Of a DNA stretch of 64,000 nucleotides, positions 1 to 64,000 are shown piece after piece. Source of the stretch: Modestobacter italicus (GTDB lineage Bacteria > Actinomycetota > Actinomycetes > Mycobacteriales > Geodermatophilaceae); contig NC_017955.1 of NCBI RefSeq assembly GCF_000306785.1, positions 2,852,001 to 2,916,000 of the forward strand, read 5' to 3'. The notes beneath the pieces are model-generated. The model did not search any database. It was given only the letters and a program-made list of their open reading frames with translations, and had not been told where the DNA came from. Positions within the stretch are counted from its first letter, which is position 1. Each line of letters starts with the position of its first letter. Position numbers and translations under genes: made by a program.

Positions 1-506
1 CAGGAGGCGTAGGTGGCCAGCACCCCACCCAGCGCCGGCGCGACGACCGGCGCCGCCAGCGCCGGCCAGGTCAGGTAGGCGATCGCCTTCACCAGGTCGG
101 ACTTCGCCGTGGTGCGCAGCACGACCAGCCGCCCGACCGGCACCATCATCGCCCCGGCCGCCCCCTGCACCACCCGGGCGGCGACGAGCAGCGGCAGGCT
201 GGTGGCCGCGGCGCAGCCGACCGAGGCGATCGTGAAGCCCGCGATCGCGACCATGAACACCCGCCGGGTGCCGAACCGGTCGGCGAGCCAGCCGCTGATC
301 GGGATGAGCACGGCGAGGGTCAGCACGTACGCGGTGATCGCCACGTTGACCGCGACGGCGGGGACGCGCAGGTCGTCGGCGATGTGCGGCGCCGCCGGGG
401 CGATCACGGTGCCGTCGAGGAACTCCATGAACGACGCGCCGGCCACGAGCAGCGCCAGGCCACGGCGGAGCTCGCCGGGGCGCTCGGTCCCCACGTCCGC
501 GCCCAT
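1..506 (-). CDS. MFS drug exporter, DHA2/EmrB-like, 3' end cut by window
   Basis: This is the N-terminal part of a major facilitator superfamily proton-driven exporter in the inner membrane. About 168 residues are visible and the C-terminal end lies beyond base 1. An early FLDGTVIAPAAP segment in the first membrane helix and WLADRFGTRRVF in the loop after helix 2 are the family motif C-like and motif A-like signatures. About five hydrophobic helices can be counted. The ATG at 506 follows a purine-rich GGGGGAGGGG ribosome binding site. Substrate is unknown; drug or small-molecule export is the family norm. The gene is divergent from the anti-sigma-like gene at 707. Confidence 0.85.
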   Translation of the reverse strand, partial: MGADVGTERPGELRRGLALLVAGASFMEFLDGTVIAPAAPHIADDLRVPAVAVNVAITAYVLTLAVLIPISGWLADRFGTRRVFMVAIAGFTIASVGCAAATSLPLLVAARVVQGAAGAMMVPVGRLVVLRTTAKSDLVKAIAYLTWPALAAPVVAPALGGVLATYAS

Positions 507-706
507 GCTGCCCCTCCCCCGCTCTTCGGCCGCCGACCGACCGACCACACCCTGCCAGGACGGCCGGAACTGCCCGTCGCCCCCTCGCAGCGGACCGGCG
601 TTCGGAGGTCCGGCTGCGCGTGGGCGATGTGTGGCCGGACGCGGGTCAGGGAAGGTCTGCCCCGCGCGTCGGCTGACGTGACCTGATCGACGGAGAGCGA
701 CGCCAC

Positions 707-1153
707 GTGTCCGAAGCAACCGCCCGACCATGGGTCCTGGCCCGACCGCCCCGCGGGCACGACTGCCGGTCCTGGTCACCGCAGCACCTGCGTGACCTCC
801 CCCAGGTCCGCCGGGAGTTCCGGACCTGGGTCACCGCCGCCGTCGAGGACGCGCCGCAGCCGCGGGAGAACGGGATCGAGGAGTCCGTCCTCGCCCTGGA
901 CGAGCTGATGTCGAACGCCCTGCGGCACGGGCGGGCACCGGTCGAGGTCGAGGTCTGCACCAGCGAGGGCGGCGTGCTGCTCTCCGTCGCCGACCGCGCC
1001 GCCGAGGACCCGCCGCGCCCGACCTCCACCCGCGACCCCGGCCAGGGCGGCATGGGGCTGGGCATGATCGCCGACTTCGCCCTCGACTGCGGGTGGTTCG
1101 CCCCCGGCGACCAGAAGGTGGTCTGGGCGGTCATGCCCTCGTCCACCCCGTGA
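707..1153 (+). CDS. RsbW/SpoIIAB-like ATP-binding regulatory protein
   Basis: This 148-residue protein is a stand-alone GHKL ATPase domain of the anti-sigma-factor kinase type. The N box is LALDELMSNALRHG (about residues 63-76) and the G box is GGMGLGMIADF (about 112-122). Family members bind a sigma factor or phosphorylate an anti-anti-sigma protein in partner switching. The GTG start at 707 is chosen because GGAGAG lies about nine bases upstream. No sigma factor or STAS antagonist is adjacent, so its partner must be encoded elsewhere, perhaps linked to the SpoIIE-type phosphatase at 6556. Confidence 0.85.
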   Translation: MSEATARPWVLARPPRGHDCRSWSPQHLRDLPQVRREFRTWVTAAVEDAPQPRENGIEESVLALDELMSNALRHGRAPVEVEVCTSEGGVLLSVADRAAEDPPRPTSTRDPGQGGMGLGMIADFALDCGWFAPGDQKVVWAVMPSSTP

Positions 1154-1171
1154 CCGCGGCGCCGCTCCTCG

Positions 1172-1543
1172 TCAGGGCTGGTCGTGCACGGTGATCGCGT
1201 AGCCGTCGGGGTCGGCGAAGGTGAAGGCCGTGCCGAACGGGGTCGTGGAGGGCGCGGCGAGCACCGGCACCCCGGCGGTGACCAGGTCGTCGTGCAGCGC
1301 CTGGGCGTCGTCGGCGGCCAGCCAGAGGGCCACCCCGGCCCCGGGTCGGGGGCGGACGGCGTCGACGTCGGTGCCCGGCAGCGGCGCCCGGACGGCGAAG
1401 GCGATCGGCGCGGTGGCGAACACCACCGCACCGGGCGGGGACGCCGGCGCCCGACGCAGGCCGAGCCGCTGCTCGTAGAAGCTGGCTGCGGCCTCGACGT
1501 CCCGCACCTGCAGGGCGATGAAGTCCGGTCCGGTGACGGTCAT
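1172..1543 (-). CDS. VOC (glyoxalase/bleomycin resistance) family protein
   Basis: This 123-residue protein has the two beta-alpha-beta-beta-beta modules of the vicinal oxygen chelate fold, with DFIALQVRDVEAAASFYEQRLG at the start and FTFADPDGYAITVHD at the end. The ATG at 1543 is preferred over an upstream in-frame ATG at 1564 because AGGAGG lies six bases before it and the upstream ATG falls inside an operator palindrome. The gene diverges from a MarR regulator and shares its control region, so it is probably the regulator's target. The substrate is unknown; detoxification of an electrophile or antibiotic is possible. Confidence 0.85.
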   Translation of the reverse strand: MTVTGPDFIALQVRDVEAAASFYEQRLGLRRAPASPPGAVVFATAPIAFAVRAPLPGTDVDAVRPRPGAGVALWLAADDAQALHDDLVTAGVPVLAAPSTTPFGTAFTFADPDGYAITVHDQP

Positions 1544-1562
1544 GGGGTTCCTCCTGCGAGTC

Positions 1563-1580
1563 ATGTCAGGTTCCTGACAT
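1563..1580. promoter_or_regulatory. Perfect palindromic operator O1 for the MarR regulator
   Basis: The sequence ATGTCAGGTTCCTGACAT has two perfect 8-bp arms around a 2-bp centre. It lies between the VOC gene and the divergent MarR gene. A related site is centred 27 bp away at 1590-1607. Inverted repeats of this size are typical MarR-family operators. Confidence 0.7.
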
Positions 1581-1589
1581 CGCGAACGT

Positions 1590-1607
1590 ATGTCAGGATG
1601 TTGACAT
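1590..1607. promoter_or_regulatory. Imperfect operator O2 overlapping the marR start codon
   Basis: ATGTCAGGATGTTGACAT repeats the O1 arms with one mismatch and overlaps the first bases of the MarR ORF at 1606. Binding here would block transcription or early elongation of the regulator gene, which suggests autorepression. Confidence 0.65.
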
Positions 1608-2043
1608 GAGGCAAGTGGGTGACCTCGACGCGTCGATCGGCTACGCGCTGAAGCAGACGGCTGCCGCGCTGCGCGGGGCGATGGACGACGCCCTCCGACC
1701 GCTGGACCTGTCGGTGCCGCAGTACTCCTCGCTGGAGGTGCTGGGCCAGCAGCCGGGGATCTCCGCCTCCGAGCTCGCCCGGCGCACCTTCGTCACCCGG
1801 CAGTCGATGCAGGGCGTGCTGCAGGCGCTGGCCGCCCGCGGCCTGCTCACCCGGCCGGCCGCGGCACCGCAGGGGCGCGCGCTGCCGACCGAGCTCACCC
1901 CGGACGGGCAGGCACTGCTCCGCCGGGCCAGCCGGGCGGTCGCCGGGGTCGAGCAGCGGATGCTCGACGGGCTCTCCGCCGACGACCAGCGCCGGCTGCA
2001 CGCCGACCTGGTCCGCTGCGCCGAGGCGCTGCGGCGGCCGTGA
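1606..2043 (+). CDS. MarR family transcriptional regulator
   Basis: This 145-residue protein has the MarR winged-helix layout. An N-terminal dimerisation helix is followed by LDLSVPQYSSLEVLG, then the helix-turn-helix ISASELARRTFVTRQSMQ (about residues 60-78), and the wing RGLLTRPAAAPQGRALPTELT. MarR proteins usually repress a divergent gene and themselves until a phenolic or oxidant ligand binds. Two palindromes in the short upstream region, one across its start codon, fit that model with the VOC gene as target. No ribosome binding site is visible upstream of the ATG, so translation may be close to leaderless. Confidence 0.88.
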   Translation: MRQVGDLDASIGYALKQTAAALRGAMDDALRPLDLSVPQYSSLEVLGQQPGISASELARRTFVTRQSMQGVLQALAARGLLTRPAAAPQGRALPTELTPDGQALLRRASRAVAGVEQRMLDGLSADDQRRLHADLVRCAEALRRP

Positions 2044-2046
2044 CCA

Positions 2047-2070
2047 GCCGGAGCCGGACTCAGCTCCGGC
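2047..2070. terminator. Bidirectional hairpin between marR and cupin genes
   Basis: Perfect 8-bp arms GCCGGAGC and GCTCCGGC flank an 8-base loop, placed between two convergent stop codons. There is no T tract, which is common for terminators in GC-rich actinobacteria. Confidence 0.55.
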
Positions 2071-2479
2071 CCACGTCGGGTGACCACGTGGGGTCGGTGC
2101 CGGCCGGCAGCTCCACGAACCCGGGCAGTCCCCGGAGCGCGTTCTCCTCGCCGCCCGGGGTGTAGGTCGCGATCAGGCGCAGCGGCTTCCAGCCGGTGTT
2201 GAAGGTGGAGTGCAGCGTGCCCCGGGGGACCCAGATCGCGTCGCCCGCGACGACGTCGAACTCGGGGGCGTCACCGACCGTCTGGCGCCCGGTGCCCTCG
2301 ACGACGTAGAGGACCTCGTCGGCGTCCGGGTGCTCGTGGCGCTCGTGGCCCTTCCCGGGGTTGATGGCCACCTCGCCGAAGGAGGAGGTCGCGTCGCCCA
2401 CCGTGCCCGGCGTGACCAGCCACTTGATGGCGCCCCAGTCGAAGACCATGGTGGGGAGGTCCTTCGGCTGCCGGTGCAT
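2060..2479 (-). CDS. Cupin domain protein
   Basis: This 139-residue protein is a single-domain cupin. Cupin motif 1 is GHERHEHPDADEVLYVVEG (about residues 44-62), which carries the metal-binding His-x-His and Glu. Motif 2 is GDAIWVPRGTLHSTFN (about 84-99), with the fourth ligand histidine. These small beta-barrels bind a divalent metal and act as isomerases, dioxygenases or ligand sensors. GAGGAG lies just upstream of the ATG. It is convergent with the MarR gene and appears monocistronic. Its substrate cannot be inferred. Confidence 0.85.
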   Translation of the reverse strand: MHRQPKDLPTMVFDWGAIKWLVTPGTVGDATSSFGEVAINPGKGHERHEHPDADEVLYVVEGTGRQTVGDAPEFDVVAGDAIWVPRGTLHSTFNTGWKPLRLIATYTPGGEENALRGLPGFVELPAGTDPTWSPDVGRS

Positions 2480-2549
2480 GGCGCTCTCCTCGTCGTCGGT
2501 GCGGGCTGCCCGGGAGGGCAGCCGGCGACGACATCCTGGCGCGGGTGGG

Positions 2550-3524
2550 TCAGCCCCGCGAGGCGCGGCGGATCCGGCGCCTGGTCTTCATGCCGTACAT
2601 CCCCAGGTCCGCCCGGAGCATGACGTCGTCCGGGTCGTCGCCCGGCCGGCCGACGGCCGTGCCGGTGCTGGCGCCGACGTGGACCGGGGTCCCGGCCACC
2701 TCGACCGGCTGGGCCATGAGGTGGTCGAACCGGCGCACCCGGTCGGCGAGGGCCTCCTCGTCGCCGTCGGCGCAGAGCAGCACGAACTCGTCGCCCCCCA
2801 GCCGCGCCACCACGTCGTCGGGTCCGGCCAGCTCCCGCAACCGCTCGGCGACGGCGACGAGCACCCGGTCACCGGCCGCGTGCCCGTGCCGGTCGTTGAC
2901 GGCCTTGAAGTCGTCGAGGTCGCAGAACACCAGCCCGCAGCCGGTGCCCGACCCGGGGTCCAGGTGCGCGCCGAGGACCATGAACAGCGCGCCCCGGTTG
3001 GCCGCGCCGGTCAGCGCGTCGGTCATCGCCAGCCGCTGCACCTCCGCCTCGCGCTCGCGGTGCACGGTGACGTCGATGCCGATGAAGGCGACCGCGTAGG
3101 GCCGGCCGTCCTCGTGCACCAGGACGCTGGTCTGCAGCTCGATCCGCCGCTTGACGCCCTCCCCGCTCAGCCAGTCGACCTCGCCGGGGATCGCCGGCGC
3201 CCCGGAGAGGACGGTCGCGACCGCGGTCCGGGCCAGCGCCACCTCCTCCGGGAGGGTCACCACCTCCCAGAACGGACGACCGATCAGCTGGTCCTCCGAC
3301 GAGCCGGTGAACCGCTGCAGCGCCGGGTTGGCCAGCAGCATGGTCCCCTGGCCGTCGCAGACGACGACCAGGGCGGCGGTCGCCTCGAGCGTCGCCCGGG
3401 CCAGCCCGTCCAGCACCACCGCGGGCACCGAGACGGTGGCCGGGCGCGCCGGCGCCGGCTCCTCCCCCACGCGTCGAACTGCGTGCACCGTCGGTCCCAT
3501 CGCGTCGGGTCTGCTGTCACCCAC
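2550..3524 (-). CDS. PAS-GGDEF diguanylate cyclase
   Basis: This protein of up to 324 residues joins a PAS sensor domain (about 40-165) to a GGDEF domain (about 166-315). The active-site loop RLGGDEFVLL is intact, and the preceding DLDDFKAVND supplies the metal-binding aspartate. It should make cyclic di-GMP from GTP. The RxxD inhibitory site that normally precedes GGDEF reads GPDD, so product inhibition at the I-site is probably absent. No membrane segment is seen, so it is cytosolic. Start choice is uncertain: GTG at 3524 or ATG at 3500, neither with a clear ribosome binding site. Confidence 0.88.
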   Translation of the reverse strand: MGDSRPDAMGPTVHAVRRVGEEPAPARPATVSVPAVVLDGLARATLEATAALVVVCDGQGTMLLANPALQRFTGSSEDQLIGRPFWEVVTLPEEVALARTAVATVLSGAPAIPGEVDWLSGEGVKRRIELQTSVLVHEDGRPYAVAFIGIDVTVHREREAEVQRLAMTDALTGAANRGALFMVLGAHLDPGSGTGCGLVFCDLDDFKAVNDRHGHAAGDRVLVAVAERLRELAGPDDVVARLGGDEFVLLCADGDEEALADRVRRFDHLMAQPVEVAGTPVHVGASTGTAVGRPGDDPDDVMLRADLGMYGMKTRRRIRRASRG

Positions 3525-3595
3525 ACCATCGGCCGCGGCGCACCGGAGCTTGGGGTCCGACCACCCGAACAGGTGAGACCCCCGCCGCCGGGCGA

Positions 3596-4438
3596 TCAGG
3601 CGGCCGGCTCCTGGTCGCGGTTGACCAGGATGGCCAGCTGGGTGCGGGTGCGGATGTCCAGCCGGCGGAGCACGGCGGTCAGGTGGCTCTTGACCGTCGC
3701 CGGGCTCAGGAACAACCGGCCGGCGATCTCCTCGTTGCTCAACCCCTCGGCCACCAGCAGGGCCACGTCCCGCTGCCGCTCGGTGAGCTGGTCCACGGCC
3801 CGCCCGCCCGCGCCGACCGGCTCGGCGTCACCGGTCAGGTGGCGCACGAGCTGGCTGGTGACGGCCGCGTCCAGCGCGGTCTCCTGCCGGGCCAGCGACC
3901 GGACGGCGTCGACCAGGCTCTGCGCCGCCGAGCGGCGCGGCAGGACGCCGCGCACCCCCGCCTGCAGGACCTCGATCAGCCCGGCGTCGCCCCGGGCGCG
4001 GGTCTCCGCGAGCACCAGCACCCCGGTACCGCGCTGGCACAGGCTCCGGAGCAGCGGCACGCCCGAGGGCCCCACCAGCCCCTGAGCGACGACGATGACC
4101 TGCGCCCCCGGGCCGTCGACCACGTCGAGCGCCTCCGCGACGTGGCTGGTCTCGGCGACGACGGCCATGTCCGGCTGCGTCTCGAGGACCACCCGCAGAC
4201 CGAGGCGGAACACCTCCTGGTCCTCGCACAGCAGCACCCGCACCAACGGCCTCGGCGGCCGGGTGGTGGGCGGCCGGAGACCGGACCCGGCCGTACCCGG
4301 CTCGGGCGTCGGCGGGCGCGGGCGGCCGTGCGTCGCTTCTCCAGCACTGTGCTCGATCGTGAGGACCCCCGTCACGCGACCGGTGCCGCCGTCGCCGAGC
4401 CGTGCAGCGGAACGGTGGCCGGCGGTCGCCCGTCTCAC
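3596..4438 (-). CDS. LuxR/NarL-type response regulator with degenerate receiver
   Basis: This protein of up to 280 residues has a receiver-like domain (about 66-185) and a C-terminal LuxR helix-turn-helix (about 219-270, LTERQRDVALLVAEGLSNEE). The acidic pair ED is present at 72-73. The strand that normally ends in the phosphorylated Asp reads VIVVAQG, with Ala118 in its place, and the conserved Lys is replaced by a Pro-Arg-Arg stretch. It is therefore probably controlled without phosphorylation. The first 60 residues are Pro/Arg rich and a downstream start is possible. It lies beside the MEDS-ATPase gene with no kinase next to it. Confidence 0.85.
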   Translation of the reverse strand: MRRATAGHRSAARLGDGGTGRVTGVLTIEHSAGEATHGRPRPPTPEPGTAGSGLRPPTTRPPRPLVRVLLCEDQEVFRLGLRVVLETQPDMAVVAETSHVAEALDVVDGPGAQVIVVAQGLVGPSGVPLLRSLCQRGTGVLVLAETRARGDAGLIEVLQAGVRGVLPRRSAAQSLVDAVRSLARQETALDAAVTSQLVRHLTGDAEPVGAGGRAVDQLTERQRDVALLVAEGLSNEEIAGRLFLSPATVKSHLTAVLRRLDIRTRTQLAILVNRDQEPAA

Positions 4439-4556
4439 GACCGAGGAAACGGTAGCGCACCACCGGGTTGTGGTGCGGTTTCGCGTCCAGAGATCTGACA
4501 GCTCGTGCTCAGCCGGCCGGGTGCCGCCGGTCGCCGCCCGGGGCGACGGCGTGGCG

Positions 4557-5501
4557 TCAGGACCAGTGGGTGGTGAGCCGGACGCTGTTGCCGTGCGCGT
4601 CGCGGCGCAGCGCGACGTGGTCGCAGAGCTGCCGGGCGAGCCACAGGCCCATCCCGCCGGCGGACAGGTCGGTGCCGTGCGCCGGCCCGTACCCGGCGAA
4701 GGGGTCGGCCGGTCCGGGACCGGCGTCGGCGATGGTGCACAGCAGGGTGCCCGGGGTCGCCCACAGCCGCAGGCTCGCCGGCGGGCGGCCGTGCCGGACG
4801 GCGTTGGAGGTCATCTCGTCGACGGCGAGCAGGAAGTCCTCGGCGAGGTCGGCGGGGGCCGCCACGTCGGTGAGGTGGCCGGCGACGGTGCGGCGCACGG
4901 CAGCGAAGTGGGTGACGTCGGTGGCGGAGAACGTCGGGGTGGTGCGCTCCAGCGGCTCGTCCGGGACGACCAGGCCGGCCAGGTAGCCGGCCGGGTCGAC
5001 GTGGTCGGGGTTGGCGGTCCGCCCGGATGCACCGACCAGGTGCGGGTGCGCCGCGCGGACGGTGGCCAGCACCGGCTCGGGCAGGGCGGCGTCGAACACG
5101 CACAACCCCCACAGCGGCAGGTCCGCGAACGCGGCGTTGACGACCGCCTCGTAGCGCTGCCACTCGTACCGGTCGGCGTCGGTGGTGCCGAAGTCCGTCT
5201 CGCCGACCACGCGCACCCGCCGGCCGGGGCCGGCCTGCTCGGCCAGCCCGCGGAACGTGGTGATCGCCGTCGGCGTCCGCGCCCGGTACAGCGCGTGCCG
5301 CTCCAGGACCAGCACGAGCGGGTGGTCACCGACGGCGTCCCGCAGCACCTCGGTGGCCGCGGGACCGGCCGCGATCACCACACCGTCACCGCAGGCGAGC
5401 CCGTCGAGCAGGAACGGCGCGGCCCCGGCCGCCAGCTCCTCGGTGGAGCGGTACACCAGGCCGTCATGGCGGAACCCCAGGTCCCCGGCTCCAGCCGTCA
5501 C
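4557..5501 (-). CDS. MEDS domain sensor with RsbW-like ATPase domain
   Basis: The 314-residue protein starts with a MEDS-type sensory domain (about residues 8-165, from FRHDGLVYRSTEEL), named after methanogen/methylotroph DcmR sensors. It ends with a GHKL ATPase domain that has N box LLAVDEMTSNAVRHGR and G box GGMGLWLARQLCDHV. There is no His phosphoacceptor domain, so it resembles an anti-sigma-type regulator gated by a ligand rather than a classical histidine kinase. The GTG at 5501 is chosen because GGAGG lies four bases upstream; an in-frame GTG at 5609 has no ribosome binding site. Confidence 0.8.
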   Translation of the reverse strand: MTAGAGDLGFRHDGLVYRSTEELAAGAAPFLLDGLACGDGVVIAAGPAATEVLRDAVGDHPLVLVLERHALYRARTPTAITTFRGLAEQAGPGRRVRVVGETDFGTTDADRYEWQRYEAVVNAAFADLPLWGLCVFDAALPEPVLATVRAAHPHLVGASGRTANPDHVDPAGYLAGLVVPDEPLERTTPTFSATDVTHFAAVRRTVAGHLTDVAAPADLAEDFLLAVDEMTSNAVRHGRPPASLRLWATPGTLLCTIADAGPGPADPFAGYGPAHGTDLSAGGMGLWLARQLCDHVALRRDAHGNSVRLTTHWS

Positions 5502-5624
5502 GACGCCTCCACTGTGGTGCAGACCCAACCCGTCCCCCGTCGATGATGCGCGCCGTCCGTCCGGTGCCGACCCGGCACCTGCCGGTGCTGTTCCGGCTCC
5601 CCGGCTCACGGGGGCCGGGTCTGG

Positions 5625-6305
5625 TCAGCTGCTGGGCAGCTCGCCGGTCTCGACGAGCTGGGTGGCGACGTCACGGAGCTTCCGGTTCGTGTGCTGCGAG
5701 ACGGTCGTCAGCAGCTCGAACGCGGCGGCAGCGGTCACGCGCCGGCGTTCCATGAGGATGCCCTTGGCCTGCTCGATCACGGCCCGGGAGTCCATCGCCC
5801 GTTCCAGCCCCTCGGCGCGTGCGGTCGCCCGCTCGGCACCGCGGAGCGCGCCCAGACCGGCGGCCGCGGTCTCGGCGACCCGGGCGGCCACCCGGCGCGC
5901 CCCGGGGTCGGTGAAGGCGCCGACCTCCCCGGCGTAGAGGTTCAGCGCCGCCTGCGGACCCCCGACGGTGGTCAGGGAGACCGACAGCGAGCTCAGCGAC
6001 CCGCGCGCGGCGGCGGCCGCGGCGTAGGCCCGCCACCGGGGATCGGTGCGGGCGTCGACCACGTCGACGTCCTCGCCCCCGACCGCCGCCGCCAGGCACG
6101 GCCCGCCGCCCAACCGGTACTGCTGCTGGTCGAGCTCCCAGGCCAGCTGACCGGCGAAGCCGGGCGTCACAGGACCAGGCTCGGCCACCAGCGTGACCGA
6201 TGCCGCGAGGACCCCGGGGACGACCGTGGCCGCCAGGTCGCTGATCGACGTCAGGAACGGCCCAGCCACGTGGCTGCCACCAGACCCGTCGGCCGGCACG
6301 GACAC
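5625..6305 (-). CDS. GAF-ANTAR antitermination regulator
   Basis: The 226-residue protein has an N-terminal GAF-like sensor domain (about 15-150) and a C-terminal ANTAR domain (about 165-220) with SRAVIEQAKGILMERRRVT. ANTAR domains bind paired RNA hairpins and prevent transcription termination. The GTG at 6305 is chosen because GGGTGGAG lies a few bases upstream, and residues further upstream are low-complexity Pro/Arg. It is divergent from the SpoIIE phosphatase gene. ANTAR proteins paired with PAS/GAF phosphatases are common in this bacterial group. Its RNA targets are unknown. Confidence 0.85.
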   Translation of the reverse strand: MSVPADGSGGSHVAGPFLTSISDLAATVVPGVLAASVTLVAEPGPVTPGFAGQLAWELDQQQYRLGGGPCLAAAVGGEDVDVVDARTDPRWRAYAAAAAARGSLSSLSVSLTTVGGPQAALNLYAGEVGAFTDPGARRVAARVAETAAAGLGALRGAERATARAEGLERAMDSRAVIEQAKGILMERRRVTAAAAFELLTTVSQHTNRKLRDVATQLVETGELPSS

Positions 6306-6555
6306 GCAGCTCCACCCCTCACTCGACCGTACGGATCGGTTCCATGTTGCGCGCAACCGACCACGCCGTCCAGTCGGCCCCGGCACAGCCGGCCCGGAGC
6401 GGGCCCGTGCCCGCGTCGGCACCCCGACCGCCGGGGCCGCCGGGCGCACCGGCAGCCCGTGCGGCAGCATCTGCGCCAGTGGCACGGTGCGACGACCCGA
6501 CGATGCCCACCCGCCTGGACACCAGAGCCGGGGTGGCCCCTGAGCGGAGGACTGG

Positions 6556-8475
6556 TTGGGTCTGGACCCGGCACGAGCAGGTCAGCACGGTCCCGGGGTG
6601 GACTTCGCTGCGATGTTCTCCTCGCTGCCCACCGCCTACCTCGTCATGGACCCCGACCTGGTCATCGTCGAGGCCAACCCGGCCTACCTGCAGCTGCTCG
6701 GCCGCACCCGGGACGAGCTGGTCGGCCGCTACGTGTTCGACGCCTTCCCACCCGCTCCGGACGCGCTGGACGTCGACGGCACCAACCCGCTGCAGACGTC
6801 GTTCGAGACGGCCCGGGACACCGGCGAGCCCGACGTCATGCCGCTGTTCCGGTACGAGGTCCTGGACCAGGTGACCGGCCGGTCGGTGCCCCGGGCCTGG
6901 TCGCTGATCAGCTCCCCCGTCCTCGACGACGCCGGCCGCACCCAGCTGGTGCTGCAGCGGGTGGAGGACGTGTCGGAGTACCTGGCCGAACGCGAGCGGA
7001 TCGCCGAGGCCGGCCCGAGCAGCAGCTGGGCCCGGCTCGACGGGCTCGAGGCCGACCTGTTCGCCCGCACCCAGGAGCTGCGGTCGGCGCTCGCCTCCCG
7101 CGAGGCCGTCACCAGCAGGTTGGCCGCGACGGCGCAGGTGGTGCTGCAGCTGGCGGCTGCCGAGTCGGTCGCCGACGTCACCGACACCCTCGCCGGCGCC
7201 GGTCTGGCCGCGCTGGGTGCCGATGGCGGTGCGATCGCGCTGCGCGACGACGAGGACGGCGTCATCCGGCTGACTGTCACCCCGTCCCTGGCGCCGGGGA
7301 CGCACCAGCACGTCGGCTCCATCGCGCTGGGGAGCCGGCTGCCCGCGGCCTGGGCAGCAAGCACCGGGGAGACGGTGGTCCACCGGGACCAGGCCGAGGC
7401 GGAGGCCTGGACGCCGGAGATGCGCGAGGCGTTCGCGCAGTCCGGGCAGCGCTCGTGGATCACCGTCCCGCTCAGCACCGGCGGCCGGTCGCTGGGGTCG
7501 CTGGTCGCCGGGTGGGAGACCGAGCGCACCTTCTCCCCGGAGGAGGTCGAGCTGGTGCGTGCTTTCGGCGTCCAGTGCGCCCAGGCACTGCACCGGGTGC
7601 GGGCGCTGACCCGGGAACGGCACGAGGCCCAGCGCAGCCGGGCGCTGGCCGAGGAGCTCCAGCGCAGCATGCTCACCGACCCCCTCCAGCCCGACCACTG
7701 CCAGATCGCCGTGCGCTACCTGCCCGCCGCCGCCGCGGCGCAGGTCGGCGGGGACTGGTACGACGCGTTCCTGCAAGGCGACGGGGCGCTCGACCTGGTC
7801 ATCGGCGACGTGGTCGGCCACGACACCACCGCCGCGGCGACCATGGGGCAGCTGCGCAGCCTGCTCCGCGGTATCACCGTGATCGGTGACCCCGGGCCGG
7901 CGCAGGTGCTCGACGGCCTGGACACCGCGATCAGCCGCCTGGACCTGGCCACCTACGCCACCGTGGGGATGGCCCGGCTGGAACGGACCGCCGAGGAGAC
8001 GGGGCGCGTCACGCGCCTGCGCTGGGCGAGCGCCGGCCACCTGGCGCCGGTGGTCGTCGGTGCCGACGGTGAGCTCGTCGACGTCCCCGAGCCGCCCGGC
8101 CGGCTCATGCTCGGGGTCGACCCGGCGCACACCCGCGGGGACAGCGTCCTGGAGCTGCAGGGCGGCGCCACCGTGCTGCTCTACACCGACGGCCTCGTCG
8201 AACGCCCCGGGACCGACCTGGACACCGGGGTGGCCGCGCTGCAGCACCTCGTCCGCGACCTGGCCCACCTCCCCCTGGAGGAGCTGTGCGACCGGGTCCT
8301 CGACCAGCTGGTGGGCGAACACCCCGCCGACGACGTCGCCCTCGTCGCCGTCCGGCTCCACCGCGAGGACCGACCACGCCCCGCTGAGGCCGGCCCCGAC
8401 CGGCTACCGGACGACGTCGCCCTCCCCGTCGGGGAACGCGCGGTCGGCAGCACTGCCCGCGCCCACACCGGCTGA
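6556..8475 (+). CDS. PAS-GAF-SpoIIE (PP2C) serine phosphatase
   Basis: This 639-residue protein has a PAS domain (about 15-135), a GAF domain (about 195-350) and a SpoIIE-type PP2C phosphatase domain (about 370-610). Metal-binding motifs are GGDWYDAF, VIGDVVGHD, YTDGLVERPG and ADDVALVAVR. Such enzymes dephosphorylate anti-anti-sigma proteins and free sigma factors in stress signalling. The TTG at 6556 sits five bases after GCGGAGG. If TTG is not used, GTG at 6598 or ATG at 6613 would lose little of the PAS domain. The last 35 residues are disordered. Likely partners are RsbW-like proteins such as those at 707 and 4557. Confidence 0.9.
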   Translation: MGLDPARAGQHGPGVDFAAMFSSLPTAYLVMDPDLVIVEANPAYLQLLGRTRDELVGRYVFDAFPPAPDALDVDGTNPLQTSFETARDTGEPDVMPLFRYEVLDQVTGRSVPRAWSLISSPVLDDAGRTQLVLQRVEDVSEYLAERERIAEAGPSSSWARLDGLEADLFARTQELRSALASREAVTSRLAATAQVVLQLAAAESVADVTDTLAGAGLAALGADGGAIALRDDEDGVIRLTVTPSLAPGTHQHVGSIALGSRLPAAWAASTGETVVHRDQAEAEAWTPEMREAFAQSGQRSWITVPLSTGGRSLGSLVAGWETERTFSPEEVELVRAFGVQCAQALHRVRALTRERHEAQRSRALAEELQRSMLTDPLQPDHCQIAVRYLPAAAAAQVGGDWYDAFLQGDGALDLVIGDVVGHDTTAAATMGQLRSLLRGITVIGDPGPAQVLDGLDTAISRLDLATYATVGMARLERTAEETGRVTRLRWASAGHLAPVVVGADGELVDVPEPPGRLMLGVDPAHTRGDSVLELQGGATVLLYTDGLVERPGTDLDTGVAALQHLVRDLAHLPLEELCDRVLDQLVGEHPADDVALVAVRLHREDRPRPAEAGPDRLPDDVALPVGERAVGSTARAHTG

Positions 8476-8619
8476 CCGGACACCGGCTCCACCTCGTGGC
8501 CCCCGCGCCGGCCGGCCCATGGCGGTCCTGCGGGGCGGCCAGCGGTCGTCCGGCGACCCCCTCGCGCGGACCACCGGCTGTCCGCACCGCGGCGCGGTAC
8601 CGGTAGCCGGAGACCGAGG

Positions 8620-10077
8620 TCAGTCCCGGTCGCCTGACATGGCCCGGCGGCGCACCCGCCGGTCGAACCTGTCGTGCCTGCCACCCAGTGGACGGCCCAG
8701 GTGCTCCCCCAGCGACACCCCGGCGGCGAGGGCGAGCCCGATGGCCAGGGCGCCCACGAGGGCGGCCGACCCGCCCGGGATGTCAGCCTCCACGACCAGC
8801 GCGAACAGGCCCCGGTAGATCGCCAGGCCAGGGAGGAGCGGGACGATCCCGCACACCACGACGAGCAGCGGGGGGATCTGCAACCGGTCGGTCAGGGACG
8901 CCGAGCAGAAGCCGACGACCACGGCGGCGGTCGCGCTGGCCACCGCCGGCCCCGCGCCGACCGCGCCGGCGACCCAGTAGGCCGTCCACGACAGCGCGCC
9001 GGCCACCGTGGCCAGGCCGATCGCCCGTACCCGCGCGTACGACGCCAGCGCCCAGGACCCGGCGATCCCCGCGGCCGCGACCAGGGTGACCGCGAACGGC
9101 ACGCCCGCGGTCGCCGGATCAGCCACCGTCAGCGGGAGTCCGCCCCGCCGGGCGAGGTCCAGCACGCCCGCGATGCCGACGACGATGCCGGCCGTCAGGG
9201 TCACCACCTCGAAGGCCCGGGCGCCGGCGGTGACGGGGAACCCGTCGATCGCGTCCTCCGCGGCGCCGACGAGGGAGAGCCCGGCCAGGAGCACCACGAT
9301 CCCCGCCGCGACGACCAGGGAGCTCCGGACGTCGACGTCCCAGGCCAGCAGCAGGACGGCCACCGTCGTCGCCACCGCGGCCCCGGCCGCCTGCTGGAAG
9401 AACATCGGCAGCCCGCGCCGGTTGAGGGTGCGGATGACCTGCTCGATGGTCGCGGTGGTCAACGCCGCGGTCAGCGCCGCCAGCCAGTCGCCCCCGAGCT
9501 GGACGGCGACGAACCCGGCCACGCCGGCCCAGCCCAGGGCGTGGACGCGCCGGTGGTAGGGGTTCGGGGAGGTCACGACGCGGTCGAGCCGGCGGTGCGC
9601 CTCCTCGACGGGCAGCCGTTCCGCCACGACCGCCCTGGCCAGGTCGGTGACCCCCTGGAGCCGCGAGTAGTCCAGCCCACGCGGGCGCACGATGCGCATG
9701 AGCGTCATCGGCAGGGCGCCGTCCCGGTCGAAGCTGATGGTCAGGGACGTGTGCGTGATGTCGACCTGGCAGCTGCGCAACCGGTACGCGGCGGCCACCC
9801 GGAGGACCGTGGCGGTCACGTCGGCCGCCGAGGCCCCGACAGCCAGGAGCGCCTCGCCGATCCGGAGCGCCAGCGCCAGTGCCGCGTGCGCGCTGAGGTC
9901 GTCCACCCCGCTCGCCTGGGCCCGCAGGCCGATGGGCGCGGTGGGAGGGCCCGAGCCCGAGAGCGCCCGCCGTGCCCGGTTCGGCAGGCGGCCCCACCGC
10001 TCACGACGGGAGGGGGTGGGGTCCACCCCTCCGAGGTTACGGACAGCCGGCGGGTGCACCTGCCACCGCACACGCAT
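8620..10077 (-). CDS. thrE: Threonine/serine exporter, ThrE family
   Basis: This 485-residue protein has the two-part ThrE architecture. A soluble N-terminal ThrE domain (about 60-200, with ALRIGEALLAVGASAADV and CQVDITHTSLTISFDRDG) is followed by about ten membrane helices. The archetype exports threonine and serine from Corynebacterium. It lies 42 bases downstream of purU on the same strand, so it may be read through from the betaine operon, where it would relieve serine build-up. The exact start is uncertain because no strong ribosome binding site precedes ATG 10077; GTG 10026 is an alternative. Confidence 0.85.
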   Translation of the reverse strand: MRVRWQVHPPAVRNLGGVDPTPSRRERWGRLPNRARRALSGSGPPTAPIGLRAQASGVDDLSAHAALALALRIGEALLAVGASAADVTATVLRVAAAYRLRSCQVDITHTSLTISFDRDGALPMTLMRIVRPRGLDYSRLQGVTDLARAVVAERLPVEEAHRRLDRVVTSPNPYHRRVHALGWAGVAGFVAVQLGGDWLAALTAALTTATIEQVIRTLNRRGLPMFFQQAAGAAVATTVAVLLLAWDVDVRSSLVVAAGIVVLLAGLSLVGAAEDAIDGFPVTAGARAFEVVTLTAGIVVGIAGVLDLARRGGLPLTVADPATAGVPFAVTLVAAAGIAGSWALASYARVRAIGLATVAGALSWTAYWVAGAVGAGPAVASATAAVVVGFCSASLTDRLQIPPLLVVVCGIVPLLPGLAIYRGLFALVVEADIPGGSAALVGALAIGLALAAGVSLGEHLGRPLGGRHDRFDRRVRRRAMSGDRD

Positions 10078-10119
10078 TGGCCCCGCAGGCGCCCTGCCCC
10101 GGGTGGATCGCCACCACGG

Positions 10120-10968
10120 TCAGCGGAAGACGACCGTGCTGTGCCCGTTGAGCAGGACACGCCGTTCGCTGTGCCACCGGACGGCCCGGGAGAGGGCGAG
10201 GGCCTCGGCGTCCCGGCCGACGATCGCCAGTGCCCGCGGGTCGTGGGTGTGGTCGATCCGGATCACCTCCTGCTCGATGATCGGGCCCTCGTCCAGGTCG
10301 GGGGTGACGTAGTGCGCGGTCGCCCCGACCAGCTTGACGCCGCGGTCGAAGGCCTGGTGGTACGGCTTGGCGCCCTTGAACCCCGGCAGGAACGAGTGGT
10401 GGATGTTGATCGCCCGGCCGCGCAGCGCACGGCACGCCTCGTCGGACAGCACCTGCATGTAGCGCGCGAGCACGACCAGGTCCGCACCGGTCTCGGTGAC
10501 CAGGTCCAGGAGCCGTGCCTCGGCCTCGGCCTTCGTGCCCGGGGTGACGGGGACGTGGTGGAAGGGCAGGCCGGCGGCCTCGGCCATCGGCCGGAGGTCC
10601 TCGTGGTTGGAGACGACCGCCACCAGCTCACCGCCGAGGCTGCCGGCCCGCCAGCGGAAGACCAGGTCGTTGAGGCAGTGTCCGAGCCTGGAGACCATGA
10701 CCAGGATCCGCTCCGGCCGCTCCCCCGTCATCGAGAACGTCATGCCGAACTCCTCGGCCACCGGCCGGAAGGCCGCGGCGAGCTGCTCGGCGTCGCCCTC
10801 CTCCGCGCACACGAAGGCGGTGCGCAGGAACAGCTGACCACGCGCCGCGTCGTCGAACTGCTGGTGCTCGACGATGTCGCAGGCGTGCTCGAACAGGAAC
10901 CGGCTGACCGCGTGCACGATGCCGGGCCGCTCGGGGCAGCTCAGCGTGAGGGTGTGGGTGTGGGGCAC
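10120..10968 (-). CDS. purU: Formyltetrahydrofolate deformylase
   Basis: PurU hydrolyses 10-formyl-tetrahydrofolate to formate and tetrahydrofolate in the cytosol. The 282-residue length fits the family. An ACT domain comes first (CPERPGIVHAVSRFLFEH, about 10-27), followed by the formyltransferase fold with NIHHSFLPGFKGAKPYHQA and HYVTPDLDEGPIIEQE, which hold the catalytic Asn, His and Asp. It is ten bases downstream of sdaA in the sox/dimethylglycine oxidase operon. There it recycles folate loaded by the two demethylation steps, as in other sarcosine oxidase operons. Confidence 0.95.
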   Translation of the reverse strand: MPHTHTLTLSCPERPGIVHAVSRFLFEHACDIVEHQQFDDAARGQLFLRTAFVCAEEGDAEQLAAAFRPVAEEFGMTFSMTGERPERILVMVSRLGHCLNDLVFRWRAGSLGGELVAVVSNHEDLRPMAEAAGLPFHHVPVTPGTKAEAEARLLDLVTETGADLVVLARYMQVLSDEACRALRGRAINIHHSFLPGFKGAKPYHQAFDRGVKLVGATAHYVTPDLDEGPIIEQEVIRIDHTHDPRALAIVGRDAEALALSRAVRWHSERRVLLNGHSTVVFR

Positions 10969-10978
10969 AGGTGCCTCC

Positions 10979-12352
10979 TCAGCACTCGACGACGTTGAGG
11001 GCCAGCCCGCCGCGGGCAGTCTCCTTGTACTTGTCCTTCATGTCCGCACCGGTCTCGCGCATGGTCCTGATCGCCTTGTCCAGGGACACGTGGTGGCTGC
11101 CGTCGCCGCGGACGGCCATCCGGGCGGCGGTGATCGCCTTGACCGAGCCGACCGCGTTGCGCTCGATGCAGGGGATCTGCACCAGGCCGCCGATCGGGTC
11201 GCAGGTCAGGCCGAGGTTGTGCTCGATGCCGATCTCCGCGGCGTTCTCCACCTGTTCCGGCGTGCCCCCGAGCACCTCGGCCAGCGCTCCGGCCGCCATG
11301 GAGCAGGCCGACCCGACCTCGCCCTGGCAGCCCACCTCCGCTCCGGAGATCGAGGCGTTCTCCTTGAACAGCAGGCCGATCGCGCCGGCGGTGAGAAGGA
11401 AGCGCACCACGCCGTCGTCCGAGGCGGTGGGCACGAAGTCGCGGTAGTAGTGCAGGACGGCGGGCACGATCCCGGCGGCGCCGTTGGTCGGGGCGGTCAC
11501 CACCCGGCCACCGGCCGCGTTCTCCTCGTTCACCGCCAGCGCGTAGAGGGTCACCCAGTCCATCGCCCGCAGAGGGTCGGTGTCGTCCGGGGCGGCCTCC
11601 AGCTGGGCCCGCAGCGTCGCGGCGCGCCGGCGCACCCTCAGCCCGCCGGGCAGCACACCGGGGGTGCTGGCGCCACGCTCGACGCACTCCTGCATGACCG
11701 CCCAGATGTGCAGCAGGCCGGCGCGGACCTCCGGCTCGCTGCGCCAGGACAGCTCGTTGGCCAGCATGACGTCGCTGATCGACAACCCGGTCCCCGCGGT
11801 GTGGGCCAGCAGCTCACCGCCGGTGCGGAAGGGGAACCGGACGGGGGTCGGGTCCGCCACCAGCGTCGGGCGGCCGGCCTCGTCCTCGTCGAGCACGAAG
11901 CCCCCACCGACCGAGTAGTACTCGCGACGGACGAGCTCGGCCCCGTCGGCGTCCAGGGCGCGGAAGACCATGCCGTTGCTGTGGAAGGGCAGCCGCTTGC
12001 GCCGGTGCAGCACGACGTCCTCGTCCGGGTCGAACGCGACCCGGTGCTCACCGGCGAGCAGCAGCTCGCCCTCGCTGCGCACGGCCGCGACCCGCGGCTC
12101 GGCGGCGACCGGGTCGACCCGGTCGGGCACCTCGCCCTCCAGCCCGAGGATGACCGCCCTGACGCTGCCGTGCCCGTGACCGGTGGCGCCGAGTGAGCCG
12201 AACAGCTCGCAGCGCACCCCGGCGGTGCTCGCCAGCAGCCCGTCGGAGCGCAGCCGGGCGGCGAACGTGGCCGCCGCCCGCATCGGGCCCACGGTGTGCG
12301 AGCTGGAGGGCCCGATGCCGACGGTGAAGAGGTCGAAGACGCTGATCGTCAT
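10979..12352 (-). CDS. sdaA: L-serine ammonia-lyase, single-chain iron-sulfur type
   Basis: The 457-residue enzyme converts L-serine to pyruvate and ammonia with an oxygen-sensitive [4Fe-4S] cluster. The N-terminal beta domain opens with [19 protein letters not shown]. The alpha domain has [17 protein letters not shown] and [17 protein letters not shown], which carry the cluster cysteines. The gene ends ten bases before purU and begins 13 bases after the dimethylglycine oxidase gene. It provides the exit from betaine-derived serine to pyruvate. It depends on a serine hydroxymethyltransferase that this operon no longer encodes in full. Confidence 0.95.
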
Positions 12353-12365
12353 GCCACGACGTCCC

Positions 12366-15443
<3,078 letters not shown>

Positions 15444-15451
<8 letters not shown>

Positions 15452-18314
15452 CGCGGCGGGCTCCTTCCGGGTCGACCAGCACCGAGCCGGTGACCTCGAC
15501 CGTCACGAGGGTCCCGTTGACCGGGACGGAGACGGTGTCCCCGATCCGCTCCCGGCCGCCCTTGACCAGCGCCAGGGCGAACGGCCGGCCCAGCTCGGCG
15601 CTGCGGTAGCTGGAGGTGACGTGCCCGAGCATGGGCACCGGCGGTGGCGGGAGCTGGCCGTCCGCGGGGGACTCGACGATCTGCGAGCCCTCCGGCAGCA
15701 CGGTGTCCCGGTCGACCGGCAGCAGCCCGACCAGCTGCTTGCGCAGCGGGTCGGCGTTGGCCGCCCGGGCGAAGGACCGCTTGCCGACGAAGTCCGGCTT
15801 CTTCCTCGACACCGCCCACGCCATGCCGAGGTCCTGCGGGGTGACGGTGCCGTCGGTGTCCTGCCCGATGATCGGGTAGCCCTTCTCCGCCCGCAGCACG
15901 TGCATCGTCTCGGTGCCGTAGGGGGTGATGCCGTACGGCCGCCCGGCCTCGACCAGCCGTTCCCAGACCGCGCGGGCGTGCCAGGAGTCGACGTACACCT
16001 CGTAGGCCAGCTCGCCGGAGAAGCTGATCCGGGCCAGCCGCACCGGGACGCCCCCCAGCGTGGTGTCCCGCCAGGTCATGAACGGGAACGCCTCGTTGGT
16101 GACGTCGACGTCGGGGAACAGCGCCCCGACCACGTCGCGGGAGCGGGGGCCGACCACGGGGAACGTCGACCACTGCTCGGTGACCGACGTGCAGTGCACC
16201 CGCAGCTGCGGCCACTCGGTCTGCAGCCACTCCTCCATCCAGTCCAGGACCTTGGCCGCCCCACCCGTGGTGGTGAGCACCAGGAAGCGGTCATCGGCCA
16301 GCCGCAGCACCGTGCCGTCGTCGATGACCATGCCGTCGACGCCGCACATCACGCCGTAGCGCACCGAGCCGACCTTCAGGGTGCTCAGCAGGTTGGTGTA
16401 GAGCCGGTCGAGCAGCACGGCGGCGTCCGGCCCGGAGACGTCGATCTTGCCGAGGGTGGAGCCGTCGAGGATGCCCACTCCCCCGCGGGTGGCGGCGCAC
16501 TCGCGCAGGACGGCGGCCTCCATGTCCTCGCCCGGGCGCGGGTAGTACCGCGGTCGCTTCCACTGGCCGACGTCCTCGAACACCGCGCCCTCGGCCACGT
16601 GCCAGTCGTGCACGGCGGTGGTCCGCTCGGGGTCGAAGAGCCGGCCGCGGTCCCGGCCGGCCAGTGCGGCGAAGGCCACCGGCGTGTACGGCGGGCGGAA
16701 GGTCGTCGTCCCGGTCGTCTGCAGCGGCAGGCCGAGCAGCTCGGCGGTGATCCCCGAGGCCAGGACGCCGGAGGTCTTGCCCTGGTCGTGCGCGGTGCCG
16801 ATCGTCGTGAACCGCTTGATGTGCTCCATGGAGCGCAGGCCGGCGCCCGCGGCCCGGGCCAGGTCGGCGACGGTCGCGTCGCGCTGCAGGTCCACGAAGG
16901 ACGTCGTCCCGGCGGCCGCGGAGCCGTCCGGCACCCGCCACAGGGTCAGCGACCGGGCCGGCGCGGCCCCTGCCGGGGTCACGGGCAGGGCCGGGTCGGT
17001 CGGCGCGGCCAGGGACACCGCCGACAGCGCCGCCTCGCCCGCCCGCCGTCCGTCGGCCAGGCAACCGGCCAGGTCGAGGACCCCGCGGGCGGCGCCGGCG
17101 ACGGCGACGCCGTCGAGCTCCTCGGCCGGCAGGAACGCACCCAGCGCCTCGTCGAAGGCCAGCGTCCCGCGGGCCTGGCTGAACAGGTGGACGGCGGGGT
17201 TCCAGCCGCCGCTGACCAGCAGCAGGTCGCAGCCGATCCGCTCCGCGGTCCCGGTCCGGCCGTCGGCGAGCGGTGCCACCAGCGCCGCGCTGACCCGCTC
17301 GGTCCCCTCGGTGCCGGTGACGACGCTGCCCGGGCGCACCGCGATCCCCCGCTGCGCGCAGGCCGCGGCCCAGCCGGCCGGCACCTCGGGCCGTGCGTCG
17401 ACCACCGCGGCGATGCGCACCCCGGCGTCGGCCAGGTCCACCGCGGCCTCGTAGGCGCTGTCGTTGGTGGTGAAGACCACGGCCTCGTGCCCGGCCCGCA
17501 CGCCGTAGCGGTGCAGGAAGGTGCGGGCCGCGCCGGCCAGCATGATCCCCGGCCGGTCGTTGTCGGCGAAGACGACGGGGCGCTCGTGCGCGCCGGCGGC
17601 CACGACGACCGAGCCGGCACGGATCCGCCAGACCCGCTGCCGCGACACGTGCCGCGGAGCGGCGGCGCCGAGGTGGTCGGTGCGCCGCTCCAGGGCGAGG
17701 ACGAACCCGTCGTCGTACAGGCCGAACGCCGTGGTGCGCTGCAGGTGCAGCACGTCCGGGTGCGCGGCCAGCTCGGCGACCGCGCCGGCGACCCAGTCCG
17801 GCGCGGGGGCACCGTCGAGCCGGTCGGTGCCGCCCAGCAGCGCGCCGCCGGCCTCGGCCTGCTCGTCGACCAGCGCCACCCGGGCGCCGCCGCGAGCGGC
17901 GGTCAGCGCCGCCACCAGGCCGGCCGGGCCCGCGCCGATGACCAGCACGTCGACGTGGTGGTGCACGGCGTCGTAGCGGGCGGAGTCGGAGACCTCGGCG
18001 AGCCGGCCCTGCCCGGGCAGGCCGTGGGCGACCAGGCCGTCGTACAGCTCGACGGTGGTGGCCAGCAGCATCGGCTCCGGGAACGGCTCCTCGATCTGCA
18101 CGAGGCTGCTGGGGTCCTCGGCCCAGGCGGCCGCGATGCCGCGGGGGCGCCCCAGCTTGACGCTGGTGGCGACCTGGTGCCGGCCGGCGGCCAGCAGCGC
18201 CGAGGCGAGCGTGTCACCGGGGTGGCCGGTGTGCGGCTGCCCGTCGAAGGTGAAGGCCAGCGTGCGGGCGCGGTCGACGCGACCGCCTCCGGCGGTGCGG
18301 AGCGGCTGGGTCAC
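15444..18314 (-). CDS. soxA: Sarcosine oxidase alpha subunit
   Basis: The 956-residue alpha subunit binds NAD and tetrahydrofolate and, with SoxB, oxidises sarcosine to glycine, methylene-tetrahydrofolate and hydrogen peroxide. The N terminus has a ferredoxin-like fold (TFDGQPHTGHPGDTLASALL). A dinucleotide-binding domain follows (VLVIGAGPAGLVAALTAARG, about 124-143). The C-terminal half is a GcvT-like folate domain (LGKIDVSGPDAAVLLDRLYT, ISFSGELAYEVYV). The GTG start overlaps the soxD stop as GTGA, showing translational coupling. Length is close to the usual 960-1000 residues. Confidence 0.95.
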
Positions 18315-18589
18315 GAGGTCACCGGCTTAGGCTCGTCGGGGCGGTGGACCGCCTCGAAGCGGTAGGTGGCGGTGTCGCGCACCGCGTTGAACCACCGGCG
18401 GCAGCCCGCGCTGTGCGACCAGCGCTCGGCGAACCGGCCCTTGGTGTTGGCGCGGAAGAACACGTAGTGCGCCCACTGCTCGTCGTCGAGCGCGGCGGGG
18501 TCGTCGGGGTACGGCACGTGGGCCTGGCCGCCGTAGTGGAACTCGACCTCCTCGCGGGGGCCGCACCACGGGCATTCGATGAGTTGCAC
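18311..18589 (-). CDS. soxD: Sarcosine oxidase delta subunit
   Basis: This 92-residue zinc-binding subunit has the expected ligands: CPWCG at residues 6-10, and a later HSAGC with His and Cys. It stabilises the alpha-beta interface of sarcosine oxidase. The GTG at 18589 is chosen because the protein then begins with QLIECPWCG, as in the family, and GGGAGA lies upstream. Longer frames that continue upstream only read soxB out of frame. It is 13 bases after soxB and overlaps soxA by four bases. Confidence 0.93.
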   Translation of the reverse strand: MQLIECPWCGPREEVEFHYGGQAHVPYPDDPAALDDEQWAHYVFFRANTKGRFAERWSHSAGCRRWFNAVRDTATYRFEAVHRPDEPKPVTS

Positions 18590-18602
18590 GCTGGTCTCCC
18601 GG

Positions 18603-19835
18603 TCAGTGGGCCACGGCAGCGGCGCCGTGCTCGTCGACGAGCGCCCCGGTGACGAAGCGGTCGAGGCTGAACGGCGCCACGTAGGGGTGCGGCGTGTCGT
18701 GGGCGATCGTGTCGGCCAGGCACCAGCCGATGCCCGGGGTGGCCTTGAAGCCACCGGTCCCCCAGCCGCAGTTCAGGTAGACGTTCTCGTACGGGGTGTG
18801 GCCGACGATCGGCGAGGCGTCCGGGCTGACGTCGACGATGCCGCCCCAGGTGCGCAGCAGGTGCGCCCGGGCGAAGACCGGGAACAGCTCGACGGCAGCG
18901 GCCATCTGCCGCTCGATGACGTGGAACGCGCCGCGCTGGCCGTAGCCGTTGTAGGAGTCGACGCCGGCTCCCATCACCAGCTCGCCCTTGTGCGCCTGCG
19001 AGACGTACACGTGCACGGCGTTCGACATGACGATCGTCGGGTGCACCGGCTCCAGCAGCTCGGAGACCAGCGCCTGCAGCGGGTGGCTCTGCACCGGCAC
19101 CCGGAAGCCCAGCATGTCGGTGAGCACCGTGGTGTGCCCGGCGGCGCAGAGCGCGACCTTCCCGGCGGCGATCGTGCCGAGGTTCGTCTGCACGCCGGTG
19201 ACCCGGTCGCCGTCGGTGGTGAAGCCGGTGACCTCGCAGCCCTGGATGAGGTCGATCCCGGCCTCGTCGGCCCGGCGGGCCAGCCCCCAGGCGACGTAGT
19301 CGTGCTTGGCGATGCCGGCGCGCGGCTGGTAGGTGGCGCCCAGCACCGGGTACCGGATGTCGGCCGAGGTGTTGACGATGGGGCAGATCTTGGCGACCTC
19401 GTCGGGGCTGACCCACTCGGCGTCCACGCCGTTGAGCTTGTTGGCCTCGACCCGCCGGACGCTGTCGCGCACGTCCTGCAGCGTGTGCGCGAGGTTGAGC
19501 ACGCCGCGCTGGCTGAACAGGATCGGGTAGTCGAGGTCGTCCTCGAGTCCCTCCCACAGCTTCAGCGCGTGCTCGTAGATGGCCGCGCTCTCGTCCCACA
19601 GGTAGTTGGACCGGATCAGCGTGGTGTTCCGGGCCATGTTGCCGCCGCCCAGCCAGCCCTTCTCCAGCACCGCGACGTCGGTGATGCCGTGGTTCTTCGC
19701 GAGGTAGTGCGCGGTGGCGAGGCCGTGGCCGCCACCGCCGACGATCACGACGTCGTAGGACTTCTTCGGCTCCGGGTTGCGCCACAGGAAGTCGGGGTGC
19801 TCGGGCAGGTCGGCGCCCGGGGTGCGCGGTGTCAT
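18603..19835 (-). CDS. soxB: Sarcosine oxidase beta subunit
   Basis: The 410-residue beta subunit carries the sarcosine-oxidising flavin site. [19 protein letters not shown] (about 29-47) is the FAD-binding Rossmann motif. The [13 protein letters not shown] region holds the histidine that anchors the covalent FMN shared with Sox[17 protein letters not shown] and [16 protein letters not shown] are typical DAO-fold C-terminal motifs. Its ATG overlaps the stop of the small glyA-like ORF as ATGA, so its translation is probably coupled to that remnant. Confidence 0.95.
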
Positions 19836-19960
19836 CGCGGGTCCCCCGTCGCCGGATCGGTGTTCTCCATGGCGATCATCTCCAGCGTGGTGTGCTGCCG
19901 GCGGAGGTCGCTGTGCGCGACGGCCGGAGCCGGTCGAGCCTCGTCGAGTGGGACGACCAT
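19832..19960 (-). pseudogene. glyA: glyA (serine hydroxymethyltransferase) N-terminal remnant
   Basis: This 42-codon ORF starts at ATG 19960, eight bases after AAGGAG, and stops in an ATGA overlap with soxB. Residues 20-33 read [14 protein letters not shown], which matches the strongly conserved N-terminal block of serine hydroxymethyltransferase (R-Q-x-x-T-L-E-M-I-A-S-E-N). The rest of the roughly 420-residue enzyme is missing, and the reading frame closes after nine more codons. Since glyA normally leads sox operons, the best reading is an internal deletion that kept the ribosome binding site and coupling. A longer start at 20011 (59 codons) is possible. It could also now serve as a leader peptide. 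Confidence 0.65.
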
Positions 19961-20042
19961 GCCGGGCACTCCTTGTCCTGAGCCTGCGTGGAGGACTGGT
20001 ATGTCGGTCATGGGCCGACGTCGGCCCGGGTCGAGCGGTCGT

Positions 20043-21164
20043 TCAGCGCGACAGGCGCTGCGTCAGCCACTCGTGGAAGGCGCTGATGTGGTGCTCGGAC
20101 GGCACGAGCACGCCGCCGTTGGCGTAGGCCCGGGACGACATGGCCGGCTGGGTCCGCTCGCAGGCGGCGAAGTCCTGCTCGTTGACCCGGTGGAACAGCT
20201 CGACCGACCGGGACACGTCCCTGCCCGACTCCACCACGTCGTGCGAGTACAGCCAGTCGCACTCGACGATCGTCCGATCGGCCGAGACGGGGAACATGCG
20301 GTGGACGATGACGTGGTCCGGCACCAGGTTGACGAAGACGGTCGGCCTGATCGTGATCGCGTAGTAGCGACGGTCCTGGTCCTCGTCGACCCCCGGCAGT
20401 CGCTGGAAGCCCTTGCTGCCGTCGACGGTGAAGCCCTGGACGTCGTCCCCGAACTCGGCGCCGTGTCCGACGAAGTACTGCGCCGCGTAGCCGTCGGCGA
20501 ACTCGGGCAGCACCTCGGTGAGCTCCGGGTGGATCGTCGCGCAGTGGTAGCACTCCATGAAGTTCTCGATGATCAGCTTCCAGTTCGCCCGGACGTCGTA
20601 GGTGATCCGGCGCCCCACGGACAGCGAGTCGAGGTCGTAGCGCTCGATCGAGTCGACGTCACCCAGGCGCTCGACGACGGACGCCACCACGTCGCCCTCG
20701 AAGGACGGCGGCTCCTTCGCCAGGCACACCCACGCGTAGCCGAGCCACTCGCGCAGCGCCACGGGGACCAAGCCGTACTCGACCCGGTCGATGTCGGGCA
20801 TCTTGGTCAGGTTGGGGGCCGCGATCAGCTTGCCCTCGAGGTCGTAGGTCCAGGCGTGGTACGGGCACTGGAAGGCCCGCTTGACCGCTCCGGAGTCCTC
20901 CGTGCAGATCTGGGCCCCGCGGTGCCGGCAGACGTTGAGGAACGCGCGCAGCTGCCCGTCCCGGCTGCGGACCACCAGGACGCTCTCCCGCCCCACCTGG
21001 ACCTTCTTGAAGGAGCCGGGCGTCGGCAGGTCGCTCGACCGCACGGCGCAGAACCACATGTCCTCGAAGACGTGCGACTGCTCCAACGCGAAGATGGCCG
21101 GGTCCGTGTAGTACTGGCCCGGCAGCGTGGAGATGAGGCTCGCGGGCTGTTCGGTGGTGGTCAT
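20043..21164 (-). CDS. Rieske oxygenase alpha subunit, glycine betaine monooxygenase-like
   Basis: This 373-residue protein has a Rieske [2Fe-2S] site, CRHRGAQI followed by CPYHAW (about 82-108), and the mononuclear iron site in NFMECYHCATIHPEL. It resembles GbcA and related quaternary-amine demethylases, which convert glycine betaine to dimethylglycine and formaldehyde. Clustering with dimethylglycine oxidase, sarcosine oxidase and a BCCT carrier supports betaine over proline betaine or carnitine, though those remain possible. ATG 21164 follows GAGGTG. It is the first gene of the operon that runs to purU. Electrons probably come from the ferredoxin at 22327. Confidence 0.88.
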   Translation of the reverse strand: MTTTEQPASLISTLPGQYYTDPAIFALEQSHVFEDMWFCAVRSSDLPTPGSFKKVQVGRESVLVVRSRDGQLRAFLNVCRHRGAQICTEDSGAVKRAFQCPYHAWTYDLEGKLIAAPNLTKMPDIDRVEYGLVPVALREWLGYAWVCLAKEPPSFEGDVVASVVERLGDVDSIERYDLDSLSVGRRITYDVRANWKLIIENFMECYHCATIHPELTEVLPEFADGYAAQYFVGHGAEFGDDVQGFTVDGSKGFQRLPGVDEDQDRRYYAITIRPTVFVNLVPDHVIVHRMFPVSADRTIVECDWLYSHDVVESGRDVSRSVELFHRVNEQDFAACERTQPAMSSRAYANGGVLVPSEHHISAFHEWLTQRLSR

Positions 21165-21301
21165 ACGACACCTCGGGGTTCCGTCGGCGACCGGGGGCGC
21201 CGGAAGGTGGGCAACGCACGTCTGCGACGAACCACGGTGATCGTCCGGCGACAGCCGGCGGCGACCCGTGCGTTGCACCCTAGAGAAGTGGTCGCGGACT
21301 A

Positions 21302-21315
21302 CGCAACAGTTTGCG
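21302..21315. promoter_or_regulatory. Everted IclR-type half-sites upstream of Rieske gene
   Basis: CGCAACAGTTTGCG contains CGCAA and TTGCG half-sites, the same units found in the 22289 palindrome but in everted order. It lies about 140 bases upstream of the Rieske gene, near a TTGCGT / TAGGGT promoter-like pair on the minus strand. Binding is inferred. Confidence 0.4.
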
Positions 21316-21406
21316 CCCTGCGAAACAAATAGTTCACGTGCCGGTCGGCATCGCGGCGCGATCGGGCTGGTCCTGCCCCACCGCCCGCGCCGGGCCGGCG
21401 GGCGGA

Positions 21407-22198
21407 CTAGCCGAAGAAGCCGAGCCTCCTGCTCAGCTCGTCGGCACCCGCCGCCACCCGACGCGCGAGCCTCGGGAAGTCCTGCTCGTCCATCCGGAAG
21501 GACGGCCCCGAGACGCTGAGTGCCGCGATGACGTCGCCGTCCGCGCCCCGGACGGGGGCGGCGACGGCACTGAGCCCGACCTCGAACTCCTCGACGGTGC
21601 ACCCCCATCCCCGCCCGACGATCCGGTCGAGGTCGGCGCCGAGCACCTCGGGGTCGGTGATCGTGGCCGGGGTGTAGCTCCGCAGCTCCCGGGACAGCAG
21701 GTCCTTGCGGACGGCGTCGGCGGCGTGGGCCAGGAGCACCTTGCCGCTCGAGGTCGCGTGCAGCGGCGTGGCCTGCCCCACCCAGTTGTGCGTGCTCAGC
21801 GCCGCCGGGCCGCGGACCTGGCTCACGTTGACCGCGCGGTCGCCGTCCAGGATGGCGATGTTGACCGTCTCCTCGAGGTCGGCGGCCAGCACCTGGCAGA
21901 TCCGCCGCCCCTCCTGGGCGATGTCCAGCTGCGCGGCGGCCGCACCGGCGAGGCGCACGACCCCGAACCCCAGCCGGTACTTCCCCCGATCGACGAGCTG
22001 CTCCACGAAGCCCCGGCTCTCCAGCACCGCCACCAACCGGAAGGCCGTGGACTTGTGCACGCCCAGCTCGGCAGCGATGTCGGTGACGCCGGCCTCCCCG
22101 TGGGCCGCCAGGATCTCGAGGACGCTCAGCGCCCGGTCGACCGACTGGACCGCAGCGACAGCGCCCCGCTCCCCGTTCTCACCCTGTGGCCCACCCAT
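21407..22198 (-). CDS. IclR family transcriptional regulator
   Basis: This 263-residue protein has an N-terminal winged helix (VQSVDRALSVLEILAA, then GVTDIAAELGVHKSTAFRLVAVLESRGFV) and a C-terminal IclR effector domain ending in RVAAGADELSRRLGFFG. It lies between the Rieske oxygenase operon and the divergent ferredoxin operon and is the obvious local regulator of betaine catabolism. ATG 22198 is chosen over ATG 22279 because the latter falls in a 12-base motif that also occurs in non-coding DNA before the BCCT gene. The effector could be betaine or dimethylglycine, but this is unproven. Confidence 0.88.
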   Translation of the reverse strand: MGGPQGENGERGAVAAVQSVDRALSVLEILAAHGEAGVTDIAAELGVHKSTAFRLVAVLESRGFVEQLVDRGKYRLGFGVVRLAGAAAAQLDIAQEGRRICQVLAADLEETVNIAILDGDRAVNVSQVRGPAALSTHNWVGQATPLHATSSGKVLLAHAADAVRKDLLSRELRSYTPATITDPEVLGADLDRIVGRGWGCTVEEFEVGLSAVAAPVRGADGDVIAALSVSGPSFRMDEQDFPRLARRVAAGADELSRRLGFFG

Positions 22199-22267
22199 GC
22201 CTGCAGAGTAGGTCCCTCCGGAGGCGTGCCGGCCGGACGCTTGACGCCACCACACTTTGGAGCGATG

Positions 22268-22279
22268 CTGTTGCGTCAT
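22268..22279. promoter_or_regulatory. Shared 12-base half-site motif (copy 1)
   Basis: CTGTTGCGTCAT is identical to bases 26032-26043 upstream of the BCCT gene and contains the GTTGCGT half-site of the palindrome at 22289. Its TTGCGT also lies 18 bases before TGTAAC and could be a -35 element for the ferredoxin operon. Confidence 0.5.
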
Positions 22280-22288
22280 CGGCAGAGT

Positions 22289-22305
22289 GTTGCGTGTAAC
22301 GCAAC
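22289..22305. promoter_or_regulatory. 17-bp IclR-type operator
   Basis: GTTGCGTGTAACGCAAC has perfect 7-bp arms around a 3-base centre. It lies between the IclR gene and the ferredoxin gene, 21 bases before the latter's ATG, and overlaps a possible -10. This is the likely binding site of the adjacent IclR protein. Confidence 0.65.
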
Positions 22306-22326
22306 GGTAATGAGCCTGGAGCGTCC

Positions 22327-22647
22327 ATGATCCTGGTCTGCGCCACCACCGCGTTGCCGCCCGGCGAGGCGATCCGAGTCGAGGCGGACGAGCCCATCGC
22401 GGTCTTCAACGTCGACGGCGACTACTACGCGATCGACGACACGTGCACCCACCAGGACGCCTCGCTGGCCGACGGCTGGCTGGACGGGTGCGCCGTGGAG
22501 TGCCCCCTGCACGCCTCCTGCTTCGACCTGCGCACCGGGAAGGTGTCCGGCCCGCCGGCCAAGACACCCGTCAACACCCACCGGGTCCTCGTGACCGATG
22601 GCATGGTCTACGTGCAGCCGGGAGTCGCGGCGGACGGCGCCGCGTGA
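22327..22647 (+). CDS. Rieske-type [2Fe-2S] ferredoxin
   Basis: This 106-residue protein is a NirD/biphenyl-dioxygenase-type Rieske ferredoxin. The cluster ligands lie in CTHQDASLADG (about 39-49) and CPLHASCFD (about 60-68). It should shuttle electrons from the FAD reductase encoded next to the terminal oxygenase at 20043. ATG 22327 follows GGAG by six bases. Its stop overlaps the GTG of the reductase, so the two are co-translated. Pseudomonas uses a fused reductase (GbcB) for this job, so the separate ferredoxin is a different electron-transfer arrangement. Confidence 0.92.
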   Translation: MILVCATTALPPGEAIRVEADEPIAVFNVDGDYYAIDDTCTHQDASLADGWLDGCAVECPLHASCFDLRTGKVSGPPAKTPVNTHRVLVTDGMVYVQPGVAADGAA

Positions 22648-23816
22648 GCCCCACCATCGCCGTGGTCGGAGCCTCCCTGGCCGGGCTCTCCGCGGCGCGC
22701 GCGCTCCGGGACCAGTCCTACGACGGGCGGATCGTCGTCATCGGCGACGAGGTGCACGCCCCTTACGACCGCCCGCCGCTGTCCAAGGACTTCCTGGCCG
22801 GTGCTGCCTCGCTGGACGACATCGCCCTCGGCACGCCGGACGACGCGGAGCTCGGCCTCGAGTGGCGCCTGGGGACCACCGCGGTGGGGCTGGACCGCCC
22901 CAGCCGTTCGGTGCTGCTGGACGACGGCAGCGAGGTCCGGGCCGATGGCGTCGTCCTCGCGACGGGTGCCCGCGCCCGGCGGCTGCCCGGCAGCGACGGC
23001 CTCGACGGCGTGCACGTGCTGCGCTCGCTGGACGACGCGATCGCCCTCCGGGAGGACCTGGCCACCGCCGGCTCTCTGGTGGTGATCGGGGCCGGCTTCA
23101 TCGGGGCGGAGGTCGCCTCCACGGCCCGCGCGCTCGGGCTCGACGTAACCGTCCTCGAGGCCATGCCCGTTCCGCTCGCCGGCCCGCTGGGAGCCGACAT
23201 GGGCGCCGTGTGCGCCGGGTTGCACGCCGACCACGGCACCCGCCTGCTGGTCGGCACCGGCGTCGCCGGGCTGGTCGGCACCGGCCGGGTCGAGGCCGTG
23301 GAGCTCGTCGACGGTACCCGCCTGCCCGCCGACGTGGTGGTCGTGGGCATCGGCGCCGTCCCGAACACCGAGTGGCTGGCCGACTCCGGCGTGGCCCTGG
23401 GCAACGGCGTCCTGACCGACGCTCGCGGCGGCACCACCGTCCCCGGGGTGGTCGCGGTCGGGGACTGCGCCGCGCCGTGGTCGGTCTCGGCGGAGCGGCA
23501 CGTCCGCGTCGAGCACTGGACGCACGCCCTGGAGCAGCCGGCCACCGCCGTCGCCACCCTCCTGGGCGCCGAGGGCGCCGGGCGCGCCTCGGTCCCCTAC
23601 TTCTGGTCGGACCAGTACGGCGCTCGCATCCAGTTCGCGGGCTCCCGCCGCGAGGACGACGTCGTCCGGGTCGTCGAGGGGAGTTGCGCCGAGCGCAGCT
23701 TCCTGGTGACCTACGAGCGCGACGGTGTCCCGGTGGCCGTGCTGGGGATGAACCAGCCCCGCCTGTTCACGCGGTGGCGCCGGCAGCTCCGGTCCGCCGT
23801 CCCGGCAACGGCCTGA
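22644..23816 (+). CDS. FAD-dependent NADH:ferredoxin reductase
   Basis: This 390-residue flavoprotein belongs to the BphA4/rubredoxin-reductase class. It has the FAD motif IAVVGASLAGLSAARAL at the N terminus, YDRPPLSKDFL shortly after, an NAD motif VVIGAGFIGAEVAS in the middle, and VVAVGDCAAPWS near the C-terminal FAD contact. It should reduce the ferredoxin encoded just upstream. The GTG at 22644 overlaps the ferredoxin stop as GTGA. The length fits the usual 390-410 residues. A strong hairpin follows about 50 bases after its stop. Confidence 0.92.
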   Translation: MSPTIAVVGASLAGLSAARALRDQSYDGRIVVIGDEVHAPYDRPPLSKDFLAGAASLDDIALGTPDDAELGLEWRLGTTAVGLDRPSRSVLLDDGSEVRADGVVLATGARARRLPGSDGLDGVHVLRSLDDAIALREDLATAGSLVVIGAGFIGAEVASTARALGLDVTVLEAMPVPLAGPLGADMGAVCAGLHADHGTRLLVGTGVAGLVGTGRVEAVELVDGTRLPADVVVVGIGAVPNTEWLADSGVALGNGVLTDARGGTTVPGVVAVGDCAAPWSVSAERHVRVEHWTHALEQPATAVATLLGAEGAGRASVPYFWSDQYGARIQFAGSRREDDVVRVVEGSCAERSFLVTYERDGVPVAVLGMNQPRLFTRWRRQLRSAVPATA

Positions 23817-23867
23817 CCACCGGGCCGGCACGGCCCACCCCGCACGACCCCGGAGTCCGGGCGACTC

Positions 23868-23894
23868 CGCCGACGACCTACGGGGTCGTCGGCG
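23868..23894. terminator. Strong bidirectional hairpin
   Basis: Perfect 11-bp arms CGCCGACGACC and GGTCGTCGGCG flank the 5-base loop TACGG, between the convergent reductase and BCCT genes. No T tract follows on either strand. The rest of 23817-24044 shows no other feature. Confidence 0.7.
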
Positions 23895-24044
23895 CCATCA
23901 GCGAGCGGGAACGGCCGGGATTGCCTACCCGAGGGCTCGCTCGGTGTTTCGTCACTGGGCCTTCCCCAGGACGCGGGAGGCCTCCCGGCGCTGGTGCTGC
24001 AGGTGCAGCGCCAGCGCCGGGAGGCTCACCAGCCGGCCGGGGCG

Positions 24045-26018
24045 CTAGTCCCGCGGATCGCGCGGGCGGCCGACGGGCTCGGCCGCGGGCTCACCCTGCG
24101 CCGGGATGGACGCCCCGCCCGACGCCACCGCGGTGTCGTCAGCCGGACCACCCGGACGCCGGCCACCCGGCTCCGGCCCCACCGGAACCGTGTGCGCGGC
24201 GTGCGCGCCGCCGGACCCGTCGACGCTCTCCGGCGGCTCCACCACCAGGACGAACTTGTCGCCGTGACGCCTGATGCCGTCGACGACGGCCCGCTCGATC
24301 GCCACGTCCGCGAAGGTGCCGCGCAGCACGATGGGGTCCCGCCTGAGGTCCTTGACCAGGCTCACGGCCATCGCCGCCATCACCAGCGCGAACGGCAGTG
24401 CCGCGATGATCGTGAGGTTCTGCAGGCCGGTGAGGGCCTCCCCGTCCTCCCCCAGCAGCAGCATGATCGCCGCGACCGAGCCCATCACGACGCCCCAGAA
24501 GACGACGACCGCGCGACTCGGCTCCAGGGTGCCCCGCTGCGAGAGGGACCCCATGACGATCGACGCCGCGTCCGCGCCGGACACGAAGAAGATGGCCACG
24601 AGGACCATCACGAGCACGGTCGCCGCGGTGGCCAGCGGGTACTGGTCCAGGACGGCGAACAGCTGACCCTCCGTGGTGCCCTGCCCGGCGACGTCGATCC
24701 CGTCGCGCTGCGCGGCGATCCCTGCCCCGCCGAAGACGGCGAACCAGATCAGGCTGACCAGGCTGGGCACCAGGAGCACGCCGGTGACGAACTGGCGGAT
24801 GGTCCGGCCGCGGCTGATCCGGGCGATGAACAACCCCACGAACGGCGTCCAGCTGATCCACCAGGCCCAGTAGAAGACCGTCCAGCCCCGGAGCCAGGTG
24901 GCCATCGCGTCCCCGCCGGTGGCCTCGGTGCGTGCGGCCATCTCGCCGAGGTCGGAGAAGTAGCTGCCGACCGCGTCCGGGATCAGGTTCAGGATGAAGA
25001 TGGTCGGGCCGACGACGAAGACGAACACCGCGAGCACCAGGGCCAGCACCATGTTGGTGTTGGACAGCCACTGGATGCCCTTCTCGACACCGGAGACGGC
25101 CGACGCGACGAAGGCGGCGGTGAGCACCGCGATGATCGCCACCAGGATCCCGTTGCCGACGTCCCCGGCCCAGCCGAGGATCTCGAGCCCGCTCCCGATC
25201 TGCAGCGCACCCAGTCCGAGGGAGGCCGCCGACCCGAACAGCGTCGCGAAGATGGCCAGGACGTCGATGACCCGGCCCGCCGGGCCGGTGGCCCGCCGCT
25301 CGCCCAGCAACGGGATGAACGCGGAGCTGATCAGCTGCCGGCGTCCCTTCCGGAAGGTGCCGTACGCGATCGCCAACCCGACGACGGCGTACATCGCCCA
25401 CGGGTGGAGGGTCCAGTGGAACAACGTGGTCGCCATCGCGGTCTGGATGGCCTGCGCCGTCTCGGGATCGGCCGTGAGCGGCGGCGGAGCGACGTAGTGC
25501 GACAGCGGCTCCGCGACCCCGAAGAACATGAGGCCGATGCCCATGCCGGCGCTGAACATCATCGCGATCCACGAGATCGTGCGGAACTGGGGCCGCTCGT
25601 CGTCGCGGCCCAGCGGGATCCGCCCGTACTTGCCCGCCGCCAGCCAGATCACGAAGAGCACGAAGGCCGAGGCGAGCAGGACGAACAGCCAGCCGAGGTT
25701 GCCGGTGATCCAGGTGAGGGCCGAACCGCTCGCGCTGCCGAGCCCGGTGGGGCTGACGAAGCCCCAGGCGACGAAGCCGAGGGCCATGGCCGCAGCGACG
25801 GCGAACAGGACCTTGTCCACGGCCGCGTGCCGGTCGGCGACGCAGACAGGTGGTTCAGCGATCGCCGGATGGATGTCGATCCCGGCCAGGTTCACGACAT
25901 GGCCGGTGGGGCGCTCCTCCCCTACCGCGCCGGCGCGGTCCGGCGACGCCGGATCGGCCTCGCCGGCCTGGCCGCTGTGTCGGGGAGGCGAGTCGGGCCT
26001 GCTGGGCTGTTGCTCCAT
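24045..26018 (-). CDS. BCCT family betaine/carnitine/choline transporter
   Basis: This 657-residue inner-membrane carrier has the twelve-helix BCCT fold. Signature segments are MMFSAGMGIGLMFFGVAEPL, which carries the glycine-rich stretch that lines the substrate and sodium path in BetP, and the aromatic box WTVFYWAWWISWTPFVG followed by IARISRGRTIR. A hydrophilic N-terminal tail of about 65 residues and a C-terminal tail of about 100 residues flank the core; such tails sense osmotic stress in BetP. It probably imports glycine betaine for the adjacent catabolic genes. A copy of the IclR-type half-site motif lies 14 bases before its start. Confidence 0.92.
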   Translation of the reverse strand: MEQQPSRPDSPPRHSGQAGEADPASPDRAGAVGEERPTGHVVNLAGIDIHPAIAEPPVCVADRHAAVDKVLFAVAAAMALGFVAWGFVSPTGLGSASGSALTWITGNLGWLFVLLASAFVLFVIWLAAGKYGRIPLGRDDERPQFRTISWIAMMFSAGMGIGLMFFGVAEPLSHYVAPPPLTADPETAQAIQTAMATTLFHWTLHPWAMYAVVGLAIAYGTFRKGRRQLISSAFIPLLGERRATGPAGRVIDVLAIFATLFGSAASLGLGALQIGSGLEILGWAGDVGNGILVAIIAVLTAAFVASAVSGVEKGIQWLSNTNMVLALVLAVFVFVVGPTIFILNLIPDAVGSYFSDLGEMAARTEATGGDAMATWLRGWTVFYWAWWISWTPFVGLFIARISRGRTIRQFVTGVLLVPSLVSLIWFAVFGGAGIAAQRDGIDVAGQGTTEGQLFAVLDQYPLATAATVLVMVLVAIFFVSGADAASIVMGSLSQRGTLEPSRAVVVFWGVVMGSVAAIMLLLGEDGEALTGLQNLTIIAALPFALVMAAMAVSLVKDLRRDPIVLRGTFADVAIERAVVDGIRRHGDKFVLVVEPPESVDGSGGAHAAHTVPVGPEPGGRRPGGPADDTAVASGGASIPAQGEPAAEPVGRPRDPRD

Positions 26019-26031
26019 GACACTCTCATCT

Positions 26032-26043
26032 CTGTTGCGTCAT
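26032..26043. promoter_or_regulatory. Shared 12-base half-site motif (copy 2)
   Basis: CTGTTGCGTCAT repeats bases 22268-22279 exactly and sits directly before the BCCT gene start on the minus strand. It suggests common control of uptake and catabolism. The remainder of 26019-26307 holds a weak separated TGACG/CGTCA pair (26119-26147) and no other recognisable feature. Confidence 0.5.
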
Positions 26044-26307
26044 TTGAGACCAACTTCGCATGAGGGAACCAGAGGGCCTGTCCGAGGACAAGAGGCCGCT
26101 GTGATTGTTTACACAGCCTGACGCCAGCATGGCTCCGCGTTACGTCAGTGTGACAGTTCCTACCCGGCGGCAGGGCCGCGGGAACCCCTGCGCTGACCCG
26201 GTCCTGCCTGATCCGTGGTGGCCCTCGTCCTCCGGCGAGGGTGAGGTCGCAGGGCCCACGGAGCGCTGAGATGGGGCCGTGGCAGACGACGGCGGGCGGA
26301 CGGCACG

Positions 26308-27744
26308 ATGACGACGCCCGTCCGCGACGTCCCGGCTCCGCCGCCGGAACCGGCCGACCCGACCGCTCTCCTGCGCAGCGGTGCCTACCTGCGGCTGCTG
26401 GTGATCGCCGCGGTGCTGGGGGTGCCGATCTCCGCCATCGCCTACTGGTTCCTCGTCCTCACCGGAACCCTCGGCGACTGGCTCTACGACGACCTCCCGC
26501 GGATCCTGGCGCTCGACCCCGTTCCGGCGTGGTGGCCGCTCCCGCTGCTCGGCACGGCCGGCCTGCTGGTCGGTCTCCTGATCCGGTTCGTGCCCGGCCG
26601 CGGTGGCGAGTCACCGCTCGACGGCTTCCACCCGGGGGGCGGACCACCCGCTCCCGTGCCCCTGCTCGGCATCACCCTGGCCGCCGTCGTCAGCATCGGC
26701 TTCGGTGCCGTGGTCGGCCCCGAGGCCCCGTTGATCGCGATCGGCGGCGGGCTGGCCGCGGCGACGGTGCGGCTCGCCCGCCGGGACGCGCCCGATCGGG
26801 TGCTCGCGGTCGCCGCCGCCGCCGGCAGCTTCGCCGCCATCAGCGCCCTCTTCGGCTCCCCGCTCAGCGGCGCGTTCCTGCTCATGGAGGCCGTCGGCAT
26901 CGGCGGCCCGAGACTGCGGCTGGTCCTGCTGCCGGGCCTGCTGGCCTCGGGCGTCGGGACCCTCGTCTTCATCGGCCTGGACTCGTGGACCGGACACGGC
27001 ACCTTCTCCCTCGCACTGCCCGACCTGCCCCCGTTCGCCCGACCGGACGTCGCCCAGTTCGCCTGGGCACTCGCCATCGGGCTCCTGGCGGCGGTCCTCG
27101 TGGCGGTGGTCCGGCGGATCGCCGGGCCACTCCGCGCACCCGTGGAACGGCGCATCGTGGTCGCCGCACCCCTGGTGGGGCTGGCCATCGCGGGACTGGC
27201 GATCGGCTACGCCGAGCTCACCGGGCATCCCGTGACCGACGTCCTGTTCTCCGGTCAGGACCAGCTGCCCGGGCTGGTCTCGGCGAGCACGGACTACACG
27301 GTGGGCGCCCTCCTGCTGCTGCTGGCCTGCAAGTCGCTGGCGTACGCCGGCTCACTGGTGGCCTTCCGCGGCGGCCCCACGTTCCCCGCGATCTTCCTCG
27401 GCGCGGTCGGCGGCATCGCGCTGTCGCACCTGCCCGGGCTCCCCGTCGTCCCGGCGATCGCGATGGGCATCGGTGCCATGTCCGCCGCGATGCTGCAGCT
27501 GCCGCTCACCTCGGTGCTCCTGGCGACCGTCATCCTGGGCGCCGACGGTGTCACGGTCATGCCGCTGGTCATCGTCGCGGTCACCGTCTCCTACGTCACC
27601 TCGGCCCGGCTGACGCCGCGACCGGCCGCGCCGCGGGCCGGCGACACGGGGAGCGAGGCAACGCCCGGGACCCCCGAGCCGGTCCCCCACCCTCGGCAAC
27701 CGACCGCGGGAGCCGACCCGGCACGACCGTCAACCGACCCGTGA
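26308..27744 (+). CDS. ClC family chloride channel or antiporter
   Basis: This 478-residue integral membrane protein has the ClC fold with about ten or more hydrophobic segments. The anion-selectivity motif appears as GFGAVVGPEAPLIAIG, where the common GxEGP has a Pro-Glu-Ala order typical of a bacterial ClC subgroup. GSPLSGAFLLMEA and FRGGPTFPAIFLGAVGG are further filter segments. There are no C-terminal CBS domains; the last 50 residues are a Pro-rich tail. It likely moves chloride or fluoride in exchange for protons. ATG 26308 is the first Met before the first helix. It appears monocistronic. Confidence 0.88.
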   Translation: MTTPVRDVPAPPPEPADPTALLRSGAYLRLLVIAAVLGVPISAIAYWFLVLTGTLGDWLYDDLPRILALDPVPAWWPLPLLGTAGLLVGLLIRFVPGRGGESPLDGFHPGGGPPAPVPLLGITLAAVVSIGFGAVVGPEAPLIAIGGGLAAATVRLARRDAPDRVLAVAAAAGSFAAISALFGSPLSGAFLLMEAVGIGGPRLRLVLLPGLLASGVGTLVFIGLDSWTGHGTFSLALPDLPPFARPDVAQFAWALAIGLLAAVLVAVVRRIAGPLRAPVERRIVVAAPLVGLAIAGLAIGYAELTGHPVTDVLFSGQDQLPGLVSASTDYTVGALLLLLACKSLAYAGSLVAFRGGPTFPAIFLGAVGGIALSHLPGLPVVPAIAMGIGAMSAAMLQLPLTSVLLATVILGADGVTVMPLVIVAVTVSYVTSARLTPRPAAPRAGDTGSEATPGTPEPVPHPRQPTAGADPARPSTDP

Positions 27745-27746
27745 CG

Positions 27747-27763
27747 GGGACGGCGACCGTCCC
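27747..27763. terminator. Short hairpin between convergent genes
   Basis: GGGACGG and CCGTCCC form a 7-bp stem with loop CGA, just after the ClC stop and before the VOC stop on the other strand. There is no T tract. Confidence 0.4.
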
Positions 27764-27791
27764 GCAGCCATGGCGTCCCGACCGCGGTCGG

Positions 27792-28193
27792 TCACCGCTT
27801 GCCCTGCTGCACCGACCACGTGTTGCCGTCCGGGTCGTCGAAGAACACGAACGTGCCGAAGTCGGCGTCCTGCGGGTCCCGCCCGGCCGTCTGCACGCCG
27901 TCGGCGAAGTGCACCATCCCGCTGTGATCGATCCCGGCGGCGGTGAGGTGGTCGGCCGCCGCGGCGATGTCGGCGACGACGAACTGGCATCCCTTGAGCG
28001 GGGCGCCGGTGGGCAGGCCCCTCCCGAACACGATCGAGCACGCCGAGCCCGGCGGGGTCACCTGCACGACGCGGAAGTGCTCGTTCGGCGTGAAGTCGGT
28101 GTCCAGGGCGAACCCGAGCCCGCCGGTGTAGAACTCCTTCGCGCGGTCGACGTCACCCACCGGGATGACGAGGACCTCCAGCCTCCAGTCCAC
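27792..28193 (-). CDS. VOC family protein
   Basis: This 133-residue protein is a single-chain VOC fold with LEVLVIPVGDVDRAKEFYTGGLGF at the N terminus and FGTFVFFDDPDGNTWSVQQ at the C terminus. The cytosolic family includes glyoxalases, dioxygenases and antibiotic-binding proteins. The GTG at 28193 follows GAGGAG. It is convergent with the ClC gene and downstream of the cupin/oxidoreductase unit on the same strand, 146 bases away. No substrate can be assigned. Confidence 0.85.
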   Translation of the reverse strand: MDWRLEVLVIPVGDVDRAKEFYTGGLGFALDTDFTPNEHFRVVQVTPPGSACSIVFGRGLPTGAPLKGCQFVVADIAAAADHLTAAGIDHSGMVHFADGVQTAGRDPQDADFGTFVFFDDPDGNTWSVQQGKR

Positions 28194-28339
28194 GGATGTC
28201 TCCTCACGTCGTCGCGGGTCCAGGTCGTCTGACTACTCCAACGAGGACCTCGCGGGAAGCCCACCGGACGACCGAGCCGCACCGGGCCGGACAGGTGGGC
28301 GGCGCGGTGCGGGTGAGGCCGGGTGCTGTGCGCCTGCGC

Positions 28340-28801
28340 TCAGCGGGGCGGGCCCAGGATGGTGTTGCCGTACTCCGCCGCCACGTCCGGTCGTGGTGTG
28401 ACCGTGTAGCCGGGGGGTCGCGGGGTGGCCCGGTCGCGCCCGGTCTCGCGGAACATCCCCTCGATGCCGGCCGGCGTGGTGATGATCAGCAGGTCGGCCG
28501 TCTCCGACGTGATCCGGTAGGAGTGCGGCACCTGCCGGGGCAGGAAGACGATGCCGCCCTCGGTCAGCTCGCTCTCCTCGTCGTCGGCCCAGACGAGCGC
28601 GGTGCCGGCGATCAGCAGGAAGACCTCGTCCTCGTTGCTGTGCACGTGGTACGGCGGCGCTTCGCCTCGGCTGACGTCGAAGCGCCCGACCATGAGCCGG
28701 CCGCCGGTGGCTGCGCCGTCGAGCAGGAGGGACAGGGTGCTGCCACCCAGCCACTCCAGCTGCTGGTGCTGTTCGGGTCGTGCGAGGTACGCGGTGCTCA
28801 T
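28340..28801 (-). CDS. Cupin domain protein (quercetinase-like)
   Basis: This 153-residue single cupin has motif 1 at PPYHVHSNEDEVFLLIAG and motif 2 at GGIVFLPRQVPHSYRI, with the His-x-His-Glu and His ligands for a metal. Small cupins of this type are often dioxygenases or isomerases for aromatic or polyketide-like compounds. Its ATG overlaps the stop of the quinone oxidoreductase gene as ATGA, so the two are co-translated and probably act together. It is the last gene of the unit that begins with the HTH regulator at 30667. Confidence 0.85.
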   Translation of the reverse strand: MSTAYLARPEQHQQLEWLGGSTLSLLLDGAATGGRLMVGRFDVSRGEAPPYHVHSNEDEVFLLIAGTALVWADDEESELTEGGIVFLPRQVPHSYRITSETADLLIITTPAGIEGMFRETGRDRATPRPPGYTVTPRPDVAAEYGNTILGPPR

Positions 28802-29745
28802 GGCTCGACGACGACCTTGCCGGTGATGCGACCGGCGGCGGCCTCGGCGTGCAGCGCGGGCAGCTCGGCCAGCCGGATGTGCCGGGTGACCTCGACCTGC
28901 AGGTCGCCGCTGTCCACGAGGGACGCCAGCTCGGCGAGGCGGTCCCGGTTCGGCAGCACGAACACGGTCGCGGCAGAGACACCGCGGGCCTCGTCACCGG
29001 GGGTGGCCATGAACGCGGTGGTGCTCACGACCTTGCCGCCGTCGCGGACCGCGGCCACCAGCGCGGTGAACTGCTCGGGCTCGATGGGCGCGAGGTTGAG
29101 CAGGACGTCGACCTGCTCGTCGACCGCGGCCAGCACGTCGGTGCTGGTGTGGTCGATGACCTCGTCGGCTCCGGCCGCGCGGACGGCGGCGCTGCTGCGC
29201 GGGCTCGCGGTCGCCACGACGTGCACGCCGGCCCGCTTGGCCAGGGCGACGGCGTACGTGCCGACCACTCCCCCGGCGCCGTTGACCAGGACGCGCTGCC
29301 CGGCGGTCAGCTCGCCGAGGTCGAACAGCGCCTGCCAGGCGGTCAGCGCCACCGACGGCAGACCCGCCGCGTCGGCGAGCGGGACCTTCGTGGGCGCCAG
29401 CACCAGGGCGTCCGCCGGGGCGATGACGTACTCCGCCGCGCCGCCGTCCCGCTCCATCGGCAGGAAGCCGATCACCGCGTCCCCGATCTGCAGCCCGCCC
29501 TCGCCGACGATCCCGCCGACGCCGTCCCCGAGCGCGTCGACCGTGCCGGAGACGTCGTAGCCGGGCACGTGCGGCAGCTGGACCGGGATCGGCAGGAAGC
29601 CGCCGCGCATGCCGGCGTCGGCGGCGTTGAACGCCGAGGCCGCCACCCGCACCCGCACCTCACCGGTGCCGGGGGTGGGCTGGTCGACGTCCTCGTACCG
29701 CAGGACCTCCGGACCGCCTGTCTCGTGGAAACGCACTGCCTTCAT
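28798..29745 (-). CDS. Zinc-independent quinone oxidoreductase (MDR family)
   Basis: This 315-residue NADPH-dependent oxidoreductase of the medium-chain family starts MKAVRFHETGGPEVL and has the nucleotide-binding motif VNGAGGVVGTYAVALAKRAG (about residues 147-166). It lacks the zinc ligands of alcohol dehydrogenases, as expected for quinone reductases and enone reductases. It lies 67 bases after an HTH regulator gene and overlaps the cupin gene. A role in handling quinones or reactive enones is likely. The exact substrate is unknown. Confidence 0.88.
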   Translation of the reverse strand: MKAVRFHETGGPEVLRYEDVDQPTPGTGEVRVRVAASAFNAADAGMRGGFLPIPVQLPHVPGYDVSGTVDALGDGVGGIVGEGGLQIGDAVIGFLPMERDGGAAEYVIAPADALVLAPTKVPLADAAGLPSVALTAWQALFDLGELTAGQRVLVNGAGGVVGTYAVALAKRAGVHVVATASPRSSAAVRAAGADEVIDHTSTDVLAAVDEQVDVLLNLAPIEPEQFTALVAAVRDGGKVVSTTAFMATPGDEARGVSAATVFVLPNRDRLAELASLVDSGDLQVEVTRHIRLAELPALHAEAAAGRITGKVVVEP

Positions 29746-29812
29746 CGCTGGACCTGCCCTCGCTCGATGCCGTCGGATCGTTGCCCGACCAACGTCGCAG
29801 CTCCCGGCGGGA

Positions 29813-30667
29813 TCAACCTGGGCCGGTTTGGCCCACCTTCACGACCGCCCGCCCGTCGGCCGCGCCGACCACCTCCACCAACCGGGCCGCGTCGCGCGAA
29901 CCCGGCGCCGCGGTCAGCATGACGGCCGCCAGGTCGTCACCGGGGAGCGCGATCAGGTTGCCGACGAGCGTGAGGGAGTCGCCGTCGGACTGGGTGAACG
30001 TCGCGCTGCTCTCGTACGCCGCCACCGGCCGCGGTGCCCGCCACAGCGTGTCGAACCGCCGGCTGCGGCTGCGCATCTCGTCCACCAGGGCGGCGAGCGA
30101 CGCGTCGGCCGGGTAGCGCAGCCGTGCCGCCCTCAGCTGGGCCACCAGGACCGCCTCGTGACTCCTCGCGTCGGTCGCGGACTGCTGGAAGGCGGCGAAC
30201 GGGTGGCAGAAGGCGCGCCAGGCGACGTTCCACTCCCAGCGCTCCCCGGTGCGGTCCCAGTGCTCCAGGGCCAGGAAGGCGCTGTTGACCGCGACGAGGT
30301 TCATCGCGGCGTCGGTGACGATCATCGGGGTGTCGGCGAACCGCTCCAGCAGCCGCGTCGCGCCCGGGCCGAGGTCGGTGGGCACCTGCCCGTCCGCGGC
30401 GGCGTACCCGGCCAGCGCCGAGAGCCGCTCGTAGTCCGCCCGTCCGGCGCCCAGCGCCCGGGCGATCGCCTTCACCACGCCGGCCGAGGGGTGGCTGCGC
30501 CCCTGTTCCAGCCGGCGGACGTAGTCCGCCGACATGCCGGCGAGCTCACCGAGCTCCTCCCGCCGCAGGCCGGACACCCGCCGACTGACCACGGGCAGCC
30601 CGACGGCCGCGGGGTCCGTGCTCTCCCGGAGATGGCGCACTGCAGCACCGAAGTCGGAACGGTCCAC
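29813..30667 (-). CDS. XRE-family HTH regulator with MmyB-like ligand domain
   Basis: This 284-residue protein has an N-terminal helix-turn-helix (RRVSGLRREELGELAGMSADYV and RRLEQGRSHPSAGVVKAIARAL) and a C-terminal MmyB-like PAS-type domain (about 110-275), which binds small ligands in relatives. In actinobacteria such regulators usually control a neighbouring oxidoreductase. The oxidoreductase and cupin genes follow on the same strand and are the likely targets. The start is GTG 30667. A small hairpin (TGGGCC/GGCCCA) at 29819-29835 overlaps its 3' end. Confidence 0.87.
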   Translation of the reverse strand: MDRSDFGAAVRHLRESTDPAAVGLPVVSRRVSGLRREELGELAGMSADYVRRLEQGRSHPSAGVVKAIARALGAGRADYERLSALAGYAAADGQVPTDLGPGATRLLERFADTPMIVTDAAMNLVAVNSAFLALEHWDRTGERWEWNVAWRAFCHPFAAFQQSATDARSHEAVLVAQLRAARLRYPADASLAALVDEMRSRSRRFDTLWRAPRPVAAYESSATFTQSDGDSLTLVGNLIALPGDDLAAVMLTAAPGSRDAARLVEVVGAADGRAVVKVGQTGPG

Positions 30668-30712
30668 GGCGCGAGTGTGCCCTGCGGACGTGTCCAGGTG
30701 GGCTCGCCGCGG

Positions 30713-31594
30713 TCAGGAGGCGGTGCTGTCCGACGACCCTGCGGCCGCCTCCGCCCTCCTGATGATGGCGATCGCCTCCTCCGCGAGGCTCCGCCCGTCC
30801 GTGAAGGGCTCGCGCCAGATCGCGAGCATGTCGCTCGCATCGCCCGCCAGCACGGAACGCGAGAAGGCCTCCACGCCGATCCGCCCCTGGTAGCCGGCGC
30901 TGAGCGCCTCCCGCACCACGGCGACCGGGTCGACAGATCCGCTCCCGAGCGGGCCGCGGCCGGACTGGCCCAGCTCCAGGTACCCCAGCACCGGTACGGC
31001 GGACCGGACGGCGCCGAGCATGTCCGCCTCCTCCACCGCCATGTGGAAGGTGTCCAGGTGCACCCTGAGGTGGGCCGAGCCACTGGTGGCGATGAAGTCC
31101 AGGGCCTGCTGGGCGGTGTTGAGCATGGCGGTCTCGTAGCGGTTGAGGACCTCGAAGGTCATCGTGACGCCGTGGGCGTGGGCGTGGTCGGCCACCGCGC
31201 CCAACGAGCGCGCCGCCCGCTCGAACGCCTCCCGGCCCGGCACCGTCTCGGCCCGCCCGAACAACCCGTACGAGACGCCGTTCATCTGGTCCCCGCCGAG
31301 TTCCACCGTGGCGTCCACCAGCCGGCGCAGGGCGGCCGCGCCCCGCTCCTGGTCCCCGGGGTCGGCAGCGGACACGTCGGCGCCCGGCGCCTGACCCCCG
31401 AGCGTGATCGGCGCGACACCGTGGTCGCGGAACAGCGCGGCCCACTCCGCGAGCGGAGCGCTCCCCGGGTCGATCGGGGGCAGCACCACGTGCGAGTAGC
31501 CCAGCTCGGCCAGCGCGGTGAGTGCCCCGCTGAGCCCTGGCTCGGAGAGGTCCGGGACCAGGACGTTCAGGTGGCAGGCGACCTCGATCGGCAC
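30713..31594 (-). CDS. Sugar epimerase/isomerase, D-tagatose 3-epimerase family, His ligand replaced
   Basis: This 293-residue TIM barrel resembles the ketose 3-epimerases. Three of four metal ligands are present at the family spacing: Glu148 (FEVLNRYE), Asp181 (HLDTFHM) and Glu242 (GVEAFS). They are offset by exactly four from Glu152, Asp185 and Glu246 of the Pseudomonas cichorii enzyme. The fourth ligand, His211 there, is Glu207 here (LGYLELGQSGRG). It should act on a ketose or ketose-like compound in the sugar operon. GTG 31594 follows GAGGAG. It is the last gene of the operon, nine bases after the SDR gene. Confidence 0.82.
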   Translation of the reverse strand: MPIEVACHLNVLVPDLSEPGLSGALTALAELGYSHVVLPPIDPGSAPLAEWAALFRDHGVAPITLGGQAPGADVSAADPGDQERGAAALRRLVDATVELGGDQMNGVSYGLFGRAETVPGREAFERAARSLGAVADHAHAHGVTMTFEVLNRYETAMLNTAQQALDFIATSGSAHLRVHLDTFHMAVEEADMLGAVRSAVPVLGYLELGQSGRGPLGSGSVDPVAVVREALSAGYQGRIGVEAFSRSVLAGDASDMLAIWREPFTDGRSLAEEAIAIIRRAEAAAGSSDSTAS

Positions 31595-31603
31595 GTCGGC
31601 TCC

Positions 31604-32386
31604 TCAGAACGTCGGCAGGTCGAGGCGCTTCTTGAACACCGAGTAGCCGTCGTCCACGTGCACGACGGTGCCGTTGATGACGTTGGCCTCGTCGGAGGCC
31701 AGGAACGCCACCACGTCGGCGATCTCGTGCGGCTCGGTGAGCTTGCCGCGCAGCTGCTCGGAGGCGAACGTCGTCCGCAGCTCCTCGCTGAACTGGTTGA
31801 TGATCGGCGTGCCGACCCGGCCGGGGGTGATCGCGACGGCCCGGATGCCGTACTCGGCCAGCTCGTAGGCGGCCGACCGGGTGAAGGAGATGACGGCGGC
31901 CTTCGCGGCGCTGTAGGTGAAGGCCAGCTCGGCCGCCTGCTCGCCGTAGATGGAGGAGGTGCTGATGATCACCCCGCCGGTGCCCTGGGCCCGGAACTGC
32001 CGACCGGCGGCGAGGATGCCGTAGTACACGCCGTCCTGGTCCACCCGGATCATCGGCTCGTAGTCGACCGCCGGGTCGTGGTCGAGCAGGGCCTTGCCAC
32101 CGGCGATGCCGGCGTTGTTGAAGATGACGTCGAGCTTGCCGAAGACGTCGACCGCGCGCTGCACGGCGGCCTCGACCTGGCTGTACACCGAGACGTCGAC
32201 CTGGACCGCCGCGGCGGCGCCCGGGTGGCCGTCGCCCTCGATCTCGGCGACCACCTTCTCCGCCCGCTCGCGGTCGATGTCGGCGACGACGACCTGGGCG
32301 CCTTCCCGGACGAACTTGTGGACGGTCGCCAGGCCGATGCCGCTGGCGCCACCGGTGATCAGAGCGACCTTGCCTTGCAGGCGCAT
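31604..32386 (-). CDS. SDR family sugar/polyol dehydrogenase
   Basis: This 260-residue classical short-chain dehydrogenase has the cofactor motif TGGASGIG (about 11-18), NNAG, and the catalytic Ser-Tyr-Lys in STSSIYGEQ and YSAAKAAV. Asp at the end of the second strand (VVVADIDRERA) favours NAD over NADP. Within this operon it probably oxidises a hydroxyl of the imported sugar or of an intermediate. ATG 32386 follows AAAGG. It lies 84 bases after the binding-protein gene. Confidence 0.88.
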   Translation of the reverse strand: MRLQGKVALITGGASGIGLATVHKFVREGAQVVVADIDRERAEKVVAEIEGDGHPGAAAAVQVDVSVYSQVEAAVQRAVDVFGKLDVIFNNAGIAGGKALLDHDPAVDYEPMIRVDQDGVYYGILAAGRQFRAQGTGGVIISTSSIYGEQAAELAFTYSAAKAAVISFTRSAAYELAEYGIRAVAITPGRVGTPIINQFSEELRTTFASEQLRGKLTEPHEIADVVAFLASDEANVINGTVVHVDDGYSVFKKRLDLPTF

Positions 32387-32470
32387 GGCCGTGCCTTTCC
32401 GCTGAGGTGGGTCGTGGGGAGCGGTCGGGGTCGGAGCACCGCCCCGGCCCCGACCGCCCGTGGAGCCGAG

Positions 32471-33469
32471 CTAGCCCAACTTGTCCGACGGCGTGATGGT
32501 GGACGCGTTGGACGAGTTGACGATGGTCACGTCCTCGGCCTGGAAGTTCTCCTCCGGGAGCTCCTGGGACTCCTGGTAGGTGGTCACGTCCTCCATCAGC
32601 GTGTCCAGGATCTCCGGCCACGGCTGGTTGGCGGTGGCCAGGAACGCGCCACCGGACTGGATCTGGGCGAGGGCCTCGCTCGTGGCGTCGCAGCCCGTCA
32701 CCTTCGCCGTCGAGCCGGCCTCGGTGATGGCCTGGGAGGCGCCCAGCGCCGCGTCGTCCCAGCCGACCCAGACGGCGTCGAGCCCGTTCGGGTTGGCGGA
32801 GAGGTAGTCGGTGACGATGGCCAGCGCCTCGGTGCGGCCGGTGGCCGGGGACTTGACCTTCTGCACGTCACCGCCGGCGATGTTCGCGCCGGCGGCCTTC
32901 AGCTCCTCGAGCGCCAGTTCCGAGCGCAGCCGGATGCCGGGGTGCGGGTCGTGGCCGATGACCATGACGTTCTTGCCCTGCAGCGTGCCCAGCGACGCCT
33001 CGATCTCGCCCAACGTGCCGTCGGCGATGCCCTGCTGGTCGGTGGTGATGTTCACTGCGAAGGCGTCGGTCGGCTTGGTCGCGCTGTCCATGGCGAAGAT
33101 CGGGATGTCCGCGTCCTTGGCGGCGGTGACGATCGACCCGATCGAGGCCACGTCGGTGTAGCCGTCCAGGATCACGTCGGCGCCCTGCCCGATGGCGCTC
33201 TCGACCTGCGGGTTCATCTTCTGGAAGTCGAAGTCGCCCTGGATCATCTTCAGGTCCCAGCCGTTCGCCTCCGCCTTCTCCGTGACGGCCTTGACCCACC
33301 ACGCGCCGATCGGCGTCTGGTTCCCCGAGGTGAAGGCGATGACCTTGAACGGGTCGTCGCCACCGCCGCCGCCACCGCCCCCGCCGTCACCGGACCCGCA
33401 ACCCGCCAGCACCGTCGTGAGCACCGCGGCCGCCGCGACGGCCGCGACCGATCCGTTTCTCCTGCGCAT
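32471..33469 (-). CDS. Sugar ABC transporter substrate-binding lipoprotein
   Basis: This 332-residue type I periplasmic-binding-like protein (RbsB class) has a signal peptide with lipobox LAGC at Cys23, so it is anchored on the outer face of the membrane. A run of nine Gly follows as a linker. The core has the two-domain fold with KVIAFTSGNQT and ADVILDGYTD. It delivers a sugar or polyol to the permease and ATPase encoded upstream. ATG 33469 follows AAGGGAG. Ligand is unknown. Confidence 0.9.
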   Translation of the reverse strand: MRRRNGSVAAVAAAAVLTTVLAGCGSGDGGGGGGGGGDDPFKVIAFTSGNQTPIGAWWVKAVTEKAEANGWDLKMIQGDFDFQKMNPQVESAIGQGADVILDGYTDVASIGSIVTAAKDADIPIFAMDSATKPTDAFAVNITTDQQGIADGTLGEIEASLGTLQGKNVMVIGHDPHPGIRLRSELALEELKAAGANIAGGDVQKVKSPATGRTEALAIVTDYLSANPNGLDAVWVGWDDAALGASQAITEAGSTAKVTGCDATSEALAQIQSGGAFLATANQPWPEILDTLMEDVTTYQESQELPEENFQAEDVTIVNSSNASTITPSDKLG

Positions 33470-33571
33470 GATCTACTCCCTTGTAGGACGTGCTGGTAGG
33501 ACGTGCGGTCTGCCGTTGCCGACCGGGTGGGTGTGGTCGTCGTCCGACCGTGGGGGGAACGCGCGGTCCTG

Positions 33572-34561
33572 CTACCTCTCGCGCGTCCTGACGGAGGAGA
33601 GCGTCACGGCGGCGATGATGATCAGCCCGGTGACCACCTGCTGCACGTAGGAGTTCACGCCGAGGATGTTGAGCCCGTTGCTCATCACGCCGATGATCGC
33701 GACGCCCACCATCGTGCCGACGAGGTTGGCCCGGCCGGACCTGATGACGGTCATGCCGAGGAACACCGCGGCCACCGAGAACAGCAGGTTGTCGCTGCCC
33801 TGCACGGCGCTCGCGCTGCCCAGCCGCGCGGCCAGCAGGATCCCGCCGACCGCGGAGATGAGTCCCGCCGCGGCGAAGGCCAGCAACCGGCCGCGGTTGA
33901 CGTTGATCCCGGAGAGGCGGGAGACCTCGACGTTGCCGCCGATGGCGTACCACTTGCGGCCGGTCGTGGTGAAGCGCAGCAGCGCCCAGAGGACGACGCT
34001 CAGGCCGATCGCGATGTACACCGGCACCGGGATGTTCAGGAACCTCCCCTGGCCGAGAGAGTTGAAGCCCGCCGGCAGGTCGAACAGGGTCGTCCCGTCG
34101 GTGACCAGGTAGGCGAGCCCGGTCACCGACGTCATGGTCGCCAGGGTCGCCACGAACGCGGAGAGGCCCACGTAGGCGACCAGGAAGCCGTTGGCCAGAC
34201 CGACGCCCAGGCCCACCGCGAGCGCGACGAGGATCGCCGGCACGGTCGACGACCCGTCCAGCATCAGCGAGGCCGCCACGGACCCGGCCAGGCTGGACGT
34301 CGCGGCCAGGGAGAGGTCGAAGTCACCGACGACCATGACCAGCGTCTGGGCCCCGGCGATGATCGCCAGGATCGAGACCTGGAAGAGGATGTTCCGCACG
34401 TTGGTGAACGTCAGGAACACGTCCGGGCGCATCGCGAAGAAGAAGACGACCAGCGCGACCAGGGCGATCGTCGTCCCGCCCTGCACCAGGAACTTCCCGA
34501 TGGACGTGCGCTTCTGGACGGGGACCTCCGCCGTCGCCGGTGGAGTCGTCGTGGTGGTCAT
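33572..34561 (-). CDS. Sugar ABC transporter permease (RbsC-like)
   Basis: This 329-residue permease of the branched-chain/ribose class (BPD_transp_2) has eight or more hydrophobic helices and the family segments GAQTLVMVVGDFDLSLAATSSLAG and GIGVMSNGLNILGV-like sequence near the C terminus. It forms the membrane channel with the ATPase whose stop it overlaps as ATGA. A predicted homodimer in the inner membrane fits a single permease gene in the operon. Confidence 0.9.
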   Translation of the reverse strand: MTTTTTPPATAEVPVQKRTSIGKFLVQGGTTIALVALVVFFFAMRPDVFLTFTNVRNILFQVSILAIIAGAQTLVMVVGDFDLSLAATSSLAGSVAASLMLDGSSTVPAILVALAVGLGVGLANGFLVAYVGLSAFVATLATMTSVTGLAYLVTDGTTLFDLPAGFNSLGQGRFLNIPVPVYIAIGLSVVLWALLRFTTTGRKWYAIGGNVEVSRLSGINVNRGRLLAFAAAGLISAVGGILLAARLGSASAVQGSDNLLFSVAAVFLGMTVIRSGRANLVGTMVGVAIIGVMSNGLNILGVNSYVQQVVTGLIIIAAVTLSSVRTRER

Positions 34562-36078
34562 GAGACTGCCTTCCCGTAGCAGTAGGCGAGCAGGAGTTCT
34601 TCGTCGGCGTCCTCCGACCGGGCCTCCCCCGAGATCCGGCCCTCGTGCATGATCAGGACGCGGTCGCTCATCCCGATGAGCTCGGGCAGCTCGGAGCTGA
34701 CCGCGATGACGGTCGTGCCGGTGGCGGCGAGCCGTCGGATCAGCCGGTAGATCTCGGCCTTCGTGCCCACGTCGATGCCTCGTGTCGGCTCGTCCATCAG
34801 CAGGACGGCGGGGTTGCGGGCCAGCATCTTCGCCAGCACGACCTTCTGCTGGTTCCCGCCGGAGAGCTCGCCGACCGGCTGGTGCGGGCTGCGTGCCTTG
34901 ACCTGGAGGTCGGACATCCCGCGTCGGGTGATGTCGGCGATGCGCCCGCCGGAGACCATGCCGAGCGAGCTCACCGTGGCGATGTTGGCCAGCGCGATGT
35001 TGTCCTGGATCGTCGCGCTGAGGATGACCCCCTGGCTCCGCCGCTCCTCGGGCACCAGTGCCATGCCCGCGTCCAGGGTCCTGGCGACGCCGGCGGAGTG
35101 CGGCAGCCGGGTCCCGGCCACCGTGATCGACCCGGAGACGTGCTTCTGGGCACCGGCGAGGATGCGCAGCAGCTCGCTGCGCCCCGCCCCGGCGAGGCCC
35201 CCGATGCCGACGACCTCACCGCGGTGGGCGGTGAAGGAGACGTCCTGGACGCGGCGTCCGGAGAGCCCCTCGACGGTGAGGGCCACTGTCGAGGTGGCGG
35301 TCCCGCGGTCCGGGAAGAGCTCACCGGGCGACCGGCCGACCATCGTCGAGATGACCTCGTCGATGGTCGAGTCGACCACGTCCTTGGTGAGCACGGTCTC
35401 GCCGTTGCGCATGATCGTGATCCGGTCGCAGAGCTCGAAGACCTCCTCGAGCCGGTGCGACACGTAGACGATCGCCACACCGCTCGCGCGCAGCGAGCGG
35501 AGCACCGCGAACAGCTCGGTGATCTCGGTGTCGGTCAGCGACGCGGTCGGCTCGTCGAGGATGAGCACCTGGGCGTCGTTGGCGAGGGCCCGGGCGAAGG
35601 ACACCATGGTCTGCTGGACGGGCGAGAGCTCGCCGGCCAGCTGCCGCAGCGGGATCCTCTGGTGGAGCCTGTCCAGCTGCTCCTGCGCCCGGCGGCGCAG
35701 CCTCGACCACTGCACGATGCCGCCGCGGCTGGGGGTCTGGTCACCGAGCAGGATGTTCTCCGCCACGCTGATCGTGGGGATGATGGAGAGCTCCTGGTAC
35801 AGCGCGACGATGCCGGCGTGGTTGGCCACCCGGACGTTGGCGAACTCCACCTCCTCCCCGCTGCGCAGGATCCGCCCCGAGTCGGGGGTGTGGACGCCGG
35901 TGAGCACCTTCACCAGCGTCGACTTGCCGGCGCCGTTCTCGCCGAGGAGCGCGTGGATCTCGCCGGGCCGCACCGACAACTCGGCGCCGTTGAGCGCGAA
36001 CACCCCGTCGAAGTGCTTGGAGATCCCCACGGCCTCCAGCGCCGGCGCCGCCTCCGCGACCGCGAACGCCGTGCTCAT
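34558..36078 (-). CDS. Sugar ABC transporter ATPase (RbsA-like, two ABC domains)
   Basis: This 506-residue protein has two ABC domains in tandem. The first is complete, with Walker A LLGENGAGKSTLVKVL, signature LSPVQQTMVSFARAL and Walker B VLILDEPTASLT. The second starts GIGGLAGAGRSELLRIL, a degenerate Walker A lacking Lys, and has LSGGNQQKVVLAKML and VLLMDEPTRGIDVG. This asymmetry is normal for RbsA/MglA/XylG proteins. It energises import of the sugar. Its ATG overlaps the dehydrogenase stop and its stop overlaps the permease start. Confidence 0.93.
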   Translation of the reverse strand: MSTAFAVAEAAPALEAVGISKHFDGVFALNGAELSVRPGEIHALLGENGAGKSTLVKVLTGVHTPDSGRILRSGEEVEFANVRVANHAGIVALYQELSIIPTISVAENILLGDQTPSRGGIVQWSRLRRRAQEQLDRLHQRIPLRQLAGELSPVQQTMVSFARALANDAQVLILDEPTASLTDTEITELFAVLRSLRASGVAIVYVSHRLEEVFELCDRITIMRNGETVLTKDVVDSTIDEVISTMVGRSPGELFPDRGTATSTVALTVEGLSGRRVQDVSFTAHRGEVVGIGGLAGAGRSELLRILAGAQKHVSGSITVAGTRLPHSAGVARTLDAGMALVPEERRSQGVILSATIQDNIALANIATVSSLGMVSGGRIADITRRGMSDLQVKARSPHQPVGELSGGNQQKVVLAKMLARNPAVLLMDEPTRGIDVGTKAEIYRLIRRLAATGTTVIAVSSELPELIGMSDRVLIMHEGRISGEARSEDADEELLLAYCYGKAVS

Positions 36079-37142
36079 GCCGCCGGCCCGTCGTCCGCGA
36101 TGTCGTTGCAGCGGATCAGGACCTTGGGGTGCCGGCCGCTGACGTGCGCGGCGAACGCCTCCACGGCCTGGTCCAGGGGGAAGTCCGTACCGGTCAGCGC
36201 GTCGAGGTCGAGCAGCGGCAGCAGCTGGACCGCCCGCGGGAAGGCGTAGGGCGACACGAAGACCCCGGTGAGCGTGAGCTCCTTGAGGTAGAGGAAGTCC
36301 GAGAGGTTCAGCGGCATCTCGAAGTCGTGCGGGTACATCGCCCCGTAGACGACGGTGCCGCCCTTCGCCGCCAGGTCGAGCAGTCCGCGGACCGCACGGG
36401 GCGAGCCCGACGCGTCGATGACGACGTCGTAGCCGCGTCCCCCGGTGATCTCGGCCGCCCGGGCCTCCTGGTCCTCGGTGAGCGGGTCGATCACGTGCTC
36501 CGCGCCGGCGGCCAGCGCCATCTCCCGGCGGTCGGCGATCGGCTCGATCAGGGTCAGCGAGGTGGCCCCGTGCAGCCGCATGACCTGCAGCGCCAGTTGC
36601 CCGATCGGACCGCCGCCGCAGATCGCCACCCGGTCACCGACCCGGAGACGGGTCTTGTCCGCGATCCGGACGGCGACGGAGGTGGGCTCGAGCAGCGCAC
36701 CGTGCCGGAGGCTGACGGAGTCCGGCAGCCGGTACACCTGGGACTCGTGCCAGGTCACCGTCTCGGCCATCCCGGGCCGGTTGTAGTCCTGGATGAACTC
36801 GCAGAACTGCTGGCGTCCGTCCCGGCACGGCCCGCAGCTCCCGCAGAAGCGCAGGAAGTTGCCGGCGATGCGGTCCCCCACCTCGATCCCGGTGCGGACG
36901 CCGTCGCCCACCGCCTCCACGACGCCGGAGAGCTCGTGGCCGAGACCGATGGGCACGTCGGTGCCGAAGAACCCCTCGGCCAGGTGGGGGTCCGACCCGC
37001 AGATCGCCGAGTAGGCGACCCGGATCCGCACGTCCTCCGGGCCCAGCGGCTGCTCGGGCATCTCGACGACGCCGATCCGGCCCCGGGTGGACTCGTCCGG
37101 GTCGCGCAGGCTGCCGATCTTGGTGACCGCGACTGTTCTCAT
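36075..37142 (-). CDS. Zinc-dependent polyol/alcohol dehydrogenase (MDR family)
   Basis: This 355-residue medium-chain dehydrogenase has catalytic zinc residues in AICGSD and GLGHELSGVVE, a structural zinc loop CGSCGPCRDGRQQFC, and the nucleotide motif ICGGGPIGQLALQVM. The family includes sorbitol, xylitol and threonine dehydrogenases. Within this operon the likely reaction is NAD-linked oxidation of a polyol or sugar carbon to a ketone. ATG 37142 follows GGAGAG. It is 22 bases after the transketolase C-terminal subunit gene and overlaps the ABC ATPase gene. Confidence 0.88.
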   Translation of the reverse strand: MRTVAVTKIGSLRDPDESTRGRIGVVEMPEQPLGPEDVRIRVAYSAICGSDPHLAEGFFGTDVPIGLGHELSGVVEAVGDGVRTGIEVGDRIAGNFLRFCGSCGPCRDGRQQFCEFIQDYNRPGMAETVTWHESQVYRLPDSVSLRHGALLEPTSVAVRIADKTRLRVGDRVAICGGGPIGQLALQVMRLHGATSLTLIEPIADRREMALAAGAEHVIDPLTEDQEARAAEITGGRGYDVVIDASGSPRAVRGLLDLAAKGGTVVYGAMYPHDFEMPLNLSDFLYLKELTLTGVFVSPYAFPRAVQLLPLLDLDALTGTDFPLDQAVEAFAAHVSGRHPKVLIRCNDIADDGPAA

Positions 37143-37164
37143 CTGTCTCTCCGTCCGGCGCGGG

Positions 37165-38145
37165 TCAGTGGGACGAGGGCCAGGACGGCTGCGCGATCAC
37201 CCGGCGGGTGGCCGCGACCGTCGCCGCGAGGCCGTAGCCGTGCTTGTCGCGCAGCTCCTCGTCGTCGCCGAAGCCCGCGTAGACCTGGGGGATGCCGAGC
37301 CGTTCGAAGGCGTTCAGCCGGATGCCCCGGTCGGCGACGACGTCGGCGATGCGCGTCGCCAGGCCGCCGTAGGCGAGGTGGTCCTCCAGGACGACGAACC
37401 GACCGCCGGTCTCGTCGGCGCACTGGGCGATCAGCGCCTCGTCGATCGGCTTCAGCGTGAACATGTCGACCACCCGCACCGACCGGCCGTCCGCGGCGAG
37501 GTCCTCGGCCGCCTGGAGCGCCTGGGCCACCGTCGTCCCGTGCGTGAAGATCGTGGCGTCGGTGCCGTCGCGGGCGATGATGCCCTTGCCGATCCGCACG
37601 TCGTGCTCACCCTCGGCGTAGAGGACCTTGTCCTTCTTGCCGACCGCGAGCCGGATGTAGATCGGTCCCGGCAGGGTCATCGACTGGCGCAGGACCTCAC
37701 CGACCATGGCCGGGTCACCGACCGAGGTGACGGTCATGTTCGTGAGGGCGCACATGAGCGCCAGGTCCTCGACCGCGTAGTGCGTCGACCCGCCGTTGCC
37801 GACCAACCCGCCGTGCGTCCCGATGATCTTGACCGGCAGGTTGGGGTAGCAGACGTCCGTGCGGATCTGCTCCAGCGCCCGCATGCTCAGGAAGGGCAGC
37901 ATGCCGGAGACGACCGGGATGTTGCCGTCGTAGGCGAGGCCGGCGGCGATGCCGACGCAGACCTGCTCCGCGAGGCCGACGTCGACGAAGCGGTCCGGGA
38001 ACGTCTCCTGGAACTCCACCAGCGTCGCGCCGATGTCCGGGGTGAGCACCCAGAGGTTCTCGTGCGTCTTGCCGAGCTCCGCGAGGGTCGTCCCGATCAC
38101 CGACCGGGCCGACAGCATCTCGCCGAACGTGAACGTGACCGGCAT
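37165..38145 (-). CDS. Split transketolase, C-terminal subunit
   Basis: The 326-residue protein holds the pyrimidine-binding and C-terminal domains of transketolase as a separate chain. The catalytic Glu that activates thiamine diphosphate is in FVDVGLAEQVCVGIAAGLAY. It pairs with the N-terminal subunit encoded just upstream; the two genes overlap as TGATG. Split transketolases move two-carbon ketol units and are typical of specialised sugar routes rather than the core pentose phosphate pathway. Length fits the usual 310-330 residues. Confidence 0.92.
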   Translation of the reverse strand: MPVTFTFGEMLSARSVIGTTLAELGKTHENLWVLTPDIGATLVEFQETFPDRFVDVGLAEQVCVGIAAGLAYDGNIPVVSGMLPFLSMRALEQIRTDVCYPNLPVKIIGTHGGLVGNGGSTHYAVEDLALMCALTNMTVTSVGDPAMVGEVLRQSMTLPGPIYIRLAVGKKDKVLYAEGEHDVRIGKGIIARDGTDATIFTHGTTVAQALQAAEDLAADGRSVRVVDMFTLKPIDEALIAQCADETGGRFVVLEDHLAYGGLATRIADVVADRGIRLNAFERLGIPQVYAGFGDDEELRDKHGYGLAATVAATRRVIAQPSWPSSH

Positions 38146-39023
38146 CAGACCGTCTCCTTCTGTCGCGACGCCTCGAGGGCGGCCAGTGCCCGCTGGAGGT
38201 CCTCGGCGCCGAGCGAGCCGGCGTGCCAGGCGAGGTTGCGCTCCATGAAGTCCACGCCCTTGCCCTTGACCGTCTCGCAGATGACCACCGTCGGGCGGTC
38301 GCTGTCGGGCGCGGGCAGCTCGTCGATGGCCTTGACGAGGGAGGCCATGTCGTGGCCGTCGATCTCCACGACGTCCCAGCCGAAGGCCCGCCACTTGTCG
38401 GGGTAGGGCTCGAAGGCGATCCGCTCCTCCGCGTGGCTGGTCATCAGCTGCCGGTTGCGGTCCACGAAGGCCACCAGGTTGCCGAGTGAGTTGCTGCGGG
38501 CCGCCATGGCGGCCTCCCACACCGAGCCCTCGCCGGTCTCGCCGTCGCCGAGGAGGCACACCACGCGGTGCGCATCACCGCGGTGCCGCCCGGAGAGCGC
38601 CATGCCCACCGCGATCGGGAGGCCGTGCCCGAGCGAGCCCGTGGACGCCTCGACGCCGGGGAGCTGGACCTTGCAGGGGTGCATGCCGTAGGCGCTGTCG
38701 AGCTGCCCGTACGTGTCGACGATGCCCTCGTAGGAGAAGAAGCCGCGCATCGACATGGCGATGTACATGCAGACGGCGGCATGGCCCTTGCTCAGCAGGA
38801 ACCGGTCGCGGTGCGGGTTGCTGATGTCGTGCGGGTCGACACGCAGCCCGTAGTGGAACAGCGCGGTGAAGATGTCCGCAGCCGAGAGGTCCCCGCCGAT
38901 GTGGACAGCGCCCTCGTACGTGCCGCAGAGGTGGAGCAGTTTGGACCGCAGCTCGAAGGCCCTGTCCTCGAGCTCGGCCACGGAGGGGCGATCACCCTCG
39001 AGCCGGGCAACGTCGTCTCTCAT
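38145..39023 (-). CDS. Split transketolase, N-terminal (TPP-binding) subunit
   Basis: This 292-residue subunit carries the diphosphate-binding domain of transketolase. GDGETGEGSVWEAAM followed by VDRNRQL is the thiamine diphosphate motif, and SLGHGLPIAVGMALSG and SKGHAAV hold active-site histidines. ATG 39023 is preferred because AGGGG lies about eight bases upstream; in-frame ATGs at 39038 and 39107 would only add a short unconserved tail. It is the first gene of the sugar operon, which runs through the epimerase at 30713. Its promoter region carries MarR-type and CRP-type sites. Confidence 0.9.
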   Translation of the reverse strand: MRDDVARLEGDRPSVAELEDRAFELRSKLLHLCGTYEGAVHIGGDLSAADIFTALFHYGLRVDPHDISNPHRDRFLLSKGHAAVCMYIAMSMRGFFSYEGIVDTYGQLDSAYGMHPCKVQLPGVEASTGSLGHGLPIAVGMALSGRHRGDAHRVVCLLGDGETGEGSVWEAAMAARSNSLGNLVAFVDRNRQLMTSHAEERIAFEPYPDKWRAFGWDVVEIDGHDMASLVKAIDELPAPDSDRPTVVICETVKGKGVDFMERNLAWHAGSLGAEDLQRALAALEASRQKETV

Positions 39024-39111
39024 CTCTTGACCCCTCATCGATGACGGTCGGGATGTGGTCCAGCCGGGCCCCTGCTCCGCAGTCCTGAGCGACTCGTGCG
39101 GCCTCACCGGA

Positions 39112-39127
39112 TGTGACCTGAGTCACA
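39112..39127. promoter_or_regulatory. CRP-type consensus site
   Basis: TGTGACCTGAGTCACA matches TGTGA-N6-TCACA, the consensus of Crp proteins including the actinobacterial ones. It lies between the divergent sugar operon and MarR gene. It suggests control by cAMP or global carbon state. Confidence 0.65.
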
Positions 39128-39139
39128 GTAGCAGATCCA

Positions 39140-39153
39140 GTTTACTTGTGAAC
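39140..39153. promoter_or_regulatory. MarR operator copy 2 (one mismatch)
   Basis: GTTTACTTGTGAAC repeats GTTTA-N4-TAAAC with one mismatch. Its centre is 45 bp from the perfect copy at 39185. Confidence 0.55.
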
Positions 39154-39155
39154 CA

Positions 39156-39171
39156 TGTGGTGGGCGCCACA
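39156..39171. promoter_or_regulatory. Possible second CRP-like site
   Basis: TGTGGTGGGCGCCACA has TGTGG-N6-CCACA symmetry with the spacing of a CRP site and is centred 44 bp from the consensus site at 39112. It overlaps the candidate -10 of the sugar operon promoter. Two bases deviate from consensus. Confidence 0.4.
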
Positions 39172-39197
39172 CTAGCCAGGTACGGTTTAGATGTAAA
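39169..39197 (-). promoter_or_regulatory. Candidate promoter of the sugar operon
   Basis: On the minus strand TTTACA (39192-39197) and TAGTGT (39169-39174) are separated by 17 bases. The -35 lies inside the perfect MarR operator, which would allow direct repression. The rest of 39024-39402 shows no gene. Confidence 0.5.
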
Positions 39198-39198
39198 C
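39185..39198. promoter_or_regulatory. MarR operator copy 1 (perfect)
   Basis: GTTTAGATGTAAAC has perfect 5-bp arms around a 4-base centre. It lies upstream of the MarR gene at 39403 and covers the candidate -35 of the divergent transketolase operon. Confidence 0.6.
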
Positions 39199-39402
39199 AC
39201 CCGTCGTCGGGCCTCACCGGACGCGACCGCCCCGCGGCTCGACACCCACGCGGCTGACGCCGCTCACTGCGCTGGGCGTCGGGCCGGCGGAGCACTCCCC
39301 GCTGGTCCGTCGCCTGCGCCTGGCTACGCTTTACGGACAGGCAGGAGCCGCATCGCGCGAGATGGGGCCGCGCGCCACGCCACCGTGATGAGGAACCCGA
39401 CG

Positions 39403-39915
39403 ATGGAGCTGCCGCCGAATGCCGTCTCTGAACCCGTGCCCGACGTGATCGACAGCAACGACTTCACGCCGCGTCTGATCTCCCTGCTGTCCAACAGCCT
39501 CGTCTGGCGTGAGTCGCGCATCCTCCGCGCCCGTTTCGGCCTGGGCACCAACGACTGGCGCGTCCTGTCCGTCCTGGCCATCCGGCCGGGGGTGACTGCC
39601 AGCGAGATCTCCGACTTCGTGGCGATGAACAAGGCGATCATCTCCAAGAGCGTCGGTGTGCTCACCGCCCGGCGGCTGATCGTGCAGGTCGAGGACACCG
39701 GCCGGTCACGGCAGCTGTTCCTCACCCCCGAGGGCGTGGAGATGCACGACGCCATGCTCCCGGTCTCGATGCGCGGGCAGGAGATCATCCTGGCCGACCT
39801 GACCGCCGAGGAGGTCGTCCAGCTCAACCAGCTGCTGCGCCGGCTCCTCGCCCGCGCTCCCGAGCTGCACGCCCAGGACTCGCTCGACCAGCGCGAGGTC
39901 GCCGAGGACGCATGA
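39403..39915 (+). CDS. MarR family regulator of the sugar operon
   Basis: This 170-residue protein has a MarR winged helix: SNSLVWRESRILRARFGLGTNDWRVLSVLAIRPGVT (dimer helix and helix 2 in separate parts), then ASEISDFVAMNKAIISKSVG as the helix-turn-helix, and the wing VEDTGRSRQLFLTPEG. ATG 39403 is chosen because GAGGA lies eight bases upstream; another ATG at 39388 would add five residues. It is divergent from the split transketolase operon and is its likely repressor, acting at the GTTTA-N4-TAAAC palindromes. It may be co-transcribed with the PEP carboxykinase-like gene 130 bases downstream. Confidence 0.85.
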   Translation: MELPPNAVSEPVPDVIDSNDFTPRLISLLSNSLVWRESRILRARFGLGTNDWRVLSVLAIRPGVTASEISDFVAMNKAIISKSVGVLTARRLIVQVEDTGRSRQLFLTPEGVEMHDAMLPVSMRGQEIILADLTAEEVVQLNQLLRRLLARAPELHAQDSLDQREVAEDA

Positions 39916-40063
39916 GCCGTGGGCGGCCGGCCAGGCGTCCGCGGCACAGGTCAGCGGTCCTTCCGCGCGGCACCGTCGGCGCTGTGCCGATACGTTCCGG
40001 GTCACGGGCGACACCGCCCACCGCCCGACTCGTCCCATCTCCCTCATGGAAGCAGGTGAGGTC

Positions 40064-41908
40064 GTGATCGCCGTGGATGCCGAGCTCGACCGAGCAGGAC
40101 TGACCAACAGCCGGGTCCGCGAGCACGTGCGGCACTGGTTCGAGCTGACCGGCGCCGAGCGGCTCGAGGTGGTCAACGCCTCCGACGACGGCCGGCTCGT
40201 CCAGGAGGCGCTGGCCGCAGGGGAGCTCTCCCCCGCCGGAGAGGGCCGCTACTACTCCCGGAGCCACCCGAAGGACACCGCGCGGTCGGAGGAGCGCACC
40301 GTCGTCGCCACGAGCGACCCCGCCGACGCCGGCGTCTACAACAACTGGCGCCCGGCGGCGGAGATGAAGCCGCTGCTCGAGGAGCGGATGCGGGGCGCCT
40401 CGGCCGGCAAGACCATGTACGTCGTCCCCTACCTCATGGCACCGCCCGGCTCCCCCCTCGCCGGCTACGCGACCGGCGTGGAGCTCACCGACGCCCGCAC
40501 CGTGGTCCTGCACATGATCCGCATGGCGCGGGTCGGCGTCGAGCACGTCAACGACCTGGCCGACCCGGGCAGCTTCGTCCGCGGCGTCCACGTCACCGGT
40601 GACCTGGAGAAGCTGGGGCAGGGGACGCCGGCGGACGAGCGCTACTTCGTCACCGTCGCCGACGAGCGGACGATCCTGCACTACGGGTCCTCCTACGGCG
40701 GCAACGCGCTGCTCGGGAAGATCGCGCACGGCCTGCGTCAGGCGGCCTACGACGGCTGGTCCTCGGGCCGGTTCCTCGCCGAGCAGTTCCTGCTGCTGGG
40801 CATCACCGACAAGGAGACCGGCCGCACGTACCACGTCTGCGGCGGCATGCCGAGCGCCTCGGGCAAGACCAACCTGGCCATGACGCTCGCCCCCGACGCC
40901 CTGGGTGACCGCTACCGCGTCGACTTCTACGGCGACGACATCGCCTGGCTCCGCGTCGACCCGCAGGACGGCCGGATCTACGCGATCAACCCCGAGTTCG
41001 GCGTCTTCGGCGTCGCCAAGGACACCAACGAGGACACCAACCCGACCGCGGTCGCCGCGATCGCTCCCGGCACCGGCACGATCTTCACCAACGTCGCCTA
41101 CAACGCCGACACCCAGGACGTGTGGTGGGAGGGCAAGACGCCGCAGCCGCCGGCCGACGTCACCGGCTGGCGGGACTGGACCGGTGCGCTGGTCTCCGAG
41201 CGGCCGGAGGGCAGCGACGTCTCGCCGTGGGCCCACCCGAACAGCCGGTTCACCACCACCCTGGCCAACGTGCCGAACATCGCGCCGGACTACGAGAGGC
41301 CGCAGGGCGTGCCGATCGACGCGATCATCTTCGGCGGGCGCACGCGTGACCGCGAGCCGCTCGTGCGCGCGATCACCGACCTCGCCGAAGGCGTGTACGA
41401 CGGCCTGACGCTGGGCGCCGAGGCGACGTTCGCCGCCGAGGGCACCGAGGGCGTGCTGCGCTACGACCCCATGTCGATGCGCCCGTTCATGGCCGTGCCG
41501 GAGGGCCGCTACGCCGCACTGTGGCTGGAGATCATCGGCTCGGCGACGGAGAAGCCGCTGTTCGCCCACGTCAACTGGTTCCAGCGCGATCCCGAGGACG
41601 GCCACTTCCTGTGGCCGGGGTACCGCGACAACCTGCGGGCCCTGCTCTGGCTGATGCAGCTCAAGGCCGGCGAGGTCAGCGGCACGGAGACGCCGGTCGG
41701 CATCGTGCCCGCACCGGAGGAGCTGGACCTGCGCGGCATGGACCTCCCCGCCCACGACCTCGAGCGGCTGCTCACCATCGACACCGCCCGCTGGGAGCAG
41801 GAGATGACCCACCGGGAGGAGCACCTGAGCGCCTTCAGCGGTCTGCCGGAGGAGATCTGGGCGGCACATCGCCGCGTCACCCAGGCCCTGGAGTCCGGGT
41901 CGCCGTGA
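40064..41908 (+). CDS. PEP carboxykinase (GTP)-family protein with altered active site
   Basis: This 614-residue protein aligns along its length with GTP-dependent PEP carboxykinase, including ARSEERTVV, GDDIAWLRVD, INPEFGVFGVA, AHPNSRF, NWF and FLWPG. Three hallmark residues differ. The Mn ligand Lys of GKK is Ile220 (LLGKIAHGLR). The Mn ligand His of WLAEH is Gln241 (FLAEQFLLLG). The P-loop Cys of PSACGKTN is Ser266 (MPSASGKTN, TCG codon). Normal activity is therefore doubtful; a variant reaction or regulatory role is possible. GTG 40064 follows a GCAGGTGAGG stretch; ATG 40046 is an alternative without one. It sits downstream of marR. Confidence 0.85.
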   Translation: MIAVDAELDRAGLTNSRVREHVRHWFELTGAERLEVVNASDDGRLVQEALAAGELSPAGEGRYYSRSHPKDTARSEERTVVATSDPADAGVYNNWRPAAEMKPLLEERMRGASAGKTMYVVPYLMAPPGSPLAGYATGVELTDARTVVLHMIRMARVGVEHVNDLADPGSFVRGVHVTGDLEKLGQGTPADERYFVTVADERTILHYGSSYGGNALLGKIAHGLRQAAYDGWSSGRFLAEQFLLLGITDKETGRTYHVCGGMPSASGKTNLAMTLAPDALGDRYRVDFYGDDIAWLRVDPQDGRIYAINPEFGVFGVAKDTNEDTNPTAVAAIAPGTGTIFTNVAYNADTQDVWWEGKTPQPPADVTGWRDWTGALVSERPEGSDVSPWAHPNSRFTTTLANVPNIAPDYERPQGVPIDAIIFGGRTRDREPLVRAITDLAEGVYDGLTLGAEATFAAEGTEGVLRYDPMSMRPFMAVPEGRYAALWLEIIGSATEKPLFAHVNWFQRDPEDGHFLWPGYRDNLRALLWLMQLKAGEVSGTETPVGIVPAPEELDLRGMDLPAHDLERLLTIDTARWEQEMTHREEHLSAFSGLPEEIWAAHRRVTQALESGSP

Positions 41909-41975
41909 CCGTCGGCCGCGCCCTGCACCCCACTCCGGCGCGGCTCCCACCGGCTCCTCGTGCCAGGCTCCGGGC

Positions 41976-42152
41976 ATGGCCTTCGACCTGCACCGAGCCG
42001 ATGGCGACGTGATCCGCTACGGCGACGACGCCCGCTTCAGCTTCACCGCCACGGGTCACCTCGTCGTCTACGACGCCGGTGGCACCAAGACCGTGTACAG
42101 CCACCACAGCTGGGACCGGATCGAGGAACCGGTACCGGCGCCGGAAGGGTGA
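41976..42152 (+). CDS. Small hypothetical protein, 58 residues
   Basis: This ORF starts at ATG 41976, 67 bases after the PEP carboxykinase-like gene, and ends at TGA 42152. The product begins MAFDLHRADGDVIRYGDD and ends in EEPVPAPEG; it looks like a short beta-rich protein with balanced composition (aromatics, Gly, Asp), unlike the Arg/Pro-rich shadow frames around it. GC-rich codon third positions support coding. I do not recognise the family. It may be co-transcribed with the upstream gene. The ribosome binding site is weak. Confidence 0.6.
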   Translation: MAFDLHRADGDVIRYGDDARFSFTATGHLVVYDAGGTKTVYSHHSWDRIEEPVPAPEG

Positions 42153-42193
42153 GCAGCGAGGACCTCACGGTGGCCGACCGCGCGGGTCGACGG

Positions 42194-42724
42194 TCAGACC
42201 CGCTCAGCCACCATGTCGAAGTCGAGGTCCAGGTACCGCCCGACCATGCCCTTCGCCCCGGTGATCCCGAAGGCGTGCCGGTCCAGATGGCCGGCCCGGG
42301 CATGCACCCGCATGCCGGGCACCTCCGGGCTCACCCGGTCGATCACGACGTCCACCGGCACAGCCGTGCCGTGGGCGGTGACCGTCCCGCTGAGCACCCA
42401 GTGGTCGCCCTCCTCCCGCAGCCCGCGAGACGCGAACGAGATCTCCGGGTGCGTCGCGCAGTCCAGCAGCGAGGCACCGACGACGTCCCGGTCCCGCTTG
42501 GCGTTGCCCGAGCTGAACGACGTCGGGTCCATGTGCACGACCACCGTCGACTCGGCGACCGGGTCGCGCACCTGCACCTCCCCGGAGGTGACGGCGAACG
42601 TGGCGTGGACGGTGCCCAGACCGAACAGGTGCCGGCCCGAGTAGGACACCGTGGACACCTGAGGCAGGACCCGGTAGGTGCCCGATGGGGGTGCCTGCAC
42701 CGAGGGGCTGCTGGCGACGGTCAT
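42194..42724 (-). CDS. YceI family protein
   Basis: This 176-residue protein is a lipocalin-like YceI beta barrel, with GTYRVLPQVSTVSYSGRHLFGLGTV split across the first strands, the central MDPTSFSSGNAKRDRDV, and a C-terminal strand LDLDFDMVAERV. YceI proteins bind isoprenoid or other hydrophobic ligands. No signal peptide is seen, so this copy is cytosolic, as is common in actinobacteria. It is convergent with the 58-residue ORF and 132 bases downstream of the dipeptide ABC operon. Confidence 0.88.
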   Translation of the reverse strand: MTVASSPSVQAPPSGTYRVLPQVSTVSYSGRHLFGLGTVHATFAVTSGEVQVRDPVAESTVVVHMDPTSFSSGNAKRDRDVVGASLLDCATHPEISFASRGLREEGDHWVLSGTVTAHGTAVPVDVVIDRVSPEVPGMRVHARAGHLDRHAFGITGAKGMVGRYLDLDFDMVAERV

Positions 42725-42856
42725 GATGCGCCCTCTTCACTCCCCCGTGGTCCGACCAGCGAAGCACCAACGCAGTGCTGCCGCCATGGCTTCGCGCGCG
42801 CCACAGGTGAGCAGCCCGGTCTGGGCGGCCCACGACGGCCTTCAGCCTCCTGAGGG

Positions 42857-43951
42857 CTACCCGACGGCGACCGACGCGTCCGGGGCCGCCTGCGTCGCGC
42901 CGGCCGGACGCGGGGGGAGCTCGCTCTCCGGGACCGTCAACGGGAAGTGGCACGCCGCCTGGTGCCCGGGCAGCAGCTCGACCAGCTGCGGCTCCTCCTC
43001 GGCGCACTTCAGCTGGGCGCGGGGGCACCGGGTGCGGAACCGGCAACCGCTCGGCGGGTCCACCGGCGAAGGCGGCTCCCCCGGCAGCGAGACCGGCTTG
43101 TTGGCCCGGCCGGTCGCCGGGTCGATCCGCGGGATCGAGTCCAGCAGCGCCGAGGTGTAGGGGTGCAGCGGCTGCCGGTAGATCCCCTCGGCCGGCCCGA
43201 TCTCGGCCAGCTGGCCCAGGTACATGACCGCGACCCGGTCGCTGACCTGCTTGACCAGCGCCAGGTCGTGGGCGATGAACAGGTAGGACAGGTTGAGGTC
43301 GCGGCGGAGCTTCTCGAACAGGTTGAGCACCTGGGCCTGGATGAGCACGTCGAGGGAGGAGACGGCTTCGTCGCAGATGACCAGCGCGGGGTCCAGGGCG
43401 ATCGCCCGGGCGATGGCCACCCGCTGGCACTGCCCACCGGAGATCTCGTGCGGCCGCCGTCGGGCGTACTGGGACGGGTCCAGGCCGACCAGGTCCAGCA
43501 GCTCGTCGACCCGGCGCTTGCGGGAGCTCGCGCTGCCCTCGCCGTACCCGATCAGCGGCTCCTCGACGAGCTCGGAGATCCGCCACCGCGGGTTCAGCGA
43601 GCCGAACGGGTCCTGGTAGACCATCTGCATCTGCCGGCGGGCCTGCTTGAGGTCCCGTCGGCGCAGCTTCATCAGGTCCGTGCCCTGGAACTCGACCTCG
43701 CCCGACTTGGGCCGTGGCGCCTGGATCACCGACCGGGCCAGGGTGGACTTGCCGGACCCGGTCTCACCCACCACACCGAGCGTCTCGCCCGCGTACACGT
43801 CGAAGGACACGTTGGACACGGCGTGCACGACACCGCCCTTGACGCCCCCGGCGCCGCGCACCGGGAACTCCTGCACCAGGTTCCGGGCGCGGAGCAGCGT
43901 GGTCCTCGGCGGCACGGGTCGGCCCTGCGGTTGCTGCTCGGTGGCGGTCAC
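42857..43951 (-). CDS. Dipeptide/oligopeptide ABC transporter ATPase (DppF-like)
   Basis: This 364-residue ATPase has Walker A VVGETGSGKSTLARSV, signature EISGGQCQRVAIARAI and Walker B PALVICDEAVSSLDV. The C-terminal oligopeptide-binding-protein-dependent extension contains CRFRTRCPRA and further Cys residues, typical of DppF/OppF. It pairs with the DppD-like ATPase upstream, whose stop its GTG overlaps as GTGA. It powers import through the two permeases. It is the last gene of the operon. Confidence 0.93.
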   Translation of the reverse strand: MTATEQQPQGRPVPPRTTLLRARNLVQEFPVRGAGGVKGGVVHAVSNVSFDVYAGETLGVVGETGSGKSTLARSVIQAPRPKSGEVEFQGTDLMKLRRRDLKQARRQMQMVYQDPFGSLNPRWRISELVEEPLIGYGEGSASSRKRRVDELLDLVGLDPSQYARRRPHEISGGQCQRVAIARAIALDPALVICDEAVSSLDVLIQAQVLNLFEKLRRDLNLSYLFIAHDLALVKQVSDRVAVMYLGQLAEIGPAEGIYRQPLHPYTSALLDSIPRIDPATGRANKPVSLPGEPPSPVDPPSGCRFRTRCPRAQLKCAEEEPQLVELLPGHQAACHFPLTVPESELPPRPAGATQAAPDASVAVG

Positions 43952-45111
43952 TGGGCGGCTCCCTGGTCGTGTGCGGTGGAGTGGTGGGCCGCCGCGGTCG
44001 CCGGTGCCGCGGCGGCGGTGACCGCCGGCGCGGTGTCGAGCTCGGTGCCGGCGGGGTGCCAGCACGCGTACCAGTGGTCCGGCTCGTGCTCCAGGAACGG
44101 CGGGTGCTCCAGGCACTTGTCGGTGGCGTTGGGGCACCGCGGCCGGAACGGGCAGCCCCGGGGCAGCGCGCTCATGTCCGGCGGCTGCCCGGGGGTGACC
44201 GGCAGCATCGAGTGCGGCTCGCGCTCCAGGGCGGGGATCGCCCCGAGGAGGGCGCGGGTGTAGGGCATCCGGACGTTGGAGAACAACGTCTGGACCGGGG
44301 CGTGCTCGACGGCCCGCCCGGCGTACATGACCACGACGTCCTCGGCGTAGCTGGCCGCCAGCCCGAGGTCGTGGCTGATCATGATGACCGCCATGCCCAA
44401 CCGCTCCCGGAGCTCGACGAGCAGCTCCATGATCTGCGCCTGGGTGGTGACGTCCAGGGCCGTGGTGGCCTCGTCGGCGATCAGCAGTCGCGGCTCGCCG
44501 GCCAGCGCGATGGCGATCATCACCCGCTGCCGCATGCCGCCGGACAGCTGGTGCGGGTACTCGTGGAAACGGCGCTCGGGCGCGGGCAGCCGCACCAGCC
44601 GCAGCAGCTCGACGGCCCGGTCCTGCGCGCCCTTCTTGTCCAGGTCGGCGTGCGCCCGCACGGCCTCGGTGATCTGGGCGCCGATCTTCATGGTCGGGTT
44701 CAGCGAGCGCGCCGGGTCCTGGAAGACCATGGCGATGTCCCCGCCGCGCAGCTTCCGCAGCTCCTTCTCGTCGAGCCCGATGAGCTCCCGGCCGTCGAGC
44801 CGGATCGACCCGGTGATCGTCGCCGTCCCGGGCAGCAGGCCCATGAGGGCCCGGGAGCTGACGCTCTTGCCGGAACCGGACTCGCCGATGATCGCCATCA
44901 GCCTGCCGGGGACCATCTCGTAGGAGAGGCCGTTGACGGCGTTGATCCGCCGCCCGCCGCGGGTGAACTGGACCCGGAGGTCCTCCACGGTCAGCAACGG
45001 CTCCCCCGGGACGGGCTCGGCGCGGTGTCCCCCCGCCGGGGCGCGGGAGTCGATCATGCCCGTGCTGACGGAGGCGTCGCCGGTGGCGTACGTGGTCCGG
45101 TCGGCTCTCAT
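43948..45111 (-). CDS. Dipeptide/oligopeptide ABC transporter ATPase (DppD-like)
   Basis: This 387-residue ATPase has Walker A IIGESGSGKSVSSRAL, signature QLSGGMRQRVMIAIAL and Walker B RLLIADEATTALDV. The C-terminal extension carries GCPFRPRCPNATDKC, an Opp/Dpp hallmark. About 25 extra residues precede the domain. Its ATG overlaps the DppC stop as ATGA. With the DppF-like protein it forms a heterodimeric motor at the inner membrane. Confidence 0.93.
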   Translation of the reverse strand: MRADRTTYATGDASVSTGMIDSRAPAGGHRAEPVPGEPLLTVEDLRVQFTRGGRRINAVNGLSYEMVPGRLMAIIGESGSGKSVSSRALMGLLPGTATITGSIRLDGRELIGLDEKELRKLRGGDIAMVFQDPARSLNPTMKIGAQITEAVRAHADLDKKGAQDRAVELLRLVRLPAPERRFHEYPHQLSGGMRQRVMIAIALAGEPRLLIADEATTALDVTTQAQIMELLVELRERLGMAVIMISHDLGLAASYAEDVVVMYAGRAVEHAPVQTLFSNVRMPYTRALLGAIPALEREPHSMLPVTPGQPPDMSALPRGCPFRPRCPNATDKCLEHPPFLEHEPDHWYACWHPAGTELDTAPAVTAAAAPATAAAHHSTAHDQGAAQ

Positions 45112-45995
45112 CGTCCGCTCCAGCGGGATCGCAGGTTCTCACCGAGGAGGTTGAAGGAGAGCACGGTGAGCAGCAGGGCGAGGCTGGGCCACACCACCAG
45201 CATCGGCGTCGCCGAGAGGCTCAGCTGGCCGTCTGCCACCATGTTCCCCCAGCTCGGCGCGGGGGCGGGGATGCCGAGACCGAGGAAGCTCAACGCTCCC
45301 TCGATGATGATCACGATGCCCATGCCCAGCATGGCGAAGGTGATCAGCTGCGGGGCGATGTTGGGCGCGAGGTGCTTGAACAGCACCCGCCACGCCGGCG
45401 TCCCGCAGAGCTCGGCGGCGGCCATGAACGGCTGGCCGCGGAGCCGGAGCACCGCGGAGCGGGCCACCCGGGCGACCGCCGGGATGCTGAAGAACGCCAG
45501 CGCGAGGATCGTGTTGCGGATGCTGGGCCCGAGCGCCTGCGCCACCGCCAGGGTGAGCACCAGGGACGGGAAGGCGATGAGCACGTCGAGGACCCGCATG
45601 ATCACGGTGTCGACGGCGCCGCCGACGTAGCCGGACAGCGCGCCCAGCGTGCCGCCCACGACCAGGCCCACGATGTTGACCGTCGCGGCGATGAACAGCG
45701 ATGCCCGGCCGCCGTGGAGCAGGCGCGACAAGATGTCGTTGCCGTTGGGGTCGGTGCCCAGCAGGTGCCCCGGCGACCCGGCGGGCAGGTAGCTCTCCAG
45801 GACGTTGCCGCCGACCGGCTTGGGCAGCCCGAACAGGGCCGGGCCCAGGAAGCAGGCACCCACGATGAGCACGATCGCGCCACCGGGCAGCCAGATGCCC
45901 CAGTGGCCGCGCCACCGGCGGCTGCCCGGGACCGCGTCGTCCTGGTCGGCGGCGGGGTTGTCGGCGACCTGGAGGGGTGTCTCAGCGAGAGCCAT
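45108..45995 (-). CDS. Dipeptide/oligopeptide ABC transporter permease (DppC-like)
   Basis: This 295-residue permease has six predicted helices and an N-terminal hydrophilic segment of about 30 residues. GTDPNGNDILSRLLHGGRASL is the conserved periplasmic region of DppC proteins, and ELCGTPAWRVLFKHLAPNI is the EAA loop that contacts the ATPase. It overlaps the DppB-like gene by 14 bases. It forms the translocation channel with that protein. Confidence 0.93.
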   Translation of the reverse strand: MALAETPLQVADNPAADQDDAVPGSRRWRGHWGIWLPGGAIVLIVGACFLGPALFGLPKPVGGNVLESYLPAGSPGHLLGTDPNGNDILSRLLHGGRASLFIAATVNIVGLVVGGTLGALSGYVGGAVDTVIMRVLDVLIAFPSLVLTLAVAQALGPSIRNTILALAFFSIPAVARVARSAVLRLRGQPFMAAAELCGTPAWRVLFKHLAPNIAPQLITFAMLGMGIVIIIEGALSFLGLGIPAPAPSWGNMVADGQLSLSATPMLVVWPSLALLLTVLSFNLLGENLRSRWSGR

Positions 45996-47016
45996 ACCGG
46001 ATCCTCGGGTCTAGGACGGCGTACATGAGGTCGACCAGCAGGTTCGCCAGCACGGCCACCAGGGCGAAGATCACCACGGCCGCCTGCACCACGACGAAGT
46101 CCCGGGTGTTGATGGCCTGGAGCAGCATCTGGCCGACGCCCGGCAGGGCGAAGATCTGCTCGATGATGACGGTGCCGCCGATCAGCGCGCCCAGGTTGAG
46201 GCCGACGACCGTGATCAGGCCGAAGGACGAGTTGCGGAAGGCGTGCCGCAGCAGCACCTGCCAGGAGCCGATGCCCTTCGCCCGGGCGGTGGTCACGTAC
46301 TCCTCCTGCTGCAGCTGGTCGACCAGGTCACCGCGGAGGAAGCGGGTGTAGAAGCAGAACAGCGGCAGGCCGATGGCCGCCGAGGGCAGGATCATCGTCT
46401 TGAGGTTGGCCCACAGGCCGTCGGACAGGGGGGCGAACCCGATGGCCGGCAGCCAGCCGAGCGTCACCGCGAAGACGAGCACCAGGATCAGCGCCAGCAC
46501 GTAGTTCGCCACCGACAGGCCCAGCGTGCTGATCATCATGCTGATCCGGTCCATCACGCCGTTCGGCTTGTGGGCGGCGAGCAGCGCGACCGGGACGGCC
46601 AGCAGCAGCGAGACGGCGAAGGCCAGGAACACCAGCTCGCCGGTGACCGCCAGCCGGTCGCCCAGGATCTCGCTGACCGGCTGGCCGCTGACCAAGGAGT
46701 TGCCGAGGTCCCCCTGCAGCGCGTTGCCCAGCCAGCTCAGGTACCGGGACACCCCCGACTCGTTCAGCCCCAGCTGCTCCTCGAGCTGGGCGACGTCCTC
46801 GGGGGTGGCCTCCGCGCCCAGCAACTGCTGGGCCGCGTTGCCCGGGATCAGGCTGAGCACCCAGAAGGTGAGGATCGTGACCCCGAGCATGATCGGGATG
46901 GCCATCAGCAGCCGCTTCACGACCAGCCGCAGGGCCGGGCTCCCGGTCGCCCGGCGGAACGGGGAGACCCGCGGGTCCCGGTTGCCCGGGACCCGCGGGA
47001 GGGTGGCAGTGGTCAC
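45982..47016 (-). CDS. Dipeptide/oligopeptide ABC transporter permease (DppB-like)
   Basis: This 344-residue permease has six helices and the DppB features VVKRLLMAIPIMLGVTILTF at the first helix, LGLNESGVSRYLSWLGNAL in the periplasmic loop, and TARAKGIGSWQVLLRHAFRN as the EAA loop. GTG 47016 overlaps the binding-protein stop as GTGA and gives a normal family length. Longer readings upstream would only be out-of-frame binding-protein sequence. Confidence 0.92.
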   Translation of the reverse strand: MTTATLPRVPGNRDPRVSPFRRATGSPALRLVVKRLLMAIPIMLGVTILTFWVLSLIPGNAAQQLLGAEATPEDVAQLEEQLGLNESGVSRYLSWLGNALQGDLGNSLVSGQPVSEILGDRLAVTGELVFLAFAVSLLLAVPVALLAAHKPNGVMDRISMMISTLGLSVANYVLALILVLVFAVTLGWLPAIGFAPLSDGLWANLKTMILPSAAIGLPLFCFYTRFLRGDLVDQLQQEEYVTTARAKGIGSWQVLLRHAFRNSSFGLITVVGLNLGALIGGTVIIEQIFALPGVGQMLLQAINTRDFVVVQAAVVIFALVAVLANLLVDLMYAVLDPRIRYGSR

Positions 47017-48629
47017 TGCTCCCGCCAGACCTCGTCCCAGATGACCCCGGCGTTGACCAGGATCGGCGGGATCTTGGTGGTCAGACCCGGACCGTGCACA
47101 CCCTGGACGGCGAGGTTCGCCGGCGCGAAGGCCAGCCCGAACGGCGCGTAGACGTTCTGCGCGATGAGCTCGCCGGCCTGCTTGTAGAGGTCGGCACGCT
47201 GGGCCTCGTCCAGCGTGGCGGCTGCGTCGTTCAGCAGCTTGTCGAGCGCGGGGTCGCTGACCCCGCTGTAGGGGACGCCGGAGGAGAACCGGAAGCCGAC
47301 GCCGACACCGGCGGCCGGGTCCCACGCCCCCGCGGTCTGCAGCATGGCCTGCCACTTCCCGCCGGTGAACTCCTGGATCAGGCCGGCCAGCTGGTAGTCG
47401 TTGATCTCCACCTCGATCCCGGCCTCCTGCCACTGCGTCTGGAGCGCGGTGTTGATCTGCGTCGCCACGTAGTTGCTGATGGTGCCGAGCCGGATGGTGA
47501 TGCCACCGACCTCCTCCACCAGCTGCTTGGCCTTGTCCAGGTCGTACTCCGGGTAGCCCTCGACCGTCGGCTCGTAGAACTTCCCGCCGGGGCCGGTGAA
47601 GCTCTGGCTCACGTCGTAGATGCCGCCGAAGATGCCCTTGTTGATCGCCTCGAAGTCGGTCGCGCGGTAGATCGCTTCGCGGGCCTCGGCGTCGTCGAAC
47701 GGCGCGATCGCGGTGTTGAGCTGGATCACGTACGGCGACGTCGCCGGCTGGACCGTCACCTGCAGCTGGTCGTTCTCCTGCGCCTGCTCCAGCAGCGGTG
47801 TGGTGTTCAGGCCCTCGTAGGCCTGCGCCTGACCGGCCTGCAGCGCCTGGTAGGCGGGCTGGTCACCACCGATGGACTGGAAGGTGAGCTTGTCCAGGTA
47901 GGGCAGGCCCTCCTTGAAGTAGTTCGGGTTCTTCTCCAGCACCACCGACGAGCTCAGCTGGTTGGAGACGACCGTGAACGGACCGGCACCCACCGGGGTG
48001 ATCTTGAAGGCGTCCTCGCCGGCCTTCTCCAGCGCCGTCGGGGAGGCGATCCAGTTGACGTTGCTGGCCGGGAACGAGGCCAGGATCGCCGCGTACGGCC
48101 GGGTGAACTGCAGCTGGACGGTCAACGGGTCGACCACGCTGACACCGTTGGGCGCCAGCGGCCAGGTGGGCTTGCAGGTGCAGGGGTTGGACAGGTCGCG
48201 GTCCCAGTTGAACTTGACCGCCTCGGCGTCCAGCGGCGTGCCGTCGCTGAACTGGATGCCGTCCCGCAGCTTCACGGTGAAGGTCAGCCCGTCCTCGGAG
48301 AACTCGTAGCTCTCCGCCTGGTTGGGGGTGACCTCGGCGTTCGAACCGTCGTCGTCGGCCTTGAGCAGGAACAGGCCGCCGAAGATGGCCTGGTTGATCG
48401 CGATGTTGGAACCGCCGGTGGTGTTGGTCGCCGGGTCCAGACCCGCCGGCCAGGAGCCGGCGAAGGCGGCGTCCTCGAGGACGGTGACCTCACCGCCGGG
48501 CGTCGGCTCCCCGGCGGCGGCCGCGCCCCCGCTGCCGCCGTCGGTGGTACCGCCGTCGTCACCGCCACCACAGGCGGTCAGCACCATGGCGATGGCCACC
48601 AGAGGGGCCAGCTTCAGGCTTCGTCTCAC
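47013..48629 (-). CDS. ABC transporter substrate-binding lipoprotein, family 5
   Basis: This 538-residue SBP_bac_5 protein begins with a lipoprotein signal, LTAC lipobox at about Cys20, and an acidic Gly/Thr-rich linker. The core has GLTFTVKLRDGIQFSDGTPL, the classic family block, and AREAIYRATDFEAINKGIF. Members bind peptides, but also nickel, opines or other organic solutes. It leads the dipeptide-type importer operon. Since catabolic enzymes lie upstream, the cargo may be their substrate rather than a peptide. Confidence 0.93.
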   Translation of the reverse strand: MRRSLKLAPLVAIAMVLTACGGGDDGGTTDGGSGGAAAAGEPTPGGEVTVLEDAAFAGSWPAGLDPATNTTGGSNIAINQAIFGGLFLLKADDDGSNAEVTPNQAESYEFSEDGLTFTVKLRDGIQFSDGTPLDAEAVKFNWDRDLSNPCTCKPTWPLAPNGVSVVDPLTVQLQFTRPYAAILASFPASNVNWIASPTALEKAGEDAFKITPVGAGPFTVVSNQLSSSVVLEKNPNYFKEGLPYLDKLTFQSIGGDQPAYQALQAGQAQAYEGLNTTPLLEQAQENDQLQVTVQPATSPYVIQLNTAIAPFDDAEAREAIYRATDFEAINKGIFGGIYDVSQSFTGPGGKFYEPTVEGYPEYDLDKAKQLVEEVGGITIRLGTISNYVATQINTALQTQWQEAGIEVEINDYQLAGLIQEFTGGKWQAMLQTAGAWDPAAGVGVGFRFSSGVPYSGVSDPALDKLLNDAAATLDEAQRADLYKQAGELIAQNVYAPFGLAFAPANLAVQGVHGPGLTTKIPPILVNAGVIWDEVWREQ

Positions 48630-48936
48630 GTCGGTACTCCCGCTCGGTTAGGCGTCGTTGACTGTGCGGTGGGCCGGGTGCGCGGCGGTCGTGGGGACCG
48701 ATCGCCCCAGCGGCCAGAGCCCGTACGGTGCAGTGACCGGGCTCACTCTTCGCCAGCAAAGAGTGGCGTGCCCTGGGCGCGGCGTCTGCTCGTCCTTCCG
48801 TCGGACGGGAGACAAGTTCGACCCGGGACGAGGTCCGGCCACCGCGCCGGGACTGCCCGGCAGCAGGGCGCGGGCACGCCAGGACCGGCGACGTCGGAGC
48901 GACGTCGCCGGTCTCGGGACGGGGTGCGGAGTGCGC
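48630..48936. other. Intergenic region before the ABC importer operon
   Basis: This 307-base gap holds the upstream region of the binding-protein gene and the 3' region of the amidohydrolase operon. A strong hairpin lies at 48884-48912. No conserved gene or clear -35/-10 pair was found. Confidence 0.5.
48884..48912 (-). terminator. Hairpin terminator after the amidohydrolase operon
   Basis: Perfect 12-bp arms ACCGGCGACGTC and GACGTCGCCGGT flank the loop GGAGC, 24 bases after the amidohydrolase stop on the minus strand. There is no T tract. Confidence 0.7.
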
Positions 48937-49941
48937 TCAGCCGGGGGGGTCGATGCCCAGCCAGCGGAACGCGTTGGCCCCGCTGATGTCCGCCCAGGCC
49001 TGCGGGTCGAGGTCCATCGACCGCAGGGTGCGACCGGCCGGTTCCTCCCGGAGCATCGCCGGGAAGTCCGACCCGACGAGCAGCCTGTCCGCGCCGAGCA
49101 GGTCGATCAGGAACCGGATCGCCCGCCGGTCGAAGACCATCGAGTCGTACCAGAAGCGGCGGGCCAGCTCGAGCGGCGAGGGGCCGTCGTCGTGCATGAC
49201 CGCGCGGGTCAGGTCGACCGGCTCCTCGTTCCACGACCCGCCCCAGAAGTACTGCGCCCGGGGCAGCATGAGGGGGAACCCCCCGGCCGCGTGGCTGAAG
49301 GAGATGCGCAGGTCGGGGCAGGCGGCGGCGGTGCCGCCGGACACCATCGACCCGGCGGCGTACGCGCCCTCGACACCGACGGTGTACGTGCCCATCGCCG
49401 CCATCGGGAGCCGCTCCGACGGGCTGGGCATCGCGTGCACGAACACCGCGAGGCCCAGCCGTTCGGCCTCCTGGAAGAACGGCAGGAACTGCTCGTGGCC
49501 GATCGACCTCCCCAGCACGTTCGAGGCGATCTCCACCCCGTGCAGCCCCTGGTCCTGGACCGCCTTGAGCTCCGCCGTGGCGGCGTCGGGGTCCTGCATC
49601 GGGACCATGCCCAGGGCCTTGATCCGGGAGGGGTCCGCCGCGGCCAGCGTGGCGCTGAACTCGTTGACGTGGCGGGCCAGGGAGAGCCCGTCGGCCGGCG
49701 GCAGGTCGTACCGCAGCAGGGGCGGCATCGGGCTCAGCACCTCGACGTCCACGCCCGAGGCGTCCATCTCCTCGATCCGCCGCTCGGCGTCGAAGAAGAC
49801 GTCCCGGGCCGTGAAGCGCATCGCCCCGAAGACCAGGGTCCGCGCGGTCTCGCCGTCCACCGCTTCCATCCGGGGGAAGCACTCCGGGGCGTCCGGCGGG
49901 TAGTCGTGGGGCAGCAGGTGAGCGTGGGCGTCGACGAGCAC
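48937..49941 (-). CDS. Amidohydrolase family 2 (ACMSD-like) protein
   Basis: This 334-residue TIM-barrel metal enzyme has the metal-binding HxH in VDAHAHLLP (residues 4-12), further His in FVHAMP and SFSHAAGGFP, and the catalytic Asp in LLVGSDFPAM. The family contains decarboxylases and hydrolases such as amino-carboxymuconate-semialdehyde decarboxylase and gamma-resorcylate decarboxylase. GTG 49941 follows GGAGGG and places the HxH at the N terminus. It lies 26 bases after the frameshifted dehydrogenase gene and ends the operon. A paralogue-class gene is at 56674. Confidence 0.88.
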   Translation of the reverse strand: MLVDAHAHLLPHDYPPDAPECFPRMEAVDGETARTLVFGAMRFTARDVFFDAERRIEEMDASGVDVEVLSPMPPLLRYDLPPADGLSLARHVNEFSATLAAADPSRIKALGMVPMQDPDAATAELKAVQDQGLHGVEIASNVLGRSIGHEQFLPFFQEAERLGLAVFVHAMPSPSERLPMAAMGTYTVGVEGAYAAGSMVSGGTAAACPDLRISFSHAAGGFPLMLPRAQYFWGGSWNEEPVDLTRAVMHDDGPSPLELARRFWYDSMVFDRRAIRFLIDLLGADRLLVGSDFPAMLREEPAGRTLRSMDLDPQAWADISGANAFRWLGIDPPG

Positions 49942-49967
49942 GGTGGCCCTCCGGTGGGTGGGGCGGG

Positions 49968-51072
49968 TCAGGACGTGGGGTGCACGGAGGCGTGCACGGC
50001 GGACTCCCCCGGCACCTCGCCGGCGAGGGTCTCGATGGCCAGGGCGGTGTCCGCCAGGCCGAACGTGTGCGTGTGCAGCTTCTCCAGCGGATGGCGGCCG
50101 GACTCGATCAGCGCGATGGCCTCGGCGTAGGCGGTCGCGTCGACCCCGAAGGCACCGCGGACGGTGAGCGCGCGGTTGATGACCAGGTCGGTGCGCAGCG
50201 GGATCTCGCGGTTGCCCTTGAGCCCGGCCAGCACCACCGTGCCGCCGTGCCGGGCGGCCAGCAGCGCGTCGGTGACCGGGGCGGCGGCCATCGGCGTGAG
50301 CTCCAGGACGACGTCGGCCATCTCGCCGTCGGTGATCTCGCGGACCCGCTCCACGGTGTCCACGGCGTCGTCCCCGTCGACCACGAGGGTGTGGTCGGCG
50401 CCGAACTCCCGGGCGAGCGCCAGCTTGTGCTCGTCCGCGGCCAGGCCGGTCGTGATGATGGTCCCGGCGCCTGCGGCCCGGGCGGCGATCACGGACGCGA
50501 TGCCCCGCTGCCCCGCCCCGAGCACGAGCACGGTGTCGCCCAGCCCGATGCCCCCGAGGTGCGCCGCCCAGCGCACGCCTGCACCGAGCGGGTTGAACAT
50601 GACGGCGATCTCCGCCGGGATGCTCGCGTCGATCTTGTGCAGGACGGCGTTGGGGGTGAGGTAGAGGTGCTCGGCGAACCCGCCGTAGAGGCTGGGCTCG
50701 ACGTCCACGCCGGTGACACCGTGCGCGATCGACCGGTTGGGGCAGGACTGGTAGCGGCCGGTCAGGCACCGCTGGCACGCCCGGCAGGGGACGATGACCT
50801 CGAGCGCGACCCGGTCGCCGGGCTGGACCCCCCCAGCGCTGCGCCGCGCGCTCGCCGACCTCCTCGATGATGCCCATCGGCTCGTGACCCGGGACGAACG
50901 GCCCGCTGCCCAGGCCCATGTGGCCCTTGTAGGTCTCCACGTCGCTGCCGCAGATGCCGTTGGCCTCCACGCGCAGCAGCCCGTCGTCCGGGCCGACCTG
51001 CGGTCGCGGGAACTCCCGGAGCTCGATCTGCCGCGGCCCGACCTGGACGGCGGCACGGACCATGTCGCTCAT
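49968..51072 (-). pseudogene. Zinc-dependent alcohol dehydrogenase, frameshifted at a G7 run
   Basis: The N-terminal 80 residues (MSDMVRAAVQVGPRQIELRE to AAQRWG) lie in one frame, and the rest (VQPGDRVALEVIVPC to VHPTS) in another. The switch is at a run of seven C on the plus strand (50828-50834). Deleting one base restores a 367-residue enzyme that matches the intact paralogue at 61492 (RWGVSVGDRVALE at the same place). Zinc ligand regions GICGSDV, GHEP and CRACQRCLTGRYQSC and the nucleotide motif LGAGQRGIAS are intact. This is either a sequencing error in a homopolymer, a true pseudogene or a phase-variable site. Confidence 0.85.
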
Positions 51073-51079
51073 CCGCCGG

Positions 51080-52198
51080 TCAGTCCTCGTGGACGATGAC
51101 GCCGCGGATGTTCTTCCCGGCCTCGAGGTCGGCGTAGGCCTCGTTCACCTCGTCGAGGGCGTAGGTACGGGTCACCAGCTCGTCCAGCTTGAGGTCGCCG
51201 GCCCGGTAGAGGCCCAGCAGCTTCGGGATGTCGTACAGCGGGTTGCAGTCCCCGAACAGCGACCCGCGGATCTGCCGCTGGTAGCCGATCAGCAGCCCGG
51301 CGTGGACGTGCACGGCCTTCTCGTCGATCTTGCCGACGCCGGTGATGGTCACCTTGCCGCCCTTGCCGGTCATCAGAACCGCCGCCTGGACCATGTCCTC
51401 GGTGACCACGCCCGGGGTCAGGATCACGTGGTCGGCGAGCTGGCCCCAGGTGGTCTCCACGACGAAGTCGTGGGCCTCCTTGGCAGAGGCGAACGCGTGG
51501 GTCGCGCCGAAGACCGCGGACATCTCCCGCTTGAACTCCACCGGGTCGACCACGACGACGTTCTTGGCCCCGGCGTACCGGGCGCCCTGGACGGCGTTGC
51601 TGCCGACGCCGCCCGCGCCGAAGACGACCACGGTGTCCCCGGGCCGCACCCCGGCGACGTGCACGGCGGAGCCCCAGCCGGTCGGGACGCCGCAGCCCAC
51701 CAGGCTGGCCACCTCCCAGGGGATGTCGTCGGCGATCGGGACGACGGCCCACTCGGACACGACGGCGTACTGGGAGAAGGTGCCCAGCGAGCAGAAGCCG
51801 CCGAGGTCCTCGTCGCCGAGGTGGAAGCGGAAGGTGCCGTCGAGGAACATGCCGCTGCCGGCGTTGAGCCCCTTGACGCACATGTTCTGGTGGCCGGTCG
51901 AGCACGGGCGGCAGGCGCCGCAGGCCGGGATGTAGGAGCAGACGACCCGGTCGCCGACCTTCACCCGGCGGACGTCGGGGCCCACGGACTCGACGATCCC
52001 GGAGCCCTCGTGGCCGCCGACCATCGGGAAGCGCACCGGCGCGTCACCCTGGGTGATGTGGTCGTCGGAGTGGCACAGCCCGGAGGCCTTGAACTTGACC
52101 CGGACCTCGTGCTGCTTCGGCTCGTCGAGCTGCAGGTCGGTCAGCTCCCAGCCGATGTGCGGCCCTCGGGCGATGGCTGCGCGGGTGGTGATGCTCAT
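51080..52198 (-). CDS. NDMA-dependent (mycofactocin-type) alcohol dehydrogenase 1
   Basis: This 372-residue zinc alcohol dehydrogenase belongs to the NDMA-dependent class, with LCHSDDHITQGDAPVRFP, the structural zinc loop CGACRPCSTGHQNMC and the class-typical VGCGVPTGWGSAVHVAGV. In this class NADH stays bound and electrons leave to an external acceptor, thought to be mycofactocin. The window contains no mft genes. ATG 52198 gives the normal N terminus. It is 148 bases after an aldehyde dehydrogenase gene and 7 before the frameshifted dehydrogenase. Confidence 0.9.
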   Translation of the reverse strand: MSITTRAAIARGPHIGWELTDLQLDEPKQHEVRVKFKASGLCHSDDHITQGDAPVRFPMVGGHEGSGIVESVGPDVRRVKVGDRVVCSYIPACGACRPCSTGHQNMCVKGLNAGSGMFLDGTFRFHLGDEDLGGFCSLGTFSQYAVVSEWAVVPIADDIPWEVASLVGCGVPTGWGSAVHVAGVRPGDTVVVFGAGGVGSNAVQGARYAGAKNVVVVDPVEFKREMSAVFGATHAFASAKEAHDFVVETTWGQLADHVILTPGVVTEDMVQAAVLMTGKGGKVTITGVGKIDEKAVHVHAGLLIGYQRQIRGSLFGDCNPLYDIPKLLGLYRAGDLKLDELVTRTYALDEVNEAYADLEAGKNIRGVIVHED

Positions 52199-52346
52199 CG
52201 GTGTGCCCCTCCAGTGGGTGCCCGCAGCGGTGGCGCCGCGGGGGAAGACGTGTGCCGGACCCACTCCCGGTCCGGGGTGGTGCGGGCCTGGTGGGGCCCG
52301 GTGCCGGCCGGGGCAGCGGGGCCCCGGCCGGCAGGAGCGCTGGTGC

Positions 52347-53825
52347 TCAGGAGGAGGTGCCGCGCAGGGACACCGTCTTGACCACGGTGTAGTCCAGGAC
52401 CGCGTCGGCGCCCATCGTGCGGCCGAACCCGCTGCGCTTGTAGCCGCCGAACGGCCCGCCGATGACGCCCGCGCCCAGCGCCGCGTTCACGGCGACCTGG
52501 CCGGCCTGCAGCCCGCGGGCGAAGCGCACGGCCTTGCCCACGTCGCGGGTCCAGACCGAGGCGACCAGGCCGTAGTCGGTGCCGTTGGCCACCCGCAGCG
52601 CCTCGTCGTCGTCGTCCACCGGGGTCACCCCGAGCACCGGGCCGAAGATCTCCTCCTGGTGGATGCGCATCGAGGGGGCCACGTTGTCGAACAGCGTCGG
52701 CTCGACGAAGAAGCCGCGCTCGAACTGCGCGCCGCTCGGCCGGCCACCGCCAAGCACGAGGTCGGCGCCCTCCCGCTGGCCCAGCTGCATGTACTCCAGG
52801 ACCCGGGCGTGCTGCTTGGCGTTGATCAGCGGCCCCATGTTGACCTGCTCGTGCCACGGGCCGACCTTCACCTGGGACATCCGCTCGGCCAGCCGCTCCA
52901 CGACCTGGGCGTGGATCGAGCGGTGGACCACGACCCGCGAGCCGGCCGCGCAGATCTGACCGGTGTTGAGGGTGATGCCCATGGCGATCGCCGGGATCGC
53001 GGCGTCGAGGTCGGCGTCGGCCAGGACCACCTGCGGCGACTTCCCGCCCAGCTCGAGGTGCAGCGGGGTCAGGTTCTTGGCGCAGGCGGCCATGACGAGG
53101 GAGCCGGTGTCCGGCGAGCCGGTGAAGCTCATCCGCTTGATGCCCGGGTGGGCCGGGATGGCCGCGCCGGCCTCCGAGCCGTACCCGGTGACGACGTTGA
53201 CCACGCCCGGCGGGATGCCGGCCTCCAGCGCCAGCTTCGCCAGCGCCAGCGCGGTCAGCGGCGCGTCCTCGGCCGGCTTGATGACGATGGTGTTGCCGGC
53301 CGCGATGGCCGGGCCGACGTCGTTGACGAACATCGGCGCCGGGGCGTTCCACGGGATGACCGCACCGACCACGCCGTAGGGCTCGCGGAGGGTGATCCCG
53401 ATGGCGTCGGGGGTGTAGGTGGGCAGGGACAGGCCCTGCACCTTGTCGGCCTGGCCGGCGACGAAGTTCAGGATCCGGGACATCGGCGGCGGGCCCCAGC
53501 TCGGGCGGCCCACCTCCTGGGACTCCAGCTGGTCCAGCTCGGCGGTGTGCTGGTCGATCAGCGCGGCCCAGCGGAAGACCAGCGCGCCGCGGGTGGTCGC
53601 GTTGGTGTCCCGCCACGCCGGGTAGGCCGCCTCCGCGGCGCGGACCGCCGCGTCGACGTCGGCGGCGTCGCCACGGGGCACCCGGGCCAGGACCTCACCG
53701 GTGGCCGGGTTGAGGACGTCGATGGTCTGGCCGTTGGCGGCCCTGACCCAGTCGCCGCCGATCAGCTGCGCGTCGTCGATGATGAGCGGGGACCCGGTCT
53801 GCGGGCCGGGAGGGGCGATCGTCAT
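52347..53825 (-). CDS. NAD-dependent aldehyde dehydrogenase
   Basis: This 492-residue enzyme has all ALDH hallmarks: substrate channel VIPWNAPAPMFV, the general base region LELGGKSPQVVLADAD, and the catalytic Cys in TGQICAAGSRVVVH. GPFGGYKRSGFGRTMG near the C terminus supports the NAD class of the betaine/phenylacetaldehyde type. It lies between two NDMA-dependent alcohol dehydrogenases, so it probably oxidises the aldehydes they produce to acids. It starts 12 bases after the upstream gene. Confidence 0.93.
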   Translation of the reverse strand: MTIAPPGPQTGSPLIIDDAQLIGGDWVRAANGQTIDVLNPATGEVLARVPRGDAADVDAAVRAAEAAYPAWRDTNATTRGALVFRWAALIDQHTAELDQLESQEVGRPSWGPPPMSRILNFVAGQADKVQGLSLPTYTPDAIGITLREPYGVVGAVIPWNAPAPMFVNDVGPAIAAGNTIVIKPAEDAPLTALALAKLALEAGIPPGVVNVVTGYGSEAGAAIPAHPGIKRMSFTGSPDTGSLVMAACAKNLTPLHLELGGKSPQVVLADADLDAAIPAIAMGITLNTGQICAAGSRVVVHRSIHAQVVERLAERMSQVKVGPWHEQVNMGPLINAKQHARVLEYMQLGQREGADLVLGGGRPSGAQFERGFFVEPTLFDNVAPSMRIHQEEIFGPVLGVTPVDDDDEALRVANGTDYGLVASVWTRDVGKAVRFARGLQAGQVAVNAALGAGVIGGPFGGYKRSGFGRTMGADAVLDYTVVKTVSLRGTSS

Positions 53826-53837
53826 GGGTGTGGCCCT

Positions 53838-54947
53838 TCAGTGCTCGTGGATGATCACGCCGCGGATGTTCTTGCCGTCCAACATGTCCTGGTAGCCCTG
53901 GTTGACCTCGTCGAGCTTGTAGGTCCGGGTGATCAGCTCGTCGAGCTTCAGGTCGCCGGTGCGGTACAGGCTCAGCAGGCGGGGCACGTCGAACAACGGG
54001 TTGCAGGCACCGAAGATGGCGCCCTGGATGCGGCGCTGGTAGCCGATCAGCATGCCGGGGTGCTCGTTGATCCAGCCGTTCCCGACGGCGGTCACGGTCA
54101 CCTGGCCGGTCTTCCCGACGATCTTCAGGGCGTCGGCGATGACCTCGTCGTGCAGCACGCCGACGGTGATGATCGCGTGGTCGGCGAGTTCGCCCCAGGT
54201 GACCGCGTCGACGAACGCGGCGGCCTCGGCCGCCGTGGCGAAGGTGTCCGTCGCGCCGAACTCGACGGCCTTCTCGCGCTTGAAGGCGACCGGGTCGACG
54301 ACGACCACGCGCTGGGCTCCGGCGAGGCGGGCACCCTGCACCGCGTTGCTCCCCACGCCGCCGGCGCCGAACACCACGACGGTCTCCCCCGCCCGGACGC
54401 CGGCGGCGTGCACGGCGCTGCCCCAGCCGGTCGGTACCCCGCAGCCGACCAGCGAGGCCACCTCGAAGGGGATGTCGTCGGGGATCGGGATGACGGAGTA
54501 CTCGCTGACGACGGCGTGCTCGGCGAAGGTGCCCAGCACGCAGAGGCCACCGAAGTCCTCACCGTTCTGGTGGAAGCGGAACGTCCCGTCGGGGAACTCA
54601 CCGGTGGAGGCGTTCTTGCCCTCGTCGCACAGGTTCTGGCGGGCGGTCGAGCAGTACCGGCACTTGCCGCAGGCGGGGATGAAGGAGCAGACCACGTGGT
54701 CGCCCACCTTCACCCGGGTGACGCCCTCGCCCACCGCGTCGACGATCCCGGCGCCCTCGTGGCCGCCGACCACGGGGAAGCGCATCTGCGCGTCGCCCTT
54801 CTGGATGTGGTCGTCGGAGTGGCAGAGACCGGCCGCCATGAACTTGATCCGGACCTCGTTGGCGCGCGGGTCGTCGAGCTCCAGCTCGGTGATCTCCCAC
54901 GGCCGACCCGGCTCGCGACAGACCGCGGCTCGCGTGGTCATGCTCAC
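53838..54947 (-). CDS. NDMA-dependent (mycofactocin-type) alcohol dehydrogenase 2
   Basis: This 369-residue enzyme is a paralogue of the one at 51080 and shares LCHSDDHIQKGDAQMRFP, CGKCRYCSTARQNLC and VGCGVPTGWGSAVHAAGV. The pair differ mostly in the middle of the cofactor domain and around the substrate pocket, so they may act on two different alcohols. It is the first gene of the operon. The upstream region is shared with the divergent CoA-transferase operon. Confidence 0.9.
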   Translation of the reverse strand: MSMTTRAAVCREPGRPWEITELELDDPRANEVRIKFMAAGLCHSDDHIQKGDAQMRFPVVGGHEGAGIVDAVGEGVTRVKVGDHVVCSFIPACGKCRYCSTARQNLCDEGKNASTGEFPDGTFRFHQNGEDFGGLCVLGTFAEHAVVSEYSVIPIPDDIPFEVASLVGCGVPTGWGSAVHAAGVRAGETVVVFGAGGVGSNAVQGARLAGAQRVVVVDPVAFKREKAVEFGATDTFATAAEAAAFVDAVTWGELADHAIITVGVLHDEVIADALKIVGKTGQVTVTAVGNGWINEHPGMLIGYQRRIQGAIFGACNPLFDVPRLLSLYRTGDLKLDELITRTYKLDEVNQGYQDMLDGKNIRGVIIHEH

Positions 54948-55265
54948 TTGGACCCCTTCCCCTGCACGTGACGACCGGTCATGAGGGAACGGGCCGGGCT
55001 GACGACCAGGGCCTCATGGCGGTGCCCGGGGCGACGTCCCGCGGCAGAGCCCACGATGGTCGTCGGGAGGTGGCGTGGGCCACAGGGCTTTCCCGCCCAC
55101 GGAAGACGACCTCGTCGGCGGTCCCGGCGGAGGCACGGGCGTCGCGATTGTTTCCGGGTCCCGGAAGTACGCCTTCTCGCCCCTCGGCGGACCGGCCGAT
55201 ACTCGCCGCACCCTGCCGACGCCGTCGGCCCGGGACCCCCTGCTGCGTCTGCGAGAGGACCTGGC
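54948..55265. promoter_or_regulatory. Divergent promoter region of the catabolic island
   Basis: This 318-base region separates the alcohol dehydrogenase operon (minus) from the CoA-transferase operon (plus). Apart from the 15-bp palindrome at 55152-55166 no conserved gene is present. Specific -35/-10 elements could not be called with confidence. Confidence 0.55.
55152..55166. promoter_or_regulatory. Palindromic operator candidate
   Basis: TTCCGGGTCCCGGAA has perfect 7-bp arms around a single central base and lies 100 bases before the CoA-transferase start. No regulator gene is adjacent, so the protein that binds here is unknown. Confidence 0.55.
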
Positions 55266-56015
55266 GTGATCGACAAGTTCCGTGAGGACGTGCTCTCCGT
55301 GGTGGACCGCGTCCACGACGGCGCCTCGATCGCCGTCGGCGGCTTCGGCAGCTCCGGCCGCCCGGACGTCCTCCTGGATGCGCTGTGCGAGCTGGACCGC
55401 CGCGACCTGCACGTCTACGTCAACAACGTCGGTCACGACTTCACCGGCGTCGGACGCCTCCTGCACGAGGGACGGCTGCGCCGCGTGACGGCCTCCTTCC
55501 CGATCCTGCAGGAGTTCTACGACGACTACTTCGCGGGGAAGGTCGAGCTGGAGCTGGTCCCGCAGGGGACGCTGGCCGAGCGGCTGCGCGCCGGCGGCTC
55601 GGGGATCCCGGCCTTCTTCACGCCGTCGGGCGCGGGCACCATGCTCGCCGACGGCTCCTTCACGCTGCGCTACTCCCCCGAGGGCGGGGTCGCCGAGCAC
55701 GTGCCGGCCAAGGAGCACCGGATGATCAACGGCCGGCAGTACGTCCTCGAGGAGGGCATCGTCGCCGACTTCGGCTTCGTGAAGGCGCACCGCGGGGACC
55801 GCAAGGGCAACCTGCGGTTCCGGCTCTCCGCCCGGAACTTCAACCCGCTGGCCGCGATGTCGGGACGGCACACCTTCGCCGAGGTGGAGCGCCTGGTCGA
55901 GGTCGACGCGCTGCACCCCGACGACGTCCACCTGCCCGGTGTCTTCGTGGACGACGTGCTGCTGGCCACCCGGGCCGCGGCCGACCAGCCACTGATGGAG
56001 AGGTCCGCGTCATGA
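55266..56015 (+). CDS. 3-oxoacid CoA-transferase subunit A (ScoA-like)
   Basis: This 249-residue protein is the A subunit of a heteromeric CoA-transferase, with DGASIAVGGFGSSGRPDVLL, LVPQGTLAERLRAGGSGIP, and ARNFNPLAAMSGRHTFAEVE. The family moves CoA from succinyl-CoA or a similar donor to a 3-oxo acid. GTG 55266 follows GAGAGGA. Its stop overlaps the B subunit start as ATGA. The context suggests activation of an organic acid made by the adjacent dehydrogenases. Confidence 0.9.
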   Translation: MIDKFREDVLSVVDRVHDGASIAVGGFGSSGRPDVLLDALCELDRRDLHVYVNNVGHDFTGVGRLLHEGRLRRVTASFPILQEFYDDYFAGKVELELVPQGTLAERLRAGGSGIPAFFTPSGAGTMLADGSFTLRYSPEGGVAEHVPAKEHRMINGRQYVLEEGIVADFGFVKAHRGDRKGNLRFRLSARNFNPLAAMSGRHTFAEVERLVEVDALHPDDVHLPGVFVDDVLLATRAAADQPLMERSAS

Positions 56016-56677
56016 CCGGCACACTGCCCACCGCCGAGGTCACCGGCCGGACCCGCGAGGGCATCGCCCAGCGGCTCGCGCAGGACCTCAAGGACGGCTA
56101 CGTCGTCAACCTCGGCGTCGGCATCCCGCTCTTCGTCCCCCTCTTCATCCCCGCGGACACCGAGGTGGTGCTGCACGCGGAGAACGGCGTGCTGGGCCTG
56201 GGCCCCGCGCCCGAGGGCGACGGCGACCCCGACCTGACCGACGCCGGCAAGCAGTCGATCACCCTGATGCCGGGCGCGGCGATCACCGACTCGGCGATGT
56301 CCTTCGCCATGATCCGCGGCGGGCACCTGGACGTCACCGTGCTCGGTGCCCTGCAGGTCTCGGCCGCCGGCGACCTCGCGAACTGGTACGTGCCCGGCAA
56401 GAGCCCGGCCGTCGGCGGGGCGATGGACCTCGTCGCCGGGACCCCGCAGGTCTGGGTGACGATGGAGCACGTCGACCGCCAGGGGCGACCCAAGGTCCTC
56501 CCGGAGTGCACGATGCCGCTGACCGGGCGGGCGTGCGTCACCCGCATCTACACCGACCTGGCCGTCTTCCACGTCGTGGACGGGACGTTGCGCCTCGTGG
56601 AGTGCGCGCCCGGGGTCACCCCGGACCAGGTGCGTGAACGCACCGCCGCCCCGTACACCGAGGACCTGCACCCGTGA
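56012..56677 (+). CDS. 3-oxoacid CoA-transferase subunit B (ScoB-like)
   Basis: This 221-residue B subunit carries the catalytic Glu in VVLHAENGVLGLGP (about residue 53) that forms the glutamyl-CoA thioester. GKQSITLMPGAAITDSAMSF and IRGGHLDVTVLGALQVS are conserved blocks. It forms an alpha-beta dimer with the A subunit encoded upstream. Start and stop overlap its neighbours (ATGA and GTGA). Its acyl partner is unknown; succinate or acetate is the usual one. Confidence 0.92.
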   Translation: MTGTLPTAEVTGRTREGIAQRLAQDLKDGYVVNLGVGIPLFVPLFIPADTEVVLHAENGVLGLGPAPEGDGDPDLTDAGKQSITLMPGAAITDSAMSFAMIRGGHLDVTVLGALQVSAAGDLANWYVPGKSPAVGGAMDLVAGTPQVWVTMEHVDRQGRPKVLPECTMPLTGRACVTRIYTDLAVFHVVDGTLRLVECAPGVTPDQVRERTAAPYTEDLHP

Positions 56678-57576
56678 CGGGGATCGACCTGTCCCGCATC
56701 ACCGCGATCGACGTGCACACCCACGTGCACCGGTCGGTCCACGCCCCGCCGCCCGAGGGGAGCACCGCCGACGACATGGGCGCGTACTTCGGCATCGGCT
56801 CGATGCCGCAGTACACGCTGCCGCAGCTGGCCGGGTACTACCGCGAGCGCAGCATGGCCTGCATCGCCTTCGGGGTGGACAGCATCTCGCAGACCGGTGA
56901 GGAGATGGTGCCCACCAACGAGGAGGTCGCCGAGCTCGCCGCGGAGCACTCCGACGTCGTCATCCCGTTCGCCAGCATCGACCCCGCGCGCGGGGCGGCC
57001 GGGGTGCGCGCCGCGCGCCGGCTGGTCACCGACCACGGCGTCCGGGGGTTCAAGTTCCACCCCAACACCCAGGGCTTCCACCCCAACGACCGGCTGGCCT
57101 ACCCGCTGTACGAGGTCATCGCCGAGCACGGGCTGATCGCGCTGTTCCACACCGGCCAGACCGGGGTCGGTGCCGGTACCCGGGGCGGCGGCGGGATCCG
57201 GCTGAAGTACTCCAACCCCATGGACGTCGACGACGTGGCCGTCGACTTCCCGGACATGGACATCATCCTGGCCCACCCGTCGTTCCCCTGGCAGGACGAG
57301 GCGCTGTCGGTGGCCACCCACAAGCCACGGGTGTACATCGACCTGTCCGGCTGGTCGCCGAAGTACTTCCCGCCGCAGCTCGTCCAGTACGCCAACTCGC
57401 TGTTGCGCGACAAGGTCCTCTTCGGCTCCGACTTCCCGGTGATCACGCCCGAGCGCTGGATGAAGGACTTCGCCGCCATCGGCATCAAGGACGAGGTCCG
57501 CCCCAAGATCATGAAGGACAACGCCGCGCGGTTGCTGGGGCTCTCCCCCGCGCCGGGCGAGGGAGCAGGGCACTGA
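56674..57576 (+). CDS. Amidohydrolase family 2 protein
   Basis: This 300-residue metal-dependent TIM barrel has DVHTHVH near the N terminus, LFHTGQTG and LAHPSFPW in the barrel, and VLFGSDFPV as the Asp motif. It belongs to the same superfamily as the protein at 48937 but is distinct in sequence. Possible reactions are C-C bond hydrolysis, decarboxylation or hydration of a carbonyl compound. The GTG overlaps the CoA-transferase B stop, so it is translationally coupled and probably in the same pathway. Confidence 0.88.
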   Translation: MTGIDLSRITAIDVHTHVHRSVHAPPPEGSTADDMGAYFGIGSMPQYTLPQLAGYYRERSMACIAFGVDSISQTGEEMVPTNEEVAELAAEHSDVVIPFASIDPARGAAGVRAARRLVTDHGVRGFKFHPNTQGFHPNDRLAYPLYEVIAEHGLIALFHTGQTGVGAGTRGGGGIRLKYSNPMDVDDVAVDFPDMDIILAHPSFPWQDEALSVATHKPRVYIDLSGWSPKYFPPQLVQYANSLLRDKVLFGSDFPVITPERWMKDFAAIGIKDEVRPKIMKDNAARLLGLSPAPGEGAGH

Positions 57577-58490
57577 TGAAGGACGTCGAGGGCAAGGTCG
57601 CGTTCGTCACCGGCGGGTCCAGCGGCATCGGCCGGGGCATCGCCCTGACCTTCGCGCAGGCGGGCATGCAGGTGGTCATCAGCGGCCGCAGGCAGGAGTT
57701 CATCGACGAGTCGCTGGCCGAGTTCGCCGCGGCCGGCGTCTCCGCGGACAGCATGACGCTCGACGTCACCGATGCCGCCGCCGTCGACGCGGCGGCGGCG
57801 GAGACCGTCCGGCGGCACGGCCGGCTCGACGTGCTGGTCAACAACGCCGGCATCGGACTGACCGGGCCGGTGATGGGCGCCACGGCCCGCGACTGGGACT
57901 GGCTGATCGACGTCAACATCCGGGGGGTCGGGAACGGCATCCGCTCCTTCGTGCCGCTCATCCAGGCCCAGGGCGAGGGCGGCCACGTGGTGAACACCTC
58001 GTCGATGGCCGGCCTGATGCCGATCGTGGCCGGGCTCTACAGCATGACCAAGGCCGCGGTCATCGCGTTGTCCGAGGCACTGGCCATCGAGCTGGCGCCC
58101 GAGGGCATCGGCGTCTCGGCGTACTGCCCCGGCCCCGTGCACAGCAACATCGCCGCCGGGGTGTCCGCCCGGCCCGAGGCCTACGGGGAGAGCGGCTACG
58201 CACCGCCGCCGGCGGAGTTCCTCGAGCGCGCCAAGCACCAGCCGTACATGAGCTACGTCGAGGCCGGTGAGCGGGTGCTGGCCGGCGTCCGGCGCAACGA
58301 CCTGTTCATCCTGACCCACCCGGAGTTCCGGGAGGGGGTCCGCGACCGGTTCGACACGACGCTGGCCGCCTTCCCGGACGAGCCGCTGGACGCCGAGCGC
58401 GCCGCCGCGATCCCGTTCCTCACCTCGCACCCGGTGTACGCGCCGGAGAACCGGCTGCCGTCGCCGCGGCTGGGCGACCCCGTCCACTGA
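57576..58490 (+). CDS. SDR family oxidoreductase
   Basis: This 304-residue short-chain dehydrogenase has TGGSSGIG, NNAG and catalytic Ser/Tyr/Lys in NTSSMAG and YSMTKAAV. Arg residues after the second strand (ISGRRQE) favour NADP. The C-terminal segment is about 50 residues longer than in classical SDRs. The ATG overlaps the preceding stop by one base (TGATG). It is the last gene of the operon and a strong hairpin follows ten bases after its stop. Confidence 0.88.
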   Translation: MKDVEGKVAFVTGGSSGIGRGIALTFAQAGMQVVISGRRQEFIDESLAEFAAAGVSADSMTLDVTDAAAVDAAAAETVRRHGRLDVLVNNAGIGLTGPVMGATARDWDWLIDVNIRGVGNGIRSFVPLIQAQGEGGHVVNTSSMAGLMPIVAGLYSMTKAAVIALSEALAIELAPEGIGVSAYCPGPVHSNIAAGVSARPEAYGESGYAPPPAEFLERAKHQPYMSYVEAGERVLAGVRRNDLFILTHPEFREGVRDRFDTTLAAFPDEPLDAERAAAIPFLTSHPVYAPENRLPSPRLGDPVH

Positions 58491-58498
58491 CCGGGCGG

Positions 58499-58535
58499 CC
58501 CCGCACCGTCCCGGCCGTACGGGGACGGTGCGGGG
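58499..58535. terminator. Very strong bidirectional hairpin
   Basis: Perfect 14-bp arms CCCCGCACCGTCCC and GGGACGGTGCGGGG flank a 9-base loop, filling most of the gap between two convergent SDR genes. No T tract is present. Confidence 0.75.
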
Positions 58536-58536
58536 A

Positions 58537-59469
58537 TCAGGGCGCCGGGGTCTCGTCCAGCGGGATGAGCGCGACCGGGCCGGCGAGGTCCTCGGGGGCG
58601 GCCGGGAAGTAGGCGAAGTTCTTGGCCCGGGCTCCCCCGTCGACGACGAGGTCGGTGCCGGTGATCAGGCGTGCGTAGTCCGAGCAGAGCCAGGCGACCG
58701 CGTGGCCGATGTCGGTCGGGGTGCCCGTCGAGCCCATCGGCACCAGCGGCGGCCGCTCCCCCGCCCAGCGGGCGGGACGGCGCCACTCCTCGTCGCCGGT
58801 GCCGCCGCCGAGGCCGCCGCCCGCGCGACCGGCGTTGAGCAGGTCCGCCGGTCGGCCCTGCGCCGCCAGCTGGGCCAGCAGCTCGGGGTTGTCGACGGTC
58901 GGCGCGGTCGGGGTGTAGCCGTTGACCCGGATGCCGTAGGGCGCGAGGTCCATCGCTGCCGCGCGGACGAAGTTGTTCACCCCGCCCTTGTGGAACGCGT
59001 AGGCGATCACGCCGGCCGAGCCGTTCCAGCCGTTGGACGACGACATGCAGACGATCGAGCCGCGGATCCCGCGCTGCGCCATCGCCCGCCCGACGTGCTT
59101 GGTGTTGAGGAAGTACCCGAGCCCGGCCACCCGCACGGCACGCTCGAAGTCCGCCGCGGTCTCGTCGAGGACCCCCCGGCCACCGAGGACCGCGGCGTTG
59201 TTGACCAGGATGTCGATCCGGCCCCACCGCTCGAGGACCGCGTCCACGTAGCCCTGGACCGCGGCCTCGTCGGTGACGTCCCCGGGGGCGGCCATCGCCT
59301 CGCCGCCGTTGCGTTCGATCCGGGAGATGCACGCCTCGATGACCGCGTCGTCGACGTCGTTGCAGGCCACCCTGGCGCCGTAGCGCGCCAGGGCGAGGGC
59401 CACCCCGCTGCCGATGTTGGGGCCGACCCCGGTGACGAGGGCGACCTTGCCCTCCAGCGAGACCTCCAC
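58537..59469 (-). CDS. SDR family oxidoreductase with internal insertion
   Basis: This 310-residue short-chain dehydrogenase has TGVGPNIGSG as its cofactor loop, NNAA, and an active-site SSSNGWNG / YAFHKGG pair. A Gly-rich insertion of about 35 residues (about 205-240, GGGLGGGTGDEEW) lies near the substrate lid, which is unusual. The GTG at 59469 is two bases after the stop of the 83-residue CxxC protein gene, so it is probably read as the fourth gene of the UGSC unit. No clear ribosome binding site precedes it. Confidence 0.85.
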   Translation of the reverse strand: MEVSLEGKVALVTGVGPNIGSGVALALARYGARVACNDVDDAVIEACISRIERNGGEAMAAPGDVTDEAAVQGYVDAVLERWGRIDILVNNAAVLGGRGVLDETAADFERAVRVAGLGYFLNTKHVGRAMAQRGIRGSIVCMSSSNGWNGSAGVIAYAFHKGGVNNFVRAAAMDLAPYGIRVNGYTPTAPTVDNPELLAQLAAQGRPADLLNAGRAGGGLGGGTGDEEWRRPARWAGERPPLVPMGSTGTPTDIGHAVAWLCSDYARLITGTDLVVDGGARAKNFAYFPAAPEDLAGPVALIPLDETPAP

Positions 59470-59471
59470 GC

Positions 59472-59723
59472 TCAGGAGGTCGTGACGTCGGCGCCGGGTC
59501 CGTCGGTCGGGTAGACCAGCCGGATGCTGGCCGGGTCGATGCCCAGCACCGGGCCGAGCATCGACTGCATGAGCGGCTTCGGCACGAGGCACTCCTCGCA
59601 GGCGTCCGGGCCGGCGACGATGGCCACGTCCGCGGAGTCGCCCCGGACGTCGACGTCCATCCGGTAGTCGTCGGCCTGCAGGGTCTGCTTCAACTGGTCC
59701 AACTGCTTCTCGTCGACGCTCAT
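59472..59723 (-). CDS. Small CxxC protein of the UGSC unit
   Basis: This 83-residue protein has a Cys-x-x-Cys pair at residues 42 and 45 (DACEECLVPKPLMQSML) and a predicted alpha/beta fold. The layout is faintly like a NifU C-terminal domain, but the match is too weak to name. Its ATG overlaps the stop of the 364-residue gene as ATGA. The Cys pair could bind metal or take part in thiol exchange with the UGSC protein. I do not recognise the family by name. Confidence 0.75.
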   Translation of the reverse strand: MSVDEKQLDQLKQTLQADDYRMDVDVRGDSADVAIVAGPDACEECLVPKPLMQSMLGPVLGIDPASIRLVYPTDGPGADVTTS

Positions 59724-60814
59724 GCGGGTGCCTCCTGGGGGTGGGTCGCGGTGTCGCGGGCGGGCGGGACGGGCACCGAGCGGCCGGACCACGTGGACCA
59801 ACCGAACGGGCGGAAGACCATCGAGATGGCGGCGTTGGCGGCGCCGGCGACGAGCACCGGGATCTCCGCGGCCGAGGGCATCATCGGGAACGGGTCGGGG
59901 CCGGGGTCCTGGTCGTGGGACTCCTTCCCCGCCGCGACCAGGTCTGCCTGGCGGCGGGTGGCGTGCTCGAAGAGCCACTGCTGGACGTCGGCCCGGCCGT
60001 AGCCGGCGGCGGCGAGGAACTGGGCGTGCTCGGGCCCGAACACCACACCGCCGGTGGAGTGCTTGATGCCGAGGTAGGCGCCGGTGCGCGCGAGGGTGTC
60101 CGCGACGTCCCAGAGCACCGCCTCCGCGCTCTCGGTGTGCCGGTTGTCGATGTACTCGCAGTCGCGGACGAGCAGCGCCGAGACCGCGTCCACCCCGGCC
60201 GCCACGCCTCCGGCCACGCTGAACGGCTCCCACGGGGAGAGCTCCTCGTGCTCACCGATGCACATGGTCCACCGCCCGGGGACCCCCTGGGTCGCCTGTT
60301 CCAGCTCCTGCGGACGGATGCCGTAGCCGTTGCGGACGATCAGGCCGAGCGCCCGGCCGATCGTGGCGTTGGCCCGGAAGCCGGGGCCGAACACGCCGCC
60401 GGCGTAGTTGATGCCCAGCCGGTCCCGGACCGGTCCGTTGACCACGAGCAACGGCGCGGGCCCGCTGGTCGACTGCCAGGCGCCGCCCCGGGAGGCCGGC
60501 TCGCCGTTCACCGCCTCCCAGGCGGCCAGCACCACGGGGAAGTACTCCGGCCGGCAGCCCGACATGACGGCGTTGACCGCGGCCTGCGCCACGGTGACCC
60601 GGCGGTTGAGGTGCGACTGGGCGCCGATGACCTCGTCGGGGTCGCGGGCGACGGTGGCCAGGAACTCGGCCACGTCGTCCTCGGTCGCCGGGACGACCGG
60701 CAGGCCGTCGCTCCAGCCGCGCTCGTAGCAGTACTCGATGGCGCCCCGGACGCCGCGGACCGGGTCGTCCGCGGTCCCGGCGCGCCCGTCGACCTGCGGC
60801 GGGGCCGCCGTCAT
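59720..60814 (-). CDS. Conserved protein of the UGSC unit, 364 residues
   Basis: This 364-residue protein has no clear membrane segments and no standard enzyme motif that I recognise. Notable segments are EYCYERGWSDGLPVVPAT near the N terminus, VMSGCRPEYFPVVLAAWEA, and NYAGGVFGPGFRANATIGRA. The Gly-rich middle could bind a nucleotide or flavin. Start and stop overlap its neighbours as ATGA on both sides. It probably forms a complex or acts in sequence with the UGSC-family protein encoded directly upstream. Function is unknown. Confidence 0.8.
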   Translation of the reverse strand: MTAAPPQVDGRAGTADDPVRGVRGAIEYCYERGWSDGLPVVPATEDDVAEFLATVARDPDEVIGAQSHLNRRVTVAQAAVNAVMSGCRPEYFPVVLAAWEAVNGEPASRGGAWQSTSGPAPLLVVNGPVRDRLGINYAGGVFGPGFRANATIGRALGLIVRNGYGIRPQELEQATQGVPGRWTMCIGEHEELSPWEPFSVAGGVAAGVDAVSALLVRDCEYIDNRHTESAEAVLWDVADTLARTGAYLGIKHSTGGVVFGPEHAQFLAAAGYGRADVQQWLFEHATRRQADLVAAGKESHDQDPGPDPFPMMPSAAEIPVLVAGAANAAISMVFRPFGWSTWSGRSVPVPPARDTATHPQEAPA

Positions 60815-61365
60815 GACCTGGCTGCCACGTTCGGTCCGCGCAGCAGCGCCACGATCTCCGGGACGGCCGCGGCCGCCCGGTCACGCACGCCCTGCCGGGA
60901 CAGGTTGGCCACCGGGTGCGGGGTGGTCACGTACTGGTAGCCCTCGGTGCCCTGCAGGGTGGCCATGGCGTCGGCGCTGACCCGGAAGGCGTCGCTGACG
61001 ATGACGACGGCGGGGATGCCCGCCTCCTCCAGCTGCAGGCCGTCGGCGACGGCCGAGGCGCTGCAGGAGCCGCAGTCGCCCACGCCCACGACGACGACGT
61101 CGCACGCGGCCCGCAGCTCCTCGAGCATGTCCGGCGGCGCAGGTTCGACGATGCTCGGCTTCTTCCGGATCAGCACCTTCTGCACCCCGTGCTGCGACTC
61201 GAGCAGCCCGGCGACCTCCTCGACGAAGTCCTCGGCGTTGCGCTTGGTGTTGGCCAGCAGTCCCAGGCGCAGACCGGAGAGGTCGCCCGGTCGGGGCGCG
61301 AGAGCGGTGCGACCACGTGCGTCGCCCGCCGGACCGACCGTGGGGTCGATGACGCTGTCGTACAC
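60811..61365 (-). CDS. UGSC family protein, cysteine form
   Basis: This 184-residue protein has the motif GVGDCGSCSAS at about residues 95-105. In the UGSC family the first Cys of this C-G-S-C block is selenocysteine in many bacteria. Here the codon at 61074-61072 is TGC, so Cys98 replaces it. An alternating strand/helix pattern and NTKRNAEDF near residue 39 suggest a Rossmann-like fold. The biochemical role of the family is not established. GTG 61365 follows GAGGAG. It leads a unit of four tightly coupled genes. Confidence 0.75.
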   Translation of the reverse strand: MYDSVIDPTVGPAGDARGRTALAPRPGDLSGLRLGLLANTKRNAEDFVEEVAGLLESQHGVQKVLIRKKPSIVEPAPPDMLEELRAACDVVVVGVGDCGSCSASAVADGLQLEEAGIPAVVIVSDAFRVSADAMATLQGTEGYQYVTTPHPVANLSRQGVRDRAAAAVPEIVALLRGPNVAARS

Positions 61366-61458
61366 GGCGCTCTCCTCGCATCCGGACGCCGATGTGACGG
61401 CCGTCTCGATGACCAGAACGCTAGGACGCCCCGGTCGATGCCCACCAGGGCACTCCCG

Positions 61459-61487
61459 CCCGGCGGAACAGCAGAACGCCCGCCGGG
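61459..61487 (-). terminator. Hairpin after the second zinc dehydrogenase
   Basis: CCCGGCGG and CCGCCGGG form perfect 8-bp arms around a 13-base loop, five bases after the stop of the dehydrogenase gene on the minus strand. Confidence 0.5.
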
Positions 61488-61491
61488 TCCG

Positions 61492-62583
61492 TCACCGGCC
61501 CGGGTGGACGGAGACGTGGACGGCGGGCTCCCCCGGGCCCTCGCCGGCGAGGAGCTGGATCGCCGTCTCGGTGTCCTCCAGCGGCAGCGAGTGGGTGTGC
61601 ATCTGGGCGATCGGCGTGCGCCCGGACTCGATGATCCGGATCGCCTCGGCGTAGGCCGGTGAGTCCACCCCGTAGGCCCCGACCAGGGTGAGCGCCCGGT
61701 TGATGACGAAGTCCGTGTCGATCTCGGCCTTCCGCCCGCCCTTGAGGCCGGCGAGGACGACCCGCCCCCCGTGCCGGGCCGAGGCCAGCGCGTCCCCGAC
61801 CGGGCCGAGGGCCATCGGCGTGAGCTCCAGGACGACGTCCGCCCCCACCCCGCCGGTCAGCTCCAGGACCCGCGCCACGGTGTCCTCCTGGTCGACGACG
61901 ATCGTGTGGTCGGCGCCGAACTGCCGGGCCAGCGCCAGCTTGTGCTCGTCGGCGGCCAGCCCGGTCACGATCACGGTGGAGGCACCGGCGGCCTTGGCCG
62001 CGATGACCGCCGACAGGCCGCGCTGACCGGCCCCCAGCACGACGACGGTGCTGCCGATCCCGGCACCGCCGAGGTGCACCGCCCAACGGACACCGGCGGC
62101 GAGCGGGTTGAACATGACCGCGAGCTCCACCGGGAGGGCGCGGTCGATCGGGTGCACGATCGAGCCGGGCGCCAGGTAGGTGTACTCGGCCAGCCCGCCC
62201 CACAGCGAGGGCTGCTGGGTGATCGGGGTGTAGCCGTGGCTCGCCGCGCGCCGGGGGCACGCCTGGTACCGACCGGAGACGCAGGCCGGGCAGTGGTGGC
62301 AGGGCACCAGGATCTCCAGCGCCACCCGGTCACCGACCGAGACGCCCCAGCGTTCGGCGGCCTTGTCGCCGAGCTCCTCGATGATGCCCAGGGGCTCGTG
62401 GCCGGGCACCACGGCCGAGCCGCGGAACAGGTGCCCCTTGTACTGCTCGACGTCGCTGCCGCAGATCCCGTTCGCCTCGATCCGCAGCAGCCCGTCCTCC
62501 GGGCCGATGACCGGACGGGGGAACTCCCGCAGCTCGAGCGTCCGCGGCGCGGTCTGGACCACCGCCCGCACCATCTCGGCCAT
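61492..62583 (-). CDS. Zinc-dependent alcohol dehydrogenase (MDR family)
   Basis: This intact 363-residue enzyme is the close paralogue of the frameshifted copy at 49968. It has GICGSDVEQYKGH, GHEPLGIIEE, the Cys loop CHHCPACVSGRYQAC and the cofactor motif LGAGQRGLSAVIAAKAAG. VMFNPLAAGVRWA and LELTPMA are shared with the paralogue. NAD(P)-linked oxidation of a secondary alcohol is likely. ATG 62583 overlaps the stop of the SDR upstream by one base (TGATG). It ends the operon, and a hairpin follows. Confidence 0.9.
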   Translation of the reverse strand: MAEMVRAVVQTAPRTLELREFPRPVIGPEDGLLRIEANGICGSDVEQYKGHLFRGSAVVPGHEPLGIIEELGDKAAERWGVSVGDRVALEILVPCHHCPACVSGRYQACPRRAASHGYTPITQQPSLWGGLAEYTYLAPGSIVHPIDRALPVELAVMFNPLAAGVRWAVHLGGAGIGSTVVVLGAGQRGLSAVIAAKAAGASTVIVTGLAADEHKLALARQFGADHTIVVDQEDTVARVLELTGGVGADVVLELTPMALGPVGDALASARHGGRVVLAGLKGGRKAEIDTDFVINRALTLVGAYGVDSPAYAEAIRIIESGRTPIAQMHTHSLPLEDTETAIQLLAGEGPGEPAVHVSVHPGR

Positions 62584-63476
62584 CAGCGTGCGGTCCCGGC
62601 CTCGGCCGGCTGCGGTGCCTGGGCCGGCGGTGGCTCGGGGCGACGCAGCGGGAACGGGCTCAGCCCACCGCCGTCGATCGGGATGGCCTGCGCCGTGATG
62701 TAGGCGGCCTCCGGGGAGGCGAGGAAGGCGACCGCGGCGGCGATGTCCTCGGCCGCGCCGGCCCGCCCGACCGGGATGTTGCGGCCGCGCTGCTCCATCA
62801 GTGCCGCCTCGTCGACGTCCGGGCCCGAGCTCAGGAACGCCCGGCTGGTGGCGACCAGCCCGGGGCAGAGCGCGTTGACGGTGATCCCCCACGGGCCCAG
62901 GTCCATGGCCAGCGCCCGGGTCATGCCGATGACACCGGCCTTGGACGCCGAGTACGGGCCGGAGAACGGGGCGGCCGTCAGCCCGGCCATCGACGAGATG
63001 TTCACGATCCGGCCCGCGCGCTGCGCGCGCATGACCGGCACCGCGGCCACGCACATCAGCCAGGGCCCGCGGAGGTTGACCGCGATGACCCGGTCGAAGA
63101 CCTCGGCCGGGATGTCGGCGACGTCCGCCCGGTCCGGACCCTGCGGAGCGGCCGCGTTGTTGACCAGGACGTCGAGCCGGCCGAAGTGCTCGACCGCCTC
63201 GGCGACCATCCGGTCAGCGTCGGCCTCGACGGCGACGTCACCGAGCGAGGCGACCGCCGTCCCGCCCCCGGCCGTGATGTCGGCGACGAGCGCCTCGACC
63301 CCGCCCCAGCCGGCGGACCGGCCCTCCTGCTGCCGGTTCGGCACCCCGGTGGCCTGCAGGTCGGTGACCACGACGGCCAGGCCCTGGCCGGCGAGCCGGC
63401 GGGCGATCGCCTGCCCCATCCCGTCGGGCTTGCCGCAGCCGGTGACCAGCGCGACCCGGTCCGCGGCGGCGGTCAC
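62583..63476 (-). CDS. SDR family oxidoreductase with cofactor-loop insertion
   Basis: This 297-residue short-chain dehydrogenase has TGCGKPDGMGQAIARRL as the cofactor loop, NNAA, and the active-site ISSMAG / YSASKAGV. After the second strand (VVVTD) there is an insertion of about 15-20 residues (PNRQQEGRSAGWGG). Insertions here are known from mycofactocin-coupled SDRs, in which NAD is not exchanged. That reading is tentative. The last 25 residues are Pro/Ala rich. The GTG overlaps the stop of the next SDR as GTGA. Confidence 0.85.
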   Translation of the reverse strand: MTAAADRVALVTGCGKPDGMGQAIARRLAGQGLAVVVTDLQATGVPNRQQEGRSAGWGGVEALVADITAGGGTAVASLGDVAVEADADRMVAEAVEHFGRLDVLVNNAAAPQGPDRADVADIPAEVFDRVIAVNLRGPWLMCVAAVPVMRAQRAGRIVNISSMAGLTAAPFSGPYSASKAGVIGMTRALAMDLGPWGITVNALCPGLVATSRAFLSSGPDVDEAALMEQRGRNIPVGRAGAAEDIAAAVAFLASPEAAYITAQAIPIDGGGLSPFPLRRPEPPPAQAPQPAEAGTAR

Positions 63477-64000
63477 GCGTGCACCGCCGGGGCGCCCTCG
63501 GGCGTCGTGGTCTCCAGCACCGTCGTCACCGGCGCAGCGGCCGAGGCGGCCGGCTTGGGTGCGCGCCCGGTGTTCGGCCCGCCGTCGACGGACAGGATCT
63601 GCCCGGAGATCCAGCGGGCCCGGTCGCTGGCCAGGAACAGGGTGGCCTGGGCGATGTCCCAGGGGCTGCCCTCGGTGCCCAGGGCCGACCAGCCCTTGCG
63701 GACCTCCCGCATCTCCTCCGACATGTTGGCCGCGGCGAAGGCCCCCCAGATGGCACCCACCTGCACGCAGTTCACCCGGACGCCGCGCTCCCCCAGCGTG
63801 TTGGCCGCGCCGATGGTGAGGTTCTCCAGGCCCGCCTTGGCGAGGTTGTAGACCATCGCCGGCCCGCGGGCACGCACCCCGACCGAGCTGATGTTCACGA
63901 TCGCGCCGCCCGCCGGCAGCACCTCGACGGCGTGCCGGGTCATCTGCCAGGCGGTGGTCAGGTTCAGGTCCATCAGCTGGTGGAACCGCTCGGGGGTCAC
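63473..64000 (-). CDS. SDR family oxidoreductase, 5' end beyond window
   Basis: About 175 C-terminal residues of a short-chain dehydrogenase are visible; the cofactor-binding N terminus lies past base 64000. The active-site region reads NISSVGVRARGPAMVYNLAKAG, with Ser, Tyr and Lys. The substrate lid follows (VGAIWGAFAAANMSEEMR), then WISGQILSVDGGPNTG, the common C-terminal block. A Pro/Ala tail of about 30 residues follows. It is upstream of and coupled to the SDR at 62583. Confidence 0.88.
   Translation of the reverse strand: MTPERFHQLMDLNLTTAWQMTRHAVEVLPAGGAIVNISSVGVRARGPAMVYNLAKAGLENLTIGAANTLGERGVRVNCVQVGAIWGAFAAANMSEEMREVRKGWSALGTEGSPWDIAQATLFLASDRARWISGQILSVDGGPNTGRAPKPAASAAAPVTTVLETTTPEGAPAVHA

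Follow-up and report, generated by a model that had tools for sequence, protein, structure and literature searches.

What do four closely packed genes in Modestobacter italicus do, and do their products work together? The genes lie in a window of 64,000 nucleotides (NC_017955.1, positions 2,852,001 to 2,916,000), which here means the whole stretch of DNA that was analysed. The original prediction described a complex of all four proteins in fixed stoichiometry. The gene order and spacing that it gave, with two ATGA overlaps and a 2-base gap (-4, -4, and +2 bases), are borne out by the coordinates:

UGSC_1, 60811..61365, minus strand: 184 aa; UGSC family, Cys form, C98-G-S-C101; domain resembling the Sec/Cys domain of GrdB/PrdB
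P364_1, 59720..60814, minus strand: 364 aa; partner subunit (putative) without a family name
P83, 59472..59723, minus strand: 83 aa; small protein with C42-x-x-C45
SDR_end, 58537..59469, minus strand: 310 aa, GTG start; short-chain dehydrogenase (PF13561/PF00106)

Three congeneric genomes (L207, L208, and L209) retain all four genes at 77–98% identity, and Geodermatophilus sabuli has counterparts that are 77% (P364), 88% (P83), 88% (SDR), and 73% (UGSC, cut by the end of the locus) identical. This retention means that the four ORFs are real genes. ATGA overlaps imply translational coupling only, so a fixed stoichiometry cannot be derived from them. Moreover, the four-member complex finds no support across genomes, since P83 occurs in just 12 of 80 named loci and the SDR is no constant partner. 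The conserved core of the unit is the UGSC and P364 pair, with P83 as a lineage-limited third component. SDR_end, which is retained in the Geodermatophilaceae island, is context: a pathway enzyme and common catabolic neighbour, not a subunit of a complex.

The pairing of UGSC with P364 is widespread. The 80 named loci hold 92 P364 genes, and 82 of these have a same-strand UGSC gene no more than 1 kb away. In the phylum sample, P364 is present in all 21 genomes that have UGSC above the Pfam cut-off, and UGSC is found in the short flanks of 26 of the 28 P364 loci fetched. The pairing spans about nine phyla while the other neighbours vary, the neighbour-clustering counts being rough because they rest on longest-ORF calls. 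In addition, UGSC and P364 are fused into one protein at seven loci, of which four (L092, L093, L094, and L113) belong to the 80-locus set and three are L031, L030 (genome G136), and L189 (Sporomusa). Two further fusions join UGSC to P83 (L089 and Arthrobacter L187). Partner conservation beside UGSC, proposed earlier as a check, holds across phyla for P364 and is lineage-limited for P83, and the fusions sought in the same check exist. Evolutionary distances within the two families correlate at r=0.90 over 70 pairs, a mirror-tree value that partly reflects shared descent and includes three loci with two pairs. Ten of the 92 P364 genes, including all three Poribacteria loci, have no same-strand UGSC within 1 kb, and the Haladaptatus locus L193 carries P364 with no UGSC within its stretch. 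These P364 genes count against reading the pair as a two-subunit enzyme.

The assignment of UGSC_1 to the Cys form of its family, made in the original prediction, is upheld by matches to PF24696 (E=7e-64, 215.5 bits against a cut-off of 25) and NF041046 (180.3 bits against 125). Its C98-G-S-C101 fits the (U/C)-G-S-C motif, with C98 aligned to the Sec of relatives. Among the 80 scored UGSC partners in the named loci, the first Cys position is encoded by TGA in 61, TAG in one, and Cys in 18. In the tree rows, residue 98 is TGA in 65, TAG in two, and Cys in 24, with 7 changes compared to a shuffled mean of 23.1. Sec and Cys thus interchange at the very position that the original prediction had singled out from the family's selenoproteins. 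SelB is above its cut-off in 16 of 17 TGA genomes, G036 being the exception, compared to 0 of 3 Cys-only genomes. The RNA fold after the codon is more stable in TGA genes than in Cys genes (84 vs 25, p=1.6e-4, the rows being related). All 75 UGSC rows of the alignment have C98 (with Sec counted as C) and C101; these rows are profile hits by selection and leave out the Cys-less fusions. In those fusions (Sporomusa L189 and G136 L030) both Cys are lost, the motif reading D-M-G-T-S-S, which means that at least one branch functions without thiols and disfavours a purely redox role for UGSC.

The Modestobacter genome itself contains three UGSC copies. The two in the window operon are both Cys forms, and the third has TAG at residue 98 and shows no added fold stability 3′ of the codon (z 0.05). 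The tRNA-Sec has anticodon CUA. UAG-decoded Sec in the Geodermatophilaceae is described in PMC5330540, which already mentions UGSC-motif proteins of this kind; the work cited there is reportedly Mukai et al. 2016. The third copy, unlike the Cys copies of the window operon, shares this system.

Profile comparison makes UGSC a remote relative of the Sec domain found in glycine and proline reductases. With hhalign, UGSC aligns to the C-terminal domain of GrdB/PrdB in a joint profile at a probability of 94.7 (E 5.7e-8, for a single comparison rather than database-wide), to PrdB-type rows alone at 83.3, and to GrdB rows alone at 75.8, compared to at most 0.6 for nine scrambled controls. The Sec of GrdB/PrdB is in register with UGSC residue 98 (profile columns 86-184). 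The second Cys of the PrdB-type Sec-x-x-C aligns with C101, whereas GrdB rows have no Cys opposite it. UGSC_1 is nevertheless not a GrdB/PrdB member, scoring 17 bits against TIGR04483 (cut-off 300), and PF07355 has no match in the genome. The partners differ as well. GrdE and PrdA are pyruvoyl-group subunits, and P364, which has no Pfam match, is unrelated to the GrdE-type subunit; a GrdE relationship was rejected at an hhalign probability of 0.1 against the GrdE profile.

P364 stands apart from described families. None of 60 members matches a Pfam or NCBIfam family, and profile searches with the window P364 and P83 return nothing at E<=0.1, while one P364 scan confirmed at least 570 matching stretches. 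Fourteen residues are invariant in a 60-row alignment (D36, G37, P39, A79, M84, G86, P93, G127, R154, L158, N162, E188, W195, and G324). The AF2 model of P364 has a pLDDT of 90.5 and no Foldseek match in the PDB at E<=0.001, and PDB sequence searches gave nothing useful (best E 0.31 for the P364 profile and 0.02 for UGSC). Class I fumarase and cyclic-amide hydrolase were considered as kin and rejected (E 0.02 and up, query TM <=0.24). The natural fusion L094 (557 residues) is modelled at pLDDT 92 and pTM 0.92, scores high enough that the relative arrangement of the two domains appears confidently predicted, pTM rather than PAE being the basis. The UGSC end of this model derives mostly from three fused rows, and the underlying alignment was flawed, with only about 62% of the residues of separate UGSC rows placed in the UGSC part. 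Foldseek with this model yields a mixed set of 9 weak matches at E<=0.001, none with a query TM above 0.20.

The literature adds one precedent. The GOS selenoproteome paper of 2008 (PMC2398784) reports a UGSC/Unknown_1 fusion, in which a UGSC domain is joined to a conserved domain without a name; Unknown_1 is a candidate P364. That paper supposes a thioredoxin-like fold for UGSC. In the L094 model, the UGSC part does not have this fold, since strands and helices alternate and the motif follows a later strand (E90-96), and no thioredoxin is among the best 50 of its 1688 PDB matches. Apart from the fusion remark, the family literature, as far as its available portions go, handles UGSC alone, with no P364, P83, or thioredoxin link. 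The original prediction knew of no role for the unit, and the open-licence literature, in the same partial coverage, yielded no functional study of it.

What might reduce such a protein? Thioredoxin-system genes lie near the pair in 3 of 8 plasmid loci, ordered trxB-trxA-P364-UGSC in Arthrobacter and P364-UGSC-trxB in Roseovarius, with trxB as the third gene upstream in Variovorax; the other 5 have neither trxA nor trxB. Among 82 chromosomal stretches, TrxB occurs in 3, each time several genes off, and trxA in 2. One of the 3 is the Modestobacter island, which holds one of the genome's two TrxB genes above cut-off. This sparseness counts against reduction by thioredoxin. A putative electron donor to UGSC is P83, whose relatives adjoin P364 or are fused to UGSC and whose D18, C42, C45, and P48 are invariant in 16 rows. 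Its likeness to NifU-like PF01106 is marginal (best E 0.052, in 2 of 16 members, with no match for the window protein), and a motif script run on three NifU loci found no motif.

The four-gene unit forms the 3′ part of a ten-gene minus-strand operon that extends beyond the window end and includes a second UGSC-P364 pair (G000:C1:2916417-2918008). The surroundings are:

SDR_a, 63473..64000, minus strand: short-chain dehydrogenase gene truncated by the window end; P364_2, UGSC_2, and NDMA-type ADH_2 lie further upstream in the operon
SDR_b, 62583..63476, minus strand: short-chain dehydrogenase, same operon
ADH_1, 61492..62583, minus strand: zinc-type alcohol dehydrogenase, same operon, 126-base gap to UGSC_1
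SDR_plus, 57576..58490, plus strand: island gene on the strand converging on the unit
Amidohydrolase, 56674..57576, plus strand: Amidohydro_2
3-oxoacid CoA-transferase subunit B, 56012..56677, plus strand: TIGR02428, 286.4 bits
3-oxoacid CoA-transferase subunit A, 55266..56015, plus strand: TIGR02429, 243.6 bits
ADH_3, 53838..54947, minus strand: NDMA-dependent (mycofactocin-type) alcohol dehydrogenase; TIGR03989, 524 bits

The predicted island of NDMA-dependent dehydrogenases and CoA-transferase is therefore real: two NDMA-type enzymes (508.9 and 524 bits against a TIGR03989 cut-off of 440), one of them beyond the window end, accompany the A/B pair. ADH_1 is not of this type (107.6 bits). An IclR regulator, MaoC, and an acyl-CoA ligase are also nearby. 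The UGSC-P364 pairs of this genome, including the third with UAG for Sec, occupy differing catabolic or transport settings.

We give about an even chance to UGSC and P364 being two subunits of one putative thiol/selenol enzyme with a redox cycle between residues 98 and 101. P364 would hold the substrate, and UGSC would bring the nucleophile, a thiol(ate) or selenol(ate) at residue 98 where a helix starts; C101 would serve as the resolving thiol. The attack by residue 98 on the bound substrate would most likely fall on a carbon that is activated or on a reducible bond adjoining a carboxyl or carbonyl. Release of the reduced product would leave a 98-101 disulfide (a selenenylsulfide in Sec forms), which would be reduced again either by thioredoxin/thioredoxin reductase or, for this lineage, with the aid of P83. 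The enzyme is probably a reductase within a catabolic island. P364 may tune paralogous pairs to separate substrates in separate catabolic operons, and the operon's two pairs may carry out steps of one pathway together with the ADHs, SDRs, amidohydrolase, CoA-transferase, MaoC, and acyl-CoA ligase. Organosulfur, dicarboxylic, and steroid-like substrates were considered and dropped, there being no constant neighbour.

An unlikely though substantial alternative is that the chemistry is not redox at all. P364 would then have its own active site for a hydrolytic, lyase, or isomerase step, residue 98 would be a covalent nucleophile or a regulatory switch, and thioredoxin would just keep it reduced. 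The Cys-less fusions, the P364 genes without UGSC nearby, as in Poribacteria, and the many invariant polar residues of P364 (D36, R154, N162, E188, and W195 as the proposed active site) all fit this account. Against it, most scored partners use Sec, and among the selected rows both C98 and C101 are invariant. Also, the pair might leave the pathway's substrate alone and instead shield the pathway, as a thiol peroxidase or a repair system, which would explain the C-x-x-C motif and the linkage to Trx/TrxB at some loci. This is improbable, since a genome or contig can carry several paralogous pairs, those of Modestobacter in their differing settings, and a general protectant would hardly need a 364-aa partner for each pathway. 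There is similarly little chance that UGSC and P364 form no complex and are co-transcribed, independent enzymes of a single pathway. Overlapping genes are abundant in the island, making ATGA junctions nothing special, but the seven fusions and a pairing that persists across phyla despite changing neighbours speak for a physical partnership.

The gene pair looks like a new, putative thiol- or selenium-based enzyme for compound breakdown. More tentatively, UGSC-P364(-P83) may be an undescribed two- or three-component class of Sec/Cys reductases, combining a nucleophile domain that glycine/proline reductases share with a new P364 fold in substrate-specific catabolic reductions. With catabolic operons, a candidate electron donor, and a P364 that matches no solved fold, this becomes a testable question, and the Cys forms of the window suggest that the enzyme could be produced without selenium machinery. 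If the proposal is true, it would provide substrate-specific reductive steps for catabolism in both bacteria and haloarchaea, many of which are presumably aerobes.

A four-gene unit occupies 61365-58537 of the minus strand, at the position and with the spacings (-4, -4 and +2 bases) given in the original prediction. The four genes are as given, but the unit is larger than proposed, forming part of ten consecutive minus-strand genes, which are listed here in the direction of transcription (window, G000:C1:2852001-2916000; genome, 5.58 Mb).

ADH_2, minus strand, NDMA-dependent dehydrogenase; -1 base to the next gene
UGSC_2, minus strand, second UGSC-family protein; -4
P364_2, minus strand, second member of the P364 family; -4
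SDR_a, minus strand, SDR; -4
SDR_b, minus strand, SDR; -1
ADH_1, minus strand, not of the NDMA-dependent type by profile search; 126
UGSC_1, minus strand, first gene of 61365-58537, UGSC-family protein; -4
P364_1, minus strand, 364-residue protein; -4
P83, minus strand, 83-residue CxxC protein; +2
SDR_end, minus strand, SDR, last gene of 61365-58537

The 126-base gap between ADH_1 and UGSC_1 may hold an internal promoter. In profile searches UGSC_1 scores above both cut-offs (PF24696 and NF041046); for P364 and P83, neither Pfam nor NCBIfam offers a model that matches at E<=0.1. The NDMA-dependent dehydrogenases and CoA-transferase predicted for the surrounding island are present, as ADH_2 and ADH_3 (TIGR03989) and a 3-oxoacid CoA-transferase pair, together with an IclR regulator, MaoC, an acyl-CoA ligase, an amidohydrolase and a thioredoxin reductase (TIGR01292, 399.5 bits), one of two above cut-off in this genome. 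The whole island is conserved in one congeneric genome (L207), a large part in two others (L208, L209), and a partial island occurs in Geodermatophilus sabuli (L047), G. ruber (L050) and a Streptosporangiaceae MAG (L052), in the last of which P83 was not found. Within the genus, 5 of 23 genomes carry P364, which makes the family accessory there. A third UGSC-P364 pair of this genome adjoins an NMT1-type ABC importer and a luciferase-like monooxygenase.

The association of UGSC with P364 extends far beyond this genus. A P364 profile scan of named genomes confirmed at least 570 matching stretches, and the record titles of the best 80 loci name about nine bacterial phyla. These 80 loci hold 92 P364 matches, and the predicted pairing is borne out in 82 of them, where a same-strand UGSC gene is no more than 1 kb away; gene order varies (P364 first in 43, UGSC first in 39). 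The ten without such a neighbor fall in L063, L079, L083, L088 (UGSC on the opposite strand), L093 (one of its four P364), L098, L111 (two, one a short C-terminal piece) and L114 (two). L079, L083 and L098 are all three of the Poribacteria-titled loci, with P364 present and UGSC absent from the stretch, and the match in L079 and L098 stops near profile position 285. The betaproteobacterial contig L093:5015-20697 carries four UGSC and four P364 genes in 16 kb.

In the phylum sample, UGSC is above cut-off in 21 of 292 genomes, with two more below it, and P364, counted per genome, occurs in 23 of 296, including all 21; G183 and G294 make up the rest, and UGSC adjoins P364 in G294. Among 28 P364 loci retrieved from this sample, 26 have UGSC within the short flanks, with a Cys-less form in L030, and none was found in those of L027 and L029. 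L029:157-2148 is a P364-P364 tandem in one 663-residue frame. Across 70 pairs, P364 and UGSC distances correlate at r=0.90 (maximum of 2000 permutations, 0.12), which in part reflects common descent. The survey for fusions also found the two proteins joined, in L092, L093, L094, L113, L031, L030 and Sporomusa L189. A 2008 paper (PMC2398784) describes UGSC fused to an unnamed domain, as UGSC/Unknown_1. Both motif cysteines are replaced (D-M-G-T-S-S) in the fusions L189:8314-10038, on a Sporomusa termitida plasmid, and L030:778-2529. Some 2 kb upstream of the Sporomusa fusion there is an aconitase X gene.

That the UGSC family includes selenoproteins is supported at residue 98, the first Cys/Sec of the motif, which is TGA in 61, TAG in 1 and Cys in 18 of the 80 scorable partners in the best 80 named loci, and 21, 1 and 6, respectively, in the phylum sample (n=28, own genome included). 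Mapping the three states onto a tree of 91 rows takes 7 changes against a shuffled mean of 23.1, and the window UGSC falls within a 16-row Cys clade whose neighbors include Sec forms. Of the 17 genomes that have TGA forms, 16 carry SelB above cut-off (the exception, G036, is 94% complete), as do G183 and the own genome (C1:1726945); SelB was not found above cut-off in the three Cys-only genomes (G150, G102, G294) or in G136, which has a Cys-less form. Measured against shuffles, the 48-base stretch that starts at the codon has a more stable fold in TGA genes (median z -1.45, n=84) than it has in those with Cys (-0.58, n=25), with p=1.6e-4 serving as a guide only because the rows are related. 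In the third own UGSC copy (L009:10693-11223; G000:C1:4142702-4143208) the Sec codon is an in-frame TAG, as it is in G. ruber L061; of the two TAG genes, the own copy has a fold z of 0.05 and the other -2.26. The own tRNA-Sec (L038:1501-1594) has the anticodon CUA and is labeled tRNA-Pyl by ARAGORN, and the flanks of the third copy resemble selD and selA when read by eye. This UAG-Sec trait of Geodermatophilaceae, UGSC proteins included, has already been published (PMC5330540). In the Paracoccus ferrooxidans plasmid pFER4 (L192, CP038202.1), annotation cuts UGSC at TGA into two hypothetical proteins.

UGSC resembles the Sec subunits of glycine and D-proline reductases. In a single hhalign comparison, profile columns 86-184 match the Sec domain of GrdB/PrdB-type proteins with probability 94.7 (E 5.7e-8), while nine controls, one reversed and eight shuffled, reach 0.6 at most; PrdB-type rows alone give 83.3 and GrdB rows alone 75.8. 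Residue 98 is in register with the Sec of these proteins, and C101 aligns with the second Cys of PrdB-type rows, whereas GrdB rows have no Cys there. A Trx-like fold was supposed for UGSC in the 2008 paper (PMC2398784). The same hhalign test showed no kinship of P364 to GrdE, GrdB/PrdB or UGSC. None of 60 P364 members matches a Pfam or NCBIfam family at E<=0.01, and a Foldseek search of the P364 model against the PDB gave no match at E<=0.001. AF2 models are confident for the window P364 (pLDDT 90.5, pTM 0.90) and the natural L094 fusion (pLDDT 92, pTM 0.92); in the latter, residue 98 follows strand 90-96 and precedes helix 99-114. Invariant P364 residues in 60 rows are D36, G37, P39, A79, M84, G86, P93, G127, R154, L158, N162, E188, W195 and G324; C87 is kept in 59 of 60 and C185 in 55 of 60.

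P83 is a less regular companion. Relatives of this predicted partner exist, but in only 12 of the best 80 named loci; 11 follow P364 within about 50 bases, six with the same 4-base overlap. Weaker stand-alone matches occur in L026 and L027, and a P83-like domain is in frame at the UGSC C-terminus in L089 (E 1e-6) and Arthrobacter L187 (E 7e-5). Among annotated plasmids (PLSDB), 24 records match P364, and eight chosen ones were examined, with incomplete gene tables. The Arthrobacter plasmid reads trxB-trxA-P364-UGSC/P83 and that of Roseovarius P364-UGSC-trxB; in Variovorax, trxB is the third gene upstream of P364. Paracoccus L192, with a Sec-form UGSC-P364, lacks trx genes, though selA and selB are present within about 8 kb, and no trx genes were found in the tables for the Natrinema, Acidovorax, Sporomusa and Haladaptatus loci. 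Within the stretches covered of 82 chromosomal loci, trxB occurs in three (L007, L051, L059) and trxA in two (L059, L074), none adjoining the pair.

Neighbor clusters at other loci include TctC receptors, CaiB transferases, F420-type LLM proteins, IlvD and TPP enzymes, none constant enough across loci to name a substrate. A gene annotated as phosphosulfolactate synthase lies near UGSC-P364 in Natrinema (L186) and Arthrobacter (L187), and a weak relative of the Arthrobacter gene adjoins the pair in L094. A literature search on UGSC and GrdB/proline-reductase homologues found selenoproteome surveys alongside unrelated papers and, among the matches listed, no functional study of UGSC in open-licence sources, subscription papers being mostly outside its scope. 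That the fusions in Sporomusa and G136 lack both motif cysteines counts against a purely redox role. The data fit an arrangement in which P364 would be the substrate-binding subunit and UGSC the thiol/selenol subunit, recharged by thioredoxin or P83, and in which UGSC-P364 paralogues would be substrate-specific.
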